This document shows positions 1-34,042 of a DNA stretch of 34,042 nt, one piece after another. The stretch covers positions 1 through 34,042 of the forward strand of contig JABDQW010000225.1 of the NCBI GenBank assembly GCA_013042055.1, read 5' to 3'. Both the position numbers and the translations under genes were made by a program. Within the stretch, counting starts at the first letter, position 1; the number at the start of each line of letters is the position of its first letter. The notes beneath the pieces are model-generated. The model was not told the DNA's origin and did not search any database. It was given only the letters and a program-made list of their open reading frames with translations. The DNA is from Gammaproteobacteria bacterium. GTDB taxonomy: Bacteria > Pseudomonadota > Gammaproteobacteria > SZUA-229.

Positions 1-302
1 GTTTCAGTAATCCTGTCGAACACTTCATTTGCCAATTGCTTTATTTCGGAGCGGCGTTCTTCCTTTTCTTCGATACGGCGGTAAATTTCAAAGTGGCCGG
101 TGGCCAGATAATCAACTAGATCCTGGCAAAATTCCTGTAAAAGCTCCAATGTTTCTTCGTTGTTTTCGGGACTCTGGTCGGCGTGGCTCGCCAGATTGTA
201 GTATTGGGATAATACGTTATTGCGCTCAGCAATTAATTGCTTGATTTCTTTTCTGGTGCGCGCTCGGCGATCGTGCAGTGGTTGGTTCGTAGCCGTGTTC
301 AT
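1..302 (-). CDS. rsd: Rsd/AlgQ-family anti-sigma-70 factor (partial, runs off left edge)
   Basis: Reverse-strand translation from ATG at 302: MNTATNQPLHDRRARTRKEIKQLIAERNNVLSQYYNLASHADQ...LLQEFCQDLVDYLATGHFEIYRRIEEK; matches the Rsd pattern FCQSLVDYLSAGHFSIYERI. Confidence 0.8.
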   Translation of the reverse strand, partial: MNTATNQPLHDRRARTRKEIKQLIAERNNVLSQYYNLASHADQSPENNEETLELLQEFCQDLVDYLATGHFEIYRRIEEKEERRSEIKQLANEVFDRITE

Positions 303-711
303 ACCGGGCCCCCTCATGATTGTTGTAAGTATTTTTTATACGGATCGTGATTGCTTGCTTCTTTTACTCGTTTAAATGTTTATGTTTACCGCTTAAGTAC
401 CATTAAATCAAGTAAACAAATGTATGGTTATCGGCAAACACAGTAATCATTTAGCTATGTTACTGTAAATAGATTACATAATCTTTACAACGCGGTGTTT
501 TTATGGAGCGGTGTAGACTCTGTCCAATTAAGAAAATAAGTACTTTATAATATATTGAATAGGCGGCGATTTGATGGTTTTTTCACCAACTTTTGAGCTA
601 TTCATGGCTGGACAAAAACGGGATTTATTCTAAATTTAGACTGTAACATTTTAACTAGACAGGAAGCTAATTTGCTGAATTGACAGCCCTGTCTTCGATC
701 AGGAAGTGAGC

Positions 712-1410
712 ATGAGCGACAAAGCAGGTCAGGTTATACAGGGTATTACCGAAATTACCCTGTCTTCGGATTTTGATGATGATGATCATCTCAAGCCTGA
801 ACGTATTAATACTGAATATGTGCAGGAGCAACGTTTCAAAGGCGTAAGGCGTCGGTTCAAGATTTTTAATGATACCCAGCTGTATTACTCGTTGAAGTCA
901 TTCAAGCACAAAGATAACAAACAGCATCGAATAAACCTCAGTTATGTGAACGCGCATCCTGAACGTGACTGTGTGATCGCGTGGAAGTGGCTCAGCACAG
1001 CGATTGCAACCATCGTCTGGTCAATGCTGTTAATGTATGTTGGTATATTTACACAATACAAAGCGGATTTTATCGTCATCGTTGGTGTACTGTTGGGCAC
1101 ATTCAGCATGCTTGCAATAATGGTTTTCTATTATCAAACCCAGGATAAGTTGATTTATAAAAGTTTTGTTGCAGATATACCGTTATTCGAAGTAACTAAT
1201 CACAAACCCGGAAACAAGGAATTTGATACCTTCATGATTGCTTTGAGAAAACACATAGAGCAAGGTCAGGCGAGCATGAGCATGCATCGACGTCTGGTGG
1301 GTGAGTTGAAGAATTTACGGCGCATCCGCGACGAGGGTACTATCAGTAACGAACAATACGAATCTGCCAGAACGGTCATATTCAAGCACGAGGCCTACCA
1401 GGCCAAGTAA
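712..1410 (+). CDS. Membrane protein with C-terminal SHOCT-like motif
   Basis: Two hydrophobic segments (ATIVWSMLLMYVGIF; FIVIVGVLLGTFSMLAIMVFYY); C-terminal LVGELKNLRRIRDEGTISNEQYESARTVIF resembles SHOCT. ATG at 712 preceded by AGGAA. Confidence 0.6.
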   Translation: MSDKAGQVIQGITEITLSSDFDDDDHLKPERINTEYVQEQRFKGVRRRFKIFNDTQLYYSLKSFKHKDNKQHRINLSYVNAHPERDCVIAWKWLSTAIATIVWSMLLMYVGIFTQYKADFIVIVGVLLGTFSMLAIMVFYYQTQDKLIYKSFVADIPLFEVTNHKPGNKEFDTFMIALRKHIEQGQASMSMHRRLVGELKNLRRIRDEGTISNEQYESARTVIFKHEAYQAK

Positions 1411-1558
1411 TATACAGTGCGTTCTCCTCGCGCCGTTGGCTTTGTTACGTAATTCGTTGATGTGCCTCGGTCTACAGTGCAAGCTTGTCGTTTAACCGCT
1501 TAGACACTGATTCCAGTATTGGTCATTCTTCGACTAAGACACGCGAACCTGAATTGTC

Positions 1559-1603
1559 TGTAGGAGCGACTTTAGTCGCGAACTTCGGTAAAGTCGTTCC
1601 TAC
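1559..1603. repeat. REP-like/BIME palindromic unit
   Basis: GTAGGAGCGACTTTAGTCGCGAA followed by inverted GTAAAGTCGTTCCTAC; GTAGGAGCGA...TCGCGA matches the Pseudomonas-type REP architecture. Confidence 0.8.
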
Positions 1604-1618
1604 GCACCCCCTTAATCA

Positions 1619-1647
1619 TCTCTGCGTCTCCGCGTCTCCGCGGTCAA
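1619..1647. repeat. Dispersed repeat family A (CCGCAGAGACGCAGAGG type)
   Basis: TCTCTGCGTCTCCGCGTCTCCGCGGT; reverse complement resembles copies near 17699, 27317 and 27447. Confidence 0.65.
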
Positions 1648-1736
1648 TATCACTGTTTCAGCCTGGGTCTATCTGTCAGGCTAGCCATCCGCCTGGACAT
1701 TTTCTTTAGGGGCTTATATTCTTTGACTACGGTACA

Positions 1737-3173
1737 TTGCCGACCGTAAATGAGAACACACTAATCGAGCGGGGCCAGCTGCAAAGAATGGAAGGTCTAA
1801 TTCGCTATTCCAAAGTACTGGCGATCGTCGGTGATATTCTGCAGGTGCAAGTACCCGAAGCGACCGCGGCGACGGCTGCAGCCGTTCGTTTTAACGATCT
1901 GGCAATGATCGATCAGGACGATGGCCACAAATCACTCGCTCAGGTGATCAATATCGTCCGCGACGTGGTATCGCTGCAGATCTTCAGCGGCACCAAGGGC
2001 ATCTCGACGTCAGCCAGGGTGACCTTTCTCGGTCACCCAATGCAAACCACCTATTCGCCGAATATCCTCGGCCGTGTTTTTAACGGCACCGGCGAGCCGA
2101 TGGATGCCGGCCCCGATCTGTCGATGGATCCCAAAGTCGACATCGGCGGTCCGACGGTCAACCCCGTCGAGCGTATCGTACCGAGCAAGATGATCCGCAC
2201 CGATGTGCCGATGATCGATATCTTTAACTCGCTGGTTGAGAGTCAGAAGATACCCATTTTTTCTGTGTCTGGTGAGCCCTTTAATCAATTTTTAGCGCGT
2301 ATCGGTATACAGGCCGATGCCGATATCGTTGTCTTCGGCGGCCTCGGCCTGATCTTCGATGACTATTACCTGTTCCGTAAAACATTCGAGGACGCTGGCG
2401 TGTTTTCGCGTACCGTGATGTTTGTCAATCAGGCCTCCGACCCGATCGTCGAGCGGCTGTTGGTACCGGACATGGCATTGGCCGTAGCCGAACGTTTTGC
2501 GGTGGAAGAGGGCAAGCGTGTGCTGGTCTTGCTAACCGATATGACAGCCTTTGCTGATGCGTTGAAGGAAGTTGGCATCTCGATGGAACGTGTTCCATCG
2601 AACCGCGGCTATATGGGCGATCTCTACTCACAGCTCGCGCGTCGTTACGAGAAGGCGTGCGACTACGCCAAGGGGGGGTCGGTAACGATCCTGACCGTGA
2701 CCACGATGCCGGGTAATGATGTCACGCACCCGGTACCGGATAATACAGGCTATATTACCGAGGGCCAATTCTATTTGCACGATGGCGTGATCGATCCATT
2801 TGGCTCGTTGTCACGACTGAAACAAAACGTGATTGGCAAGGTCACGCGTGAAGACCATGGTCAGATCATGAATGCCATGGTTCGATTCTATGCTGGCGGT
2901 CGTGATGCCGAGCAAAAACAGGCTATGGCCTTCGAACTATCGGAATATGACCACCAGCTGTTGAAGTTCAGCAAACTGTTCCGCCAGCGGTTTATGGACA
3001 TCAATGTATCCCTGCCGTTGGAGCAGGCACTGGATTTGTGTTGGACAACGCTCGCCGAGTGTTTTCAAGCAGAACAACTGTTAATGAAGCAGGAGTTAAT
3101 TGAAAAATACTTCCCAAAAGATAGCCAAGTGATGTCCGTTAAGATGGCACAAGCGAGTGACAACGATGGCTAG
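1737..3173 (+). CDS. atpB: V/A-type ATP synthase subunit B
   Basis: V-ATPase B features: NGTGEPMD, PSKMIRTDVPMIDIFNSLVESQKIPIFSVSGEPFNQ, LTDMTAFADALKEV, RGYMGDLYSQLARRYE; TTG start possible. Confidence 0.95.
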   Translation: MPTVNENTLIERGQLQRMEGLIRYSKVLAIVGDILQVQVPEATAATAAAVRFNDLAMIDQDDGHKSLAQVINIVRDVVSLQIFSGTKGISTSARVTFLGHPMQTTYSPNILGRVFNGTGEPMDAGPDLSMDPKVDIGGPTVNPVERIVPSKMIRTDVPMIDIFNSLVESQKIPIFSVSGEPFNQFLARIGIQADADIVVFGGLGLIFDDYYLFRKTFEDAGVFSRTVMFVNQASDPIVERLLVPDMALAVAERFAVEEGKRVLVLLTDMTAFADALKEVGISMERVPSNRGYMGDLYSQLARRYEKACDYAKGGSVTILTVTTMPGNDVTHPVPDNTGYITEGQFYLHDGVIDPFGSLSRLKQNVIGKVTREDHGQIMNAMVRFYAGGRDAEQKQAMAFELSEYDHQLLKFSKLFRQRFMDINVSLPLEQALDLCWTTLAECFQAEQLLMKQELIEKYFPKDSQVMSVKMAQASDNDG

Positions 3174-3771
3174 ATTGCAGCTCAGTAAATCCGCGTTGTC
3201 GCGCGAACAAAGAAATCTGAAAACCTACCAACGGTTCTTGCCATCGCTGGATCTGAAACGCCAACAGGTGATGGCCGAACGCAACAAAGCGGCCCATCAG
3301 CTGGTAAGGACGCGGCAGGAAATCGATGTGCAGCGCCAGGCGGCGGGTGATACCATTCCGATGATGGCCAATCGCGACGTTGATCTCGCCGGTCTGGCCA
3401 AGGTGAGCGATGTTCGCCTCGGTGTTGAAAATGTTGTTGGTACACGCTTGCCGGCGCTGGAGTCCGTCTCCGTTCAGGTACACGATTACCCAATGATGGG
3501 CAAACCATTCTGGGTCGATTCTGCTGCGCAAATACTGTGCCGAATACTCGAATTGCGCGTTCGCGCTCAGGTTGAGGAGCGCCGACTTGCCCTGCTGGAA
3601 CAGGCGGTCAAGACCATCACCCAGCGCGTCAACCTGTTCGACAAGGTGCTGATACCGCAAGCTCAGCGGAATATTAAACGCATAAAGATCTATCTGTCCG
3701 ACCTCGAAACCGCTGCTGTGGTGCGCTCAAAAATTTCCAAGCGCAAGCGTGCTGATGCGGAGGGCGTATGA
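3166..3771 (+). CDS. atpD: V/A-type ATP synthase subunit D
   Basis: Coiled-coil protein MARLQLSKSALSREQRNLKTYQRFLPSLDLKRQQVMAER...RVNLFDKVLIPQAQRNIKRIKIYLSD; ATG at 3166 overlaps the atpB 3' end. Confidence 0.92.
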   Translation: MARLQLSKSALSREQRNLKTYQRFLPSLDLKRQQVMAERNKAAHQLVRTRQEIDVQRQAAGDTIPMMANRDVDLAGLAKVSDVRLGVENVVGTRLPALESVSVQVHDYPMMGKPFWVDSAAQILCRILELRVRAQVEERRLALLEQAVKTITQRVNLFDKVLIPQAQRNIKRIKIYLSDLETAAVVRSKISKRKRADAEGV

Positions 3772-5567
3772 GCATCGCGCGTTTGAAAAAGGTCACGGTG
3801 TGCGGTCTGTTGACCGAGAAGCAGAAGCTATTGCAAGGACTACAGGCGCTGGGTTGCATGCACCTGTTGGCTCTGCGGCCGGCGCCGGCAGAAGTGGAGA
3901 AGGCAGCCACACCGAGAGCCGAAGCCGCGTATCGGGCGTTGCGTTTTCTCTCCGATATGCCGGAGAAACGCAAGCAAGTGACGCGCGATCCGAGCTTTGA
4001 TGTCAGCAGCGTGGTTCAGCAAGCCCTCGATGTCAAAGATCGCCTGCGTGACGCCACTGACCGCAATGAATTCTTACGTCATCGCATCGAACAGATCAAG
4101 CCGTGGGGCGATATTGCTTTTCCACCATTAGCTGAACTGGCGCATCAGCGGCTTTGGTTTTACATCCTGCCGATCAGGAAGCTCGGCGCCCTTGAAGCGG
4201 TCGAACTACCCTGGCAAATCGTCAAGCGAGACCAGCGGCAGGTGTATGTGGTCGTGATCGCTGAGCACGAGCCCCCCGCCGATTTACTGCCGGTACCCCG
4301 TACCTATACCGGTGCATTGCCGTTGAATGAATTAAAGGCGCAACTCGAAGACAATGAGATCGAGATCGAAGACATTGTTGCCGAGCGCTACGCGTTAACG
4401 CGTTATATTTATCTGCTGAGCGTGAATCTTGCTGAGGCCGAAAACCGCGCGTCGCTGATCTACGCGGATCAGCAAACCCGTGATGAAGCCGGTATCACTG
4501 CGATACAGGCCTGGGTACCGGAGGACGCGATCAAAGCCGTCGAGGCGTACGTCGAACAGGCGGGCCTGGCTTGTCTGATCGAGGACCCCGACGCCAACGA
4601 TGATCCTCCGACCATGATCGAGCAACCCGACGAGATGAAGGCCGGTGTCGATCTGGCGATGTTTTACACCGTTCCGCCCTACCGTAGCTGGGACCCATCC
4701 GTCGTGCTGTCGTTTTCGTTCGCGTTGTTTTTTGCAATGATTATTTCCGACGCTGGCTATGGCTTGGTGTTGATGATCTTGTTGTTGGCTTACTGGCAGC
4801 GGCTAGGCAAGAGCGCGCAAGGTCGCGCCTACCGACTGTTGGGCGCATCGTTGTTCGGTACTGCTGTTGTCTACGGCGTGCTAGTGGGCAGCTATTTTGG
4901 TGTCACGCCGCCGGATGACAGTTTGTTGGGGCGCATGCACCTGCTCGATATCGGTGACTACGCGGCGATGATGAAGATATCAATCATCATCGGTGTTCTG
5001 CACCTGGTGCTGGCGAACGCACTGGTGGCGCTGCAAAACCGAGGCCGTTCCAAGGCCATCGCCAACCTGGGGTGGATCGCGTGCCTGTGCGGTGGTGTGT
5101 TGCTGGCTTATTCCGAACCCGACAGTGGTCTGGCATCGGTTGCTCTGGCGCTGCTGATTAGCGGATTGGGTACAGTCTTGCTGTTTACCAGCGAACGGCC
5201 GATCGTCAAGCTGCCGGTTGACGTTGTCTGGCGCTTGGTCGACGGTCTCAGGGCGCTGACCGGCGTCATGGGGCTATTCGGCGATGTGCTAAGCTACATG
5301 CGGCTATTCGCACTGGGATTGGCAAGCGCCTCGCTGGCACTGACGTTCAACAACCTGGCGACACAGATCGTCGATGCGGTGCCTGGACTCGGATTGCTGC
5401 TTGCACTGCTGCTGTTACTGCTGGGCCATACGATCAATCTCGCACTGGCAGTGATGAGCGGCGTAGTGCACGGTCTCAGACTCAACTTCATCGAATTTTA
5501 CAAATGGGGTATGACTGGCGAAGGCAAGCCCTTCCAGAAATTTGCCCGCAAAGAGGTGGAACCATGA
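3768..5567 (+). CDS. atpI: V/A-type ATP synthase subunit I
   Basis: Soluble N-terminal half plus multi-TM C-terminal half with FGDVLSYMRLFALGLASASLA (SYxRLxALGLA); ATGA overlap with D. Confidence 0.95.
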   Translation: MSIARLKKVTVCGLLTEKQKLLQGLQALGCMHLLALRPAPAEVEKAATPRAEAAYRALRFLSDMPEKRKQVTRDPSFDVSSVVQQALDVKDRLRDATDRNEFLRHRIEQIKPWGDIAFPPLAELAHQRLWFYILPIRKLGALEAVELPWQIVKRDQRQVYVVVIAEHEPPADLLPVPRTYTGALPLNELKAQLEDNEIEIEDIVAERYALTRYIYLLSVNLAEAENRASLIYADQQTRDEAGITAIQAWVPEDAIKAVEAYVEQAGLACLIEDPDANDDPPTMIEQPDEMKAGVDLAMFYTVPPYRSWDPSVVLSFSFALFFAMIISDAGYGLVLMILLLAYWQRLGKSAQGRAYRLLGASLFGTAVVYGVLVGSYFGVTPPDDSLLGRMHLLDIGDYAAMMKISIIIGVLHLVLANALVALQNRGRSKAIANLGWIACLCGGVLLAYSEPDSGLASVALALLISGLGTVLLFTSERPIVKLPVDVVWRLVDGLRALTGVMGLFGDVLSYMRLFALGLASASLALTFNNLATQIVDAVPGLGLLLALLLLLLGHTINLALAVMSGVVHGLRLNFIEFYKWGMTGEGKPFQKFARKEVEP

Positions 5568-6022
5568 ATGAAATCGCGTTGGCCTTGGGCTGGATCGGCA
5601 TCTATTCGCCGATGGCAATTGGAGCGATCGGCAGTTCGATCGGTTGTGCCATTGCCGGTCAGGCAGGCATCGGAGCCATGCTCGAAACGGAGGGCGGCTA
5701 TGGACGTTACATCGGCTTGTCTGCCTTTCCATCGTCGTTTGTGATCTACGGTATCGTGATCATGTTCACGTTGAATCGGGAGGTGACCGCCGAAAACGCG
5801 GGTGCCTTATTTGGCATCGGCCTGTTCGCTGGACTTGCGCTGCTGTTTGCAGGGATTTGGCAGGGCCGTGCCTGTGCGTCGGCGATCAATGCGGCTAAAG
5901 AAAAACCCGAGATCTTCGGTCTATCGCTCGCCCCGGCCGCCATCATCGAGGGTTTTGCGGTATTTGCCTTTGTGTTTGCGTTGGTGGTCAGTGCGGACAT
6001 CCCGGCAGGAGGTGGTTCCTGA
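5564..6022 (+). CDS. atpK: V/A-type ATP synthase subunit K (c-ring, four TM helices)
   Basis: MNEIALALGWIGIYSPMAIGAIGSSIGCAIAGQAGIGAMLE... with single intramembrane Glu in APAAIIEGFAVFAF; ATG at 5564 is the more likely start than 5504. Confidence 0.92.
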   Translation: MNEIALALGWIGIYSPMAIGAIGSSIGCAIAGQAGIGAMLETEGGYGRYIGLSAFPSSFVIYGIVIMFTLNREVTAENAGALFGIGLFAGLALLFAGIWQGRACASAINAAKEKPEIFGLSLAPAAIIEGFAVFAFVFALVVSADIPAGGGS

Positions 6023-6717
6023 TGACGGATGCCGTCAATCGATCAGTGCCGCCCTCACAAGGCATCGATGCACTGATAGCCCGGCTGCGCGAACAGGGGG
6101 TTTCGGCGGGACGTGAAGAGGGTGAGAAAATCGTCGCGGAAGCCAGGGCCATGGCTAAGCAAATCGTCGATAGCGCTAAAGAAGAGGCGAAGGAGCAGCT
6201 ACAATCTGCGCACAAGCAAGCGGAGGCGTTCCAGTCGGCGGGCGTCGCTGCAATCCAGATGGCGATGCGCGACACCATCCTCGATCTCAAGTCGCAATTG
6301 ATGCAACAATTTAGCTCGGACGTCAGGCGACTCGTCTCTCGCAGCCTGACTGATGAAGCGTTGCTCCGGCAGATGATCCTGGAAGTGGCCGGTCGCGCAC
6401 GTGAGAGTACGGACGCCGCTGATTCGCAGCAAATGGACGTCGTGTTACCCGCACAGGTGGTCGGACTGGATGAGCTGCGCAACAATCCGGATGACTTACG
6501 CCGGGGCAGGCTGACCCATTTCGTTCTGGGCCTGTCGGACGATATCTTGCGTCGTGGCGTAACGTTTTCGGTTTCGGATCAACATGAATGCGGTATCCGC
6601 ATCCGACTGGTAGACAAAGACATCAGCTTGGAGTTGACTGATGAAGCCATTGCCGCGCTATTGTTGGATCATTTGCAGCCACGTTTTCGCGCCATTCTGG
6701 AAGGCATCGTGAAATGA
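6022..6717 (+). CDS. atpE: V/A-type ATP synthase subunit E
   Basis: Charged helical N-terminus (EEGEKIVAEARAMAKQIVDSAKEEAKEQLQSAHKQAE); TGATG overlap with subunit K; operon position. Confidence 0.8.
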   Translation: MTDAVNRSVPPSQGIDALIARLREQGVSAGREEGEKIVAEARAMAKQIVDSAKEEAKEQLQSAHKQAEAFQSAGVAAIQMAMRDTILDLKSQLMQQFSSDVRRLVSRSLTDEALLRQMILEVAGRARESTDAADSQQMDVVLPAQVVGLDELRNNPDDLRRGRLTHFVLGLSDDILRRGVTFSVSDQHECGIRIRLVDKDISLELTDEAIAALLLDHLQPRFRAILEGIVK

Positions 6718-6744
6718 TCGTTAGCCCGCATTTTCGCAGTCACC

Positions 6745-7449
6745 ATGGGTGATGCGAACGCATATGTGATGCTGATCACGGGCCTGCCCAGGCCCGAGGC
6801 TCTGTTCCGTGCAAAACGGCCACCGCTGTCGCGCCTGAAGCTGAATCGTCGCCTCCGTGTGTTGGCGCCTGACGATGCCGAAACGCTCGAGCGTGTCGAA
6901 CAGATATTGACCTGGGCTTCGATGCCGATGTCGATGACCGATGCGCAGTTTGTCGCTTCGGTCCGTGCCGCGATGCAGACGATAAACAACGAGACCTTGC
7001 GCCTGATCGTTCGCGACCGGCTCGAAATCCGCACCTGCATAGCGGCCTTGCGCCGTCGCCTCCGTGGTGAAGGGCGGCCGTCACCGAATAACGTGTGGGG
7101 TTATGGTCGTTGGCGTGAACATATCAGACGCAACTGGAGCGAAACCAGTTTTCGACTGGACAACGTTTTTCCGTGGCTGCGGGAAGCCGATAGACTGCTA
7201 CGTGCGGGTGACAGCCTGGCGATGCAACGACTGCTACTCGATTTGGTCTGGAAAAATGTCAACCGTCATGTAGGTGAGCACGAGTTCGATTTCGAAGCTG
7301 TCGTCATCTACGTGCTTAAATGGGACATCGTCGATCGCTGGGTCAGGCATGACAGCGGCTTGGCCACCGAACGCTGCGATGAACTGAGCGAATCCGGTTT
7401 GGGCGAATTCGCGAATCTGTTTCAGCATCAGCAGTATCAGTCGAACTAG
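6745..7449 (+). CDS. DUF2764-family V-ATPase-associated protein (putative subunit C-like)
   Basis: Occupies the position between E and A; LRAGDSLAMQRLLLDLVWKNVNRHVGEHEFDFEAVVIYVLKWDIVDRW is typical of the small protein in Chlamydia/Bacteroidetes-type V-ATPase operons. Confidence 0.75.
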   Translation: MGDANAYVMLITGLPRPEALFRAKRPPLSRLKLNRRLRVLAPDDAETLERVEQILTWASMPMSMTDAQFVASVRAAMQTINNETLRLIVRDRLEIRTCIAALRRRLRGEGRPSPNNVWGYGRWREHIRRNWSETSFRLDNVFPWLREADRLLRAGDSLAMQRLLLDLVWKNVNRHVGEHEFDFEAVVIYVLKWDIVDRWVRHDSGLATERCDELSESGLGEFANLFQHQQYQSN

Positions 7450-7694
7450 CCCGCATTTCTCACCAGGCGGCGTAGAAAACTGCTAAGGCATTGGCGATTT
7501 GGAGAAAAGTTAGGATGTTCACAAATTCAGTGTGTAATTCAAGCGTGCCTATCACGGTTCAGGCTGGTCTTCGTGTCCGTAAGCTTGCTCTTCACTCAAA
7601 CCGTAGCCATTGCTACGCTTTTCGCTCCAGAGCGGCGCTTGCGAACACGAATCCTGCGCCTGCTCCCGTGATCCTGGTGAGAAATGCGGGCTAG
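7446..7694. repeat. 249-bp element with 22-bp perfect terminal inverted repeats (family B)
   Basis: CTAGCCCGCATTTCTCACCAGG at 7446-7467 and its exact reverse complement at 7673-7694; internal hairpin CGTAGC-CATT-GCTACG. Confidence 0.85.
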
Positions 7695-7739
7695 ATATGC
7701 GCCATTGGTACCCAGACTACAATATAGCGGGGATTGGCA

Positions 7740-9614
7740 ATGAGCCCTATTAATCCAAAGGCGACGGCGCGCGTCGTAGCGGTTCAGGATGATCTGGTTA
7801 AAATCGAGGCATTGTCTGATGCTGACGGCGATCCCGCCGAGCTGATTAAGAACGAGGTTATATATATTTGTCCTGCCGAGCTCAACGCCCTCGGCGAGCA
7901 GGAACGGCTCAAAGCGGAGGTGTTGCGTGTTCAAGGGATGACGGCCGATGCGCAGGTTTATGAGAGCACCGCGGGTGTGGCCGTTGGCGATGCCGTCGAG
8001 CAGAGTGGTGAAATGCTGTCGGTTTCGCTCGGGCCCGGCTTGTTGGGGCAGGTATACGACGGGTTACAAAATCCGCTGTATGAACTTGCCACGCACTATG
8101 GTGTTTTTTTACCTCGTGGCGTCGCTAAAGATGCGCTCGATCAGAAGAATAAATGGTCCTTCGTCACCACGGTCAGCAGTGGTGCGCGAGTCGTTGCCGG
8201 TGACACGCTAGGGACGGTCCAGGAAGGTCGGTATACGCACAAGATCATGGTGCCGTTTGGTTGGGTCGGCGAGTTCAAAGTGTCGTGGATCCAGGAGGGT
8301 ACATTCTCAGTCCGAGAGATCATCGCGCGCCTGGAAGACGACACCGGTCGCGAATATGACATTCGGCTCGCACAGAACTGGCCGGTACGCCGCCCACTGA
8401 CTGGTCAGCTGCTACGCAAACGTGCCTCGACGCGGCTCTATCCGGAGGAACCATTGCTGACCAGCCAGCGCGTGATTGATACCTTCTTCCCAGTCGCACG
8501 CGGTGGTACCGCTTGTATTCCCGGGCCGTTTGGCGCCGGCAAAACCGTGCTGCAAAATATGATCTCACGCCATTCCGCGGTCGATATGGTGATTGTCGTC
8601 GCCTGCGGTGAGCGCGCCGGCGAGGTCGTCGAGACCATCACCGAGTTTCCGAAAATGAGCGATCCGAAAAGCGGCGGTTCGCTGATGGACAGAACCATCA
8701 TTATCTGTAACACGTCTTCGATGCCGGTAGCTGCCAGGGAAGCCTCGATTTACACCGGTATTACACTGGGCGAGTATTACCGGCAGATGGGCTATGACGT
8801 GCTGTTGATCGCCGACTCGACGTCGCGGTGGGCACAAGCCATGCGCGAAACAGCGGGTCGATTGGAGGAGATCCCAGGTGAAGAGGGCTTCCCGGCGTAT
8901 CTGCAATCGTCGATCAAGGGTGTCTACGAACGTGCCGGCGTGGTTCAGACCAACGATGGCTCGACCGGCAGTCTGACGATCATCGGAACGGTCTCGCCAG
9001 CGGGTGGAAATTTCGATGAGCCGGTGACGCAGGCAACGTTGTCGACAGTCAAAGACTTTCTCGGTTTGTCCGCCGAACGCGCCTACAAACGGTTCTACCC
9101 CGCGGTCGACCCGCTGCTGTCGTGGTCGCGTTATTCGGCCCAACTCGAGGCCTGGTTCGACAACAACGTCGACGCGGGCTGGGCCCGCCGGGTCAATGGC
9201 ATGCAGGAGCTGCTTAGCCAGGGCGAGGCGGTTTCACAGATGATGCAGGTGACGGGTGAAGAGGGCGTTACGTCCCAGGATTACGTCACCTACCAGAAGT
9301 CTTTGTTTCTCGACATGGTGTTTTTGCAGCAAGATTCCTTCGATCCCGTCGATTCAGCGGTTCGCATGGAACGCCAGAAGCTGGCATTCAACCGAGTCCA
9401 CGATCTTGTCACCCGAGACTACCGCTTCGACAGCAAAACGCAGGTGCGCGACTATTTCACCCGACTCACCGGTCTGTTCAAGAATTTCAATTATGCACGA
9501 GAAGACTCGCCCGATTACAAAGCGATGTTGCAACAAATCGACGAGCTGGCCGAATCGGTCAGCTCATACAGCGGAGCGCAGGTCGCGGACGATTCCACTG
9601 GTGACGCGACCTAA
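7740..9614 (+). CDS. atpA: V/A-type ATP synthase catalytic subunit A
   Basis: Walker A GPFGAGKTVLQ, IVVACGERAGEVVETITEFP, LIADSTSRWAQAMRE, EEGFPAYL, GSLTIIGTVSPAGGNFDEPVT; ATG at 7740 (TTG at 7734 alternative). Confidence 0.96.
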   Translation: MSPINPKATARVVAVQDDLVKIEALSDADGDPAELIKNEVIYICPAELNALGEQERLKAEVLRVQGMTADAQVYESTAGVAVGDAVEQSGEMLSVSLGPGLLGQVYDGLQNPLYELATHYGVFLPRGVAKDALDQKNKWSFVTTVSSGARVVAGDTLGTVQEGRYTHKIMVPFGWVGEFKVSWIQEGTFSVREIIARLEDDTGREYDIRLAQNWPVRRPLTGQLLRKRASTRLYPEEPLLTSQRVIDTFFPVARGGTACIPGPFGAGKTVLQNMISRHSAVDMVIVVACGERAGEVVETITEFPKMSDPKSGGSLMDRTIIICNTSSMPVAAREASIYTGITLGEYYRQMGYDVLLIADSTSRWAQAMRETAGRLEEIPGEEGFPAYLQSSIKGVYERAGVVQTNDGSTGSLTIIGTVSPAGGNFDEPVTQATLSTVKDFLGLSAERAYKRFYPAVDPLLSWSRYSAQLEAWFDNNVDAGWARRVNGMQELLSQGEAVSQMMQVTGEEGVTSQDYVTYQKSLFLDMVFLQQDSFDPVDSAVRMERQKLAFNRVHDLVTRDYRFDSKTQVRDYFTRLTGLFKNFNYAREDSPDYKAMLQQIDELAESVSSYSGAQVADDSTGDAT

Positions 9615-9768
9615 GACATTCTGCTATCCCGCATGCAAGGGTGCGACGACGGAGGATTCGGGTCAAAACATAGTCTGCTGATCTTCTATGGAGAAGGTTA
9701 TATTCTTGATCTGCATCAATCATTGCACTGGATCCGATGCAACTTTTCGACATTGTTAAAATCTTATT

Positions 9769-9790
9769 GCATTACAAATATTTACAATGC
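9769..9790. promoter_or_regulatory. Imperfect 22-bp dyad upstream of cytochrome promoter (candidate operator)
   Basis: GCATTACAAATATTTACAATGC, 18/22 symmetric, centred on AAATATTT, 9 bp upstream of a TTGACA box. Confidence 0.4.
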
Positions 9791-9799
9791 TTATGGGTT

Positions 9800-9828
9800 T
9801 TGACAAAATACGAGCGGTTTTTTTGAAT
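9800..9828 (+). promoter_or_regulatory. Putative sigma-70 promoter for the cytochrome gene
   Basis: TTGACA (9800-9805), 17-nt spacer, TTGAAT (9823-9828). Confidence 0.5.
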
Positions 9829-9867
9829 GCCTGACCTGTGGGCATCTCACTGCTGAGGAGTAATCGA

Positions 9868-10173
9868 ATGAAGAGACTAACTGTAATAACAATTTGTGCG
9901 GGACTGGCAATGGCAGCTTCGGGTGCTGCCGTAGCTGATGGTGCTGCAACGTATAAAGAAGCCTGTCAGGCCTGTCATATGACTGGTGCTGCCGGTGCTC
10001 CTAAACTTGGCGACAAAGAAGCATGGAAGGCTCGCATCGCGACCGGTAAAGATGCACTGTACGCATCTTCGATACAGGGCAAAGGTGCAATGCCTGCTAA
10101 AGGTGGTCGTGCCGACTTGTCCGATGACGTGATCAAGGCTGCAGTCGATTATATGGTTGCTCAATCCAAGTAA
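9868..10173 (+). CDS. Periplasmic c-type cytochrome, c5-like
   Basis: Signal peptide MKRLTVITICAGLAMAASGAAVA; CQACH heme motif; KGAMPAKGG axial Met region. Confidence 0.9.
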   Translation: MKRLTVITICAGLAMAASGAAVADGAATYKEACQACHMTGAAGAPKLGDKEAWKARIATGKDALYASSIQGKGAMPAKGGRADLSDDVIKAAVDYMVAQSK

Positions 10174-10200
10174 TCCGCTTAATCTTACGTTGAAGACGAA

Positions 10201-10228
10201 GAGCCCGCTTCAAGCGGGCTCTTTTTTT
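10201..10228 (+). terminator. Rho-independent terminator
   Basis: GAGCCCGCTTCAAGCGGGCTC followed by TTTTTTT. Confidence 0.9.
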
Positions 10229-10280
10229 CTGCCCGGATGTTGCACGAAAGCGGACGCCTTTATCTGAGCTGGCAGACCAA

Positions 10281-11168
10281 TTAGTGGATCATGTGCCTCG
10301 TTCCCGCGCGTCCGTAACGCCAATAGACCAGCGTCACAAAGCCTAGCACCAGCGTAGCTGCCCAGCCGGTAATATTGTCATAACTTCCGATCAGCTGTGC
10401 GGCCGGTGTGTCGCTGGCTGCGTTGGTCACTTCTCTGACGATTCTGATGATCAGCACCCAACCTGCGTGTATACCGATACAAAGAACAATATTTCCTGTG
10501 CGTTCCCGGATCAGGCTGAGTAACAGGCCTGCAACGAACAAGGTGATGAAGCTGTCCGCGAAATTTGTAAAGTTTGCATATTTATGCAGCATGCCGGCCA
10601 GCATCTCCCAGCCGCTGTACCAGTCGAGCGACGTGGCGTCCGTGACAATTGGCGGTCGAGTGAAATGCACCGCGGCAAAGAACAGGTTGACGCAGATGAA
10701 CGATAGGATCAACGAGGTTTGACGGCGTAATCCGTGTTGTAAGGCGCCACGGAAAAAAGTCTCTTCAATCACGGCAACCAGTAAGCCTGACAACAACCCG
10801 GTAAACAAAGCGACGGCCAATGCGTTGAAGTGGATACCCCCAGGATTTGGAAAACGGGCGCCGAGCACGACCAATAGGCAGGCGTGCACGGTCATGATCA
10901 CCACACCGATGCCAAAGCCCATAGCCAGGATCCGTAGATAGCGTCCGTGCGCCAGAGAATAGCCCAAGGCAGCGCGGTTGTTCATGCCCAGTAATTTGAT
11001 GAAAGGCCAAAAGCCGAGCACGCTCAAAATCATCACCAGACGGTAGAACACACGGTCTGGTCGGATCTCCCAAACCATACTAAGCGCCTGAAACACCGGA
11101 TAATAGAGCAGTGCACTGAGCGTCCCAGCCGCAATCAGATAGAGCAGGAAATATACAAAGGTCGGCAT
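10281..11168 (-). CDS. CPBP-family (CAAX-like) intramembrane metalloprotease
   Basis: Multi-TM; EETFFRGALQHGLRR, FFAAVHFTRP, CIGIHAGW. Start at 11168 (MPTFVYFLL) preferred over 11282 because the extra N-terminus is translated repeat DNA. Confidence 0.85.
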   Translation of the reverse strand: MPTFVYFLLYLIAAGTLSALLYYPVFQALSMVWEIRPDRVFYRLVMILSVLGFWPFIKLLGMNNRAALGYSLAHGRYLRILAMGFGIGVVIMTVHACLLVVLGARFPNPGGIHFNALAVALFTGLLSGLLVAVIEETFFRGALQHGLRRQTSLILSFICVNLFFAAVHFTRPPIVTDATSLDWYSGWEMLAGMLHKYANFTNFADSFITLFVAGLLLSLIRERTGNIVLCIGIHAGWVLIIRIVREVTNAASDTPAAQLIGSYDNITGWAATLVLGFVTLVYWRYGRAGTRHMIH

Positions 11169-11171
11169 CGT

Positions 11172-11236
11172 TAGCCCGTATTTCGCACCAGGATCATGGA
11201 AGCAGGCGCAGGGTAGCCCGCATTCACGATGATCGG
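11172..11236. repeat. Degenerate copy of repeat family B, two TAGCCCG arms
   Basis: TAGCCCGTATTTCGCACCAGGATCATGGAAGCAGGCGCAGG matches the 7694 arm at 37/41; second TAGCCCGCATTCACGATGATC begins at 11214. Confidence 0.7.
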
Positions 11237-11268
11237 CCACGTCAGTCCGAGCACACTCGGTGTGGTCG

Positions 11269-11952
11269 TCATTTTGCGGCAAGGGCGCGAAAGAAGCGTC
11301 TGGCCTTGCTCGGCGCGCTCGACCAATCGATGCCGGCTTGTTTTAGTAGTTCGATCAGGGCAGCTTGCAAATTAGGTGCGTCATGATCTTCGGAGATTTC
11401 GATTTCAAATTCATGATCGACGACACCATTGGGGAATGTGCTGGTATCGAGCTCAAACACGACGGTCTCCGCGCTCTTGCCGATGGGTATGCTCACCGGC
11501 GGCAGGTAGATGCGCTCATTGGTGAATTCGCCGATGTGAACCAAAGGCGCGTCACCGCAGGCTGAATGCACCATCTGCAGTATGGTGGATGATCCGTTTG
11601 AAAAATGGTGGCGTATGACATGCCGGGGGCAGACGCTTCCTTGCAATAGCGCCAGGGCGGTGGCATTCGGTAACTCGACTTCCTGCTCAGCGCGATCAGA
11701 CAACAAGGTTGTAGGGCTCGCCAGTTGCTCGGCTTTCAGCGTCAGCCTATAGCGTCCCGCTTCCTGCCTGAGTCTGATGGCGTGATGATGATCGCGTAAA
11801 CAGAAGGTCTCGCTATCGAAGAAGTGGTTGATTTGCTTGACGCCGCTGCCGAGCAAGGCGGCCGGGAGATTCAGATATTCGAGCAGTTGACGAAAGCCGT
11901 GTTTGTCAGCTACCGCAAATTTGAATTCAATCTCTCGACCGTGCGCTGACAT
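11269..11952 (-). CDS. CYTH-domain protein (triphosphatase/adenylate-cyclase-like tunnel fold)
   Basis: N-terminal EIEFKFAV (ExExK), FFDSETFCLRDHHHAIRLRQE, FELDTSTFPNGVVDHEFEIEI. Confidence 0.8.
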   Translation of the reverse strand: MSAHGREIEFKFAVADKHGFRQLLEYLNLPAALLGSGVKQINHFFDSETFCLRDHHHAIRLRQEAGRYRLTLKAEQLASPTTLLSDRAEQEVELPNATALALLQGSVCPRHVIRHHFSNGSSTILQMVHSACGDAPLVHIGEFTNERIYLPPVSIPIGKSAETVVFELDTSTFPNGVVDHEFEIEISEDHDAPNLQAALIELLKQAGIDWSSAPSKARRFFRALAAK

Positions 11953-11962
11953 GGGGGGTTAA

Positions 11963-12814
11963 TTATTTCTCTGCGGACAGGTAGCACACCCAGCTGGGAT
12001 CGGCGTCACCCTGCAATGACGGTGAATAGATGCCATTACCTTCACCGGTTTCTTCGTCTGTTCCTTCCCAATACACTGTCACATTGGTGAAGTTGGCCTC
12101 TTCTAGCAACTCTCTGATTTCCGGCAGTGTCCACAGGCGCCAGTCATAGGTGAAGGCCTTTTGCAGGCGTGATTTGTCAGGAAAATGAAAATGTATGTGA
12201 CAGATCAATTCGCCTGTGATCGGATTGTAGGATTCCTGCTCCCAGATATAGGTGAATCCCTTCTGCTTGGTTTTTTCACGGCTTTCTGCATAGGCGTCAT
12301 AACCGCCAAAAGCGTCCAAAAAGAACACACCATCGTCAGCGAGAGATTTATGCACGGCTTTGAAATAGTTTTTCAGCGTCTCTCTCTGTTTGAACAGCTG
12401 ATAACTGAAATTCATCGCCAGGATAATCTGGGCGGGTTTCGTTTTTGCTAGCACGACATCGTCATTGAGCAGGTTGACGCGTTTTTTCGCCGGTGATTCA
12501 AGCGCCTGTACATTATGTTTTTTACTCCAGTCCAATACGTTGGCATCAATGTCGATCCCGACGGCCATATTTTTGCTGTGGCGACTCACCCATTCGCAAC
12601 ACATTTTTGCGGTACCGCAAAAATCTTCTCTGAGGTCATGCGCGTGATAACCCCGGATATCGTGAAAGGTGCTATTTATAAACTCATACTCATGCGTGAC
12701 TTCCTGGACTGACAGCTCATAGAGCGCATGTCGGTCGGCTTTATCTCGCATGCTCGTGGTGTTGCCGGTGGGCGGATTGTTGCGTTTTTTGCTTTTATTT
12801 TTGCCAGATTTCAT
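11963..12814 (-). CDS. Class I SAM-dependent methyltransferase
   Basis: DLREDFCGTAKMCCEWV...VGIDIDANVLDW, LAMNFSYQLF, DGVFFLDAFGG. Confidence 0.8.
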   Translation of the reverse strand: MKSGKNKSKKRNNPPTGNTTSMRDKADRHALYELSVQEVTHEYEFINSTFHDIRGYHAHDLREDFCGTAKMCCEWVSRHSKNMAVGIDIDANVLDWSKKHNVQALESPAKKRVNLLNDDVVLAKTKPAQIILAMNFSYQLFKQRETLKNYFKAVHKSLADDGVFFLDAFGGYDAYAESREKTKQKGFTYIWEQESYNPITGELICHIHFHFPDKSRLQKAFTYDWRLWTLPEIRELLEEANFTNVTVYWEGTDEETGEGNGIYSPSLQGDADPSWVCYLSAEK

Positions 12815-12981
12815 CGCGATGATTATGCCATAGTCGGGGTCGTTGCAGTACGGCTTTGTCTCGCTTTATTCCTTATAAATCAGTCTCGTTGACTAGTATC
12901 ATTGAAAAATCAAAACAAAACGGTCACAATTACCCTTCAAGCTATCTTCTTTAGTCATAGCTAAACAGAGTCAAGCAAATC

Positions 12982-15264
12982 ATGGCAAATGTACCGCAGT
13001 CTGACCGCACGGCCACCGACAAAGGACCGGCGTATTCTGAAGCCACACCTGCAACGCAAGAGGCGACAGCGACCAGTGGCAGTAAAAGTCAGGCAGGGGC
13101 ATCGTCTGAAACCGAGTTTGATTTCGATAATGCCGAACTCTATCTCAACCGTGAACTCACCTGGCTGGCTTTCAACGCACGGGTATTGACTATGGCGGAT
13201 AATCCCGATGCGCCATTGCTGGAACGCGTTAAATTTCTTGCGATCATAAGCAGCAATATCGATGAATTCCAGATGAAACGCATCGGTGGGCTCAAGCAGC
13301 AGGTGGCTGCGGGTGTACGCCAACCGGCCGTCGATGGACGCACGCCGGTGGAGCAGATCGCTGCATGCCAGGAGAAGGTCAGAGGTCTGCACAAAGAGCA
13401 GAATAGAATCCTGCGCAAGGTGCTCGGCTTGTTGGCGCAGCGGGGCATACAGATCGTCAAATACCAGTCCCTCACCGAGGAGCAGAAGGAGATCCTACGC
13501 AGAAATTTCATTGAGAATATATTTCCGTTGCTGACGCCATTGGCCATGGACCCTGGACATCCGTTCCCTTTCATCTCCAATCTGGCGTTGAACCTGCTGG
13601 TCACCTTACGCCACAGAGGGGGTACGGTTCCACATATCGCGCGTGTGAAAGTACCCGTCGCCAAGGGTATTGCCCCCCGGTTTGTTCGTGTGGACGACAA
13701 TTACACCTTCGTCGCCCTGGATGATATCGTCATGAATAACCTGGATCTGCTTTTTCCCGGAATGGAGATTGTGTCGTGCGAGCTGTTCAGAGTGACACGC
13801 AACGCCGTCGTGGAGTCCGACGAAGAAGAAGCGGATGATCTACTTCAGATGATCGAGTCTGAACTGCGCCATCGGCATTTTGCGCCGATCGTGCGTTTGC
13901 AAATCGCCAAGGGTATGGACCCGGTCCATCGCGGAATGCTCGCCGCAGAACTCGGCCTTGATGAGGCCAATGATGTTTATGAAGTCGAAGAGATCATGGC
14001 GATGCGTGATCTGTTCGAGATAGCCGGCCTCGATATCCCAGAACTGCACGATCCGCCGCACAAACCGATCGACCATCCCCGCCTGGCACACGATTCGCGG
14101 AATATCTTCCATATAATTCGCGAGCGAGGCTCATTGCTGTTTCAGCACCCTTACGAGTCTTTCACGACCAGTGTCGAGCGTTTTTTGCAAACGGCCAGTA
14201 CGGATCCCAAGGTGCTGGCGATCAAGATGACCCTGTACCGAACATCGGCCGAGGGCGGCATCATCGATGCACTGACCCAGGCTGCGCGTCATGGTAAACA
14301 GGTCGCTGTGTTAGTCGAATTGAAAGCGCGTTTTGACGAGGCTGCCAACATTGGCTGGGCACGCCGTTTGGAACAGTCAGGTATACACGTGACCTACGGC
14401 GTCGTTGGTTTAAAAACACACAGTAAAGTCATTCTGGTCGTACGCAAGGATTACAACAAGTTGCGTCGCTATGCTCATATCGGCACCGGGAACTATCACT
14501 CGGGGACGGCGCGTATGTACAGCGATCTGGGTATGTTTACCTGCGACGAGAAGATCGGTCAGGATCTGACCGAACTGTTTAATTATCTGACGGGATATTC
14601 ACCGCCGCCGACCTATCGCAAAATCCTCGCAGCGCCGTACACCTTGAAACGATCGCTGCTGCACAAGATTGAACGCGAGCAGTCGTTGCACTCGGAAGGA
14701 TCTACCGGTCATATTCAGTTGAAGATGAACGCATTGGAAGATGTCGATATCACCCGCGCGCTCTATAAAGCGGCGCGGGCAGGCGTCAAAATCGATCTTA
14801 TCGTCAGGGACACCTGCCGCATGCGTGCTGGGATACCGGGTCTAAGTGAAAATGTACGCATCATCAGTGTCGTCGGTCGCTTTCTGGAACACACCCGTAT
14901 CTATTATTTTCATAATGGTGGACACGAGGAGTACTATATTGGCTCTGCAGACCTAATGACCCGTAATCTCGAGAGCAGGGTGGAGGTTGTGGCACCCGTG
15001 GACGATGAAAGGTTACGTCAGGAGTTGCGACTGATTCTCGACGTTCAGCTTTCCAGCAAGAAGGATGTTTGGGTGATGCAGCAGGATGGCAGTTATGCGC
15101 CAAAACCCATGCCAGCTGGGGGAGAGCCCGAAAGAAGTTCGCAGGAAACGTTCATTGAACTCGCGCAGAAACGAAAAGCAGCTGCCGCTAAGCATAGACA
15201 GTCAAAACTGCGGGCGAAGCTGCTGACTTACTTCCACAAACGTGTATTGAATGAAGGTTTATGA
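12982..15264 (+). CDS. ppk1: Polyphosphate kinase 1
   Basis: LYLNRELTWLAFNARVL, FLAIISSNIDEFQMKRIGGL, MTLYRTSAEGGIIDAL, GLKTHSKVILVVRKD, RYAHIGTGNYHSGTARMYSDLGMFT, DTCRMRAGIPGLSENV. Confidence 0.97.
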   Translation: MANVPQSDRTATDKGPAYSEATPATQEATATSGSKSQAGASSETEFDFDNAELYLNRELTWLAFNARVLTMADNPDAPLLERVKFLAIISSNIDEFQMKRIGGLKQQVAAGVRQPAVDGRTPVEQIAACQEKVRGLHKEQNRILRKVLGLLAQRGIQIVKYQSLTEEQKEILRRNFIENIFPLLTPLAMDPGHPFPFISNLALNLLVTLRHRGGTVPHIARVKVPVAKGIAPRFVRVDDNYTFVALDDIVMNNLDLLFPGMEIVSCELFRVTRNAVVESDEEEADDLLQMIESELRHRHFAPIVRLQIAKGMDPVHRGMLAAELGLDEANDVYEVEEIMAMRDLFEIAGLDIPELHDPPHKPIDHPRLAHDSRNIFHIIRERGSLLFQHPYESFTTSVERFLQTASTDPKVLAIKMTLYRTSAEGGIIDALTQAARHGKQVAVLVELKARFDEAANIGWARRLEQSGIHVTYGVVGLKTHSKVILVVRKDYNKLRRYAHIGTGNYHSGTARMYSDLGMFTCDEKIGQDLTELFNYLTGYSPPPTYRKILAAPYTLKRSLLHKIEREQSLHSEGSTGHIQLKMNALEDVDITRALYKAARAGVKIDLIVRDTCRMRAGIPGLSENVRIISVVGRFLEHTRIYYFHNGGHEEYYIGSADLMTRNLESRVEVVAPVDDERLRQELRLILDVQLSSKKDVWVMQQDGSYAPKPMPAGGEPERSSQETFIELAQKRKAAAAKHRQSKLRAKLLTYFHKRVLNEGL

Positions 15265-15271
15265 TCGTGCG

Positions 15272-15298
15272 TGCATCATATCATTTTGATATGATGCA
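15272..15298. other. Perfect 12-bp hairpin between ppk1 and the CHAD gene
   Basis: TGCATCATATCA-TTT-TGATATGATGCA; no T-tract follows. Confidence 0.7.
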
Positions 15299-15378
15299 AC
15301 CATTAAACGGCACTAGCCAGAAATTGGTGCCAGGCCGTTGTAGTCAAATGAGATAAAATACCACTTTATAATTTACTG

Positions 15379-16941
15379 GTGAATAATCAGCACGATTTTG
15401 TTGTTCCTTCTGATCAAAGCTTTACGGAGCTGATATCCTCGCTAGCGACGAAATTCCGTGTCCACCGGCAGGCCGAAACGGTCAGTTATAGAATTTTTTA
15501 CGATACGGTTGACTGGCTGTTATCTAACAATGGTTGTGTACTCGAGATGAACGAAGACGAGCAATCACGCAGGATTTACTGGCGCGCGGGTAAGGATGCT
15601 CAATTAAAAATACAGTTGGGACTCAGACAGGCCCCACGCTTTGCGAGCGAGCTGCCGGATTGCGAGTTTCGAAGTCAGTTAGCGTCAATTATTTCGGTAA
15701 GGGAGCTTGCGCCGCGGATCAAGATTAAAATCAAACGTACACCTGTGGTTATGCTTAACAAGAAAGAAAAAGCCATCGTGCGTATTAAACTTGATGAGAA
15801 CTGGTTTTATCCGATGAAAAGACGTGCGGGTTGCCTATTGAGCAAGCGTTTATGGGTTAAGCCGGTAAAGGGTTATGCAGAAGCTAATCAGCAGATTGAC
15901 GCGTTGATGCAAATGATGGATTTGCGTCCAGCACAGGACAACATGCTGAAGTTGGCGCTGGCCGAGTTGGGATCGAGTACCACACAGCATTCGACTAAGC
16001 TCAATCTTATGCTCGATCCCGATATGACGTCTGAAATCGCCTTGAAGGAGATTCTGCTTCGACTGCTGGACATTACCCAGCGAAATACGGCCGGGAGCGT
16101 ACAGGGAACGGATATTGAGTTTATGCATGACTATCGTGTTTCGATCCGCAAAACACGTTCAGCACTTGCATTGATCAAGCACGTTTTGCCGAAGGACACG
16201 ATTAAGAAATACAAAAAGTTTTTCGCGGGACTGGGCAAGTTGACCAATCCTGTCAGAGACAATGATGTTTTTCTTGTTAAACTCGATAACTATAAACAAA
16301 AGCTCGACAAAAACAAGCAAGAGCAGTTACAGCCTTTGCAGCAATATCTTATAGACAATCGATCTGAGGCGCAGAGGCAGTTCATTGAGGAAGTGAAGTC
16401 CCCTGGCTATCGTCAGGCGCTAAAAGAATGGCGAGCATTTTTGGAGGATTCGGCTCTGCTTGATTCCCCGCTCGAGAACACAAATAAACCGGCGTGCCAG
16501 TTGGCTAATCAATTGATCTGGGGCACCTATCAAACGGTGCTGCTGGAAGGCAATGCAATTACTGATGAATCCCCGCCTGAAGCACTGCATGAGCTACGCA
16601 AGTCGTGCAAAAAACTGCGTTACTTGATCGAATTTTTTCAGAGCCTGTACCCTGCCAAAAGGGTTAGAGAACTCATCAATGCATTAAAAGGACTACAGGA
16701 TAACTTGGGCGATTATAATGACTACCATGTTCATATGCAGATCTTGAAGGAGTTTACTGAACAGAGCCCTAATGAAGCTGCAGTCAAGGCGTGCAATAAG
16801 ATGATAAAAGCCCTGAAACAGAAGCAACAGAAAACGCGAAACCATTTTGCAGAGCGGTATGCTGCATTTTCTTCGCATGACAATCAAAATGAGTTCAGGG
16901 AATTATTTGTTGGCTCATTGACGGGTGACAATAACGAATGA
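15379..16941 (+). CDS. CHAD-domain protein with degenerate CYTH-like N-terminus
   Basis: CHAD: FMHDYRVSIRKTRSALALIKHVL and ALHELRKSCKKLRYLIEFFQSLYP...LKGLQDNLGDYNDYHVHM; N-terminus has YRIFYDTVDWLLSNNGCVLEM (CYTH-like) but no ExExK; GTG start. Confidence 0.9.
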   Translation: MNNQHDFVVPSDQSFTELISSLATKFRVHRQAETVSYRIFYDTVDWLLSNNGCVLEMNEDEQSRRIYWRAGKDAQLKIQLGLRQAPRFASELPDCEFRSQLASIISVRELAPRIKIKIKRTPVVMLNKKEKAIVRIKLDENWFYPMKRRAGCLLSKRLWVKPVKGYAEANQQIDALMQMMDLRPAQDNMLKLALAELGSSTTQHSTKLNLMLDPDMTSEIALKEILLRLLDITQRNTAGSVQGTDIEFMHDYRVSIRKTRSALALIKHVLPKDTIKKYKKFFAGLGKLTNPVRDNDVFLVKLDNYKQKLDKNKQEQLQPLQQYLIDNRSEAQRQFIEEVKSPGYRQALKEWRAFLEDSALLDSPLENTNKPACQLANQLIWGTYQTVLLEGNAITDESPPEALHELRKSCKKLRYLIEFFQSLYPAKRVRELINALKGLQDNLGDYNDYHVHMQILKEFTEQSPNEAAVKACNKMIKALKQKQQKTRNHFAERYAAFSSHDNQNEFRELFVGSLTGDNNE

Positions 16942-17693
16942 AGATAATCGCCATTTACAACATCAAAGGTGGTGTTGGTAAGACCGCAGCAGCGGTAAAC
17001 CTTTCCTATCTTGCTGCAATGGACGGTGCAAGGACGCTGATATGGGATCTCGATCCTCAGGGCGCAGCGAGTTATTACTTTCGGATCAAAGCCAAAGTGA
17101 AGGGAGGTGGCCGAAAGCTGGTTGAAGGCAAGAAGGATTTGGATGATGCAGTAAAAGGGACCGATTACGAAAACTTGGATTTATTACCTGCAGATTTCTC
17201 ATACCGGGATATGGATCTGCTTCTGGACAAGACGAAGAAGCCTACACAACGCTTGAGAAAATTGCTCAAACCCATGGCGTACGAATATGACTTCACCTTC
17301 CTGGATTGTCCGCCGAGTATATCTTCAGCTTCCGAAAGCGTTTTCACGGCTGCAGATATATTGCTGGTGCCAACCATTCCGACAACATTGTCGTTGAGAA
17401 CCTACAAGCAAATAAAAAAATTCTTCAAAGACATGGGTTTCGATTCGGCAAAAATACTACCGTTCTTCGCCATGGTCGACCGTAGAAAACAAATGCATCG
17501 GTTGATAGTCGAAAACCCGCCTTCATTCATGCCATCCGCGCTCAACAGTTACATCCCCTATGCCAGTGAGGTGGAGCGTATGGGAGTGCACCGCGCACCC
17601 ATAGCGGATTTTGCAGCAAAAAGTCGCGCTGCCCAGTGTTACCAATCGATGTGGGATGAAGTTAAGACGAAACTATTTCCGCATCACAATTAG
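16938..17693 (+). CDS. Orphan ParA/MinD-family ATPase
   Basis: Deviant Walker A KGGVGKTAAAVNLSYLAA, LIWDLDPQGAASYYF, FTFLDCPPSISSAS; ATGA overlap with CHAD gene; no ParB homologue seen nearby. Confidence 0.92.
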   Translation: MKIIAIYNIKGGVGKTAAAVNLSYLAAMDGARTLIWDLDPQGAASYYFRIKAKVKGGGRKLVEGKKDLDDAVKGTDYENLDLLPADFSYRDMDLLLDKTKKPTQRLRKLLKPMAYEYDFTFLDCPPSISSASESVFTAADILLVPTIPTTLSLRTYKQIKKFFKDMGFDSAKILPFFAMVDRRKQMHRLIVENPPSFMPSALNSYIPYASEVERMGVHRAPIADFAAKSRAAQCYQSMWDEVKTKLFPHHN

Positions 17694-17696
17694 TAT

Positions 17697-17733
17697 TTAA
17701 CCGCAGAGACGCAGAGGCACGGAGAAATGCGGG
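17697..17733. repeat. Dispersed repeat family A copy
   Basis: TTAACCGCAGAGACGCAGAGGCACGGAGAAATGCGGG; close to the 27317 copy. Confidence 0.75.
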
Positions 17734-17770
17734 TCAGCCCACTTTCGTAGATAACATGCTCACGAAAGGT

Positions 17771-19321
17771 TCATTTATCTTCATTCCACTTCTTGACCCT
17801 GGCGTTCAATGTGTTTTCCATCTGATCGCAGACGGTCTTGATAACTTTTACCCGAGCATGGCGCTTATCATTGCCTGCTATTAAATTCCACGGTGCTACT
17901 CTGGTGCTGGTGTGTTCGACGATATCGTTCACCGCAAGCACGTACTCATCCCACTTTTCCCGGTTACGCCAGTCTTCGTCGGTTAGTTTCCATTGCTTGT
18001 GTGGCGTCTCTTCACGTAGCTTGAAGCGTTTATATTGTTCGTCTTTGGTAACGTGGATCCAGAACTTGATAAGCACGATACCACTATCGGCCAACATTTC
18101 TTCGAATGCATTGATTTCGGCGTAGGCGCGACGCCATTCTTCCTCGCTGGCTAAATGTTCCACGCGCTCAACCAATACACGACCGTACCAGCTGCGGTCG
18201 AATATGGTCATTTTCCCTGCTCTGGGTAGATGACGCCAAAAGCGCCATAAGTAATGGTGGGCACGTTCTTCATCAGTGGGTGCTGCAATCGGTAAGACTT
18301 GATATTGCCTGGCGTCCAGCGCAGCGGTCAATCGGCGAATCGCTCCACCTTTACCCGATGCATCCGGACCTTCGAATAGGATGATGGTCGAGATTTTGTG
18401 TTTTCGAGCGTACCGTTGCAACAGATTCACCTTTGCTTGACATGCCTGCAGGTCTTTCGTGTACCGCTTTTTCGTCAAGGACAGCGACATATCCATGACA
18501 TCAAGCACGGTGGTGCTTTTTAGATGCGAAATAGTTTCTGACGCTTCAGTTGCCTCTGCGCCGTCGTCGTCTGAAATATCGTGACCAATGGTGGTAGCGC
18601 TTTCAAATTTATCGAGGTGCTTATTGATCTCATCACGAATAATCGTAGCGACCGTCAGACTTCTGAAGTTGCGATTAGAGCCCTCGACGATACACCAGGG
18701 CGAGACTCCGGTGCTCGATCTCATGATGATGCGTTCTGCCGCTTCTTCGAATTTCTCGTATAAGCGCCAGTTGTCCCAGTCAACTTCCTTGACGCGCCAG
18801 CGGGTGAGTTCATCTTTTTCAAGCTCTCTAAAACGTTTTTTTTGTTCCTTTTTACTCAGGTGCATCCAGAACTTGATGATCAACGCGCCATCATCGGCTA
18901 GGGCTTTCTCGAAATCGATGATGCTATCCAGTAGCTTGTTGAATTCGACGTCGTCGATTAGCCCATGTACACGGTCGAGTACCGGCCTGGAATACCACGA
19001 ACTCAGAAACAGGCCGATACGCCCATACGGCGGCAAATCGCGCCAGAACCGCCAGAACTCCGGTCGTTCGCGTTCCTCGTCTGACGGTTTGTCGTACGCG
19101 CGTGTGACCAGCCATCTTGGATCCATCCATTCATTGAGGAGATTGACAGTCTCACCTTTACCAGCGCCGTTGACACCGGCAATTACGATGATGACCGGGA
19201 ATTTTGATAATTTCAGTACCTTGCGCTGAACTTCCAGCAGTTCCTGCCGCAGTAAAGGTACTCTTTGTTTGAATTCGGATTTTGGGACGCGCTGGCCAAG
19301 CTCAGCAGTTCTGAACATCAT
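17771..19321 (-). CDS. pap: Polyphosphate:AMP phosphotransferase-like tandem PPK2 protein
   Basis: Two PPK2 domains: IVIAGVNGAGKGETVNLLNEWMDPR and ILFEGPDASGKGGAIRRLTAALDARQYQV, each followed by PEFWRFWRDLP/HYLWRFWRHLP and SSWYSRPVL/RSWYGRVLVERVE. Confidence 0.93.
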   Translation of the reverse strand: MMFRTAELGQRVPKSEFKQRVPLLRQELLEVQRKVLKLSKFPVIIVIAGVNGAGKGETVNLLNEWMDPRWLVTRAYDKPSDEERERPEFWRFWRDLPPYGRIGLFLSSWYSRPVLDRVHGLIDDVEFNKLLDSIIDFEKALADDGALIIKFWMHLSKKEQKKRFRELEKDELTRWRVKEVDWDNWRLYEKFEEAAERIIMRSSTGVSPWCIVEGSNRNFRSLTVATIIRDEINKHLDKFESATTIGHDISDDDGAEATEASETISHLKSTTVLDVMDMSLSLTKKRYTKDLQACQAKVNLLQRYARKHKISTIILFEGPDASGKGGAIRRLTAALDARQYQVLPIAAPTDEERAHHYLWRFWRHLPRAGKMTIFDRSWYGRVLVERVEHLASEEEWRRAYAEINAFEEMLADSGIVLIKFWIHVTKDEQYKRFKLREETPHKQWKLTDEDWRNREKWDEYVLAVNDIVEHTSTRVAPWNLIAGNDKRHARVKVIKTVCDQMENTLNARVKKWNEDK

Positions 19322-19745
19322 GCGACGAATTACCTCAATTTGCCAAATAGACGATTGAGCATAGAACCTTCCTTCAGCTTGCAGGAAGAATCAATAACAC
19401 GAGCTTATCTCGATTTTTCTATCAACGAAAGCAGAAACTGAGTCAAGAAGGTGTAATTGTCATGAAAGCCGTTTGTAGTATCGGCTCAATGCCGAGCGAT
19501 GCCAGCTGTGACCATGCGGTGCTGAGTTCGATATTTAGCTGCGAAACTGCCAATATATAATAAGTTATTGATTATAATTAGGTTTTGACGGATTAACCGC
19601 TTGCCAGCAGGGTGTTGCGGGCTCCCGACTATTATTACGGTCAAAATCAGTATCAAAATAAGGGCAACTAAACGGCTGGCTCTCTGGTTATAATAAGATC
19701 CCAGAAATGATGGAGAAACGGATGAAGTTTCAAAAGGGTTGAGCT

Positions 19746-20933
19746 ATGTCGAAAGTTCTAGTCGAAAATACGGAGGATCAGACCCAGACACCGTTTCTCA
19801 GGGGCATACTTACTCGATCCCTGCAGAAATCAGGTCTGAATTTCGACCAGGCGCACAGTCTTGCGAATAAAATACGGGACGAAATCGAAGACAAACCACT
19901 CGTCACGACGACCGATATCGAGCATCTTGTCGTCCAGCATCTCAATAAAGCCGATGCCGAGAATGCGGTTGTTTTGTACGAAAGCAGGAATATGCCATAC
20001 CTGCTCCAGGTCGAGAGCGACAATGGCCAATTTGCCGCGTTCTCGCCATCACGATACCGCGCTGATCTGGAAGCCATCGGTCTGAATTCAGAGGAAGCGC
20101 TGACAATCGTCGATCAGCTTAGCGCGCATCTGCTGCGAAGGAATAAACCGAATGTCAGGGCGAAGTACATCGCGAAAATCACCTATCGTATGTTACGCAA
20201 ATCCAAATCATTGGGTAATCGAGTGGCGTTCCGCTGGTTGGTCTGGCGGGATTTTATTCATAGCGGCAGACCGATCGTTTTTTTAGTCGGTGGAACATCA
20301 GGAAGTGGTAAAAGTACCATAGCGACGGGTCTGGCTAATCGGCTTGAAATTGCCCGAATGCAGTCAACTGATATGTTAAGAGAAGTCATGCGCACCATCA
20401 TTCCCCGTGATGACGAGCCGATTCTGCACAAATCGTCCTATTCAGCATGGCAGGAGTTACCCGCTGAAATGTTGGAAGACGAGGACAAAATTGGCCTAAT
20501 ATACAAGGGTTATATCCGACAGGCCGAGATCATTTCTGCCGCTATCAAAGCCATATTGCAACGGGCGGTGCATGAAAATGTCTCCGTGATTATCGAAGGT
20601 GTGCATTTTCACCCTGCGATAATCAAGCAGATCATTGAACCGGGCGATGCGCTTGTGGTACCGATAATGCTCGCTGTGTTGAAGAGAAAACGTCTGCAGA
20701 ACAGAATAAAAGGACGCAGCTCTGATGTGCCGAAACGCCATTCCGAGCTATATCTCGAGCACTTCGACGCGATCTGGAAGCTACAGAGTTATTTGCTTTC
20801 TGAGTCCGATCAGGCAGGCGTGCCCATCATCAGCAACACCGATAGGGATGATGTATTCAGAGAAATTATGTTGCACACTATCGATAGTCTAGCGGCAGAT
20901 TTTGATAAAACGCCGGCACAAGTCTTTGATTAG
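19746..20933 (+). CDS. 2-phosphoglycerate kinase-like P-loop protein with ATP-cone-like N-terminus
   Basis: Walker A FLVGGTSGSGKSTIATGLANRL, ARMQSTDMLREVMRTIIP, VIIEGVHFHP; N-terminus LRGILTRSLQKSGLNFDQAHSLANKIRDEI resembles ATP-cone. Confidence 0.75.
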   Translation: MSKVLVENTEDQTQTPFLRGILTRSLQKSGLNFDQAHSLANKIRDEIEDKPLVTTTDIEHLVVQHLNKADAENAVVLYESRNMPYLLQVESDNGQFAAFSPSRYRADLEAIGLNSEEALTIVDQLSAHLLRRNKPNVRAKYIAKITYRMLRKSKSLGNRVAFRWLVWRDFIHSGRPIVFLVGGTSGSGKSTIATGLANRLEIARMQSTDMLREVMRTIIPRDDEPILHKSSYSAWQELPAEMLEDEDKIGLIYKGYIRQAEIISAAIKAILQRAVHENVSVIIEGVHFHPAIIKQIIEPGDALVVPIMLAVLKRKRLQNRIKGRSSDVPKRHSELYLEHFDAIWKLQSYLLSESDQAGVPIISNTDRDDVFREIMLHTIDSLAADFDKTPAQVFD

Positions 20934-20953
20934 TAGCTATCAACAGCGGCTTA

Positions 20954-22750
20954 GTGATCAGTGTGAAACGGCTCTGGACTGACCACAATACAACCATTCG
21001 GCTGATACTGGGCCTGCTGCTAGCCGTTTTCACGCACGCTACGCTCGCCGATGAAACCGCACAGCAACAGCAACAGGTCGACTGGTTCTACCTGACGATG
21101 GCGCTGTTGGGCGGTCTGGCCATGTTTCTGTATGGCATGGAACAGATGTCCGACGGGCTGCAATCGGCTGCGGGAGAGAAACTCAAGGATGTTCTCGCTG
21201 GCCTGACCAAGAACCGGTTTCTCGGTGCTCTTACCGGTGCTTTCGTCACTGCCGTTTTGAATTCGTCATCGGTTACCACGGTACTCGTCGTCGGTTTTAT
21301 CTCGGCAGGCTTTATGACGCTGACTCAGTCGGTCGGCATTATCATGGGTGCCAATATCGGTAGTACCTTCACTGCGCAGATCGTTGCGTTCAATGTTACC
21401 CAGTACGCGTTGTTGCTCGTGGCCGTTGGTTTCTTCATGTTGTTTACAGCTAAAACCGAACGCGTCCGGCATTACGGCAGCATGGTCATGGGGCTGGGCC
21501 TGGTGTTCTACGGCATGGGCGTGATGGGTGAGGCCATGAATCCGATGCGGACCTACCAGCCTTTCCTCGATCTGATGATAAGGATGGAGAATCCGATACT
21601 GGGTATCCTGGTGGGTGCGGTGTTCACAGGCCTGGTGCAGTCGTCGGCGGCAACCACCGGTATTGCGATTGTCATGGCAACCGAAGGTCTGATTTCGCTG
21701 CCGGCAGGCATCGCTTTGTCATTCGGCGCCAACATCGGTACTTGCGTTACCGCCTTACTTGCTGCCATTGGCAAACCAGCGGAAGCGGTACGTGCAGCGG
21801 TAGTCCATGTTTCATTTAATATCGCCGGTGTTTTGCTCTGGGTCATGTTCATACCGCAACTGGCAGAGTTCATTGTGCATATCTCGCCATCGTCACCGGA
21901 GCTCAGCGGCAAGGCGCAAATGGCGGCTGATGTGCCTCGTCAGATAGCCAATGCACACACGGTGTTCAATCTGGCCAACACCTTGATATTTATCTGGTTT
22001 ACACCAATGTTTGCCCGGTTCGCCGAATACGTTGTTCGTGAGAAACCGGTCAAAGAGCGAGTCATCGTGAAACCGCGTTACCTAGCTAAGGAGTTGCTCG
22101 AAGTTCCCAGCGTTGCGCTTGAAAATGTACGCTTCGAAATCGGCCATATGGGTGAAATAACCAGCGATATGTTGAAAACCTTGTGGACAGCCTTTCAGCA
22201 GAGGGACCGTGATATGGTCGATGAAGTGATTAAAATGGATGATAAGGTCGATGTGCTGTCAGAGCGGATACTGGAGTATTTGAGTGAGATCCAGCAAGAA
22301 GAATTGACGGACGAGAGCAGCCATGAACTTAAGGCCTTGATGAGTGCAACCATCAATATCGAAAGCCTCGCGGATGTGATTGAGTCCGAACTCTCCGAAA
22401 TATGTAAAAAATATATCGACTATGATTTGCATGAAAGCGATGCCTCTCTCGCATTATTTATCGATTTTTCACAGACGGTTGGTGATACATTTGACAAGCT
22501 GGTTCGCGCCATCAAAAACGATGATGAGAATGCCGCTGCCGAGGTCATAACCGTCAAAGAGCACATCCGCCATGCTGTTGATGAAATCCTGAAGAACCAG
22601 GCGAGCCGTATATCGGTTGAGACCAACAAAGACTTACTGCTGGTTCGGTTGGAGCTGGAACTTGTTGACAAGTTGAGACGCATCTATACGCTAACAAAAC
22701 GCGTCGCGAGAGAGTTTATTCCCAAAGAGCTTGCGCATAAAACGGAGTAG
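20954..22750 (+). CDS. Na/Pi cotransporter family protein with PhoU-like C-terminus
   Basis: Inverted repeat core LNSSSVTTVLVVGFISAGFMTLTQSVGIIMGANIGSTFTAQ and QSSAATTGIAIVMATEGLISLPAGIALSFGANIGTCVTAL; long helical C-terminal domain. Confidence 0.93.
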   Translation: MISVKRLWTDHNTTIRLILGLLLAVFTHATLADETAQQQQQVDWFYLTMALLGGLAMFLYGMEQMSDGLQSAAGEKLKDVLAGLTKNRFLGALTGAFVTAVLNSSSVTTVLVVGFISAGFMTLTQSVGIIMGANIGSTFTAQIVAFNVTQYALLLVAVGFFMLFTAKTERVRHYGSMVMGLGLVFYGMGVMGEAMNPMRTYQPFLDLMIRMENPILGILVGAVFTGLVQSSAATTGIAIVMATEGLISLPAGIALSFGANIGTCVTALLAAIGKPAEAVRAAVVHVSFNIAGVLLWVMFIPQLAEFIVHISPSSPELSGKAQMAADVPRQIANAHTVFNLANTLIFIWFTPMFARFAEYVVREKPVKERVIVKPRYLAKELLEVPSVALENVRFEIGHMGEITSDMLKTLWTAFQQRDRDMVDEVIKMDDKVDVLSERILEYLSEIQQEELTDESSHELKALMSATINIESLADVIESELSEICKKYIDYDLHESDASLALFIDFSQTVGDTFDKLVRAIKNDDENAAAEVITVKEHIRHAVDEILKNQASRISVETNKDLLLVRLELELVDKLRRIYTLTKRVAREFIPKELAHKTE

Positions 22751-22817
22751 ACACCGTTTTACTGAAATCGATAGCGCCCACGTGTCGATCTCGTCAACCT
22801 GCGTGTTGGCTGTCGTA

Positions 22818-22895
22818 GCCGCGAATAACGCCAATAACGCGAAGAACACCCGTATTGATGTTTGTTTTATTCGCGTGCTTTGCGTTATTTGCGGC
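22818..22895. repeat. Inverted-repeat element family C between convergent genes
   Basis: GCCGCGAATAACGCCAATAACGCGAA (22818-22843) versus reverse complement of 22870-22895 (GCCGCAAATAACGCAAAGCACGCGAA): 22/26. Confidence 0.75.
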
Positions 22896-22911
22896 CGTAT
22901 TCACCCGAAGT

Positions 22912-23421
22912 TCATGTAATATCGCGCGGTCTGATCAGGAATTCGAGCTTAACGGCACCGATGTCCAGTTTTGCCCAATCATCGGGCATCCCTAACACGG
23001 CGAGCGTTGCAGTGGGCATGATTTTACCGTCATCCGGTATCGTGAGATTGCCTTTGACAAGAGAATATAACAGGTCTTCCATTCCTGGATTGTGCCCGAC
23101 TAGCATGACGCGCTGAGCCTGCTGAGGACAGTCGGCGAGTACGTGTAGCAGTTCTTCTGCTGTGGCCAGGTAGATATGGCGTTGCCGGAAGATGCTATTT
23201 TTGTTGATGCCCATGGCTTTAGAGGCGATTTCCGCAGTTTGCAAGGCGCGTTTTGCGGGCGAGCTGATAACGTAGTCGGGCGATAGCTTGTGACGGCTCA
23301 ACCATTGCCCTGCGGCCGCCGATGCGCTATTTCCGCGTTTTTTTAACGGGCGGTCGAAATCGTCATCGTCGGTGCTCCAATCCGATTTGCCGTGCCTTAG
23401 CAATATAAGTTTTCGTGACAT
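22912..23421 (-). CDS. sixA: SixA-like phosphohistidine phosphatase
   Basis: N-terminal LILLRHGKSDW (RHG), VISSPAKRALQTAEI, VMLVGHNPGMEDLL. Confidence 0.9.
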   Translation of the reverse strand: MSRKLILLRHGKSDWSTDDDDFDRPLKKRGNSASAAAGQWLSRHKLSPDYVISSPAKRALQTAEIASKAMGINKNSIFRQRHIYLATAEELLHVLADCPQQAQRVMLVGHNPGMEDLLYSLVKGNLTIPDDGKIMPTATLAVLGMPDDWAKLDIGAVKLEFLIRPRDIT

Positions 23422-23438
23422 AAGTCCTTCCAGAAGAA

Positions 23439-24395
23439 TCAGAAAAATGGCATCCCAAATACAATACGGTACAGATTTGTATCCCTGGTAATCTGTACGC
23501 CAAATCCAAGACGCGAATTAGACGGAACCCAGCGGTATTCAGGAATACTAAAAGTAAACCCTATTTCATTCTTGTTTTCCAGTGAAATTGGATTATCGAG
23601 CGCTCTAACTAACACCAAATCTTTCAGGTAGTAGTAGTTGATGAAATAAAAGCTGAAATCCATGTAAGATCCATTAATGGTTATATCTGTCGGGATGTTG
23701 TAATCCAGCGCCGTTTCAAACACCGCGAAATTCGAATTTTGACCCGTCTCGGCATTGCGCTGGTCGGCATAAAGGAAGCGGTTGCCTAGAGTCAGTCTGT
23801 CTCTGTGGAAATCAAACGTCAGAAAACTCTTGACACCGGTACCCAGCACTCGGATATTGACATTGTTCACCAGGTCCCTGGCGACGCCAAAGTCGAAGAA
23901 GGGAATCAAGTGCCAGTTATGCCGGGCCGGAAAATGAAACTCGACACCGGGTATGACGCTGATCGTGCCGACATGATCGAGGGTTGGTACGGTGCCACCA
24001 GTAATCTCTTCGAAATTGGCGACACCGAGGGTGACTGGGTAGGTGATGATCCAGCCGGAGTCATTACTCGTCATCGGTCGGAGCGTGGTCGACAGCGGGA
24101 TTCTGAGGATAAACACGTCACCACCACCCGAGGCATAGAAACCGGTGCCAAGGTAGTTGCCAAAGGCAAAATTAATCAGCTCGACATCCGAAGTATCTTC
24201 GCTATGTACCTTGCTCGCAGGCTGGGCGACAGCGAGCACCAGCACCAATACCCATTGCAATCGTATTGTTTGGAACCAGGCAAATTCGCTATTTTTGTTA
24301 CAATTCGCCACAGCTTGTCGTAAAAGCGGGTACATTAAAGTATCGAGAATCAACGAATGAGGCTGAATTGTGTCAATAACTGCAGTATCTCTCAA
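23439..24395 (-). CDS. Exported protein, likely outer-membrane beta-barrel (start uncertain)
   Basis: Signal-like LQWVLVLVLAVAQPASKVHS; alternating aromatic strands (LTLGNRFLYADQ; YMDFSFYFINYYYL; RLGFGVQITRDTNLYRIVFGMPFF) ending in Phe. Confidence 0.55.
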   Translation of the reverse strand: MRDTAVIDTIQPHSLILDTLMYPLLRQAVANCNKNSEFAWFQTIRLQWVLVLVLAVAQPASKVHSEDTSDVELINFAFGNYLGTGFYASGGGDVFILRIPLSTTLRPMTSNDSGWIITYPVTLGVANFEEITGGTVPTLDHVGTISVIPGVEFHFPARHNWHLIPFFDFGVARDLVNNVNIRVLGTGVKSFLTFDFHRDRLTLGNRFLYADQRNAETGQNSNFAVFETALDYNIPTDITINGSYMDFSFYFINYYYLKDLVLVRALDNPISLENKNEIGFTFSIPEYRWVPSNSRLGFGVQITRDTNLYRIVFGMPFF

Positions 24396-24418
24396 GTCCG
24401 GGTAAGGTCGGTTATCCT

Positions 24419-25927
24419 ATGCTTCGACTCAAGATTCCTAATCGAGTTCTAAGGCGGTATTCGCGCCTGTCGGTGGTATGCTGTTACCTTCTGGCGGTTG
24501 CGATATGCTCTGCTTTTTTTAAAACGCCGACAAGTTTCGCCAGCGAGTACAGCCCACCGGGATTATACGCTGTTGATCATCTCACACTCGATAATGGACT
24601 CGACGTTATCCTCAAACAAAGGCCCGGCGCACATACCCTGTCACTCAGACTTTGGGTGGGTGTTGGCATGCAGGATTTTGAATGCGAAGATCAGGAAACC
24701 CCGCATTTTCTCGAACACCTGCTGTTCACTGGGACATCGAAATATTCTGAAGCCGAGCTGGAGCATTTGGTAGCCGATCACGGCGGTAGCTGGAATGCCT
24801 ACACCGGCAATGAAGAAACGGTCTATATGCTGAACATTTACAGCCGCTATTCAGATCTGGCCGTTCACGTGCTGTACGAGATCCTGACCGATTCGACGAT
24901 TTCAGAGGAAAATGTCAATACCTCCAGAGAAATAATCTATCGCGAAGTCGGTGGTAAACCGTCATCCGTGCGCCAATGGTTTCGTTTGCGTGGCTTTGGT
25001 GTCAATGGCACGGAAAAAGCCGTGATCAAACTGCTGCCCGGTGTCGACTATGTCTGCGAAGGGCTCAGGACTGCTGACCATATCACCAGGCAAGATATAC
25101 TCGATACTTATAAGCGGTACTATGTGCCGGATAATATGGCGTTGATCGTCGTCGGTGACTTCGAAATAAAGCCGATGCTGGATCTTATCGAACAGACCTT
25201 TGGACAGATACCGGCGACGTCGACACCCGAACGCAAATTGCCGGTGCCGGGCAAAGCAACGAGTTTCGCGGCAGAGACCGGGACGCTCTCGCCGTTACTC
25301 AGTAACGATGCTGTCATCGGAATCATTTACCGGATTCCCGGATTCTGGTCAGATGATATTTTCCCGCTGATGATCATCGAGCAATATCTGGATTTTCGCC
25401 TTAGTGAGGAAATTCGAATAAAACGCGGCTTGTCGTATGGTCCCGGCGTATGGCGCGAAACACTCAGTAACTTTGGCCTGTTGAGCCTTTATGCTGACGT
25501 CGATCTGGATGATATTGCTGAAGCGATCAACATTATCAAGACCGAGATTAAAAAGCTGGTTGAGGTCAGCATGGACAGCGAGCTGTTGCATAAATCAAAA
25601 ATGAAAATCCTGTTGCAAAACGTGCAGGGTTATGAATCGAATTCACAGATAGCGAATTACTACGCCGCCGACTATGTGTATTTCAAGGAAAAAGGTCATT
25701 TTCAGAACGTTGAAGAAAAGATCGAGGCGGTTACACTAGAAGACATCAAGCGTGTTGCGCAAAAGTATTTGTCACTGGATGCAGGTGTTGTCATCTACGA
25801 AAAGCCAAGTCTAACTTACACCCAACTCTATCTGCTCCTGAGTATACTGGTTATGGCGCTTAGTGGAATTGCGGTTTATTTGTATTTAAAGGCACACCGC
25901 CGAATCAGAAAAAGACCTGATGCATAA
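24419..25927 (+). CDS. M16-family zinc metallopeptidase with C-terminal TM anchor
   Basis: HFLEHLLFTGTSKYSEAELEHLVADHGGSWNAYTGNEETVY (HxxEH); C-terminal LYLLLSILVMALSGIAVYLYLKAHRR. Confidence 0.92.
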   Translation: MLRLKIPNRVLRRYSRLSVVCCYLLAVAICSAFFKTPTSFASEYSPPGLYAVDHLTLDNGLDVILKQRPGAHTLSLRLWVGVGMQDFECEDQETPHFLEHLLFTGTSKYSEAELEHLVADHGGSWNAYTGNEETVYMLNIYSRYSDLAVHVLYEILTDSTISEENVNTSREIIYREVGGKPSSVRQWFRLRGFGVNGTEKAVIKLLPGVDYVCEGLRTADHITRQDILDTYKRYYVPDNMALIVVGDFEIKPMLDLIEQTFGQIPATSTPERKLPVPGKATSFAAETGTLSPLLSNDAVIGIIYRIPGFWSDDIFPLMIIEQYLDFRLSEEIRIKRGLSYGPGVWRETLSNFGLLSLYADVDLDDIAEAINIIKTEIKKLVEVSMDSELLHKSKMKILLQNVQGYESNSQIANYYAADYVYFKEKGHFQNVEEKIEAVTLEDIKRVAQKYLSLDAGVVIYEKPSLTYTQLYLLLSILVMALSGIAVYLYLKAHRRIRKRPDA

Positions 25928-27275
25928 GCTCCATGTCATCAAGCTCGTTTATTTGTTCAATTATAGTTTGCTCATCATTTCATGTGGCTCAGAGCAAGGA
26001 AAGCCTAACCAACTACTGAGTCAAATTGCAGAGAAGAATGAGCTTGTGGTATTAACAACGAATCAGCCGACAACCTATTATATCGATCGAGAGGGGAATG
26101 CTGCCGGCCCCGAATACGATATGACTCGCTCGTTCGCCCAGATGCTTGGTGTTCAAACCCGTTATGTCATCCTGGATTCCGCTGAAGCGATTATTACAGC
26201 GCTTAAAAATGGCGAAGGTGATATAGCCGCCACCGGTTTGACTATCACCAGCGAAAGAGCATCGGAATTCGATTTTGGTCCGGCTTACATGGATGTTAGC
26301 GAATACCTGATATGCCACAGAGACGCAGGATTTATCAATGACATTGACGATCTGAGAGGTCTCGAAATCGTCGTCCCCACATCAACAAGTTACGTCGACA
26401 CGCTGTACGAATTATTTCCAGGCATCGATTGGAGTATGAACGATAATTTGATAACGCCGATGCTGTTGGAAAAGGTACGTAGCAAGGAGATCGAATGCAC
26501 CATTAGCGATTCAACGATTTTTGATATCAGTCGACGCTACTACCCGGAAATCTCGTTGAAATACACCTTACAATCTGGTTCGCAACTCGCCTGGATGTAT
26601 GAAAAAAATAATCCCCAAATGGGGAAAGTAATCGGTAAATGGTTGAAGATTTATAAAGACAACGGTGAGTATGCACGAACCATGGAAAAATATTATGGCT
26701 ATATAAAAGTGTTTGACTATGTGGATATCCAGAAATTCAAACGCCGTATTGAAAGCCGTTTGCCCAAATACAAGGACATGTTCCTTCAAGCTGCAGAACA
26801 ACACGGAATATCGCCTTCGTTACTGGCAGCACAAAGCTATCAGGAATCCCATTGGGACCCGAAAGCCAAGAGCCCGACTGGCGTGCGCGGCATTATGATG
26901 CTAACTCAACCCGTCGCCAAGTCTTTGGGTGTGACCAGCAGGCTCGATGCAAGGCAGAACATATTCGCTGGTGCCAAGTTTCATGCAAAGTTGAAGAATA
27001 TGTTGGACGAGGACGTGGCCGAACCCGATCGCACTTGGTTGGCACTGGCCGCCTACAATGTCGGCTGGGGACATTTTCGCGATGCCCAAGGTCTTGCTGA
27101 ACAACTCGGCAAGAATCCGAATTTGTGGGTTGACATAAAGCATGTACTGCCGTTACTCAGCGACAAGAACTACTATACGAAACTGACTTACGGCTACGCT
27201 CGCGGAAACGAACCTGTGCAGTATGTCACTAGAATTCGTGATTACGATGACATACTGGTGAGGTACTTAAATTAG
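25920..27275 (+). CDS. MltF-like lytic murein transglycosylase (SBP_bac_3 + SLT domains), putative lipoprotein
   Basis: Lipobox-like LLIISCGS; SBP domain GPEYDMTRSFAQMLGV...GDIAATGLTITSERASEFDFGPAYM; SLT SLLAAQSYQESHWDPKAKSPTGVRGIMMLT. Confidence 0.9.
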   Translation: MHKLHVIKLVYLFNYSLLIISCGSEQGKPNQLLSQIAEKNELVVLTTNQPTTYYIDREGNAAGPEYDMTRSFAQMLGVQTRYVILDSAEAIITALKNGEGDIAATGLTITSERASEFDFGPAYMDVSEYLICHRDAGFINDIDDLRGLEIVVPTSTSYVDTLYELFPGIDWSMNDNLITPMLLEKVRSKEIECTISDSTIFDISRRYYPEISLKYTLQSGSQLAWMYEKNNPQMGKVIGKWLKIYKDNGEYARTMEKYYGYIKVFDYVDIQKFKRRIESRLPKYKDMFLQAAEQHGISPSLLAAQSYQESHWDPKAKSPTGVRGIMMLTQPVAKSLGVTSRLDARQNIFAGAKFHAKLKNMLDEDVAEPDRTWLALAAYNVGWGHFRDAQGLAEQLGKNPNLWVDIKHVLPLLSDKNYYTKLTYGYARGNEPVQYVTRIRDYDDILVRYLN

Positions 27276-27301
27276 CTTGCATTCCTCACCATGATCACGG
27301 G
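27273..27301. repeat. Degenerate arm of repeat family B overlapping the MltF-like stop codon
   Basis: TAGCTTGCATTCCTCACCATGATCACGGG versus TAGCCCGCATTTCTCACCAGGATCACGGG: 25/29. Confidence 0.65.
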
Positions 27302-27316
27302 CTGCATGTCAATGGT

Positions 27317-27473
27317 TTAACCGCAGAGACGCAGAGGCAGAGAAATGCTGAATGCCAGGTACGACAGGCTGAGCTGTCTCAGCTGTTGCAGTCACTGCTT
27401 ACATGTCGCGTTGGATAGTCTGTTAGCACCTATAGACTTTGCGCTACTCTGTGCCTCCGCGCCGCTGCGGTAA
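27317..27473. repeat. Family A element with imperfect terminal inverted repeats (~157 bp)
   Basis: TTAACCGCAGAGACGCAGAGGCAGAGAA at left; CTCTGTGCCTCCGCGCCGCTGCGGTAA at right (reverse complement TTACCGCAGCGGCGCGGAGGCACAGAG). Confidence 0.7.
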
Positions 27474-27522
27474 GTAGAGCCAATTGCCCAAGAACAGATT
27501 AACAACCAACGCCACGCGCTGA

Positions 27523-29229
27523 TTAATACGTGCGATTCCACGAACGGTAGATGTCATTGAGTGTATTGGTGTCGCTGATATCGTATTCGAATGGCGAGTC
27601 GAAGCTGACATAACGTCCGTCCGCACTGATGGATGCGTTGGCACTGTTATCCGTTGCTTCTGCACCAGTTTGAGTGAGGTTTATTTTGTTCAGGGATACG
27701 GTTGGCATGGCGGAGAAATTGCGCACAAAGATATCATCCAAGCCCAAACTCGTTTCGGTGACCAGATTCGTCGCTGCTGACACGAACGCAACATAAGCAC
27801 CGTTTGCGCTAATGGAAGCACCACTGCTGGCATTATTACCGCTGGTGATGCCGTCCGGCGTGCTGGCCAGCAAGGTTTGATTCACCGACCGGTCTCGGCG
27901 GTAGATATCTGCTAAGGTAGTACCACCTGCAGTCAGGTTGGTTGCCTGCGATTCAAACGCGACATAATTGCCGTCATCGCTGACACTGGCATTGAGACTC
28001 GCGTCATTGCCCTGTATGCCCAGACTGTCAACACTGATGAGCTCGGTTGTGTTGGGGCTCGTCATGTCAACCAGATAGACCGACCTGATCGGCGTCGCTA
28101 ACGGAACAAGACTGTCACCCGCAATCGAATCAAAAACGATAAAACGTGCATCCGCACTCATCGAAGGCCGGTTACTGTCACCGGATCCGCCGGCTGTCTG
28201 TGTGTTATTGCGGCTGATCATTTCGACTGCTTCATTACTCATGTCTTTGCGGTAGATCTGTGTCGCACCCGTTGTGTCCAATGCAGATAAGTTCGTCGCG
28301 TTGGATTCAAACACGATGTAGCGGCCGGCATTACTAAGATCGGGGTTCTCGGCCACATTGTTTGCGCTGACCAGCCCGGTTGCGTCCCGGCTTACCAGGG
28401 TTACAGACCCATCCGTCAGATCCTTAAGATACACTTGTCGAGTTCCTCCGGTCGATAGCGACGACAGGTTGGTCGCGAGTGATTCGAACACGACGAACCT
28501 GCCATCGTCGCTTATACCTGCCGAGGCGCTGTCATTATTCGCTTCCAAGCCTGACGCATCGCTGCTGACCAGCACGACTTCACCACTGACGGTATCTTTA
28601 CGGTAGATGTGATTGCGATTCAATGTCGTTGCTGCATCGGACAGATTCGTCGCTTCAGACTCAAAAACGACATAGCGACCGCTTGCGTCGATGGCAGAGC
28701 GTGAGCTTGCTTCATTGCCAACAACAGCAAGCGTGTCCTTAGACACCAACGCGGTAGCAGGGCTGATGATGAAGCTCCATACGTAATCGGACGTTAACGG
28801 ATTACCTCCCGTGACATCCTCAACCGTCGCGCTGATCGTTGCCCGGTATTCTGTAGCCGAAATCAGGTCGCTGCCGGGTGTCAGAATTACGGTTCTAGTG
28901 GCGGCGTCATAACTAACAACCGCTGTGACGGGAGTGCCGCCCGTCGTCAGCGCAAATGACGACGGTGTTAGCGTCGTGCCGTTCATTTCGTCTCGGAACG
29001 TAACGCTGACGAGGGTACTCACGAGTGCGCTTTCGGAGTCGGGCAGCGGCGAAACGGCAGTAATTGCCGAGGGTAGGGTAGGAATTGTCGGTGTGGTCGG
29101 CGATGCCGGTACGAATGAATTCGATGACCCCCAATTACAGCCGGGTTGAACCAAACAGATCAAACCAAGGGTCATCACCGATATGATCAATCCCCAGCGA
29201 TTTTTGTCGGACGAACGCGACTTTGCCAT
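27523..29229 (-). CDS. Exported TolB/PD40-like beta-propeller protein with SbsA-type Ig-like domain, putative lipoprotein
   Basis: Signal LIISVMTLGLICLVQPGC; Ig-like VSVTFRDEMNGTTLTPSSFALTTGGTPVTAVVSYDAATRTVILTPG; seven DDGRYVAFES-type repeats. Confidence 0.8.
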   Translation of the reverse strand: MAKSRSSDKNRWGLIISVMTLGLICLVQPGCNWGSSNSFVPASPTTPTIPTLPSAITAVSPLPDSESALVSTLVSVTFRDEMNGTTLTPSSFALTTGGTPVTAVVSYDAATRTVILTPGSDLISATEYRATISATVEDVTGGNPLTSDYVWSFIISPATALVSKDTLAVVGNEASSRSAIDASGRYVVFESEATNLSDAATTLNRNHIYRKDTVSGEVVLVSSDASGLEANNDSASAGISDDGRFVVFESLATNLSSLSTGGTRQVYLKDLTDGSVTLVSRDATGLVSANNVAENPDLSNAGRYIVFESNATNLSALDTTGATQIYRKDMSNEAVEMISRNNTQTAGGSGDSNRPSMSADARFIVFDSIAGDSLVPLATPIRSVYLVDMTSPNTTELISVDSLGIQGNDASLNASVSDDGNYVAFESQATNLTAGGTTLADIYRRDRSVNQTLLASTPDGITSGNNASSGASISANGAYVAFVSAATNLVTETSLGLDDIFVRNFSAMPTVSLNKINLTQTGAEATDNSANASISADGRYVSFDSPFEYDISDTNTLNDIYRSWNRTY

Positions 29230-29511
29230 GCGTAACTCCTTTGATCACCATGATGCGGCTAGTTCAGCCATTCTAATACCTAACCGCTTGTTTTGAAACA
29301 GCACTTCGTCGGATCGTTAGCTTGTGCAATGGGCATTGACCAGCCCTGCAGTGGCAGTGACATGTTCAAATCCTGCGTTTTCTTGCAATGCATTGCCTGA
29401 TCTGTTTTAAAATCCGCGGTTAAATATCCCACACTGACATCGCTGGGTTGTTGTACCTAGTTGCTAGCGCATTTAAACTCTCGACAGATCGTTCAACTCG
29501 AGAAAATAAAG

Positions 29512-30261
29512 ATGAAACGCCTTGCTACGTTTTTTATTTCCTGTCTATTTTCGTTACCGGTGCTGTCGGCAGATGTCGATCCAAAAGACCTGATTGAGAA
29601 AGCCATGGACCACTGGCGCGGTACGTCCTCGTATTCAGAAATGACGATGACGATCCATCGACCGGACTGGGAGCGTAGCATGTCGATGCGTTCCTGGACC
29701 CAAGGTGAAAAGACGTCGTTGGTGCGCGTCACAGCGCCGAAGAAGGATGCAGGCAATGGCACTTTGCTGAAGAGCAATAACATGTGGACCTTTGCACCCA
29801 AGGTCAACCGCATTATCAAGGTGCCGTCTTCAATGATGAGCCAAAGCTGGATGGGCAGCGATTTTTCAAACAAGGATATCAGCAAGTCGACCGATATCAT
29901 CGACCAGTACGATCACACTTTGCTGGAAACACAGCAACAGGATGGCCACACGGTGTATGTGGTCGAGTCGATACCGCACGAAGAGGCCGCGGTTGTCTGG
30001 GGTAAGGAAGTGCTGACTATTCGCGATGACTACGTCCTGCTCGAGCAGCAGTTTTGGGACCAGGATGGCGTGCTCGTCAAAACGATGAAGGCACTGGAGA
30101 TCAAAGAGCTTGGCGGGCGCACCGTGGCAAGTGTTATTCGCATGGGCAAGCTCGATACACCCGATGAGTGGACCGAGATGTCTGTTCATGCCATAGAGTT
30201 TGACGTATCGCATGCAGACAGCCTGTTCACACTGTCCAACTTGAGAAATCCCAGACAGTGA
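29512..30261 (+). CDS. LolA-like outer-membrane lipoprotein-sorting family protein
   Basis: Signal MKRLATFFISCLFSLPVLSA; SEMTMTIHRPDWERSMSMRSWTQGEKTSLVRVTAPKKDAGNGTLLKSNNMWTFAPKVNRIIKVPSSMMSQSWMGSDFSNKDI. Confidence 0.85.
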   Translation: MKRLATFFISCLFSLPVLSADVDPKDLIEKAMDHWRGTSSYSEMTMTIHRPDWERSMSMRSWTQGEKTSLVRVTAPKKDAGNGTLLKSNNMWTFAPKVNRIIKVPSSMMSQSWMGSDFSNKDISKSTDIIDQYDHTLLETQQQDGHTVYVVESIPHEEAAVVWGKEVLTIRDDYVLLEQQFWDQDGVLVKTMKALEIKELGGRTVASVIRMGKLDTPDEWTEMSVHAIEFDVSHADSLFTLSNLRNPRQ

Positions 30262-31487
30262 CCATCACTCTGCGCATGGCGTGGCGGAACCTGTGGCGGC
30301 ATAAGCGCCGCACCTGGTTAACCGTGGGCGCAATGATTTTCTCCAATCTGATCCTGATATTTTCGATCTCGTTGCAACTCGGCAGCTATCGCATGATGAT
30401 CGATAACACGCTGAAGTCTTATACCGGCCATATGCAGATTCAGCGCGAGGGCTACAATGAGGAGCCAAAAATGCGCAGCAGCGTTGACGCCATCATTCCG
30501 CTGGCCAACGAAATTCGCCGCCGGCTTGACAGTAATACCGTTGCGGCTCGTGGAGTTGCTTTTGCCATGACCTCGAGCGAGGAGCGTTCATACGGTTTGC
30601 AGATTATTGGCGTTGAACCCGAATACGAACCGAATGTCTCTACCTTGCCGGGCCTGATCAACACGGGCAGCTATTTTTCGGATGCCAATGCTGAAGAAAT
30701 AGTCATCGGTAGCGTGCTGGCTCGCAACCTGCGAGTTGATATCGGTGACGAAGTGACCCTGCTGGGCAGTGGCCATGACGGCTCATTTGCAGCCGGCATC
30801 GCCATTGTTACCGGTATTTTTGAATCCGGTGTTGCTGAAATTGACCGTAGTATGGCACAGCTGCCGATTGGCTATTTTCAGAACCTGTTCGGTATGGCTG
30901 GCAGGGGGCATCATATCATCATCAACGCACCCGAGCTGTCACAGGTATCTGCATTGCAACGTTCGATATCGGCTATGATTACAAGTCGGGACAAGTTGAT
31001 CGTGCTCGACTGGGAGCAGCTTCAGCCCGGACTCAAGCAGGCGATTCAGGCCGACTTCACCAGTGCCTGGTTCATGTATGGGGTACTGATCGTACTGGTC
31101 GCGTTCAGCGTACTCAACACCCAACTGATGTCCGTGTTAGAACGAACCCGCGAGTTCGGCGTAATGATGGCGTTGGGTGTTAAACCGGCGCGGCTGGGCA
31201 GCCTGGTGATCACCGAAACCGTCGTTATGTCTGGGCTTGGTTTGGGGATCGGCGCTGTGCTTGGAATTGCAATGACCTGGTACCTTAGTATCGTCGGTTT
31301 CTCCTATCCGGGCATGGAAGAGATGGCTGACCGTTTTAACCTGCCAGAGCGCATGTACCCCAGTCTCTCGTTTCTATCGATCATGCTCGGTCCGAGTGTT
31401 GTGTTTCTGTTCAGTTTACTGGCTTCTATTTACCCGTCAGTGCGTTTGTTCTTCCTGCAGCCTGTTATTGCAATGAGGGCAGTATGA
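30258..31487 (+). CDS. ABC transporter permease, FtsX/MacB type
   Basis: RMAWRNLWRHKRRTWLTVGAMIFSNLILIF; C-terminal FtsX region LNTQLMSVLERTREFGVMMALGVKPARLGSLV; overlaps upstream and downstream genes by 4 nt. Confidence 0.93.
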   Translation: MTITLRMAWRNLWRHKRRTWLTVGAMIFSNLILIFSISLQLGSYRMMIDNTLKSYTGHMQIQREGYNEEPKMRSSVDAIIPLANEIRRRLDSNTVAARGVAFAMTSSEERSYGLQIIGVEPEYEPNVSTLPGLINTGSYFSDANAEEIVIGSVLARNLRVDIGDEVTLLGSGHDGSFAAGIAIVTGIFESGVAEIDRSMAQLPIGYFQNLFGMAGRGHHIIINAPELSQVSALQRSISAMITSRDKLIVLDWEQLQPGLKQAIQADFTSAWFMYGVLIVLVAFSVLNTQLMSVLERTREFGVMMALGVKPARLGSLVITETVVMSGLGLGIGAVLGIAMTWYLSIVGFSYPGMEEMADRFNLPERMYPSLSFLSIMLGPSVVFLFSLLASIYPSVRLFFLQPVIAMRAV

Positions 31488-32725
31488 GTCCTAGGAGTCT
31501 GCCGTTAAAAGCGATGTTCATGCTGGCCTGGCGCAATCTGTGGCGCAACCACCGGCGGACATTGATCATGCTGGCTGCGATAACGGTCGGTGTCTGGGCA
31601 ATGATTTTCATGACGGCACTGATGCGCGGCATGGTTGATGACATGCTGTTGAATGGTGTTCGCGGCCTGCCGGGTGAAGTGCAGATCCATCACCCTGAAT
31701 ACCGCGATGACCCAAGCATCAACAACAGTATTTCTGCTCCCGGTGACGCATTGCACAAGGCGCTGCAGGCGCCGCAAGTGACTGCCTGGACCAGCCGCGT
31801 GCGCGTACCGGCTGTTATTTCGAGTGAGCGCGACACCCGCGGCGTTATATTGCTCGGCGTAGAGCCTGAGACCGAAGTGCGGGTCAGTTTCGATATTGAC
31901 ACGATCTCCGAAGGCCGCTTTCTAGAAGATAGCAGTGACCGCGGACTCGTGATCGGCGCGAAGATGGCCGATCACCTGGAGACGGATCTCGGTAAACGCG
32001 TGGTCGTGATGAGCCAGGACCCGGAAAATAATATTGCCGACCGCGGCTTCCGTGTTGTCGGCATTTACAAGGCAAAGCTGGCCAGCCTGGAAGAGACCTA
32101 TATTTATGCCGGTCGCGATACCGTGCAGAAAATGCTCAAGCTGGGCGACAAGGTTTCAGAAATAGCGATCACCGGCGACGATTACCGTAATGTCGACCCA
32201 TGGTATCCGCACATCAGGCAAGCTGCAGGCGAGGACGTGGAGACGCTGCCATGGTACGAAATCGATACTTATCTCGGCAGTATGCTTGCGATGATGGACG
32301 GCTTTGTTCTTGTCTGGATCATTATCGTGTTCCTGGCTTTGTCGTTCGGTCTGGTGAATACGCTGGTGATGGCGGTGTTCGAACGTGTGCGTGAAATAGG
32401 TCTGATGCAGGCGCTGGGGATGCGGCCGAGTACGATCCTCTATCAGGTCCTGATGGAATCATTGCTGCTGCTGCTGATCGGTTTAGTGCTGGGAAATGTG
32501 ATTGCCGTTGGTACCGTTATCCCGTTACAGGACGGTATCGATATTTCGGTTGTCGCTGAAGGCATGGAAATGATGGGAACCAGCAGCACCCTGTATCCGG
32601 CATTGAAGCTCGATGACATGATCATGGCTAATGTCATTGTCATTGTACTCGGCTTGCTGACCAGCATTCTGCCGGCCTGGCGTGCGGCCAGCTATAACCC
32701 GATCGAAGCACTCAACAAGACCTAA
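31484..32725 (+). CDS. ABC transporter permease, FtsX/MacB type (second)
   Basis: FMLAWRNLWRNHRRTLIMLAAITVGVWAMIF; LVNTLVMAVFERVREIGLMQALGMRPSTILYQVLMESLLLL. Confidence 0.93.
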   Translation: MSPRSLPLKAMFMLAWRNLWRNHRRTLIMLAAITVGVWAMIFMTALMRGMVDDMLLNGVRGLPGEVQIHHPEYRDDPSINNSISAPGDALHKALQAPQVTAWTSRVRVPAVISSERDTRGVILLGVEPETEVRVSFDIDTISEGRFLEDSSDRGLVIGAKMADHLETDLGKRVVVMSQDPENNIADRGFRVVGIYKAKLASLEETYIYAGRDTVQKMLKLGDKVSEIAITGDDYRNVDPWYPHIRQAAGEDVETLPWYEIDTYLGSMLAMMDGFVLVWIIIVFLALSFGLVNTLVMAVFERVREIGLMQALGMRPSTILYQVLMESLLLLLIGLVLGNVIAVGTVIPLQDGIDISVVAEGMEMMGTSSTLYPALKLDDMIMANVIVIVLGLLTSILPAWRAASYNPIEALNKT

Positions 32726-32769
32726 ATAATGATGAAGCCGTTACTTCAATCCAATCTGGGCATGACATC

Positions 32770-33474
32770 ATGAGTTCCATCGTCTGCAAGGACCTTTGTA
32801 AAACCTTTCACCAGGGCGACGAAATCATCACCGGCCTGGACCATGTTTCTATCGATATAGAAGCCGGTGATTTTGTCTGCTTATCCGGCCCGTCAGGCTC
32901 CGGTAAAACCACATTACTCAATGCCATGGGCGGACTCGATACGCCGGACAGCGGACGGATTCGCGTCGGTGACACCCAGGTCGATGAGCTCGGCAAGGGC
33001 CCGCTGGCAGACATGCGCCTGCATAAAATCGGCTTCGTGTTCCAGGCGTATAACCTGATACCGGTGCTGACCGCGCGTGAAAACGTCGAATTTGTTATGC
33101 AGGTTCGTGGCGAACCTGCAAAGGAAAGGTCACGCCGGTCGTTTGCAATCCTCAAGGAAGTCGGCCTTGAAGGTATGGAAGACAGACGCCCGGCACAGCT
33201 CTCAGGTGGCCAGCAGCAGCGCGTGGCCGTGGCCCGTGCCATCGTCAGCCAGCCAACACTGGTGCTGGCGGATGAACCCACTGCCAACCTCGATTCGGTC
33301 ACCGCGACCCAGTTGATGGATCTTTTCGTTGCGCTCAACCAGCACCACAATATTACCTTTGTGATCGCAACACACGATACACGCGTAATGGCCTATGCCA
33401 AGCGCCTGATCAAAATGCGCGATGGCAAGATCATCAGCGATGAGAAACAGATTGAACCTAGATTCCGCAGTTGA
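32770..33474 (+). CDS. ABC transporter ATP-binding protein, LolD/MacB type
   Basis: GPSGSGKTTLLNAMGGLD, LSGGQQQRVAVARAIV, LVLADEPTANLDS. Last four codons and stop come from a repeat insertion. Confidence 0.95.
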   Translation: MSSIVCKDLCKTFHQGDEIITGLDHVSIDIEAGDFVCLSGPSGSGKTTLLNAMGGLDTPDSGRIRVGDTQVDELGKGPLADMRLHKIGFVFQAYNLIPVLTARENVEFVMQVRGEPAKERSRRSFAILKEVGLEGMEDRRPAQLSGGQQQRVAVARAIVSQPTLVLADEPTANLDSVTATQLMDLFVALNQHHNITFVIATHDTRVMAYAKRLIKMRDGKIISDEKQIEPRFRS

Positions 33475-33692
33475 TCGCTATTACTTCTAGTCAACTCTAT
33501 GATTATTCGAAAAGTTATGCAGTATTTGACGTTCACCCAATGGGTGAGTCGCTACACAGTTTATCGCCGCCCCTCTAGCGCCATGGCGGCGTTGCAACTT
33601 TTGCCAAGGACTACGGCCATTAGCTGCAAGTCGCGCCTTGCCCTGACGCTAGAGATGCAGCGCTAAATCTGTGTTCAACTGCGGAATCTAGG
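33457..33692. mobile_element. 236-bp MITE-like element, IS1380/ISEcp1-type termini
   Basis: CCTAGATTCCGCAGTTGA (33457-33474) and exact reverse complement (33675-33692); 5-bp duplications TTGAA at 33452-33456 and 33693-33697; no transposase ORF. Confidence 0.9.
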
Positions 33693-33702
33693 TTGAACCC
33701 TG

Positions 33703-34042
33703 ATGAAGCATTACCTGCTGCCGTGCCTGCTCGCGTGTGTGATGACCTGCACACTGGCCCTGTCTGCCAGTGCCGACACCGGCCTGTTCAAAGGCGGTCA
33801 TGCCAAGTACCTGTTCCTGCTGAATACCTTTCCTGCTGACAGCCTGTTTCGTGATTTCATTGACACACCCTCGATAGATCATTTCGGCGACCTGCGTCTC
33901 AATTTCGGTTGGCAACAGGACCGGGTAAAGCTGGTTAGCGACTACCAGCTGCTTGCAGGTAAAGGCGACGGTTTCGTTCTTGCCAGCAGTTTACCGGGAA
34001 ATGTTTTGATACCGGAGCGCATCCCCTCGGATAGGTTTCGCC
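33703..34042 (+). CDS. Exported protein, probably outer-membrane component of the ABC locus (partial, runs off right edge)
   Basis: Signal MKHYLLPCLLACVMTCTLALSASA followed by strand-like DLRLNFGWQQDRVKLVSDYQLL. Confidence 0.6.
   Translation, partial: MKHYLLPCLLACVMTCTLALSASADTGLFKGGHAKYLFLLNTFPADSLFRDFIDTPSIDHFGDLRLNFGWQQDRVKLVSDYQLLAGKGDGFVLASSLPGNVLIPERIPSDRFR

Follow-up and report, generated by a model that had tools for sequence, protein, structure and literature searches.

Few bacterial inclusions are as common as polyphosphate (polyP) granules, whose placement in the cell is not random. A 2025 review names AlgP of Pseudomonas aeruginosa as the sole polyP spacing factor and gives the use of ATP in granule positioning as unknown (PMC13052382), and a survey of ParA cargos does not mention polyphosphate (PMC10241942). 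The gene pair described here, which encodes a CHAD protein and a ParA-type ATPase, resembles AlgP in its proposed cargo and in its proposed tie to the nucleoid (compare PhaF, PhaM and PhaH for PHB granules), but AlgP is a single DNA-binding tether for which ATP use is not known, whereas CHAD-ParA comprises two proteins, one of them an ATPase.

Two ParA-based systems offer parallels. As in McdAB, an orphan-type ParA is encoded beside a partner that would be bound to the cargo, with the nucleoid as the proposed track, and McdA structures (6nop, 6non) are among the structural matches of the ParA studied here. The partner is, however, a polymer-binding CHAD/TTM-like protein and not McdB, the sequence similarity to McdA is weak, and the recurrent neighbours are CHAD, ppk1, SixA and PPK2 genes in place of McdB and carboxysome genes. 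The ParABS (Soj/Spo0J) systems share with our ParA the fold and the Walker motifs, and Soj/ParA proteins are its top Foldseek matches, but no ParB is seen at the CHAD-ParA locus, where CHAD is the recurrent neighbour. Unlike plasmid partition ATPases, the CHAD-linked ParA is not as a rule a plasmid gene, with only 11 of 72,556 plasmid records matching its family.

On the side of the partner, the crystallised CtCHAD (PDB 6QV7/6QVA) is of the same long CHAD type, and a gene identical to it lies in a ppk1-x-CHAD-ParA cluster; the published work treated the isolated domain, and its text mentions no ParA partner. Triphosphatases of the YgiF CYTH-CHAD type have the same architecture of a TTM-like plus a CHAD domain, whereas the ParA-linked proteins lack the ExExK motif and belong to another CHAD clade. 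The folD-ppk-parA-CHAD neighbourhood of Acidithiobacillus, which is that of our locus, was reported as conserved in 2019 (PMC6416229) and 2024 (PMC10892726); the accessible portions of these two papers label the ParA as a plasmid or chromosome partition protein and the CYTH-CHAD protein as a cyclase or as copper-related, and contain no positioning proposal. The gene neighbourhood is therefore not new and the proposed positioning role appears to be, with the qualification that preprints and most of the subscription literature lay beyond our search, so that an earlier report is possible.

The CHAD-ParA locus

The window referred to below is the whole stretch of DNA analysed, 34,042 nucleotides of a gammaproteobacterial contig (JABDQW010000225.1, assembly GCA_013042055.1). 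Its relevant features are as follows.

1737-9614: upstream cluster of genes for an A/V-type ATPase, namely subunits A and B, the 116-kDa subunit and an E-like subunit
11269-11952, minus strand: stand-alone CYTH protein with intact ExExK motif (EIEFK); PF01928, E = 8e-16; a neighbour kept across the genus
12982-15264, plus strand: ppk1, polyphosphate kinase 1 (760 aa), upstream of CHAD; TIGR03705, 773 bits, with PF02503 and others
15272-15298, plus strand: 12-bp perfect inverted repeat, an RNA hairpin between ppk1 and CHAD
15379-16941, plus strand: CHAD protein gene (520 aa, GTG start); Pfam CHAD PF05235, E = 6e-55, residues 225-456
16938-16941, plus strand: 4-bp overlap ATGA of the CHAD stop and the ParA start, read from the sequence
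16938-17693, plus strand: ParA/MinD-family ATPase gene (251 aa); AAA_31, E = 8.5e-34; deviant Walker A motif KGGVGKT
17771-19321, minus strand: tandem PPK2 (polyphosphate:AMP phosphotransferase), convergent to ParA; TIGR03708, 679 bits
19746-20933: P-loop kinase with an ATP-cone, similar to 2-phosphoglycerate kinase; lies after PPK2 and before the Na/Pi transporter
20954-22750, plus strand: Na/Pi cotransporter with PhoU domain; PF02690, 4.5e-63, and PF01895
22912-23421, minus strand: SixA-like histidine phosphatase; SixA relatives often lie near the CHAD-ParA pair
23439-24395: 318-aa protein beside SixA, without Pfam match and, by profile search, not a CHAD protein

The first-pass annotation had described a CHAD gene overlapping a ParA gene at ATGA, with ppk1 upstream and a tandem PPK2 alongside, and had called the ParA an orphan. 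Open reading frames and Pfam/TIGR matches place each of these elements as described, and no ParB, nor any carboxysome gene, was found among the Pfam matches of the window genes scanned. The hairpin in the gap between ppk1 and CHAD gave z-scores between -3.9 and -6.2 in the window and in three relatives of the same genus, its sequence differing among them, and was absent in two other genus members examined; it is probably the ppk1 3' end or an attenuator. A consensus scan of this gap returned no sigma-70 promoter, and no known RNA element or tRNA was found in the window.

The CHAD protein and polyphosphate binding

The AF2 model of the window CHAD protein (pLDDT 93.5) has a degenerate N-terminal CYTH/TTM-like domain without ExExK (residues about 1-200) followed by a long-type CHAD domain (about 205-515). 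Foldseek matched the N-terminal part to TTM/CYTH folds and gave CtCHAD as the best match overall, through the C-terminal part (6qv7/6qva, TMt 0.92-0.93), 6QVA being the complex of CtCHAD with polyP. The polyP contacts of CtCHAD are His253, Arg256, Arg260, Arg296, Arg418 and Tyr419, mutation of which weakens polyP binding (PMC6537752). They correspond to H250, R253, R257, R293, R414 and Y415 of the window protein, and all six are invariant in 51 CHAD sequences. Moreover, in one Chlorobiaceae genome the gene directly upstream of ParA encodes a CHAD protein that matches the CtCHAD chain with 100% identity across 315 residues, in the gene order ppk1-x-CHAD-ParA that the window also has, and the published polyP binder therefore belongs to a CHAD-ParA pair. 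Because an ortholog from the same pair is the solved CtCHAD-polyP complex, the earlier suggestion that CHAD is the polyP-bound component is now strongly supported. Localisation to polyP granules in vivo is known for other CHAD proteins.

The ExExK motif is missing from all 42 long ParA-linked CHAD proteins and present in 9 of 13 long unlinked ones; judged by motif content, the linked protein is unlikely to act as a CYTH cyclase or triphosphatase. Several ParA-linked CHAD proteins of ~320 aa have no N-terminal domain at all, and coupling to ParA should therefore reside in the CHAD domain itself. The CtCHAD study reports no binding of nucleic acids by CHAD domains (PMC6537752), so that a granule coated with CHAD would depend on a further factor for reaching the nucleoid. 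A basic N-terminal peptide is used by other ParA partners (PMC12204374); no obvious disordered peptide of this kind was apparent in the window CHAD protein. In the CHAD tree three linked, short CHAD proteins (L088, L114, L115) fall in a separate clade, so that one ParA family adjoins two CHAD types, which suggests a second recruitment of short CHADs to the same ParA family. CHAD proteins of the same clade also exist without ParA beside them, among them another CHAD encoded in the genome from which the window comes (G000:C152:22872-23564, L061).

The ParA ATPase family

The Walker residues of the ATPase (K10, G11, G12, G14, K15, T16, D37, D39 and D123) are invariant in 47 ParA sequences. Foldseek comparison of the AF2 model (pLDDT 93.6) ranked Soj/ParA structures best and McdA next, with query TM values of 0.83-0.89. 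Phylogenetically the family forms one clade apart from 18 generic ParA proteins (SH-aLRT 100), within which the CHAD-adjacent members are clustered, and it is sharply delimited by sequence: among 58 relatives the family ParAs are 54-81% identical and score at least 283 bits, and all other ParAs score at most 80 bits. The median net charge is +7 for the family versus -7 for generic ParA, a value that fits a binder of polyanions and that could reflect polyP and not DNA.

Pairing of ParA with CHAD across genomes

A search of 370 genomes of the window's class, Gammaproteobacteria, with 169 bits or more as the threshold for membership, returned 57 ParA family members in 56 genomes (38 families), and a CHAD gene lies directly upstream on the same strand for 44 of the 57. 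A CHAD gene occurs somewhere in the genome in 51/56 carriers of the ParA versus 72/314 non-carriers (Fisher 8e-23, relatedness ignored), and ppk1 in 53/56 versus 174/314 (Fisher 1.4e-9, relatedness again ignored). The three carriers without detectable ppk1 (G123, G230 and G315, all of one family) have PPK2 (2 to 5 matches) together with the CHAD-ParA pair; every carrier thus has ppk1 or PPK2, and all 56 should therefore be able to make polyP by gene content. The two genes overlap by exactly 4 bp in 24 of 47 related loci, and 36 of another 50 loci would permit such an overlap. One genome (G202; contigs C101 and C269, loci L096 and L097) carries the CHAD-ParA pair twice, and each of the two ParA genes adjoins a CHAD of its own. 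Distance matrices of ParA and CHAD are correlated (r = 0.70), a value obtained with relatedness uncontrolled that we do not count as proof.

The pairing extends well beyond this class. A scan of named genomes yielded 80 loci of the ParA family, 49 of them with CHAD beside ParA, and CHAD-ParA loci carry the labels Actinomycetota, Acidobacteriota, Chlorobiota, Gemmatimonadota, Myxococcota and Thermodesulfobacteriota as well as Alpha-, Beta- and Gammaproteobacteria; many lie on MAG contigs, so that single taxon labels may be wrong. Isolates are represented by Sedimenticola, Thalassobaculum, Rhodothalassium, Oceanospirillum and Paracoccus. Within the Chlorobiaceae 30 of 31 genomes carry the ParA, and CHAD adjoins it in 29 of the 30. 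Against these frequencies (44/57 in the class, 49/80 over many phyla, 29/30 in Chlorobiaceae), CHAD was found within about 1.5 kb of 0 of 20 generic ParA loci, and the adjacency is accordingly not due to chance. The gene-neighbourhood survey that the first-pass annotation had proposed as a check hence shows clear co-occurrence of this ParA subclade with CHAD and/or ppk genes, and the association with ParB or plasmids that would have spoken against the idea was not found in the generic-locus control and the plasmid records. Among the few plasmid matches, the two Paracoccus plasmids inspected carry a CHAD-ParA-CYTH-NUDIX cluster (L226 4484-7651, L227 3473-7249), which on one of them comes after pstB-phoU-phoB.

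The genes are apart in Methylococcales, yet a CHAD open frame of ~500-525 aa is present elsewhere in the genome in 8 of 8 cases. No CHAD was detectable in several Chitinophagaceae, a zetaproteobacterium, a Marinobacter and a few gammaproteobacteria that carry the ParA. In genome G180 (L073, 6928-7686), where CHAD is likewise undetectable, ParA starts 7 bp after ppk1. The Chitinophagaceae genomes searched gave no or weak CHAD matches (L180, L191, L195, L199-L201, L204-L206, L209, L212, L217), and their ParA loci have a conserved downstream gene of ~243 aa with a weak Esterase match (PF00756), which is a possible alternative ParA partner. Members of the family without CHAD either use another adaptor or indicate that CHAD is not always needed.

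Proposed role in granule positioning and alternative readings

A functional coupling of ParA and CHAD is, from these data, close to shown. We propose, with a probability of roughly 0.6, that the pair is a dedicated ParA-type spatial system with the polyphosphate granule as its cargo. In the putative mechanism CHAD, by way of its basic central pore, would coat polyP or dock on it and so serve as the cargo adaptor, and ParA in its ATP dimer form would bind the nucleoid non-specifically. An encounter of ParA with CHAD on the granule would lead to ATP hydrolysis and release, and granules tracking the resulting ParA-ATP gradient would become evenly spaced and be shared out evenly at inheritance. 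We infer the granule positioning itself, the contact of ParA with CHAD, the binding of ParA to DNA and the stimulation of hydrolysis; a conserved pairing of the ParA gene with that of a cargo adaptor, a general trait of ParA cargo positioning, is observed for CHAD-ParA. At a little better than even odds, we would extend the proposal to a widespread and previously unrecognised ATP-driven system for positioning polyP granules in several phyla, with an adaptor that would recognise an inorganic polymer where others recognise DNA or a protein shell. If correct, it would add a new class of cargo to the ParA/MinD family, assign a cargo to many ParA genes whose sole annotation is that of a partition ATPase, and provide CHAD proteins with a cellular role, and it can be tested at once in the organism whose CHAD is crystallised with polyP.

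The main rival is a regulatory role, in which ParA would act as a BcsQ-like local regulator or assembly ATPase that switches CHAD, PPK or granule nucleation without moving the granule. BcsQ is indeed matched by the window ParA in both Pfam and Foldseek, and the position of ParA immediately after ppk1 in a genome with no detectable CHAD, like its occurrence in CHAD-less Chitinophagaceae, is readily accommodated by such a role. Soj/ParA and then McdA nevertheless outrank BcsQ as structural matches, and the strongest and widest linkage of the ParA is to a granule-binding protein and not to an enzyme, so we regard local regulation as unlikely relative to positioning.

Quite improbable, in our estimation, is an arrangement in which polyP and CHAD form a platform that ParA ties to chromosome condensation or segregation in starvation. 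In Caulobacter, where the granules come to lie depends on chromosome segregation (PMC13052382), and the fold of our ParA is nearest to chromosomal Soj, but the scanned genes of the window include no ParB, and the same genomes also have generic ParA genes. Plasmid or chromosome partition proper we reject because no ParB turned up among the window genes scanned and hardly any plasmid records match.

Neighbours can be conserved by co-transcription alone, and with Na/Pi, PPK2 and SixA genes also nearby, the adjacency might reflect mere co-regulation of phosphate genes, ParA serving another, unrelated cargo. The other phosphate genes vary, however, while CHAD-ParA stays (among 63 loci CHAD is a neighbour in 48, ppk1 in 15, SixA in 12 and PPK2 in 7), the 4-bp overlap is frequent, and both genes are kept when unlinked; we give this explanation still less weight. 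Hardly credible is the reading, proposed for Acidithiobacillus in the accessible part of PMC6416229, of the CYTH-CHAD protein as a class IV adenylate cyclase that acts in signalling, with ParA as a bystander, since, for all the CYTH-like fold of the N-terminal domain, ExExK is missing in 42/42 long linked proteins, several linked proteins of ~320 aa lack that domain entirely, and the most constant adjacency is that of CHAD with ParA.

Other observations

No meaningful PADLOC match was obtained that would assign the locus to a defence system, and long frames that resemble natural CHAD-ParA fusions (for example L011, L164 and L173) are taken as open upstream of the start. In three Methylococcales loci with separated genes (L166, L175 and L177) mgtE follows ParA, the L166 product being a Mg2+ transporter by Pfam; Mg2+ is a counter-ion of polyP. 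The ATP-cone/2-phosphoglycerate-kinase-like gene is also kept near PPK2 in two relatives (L063 and L094).
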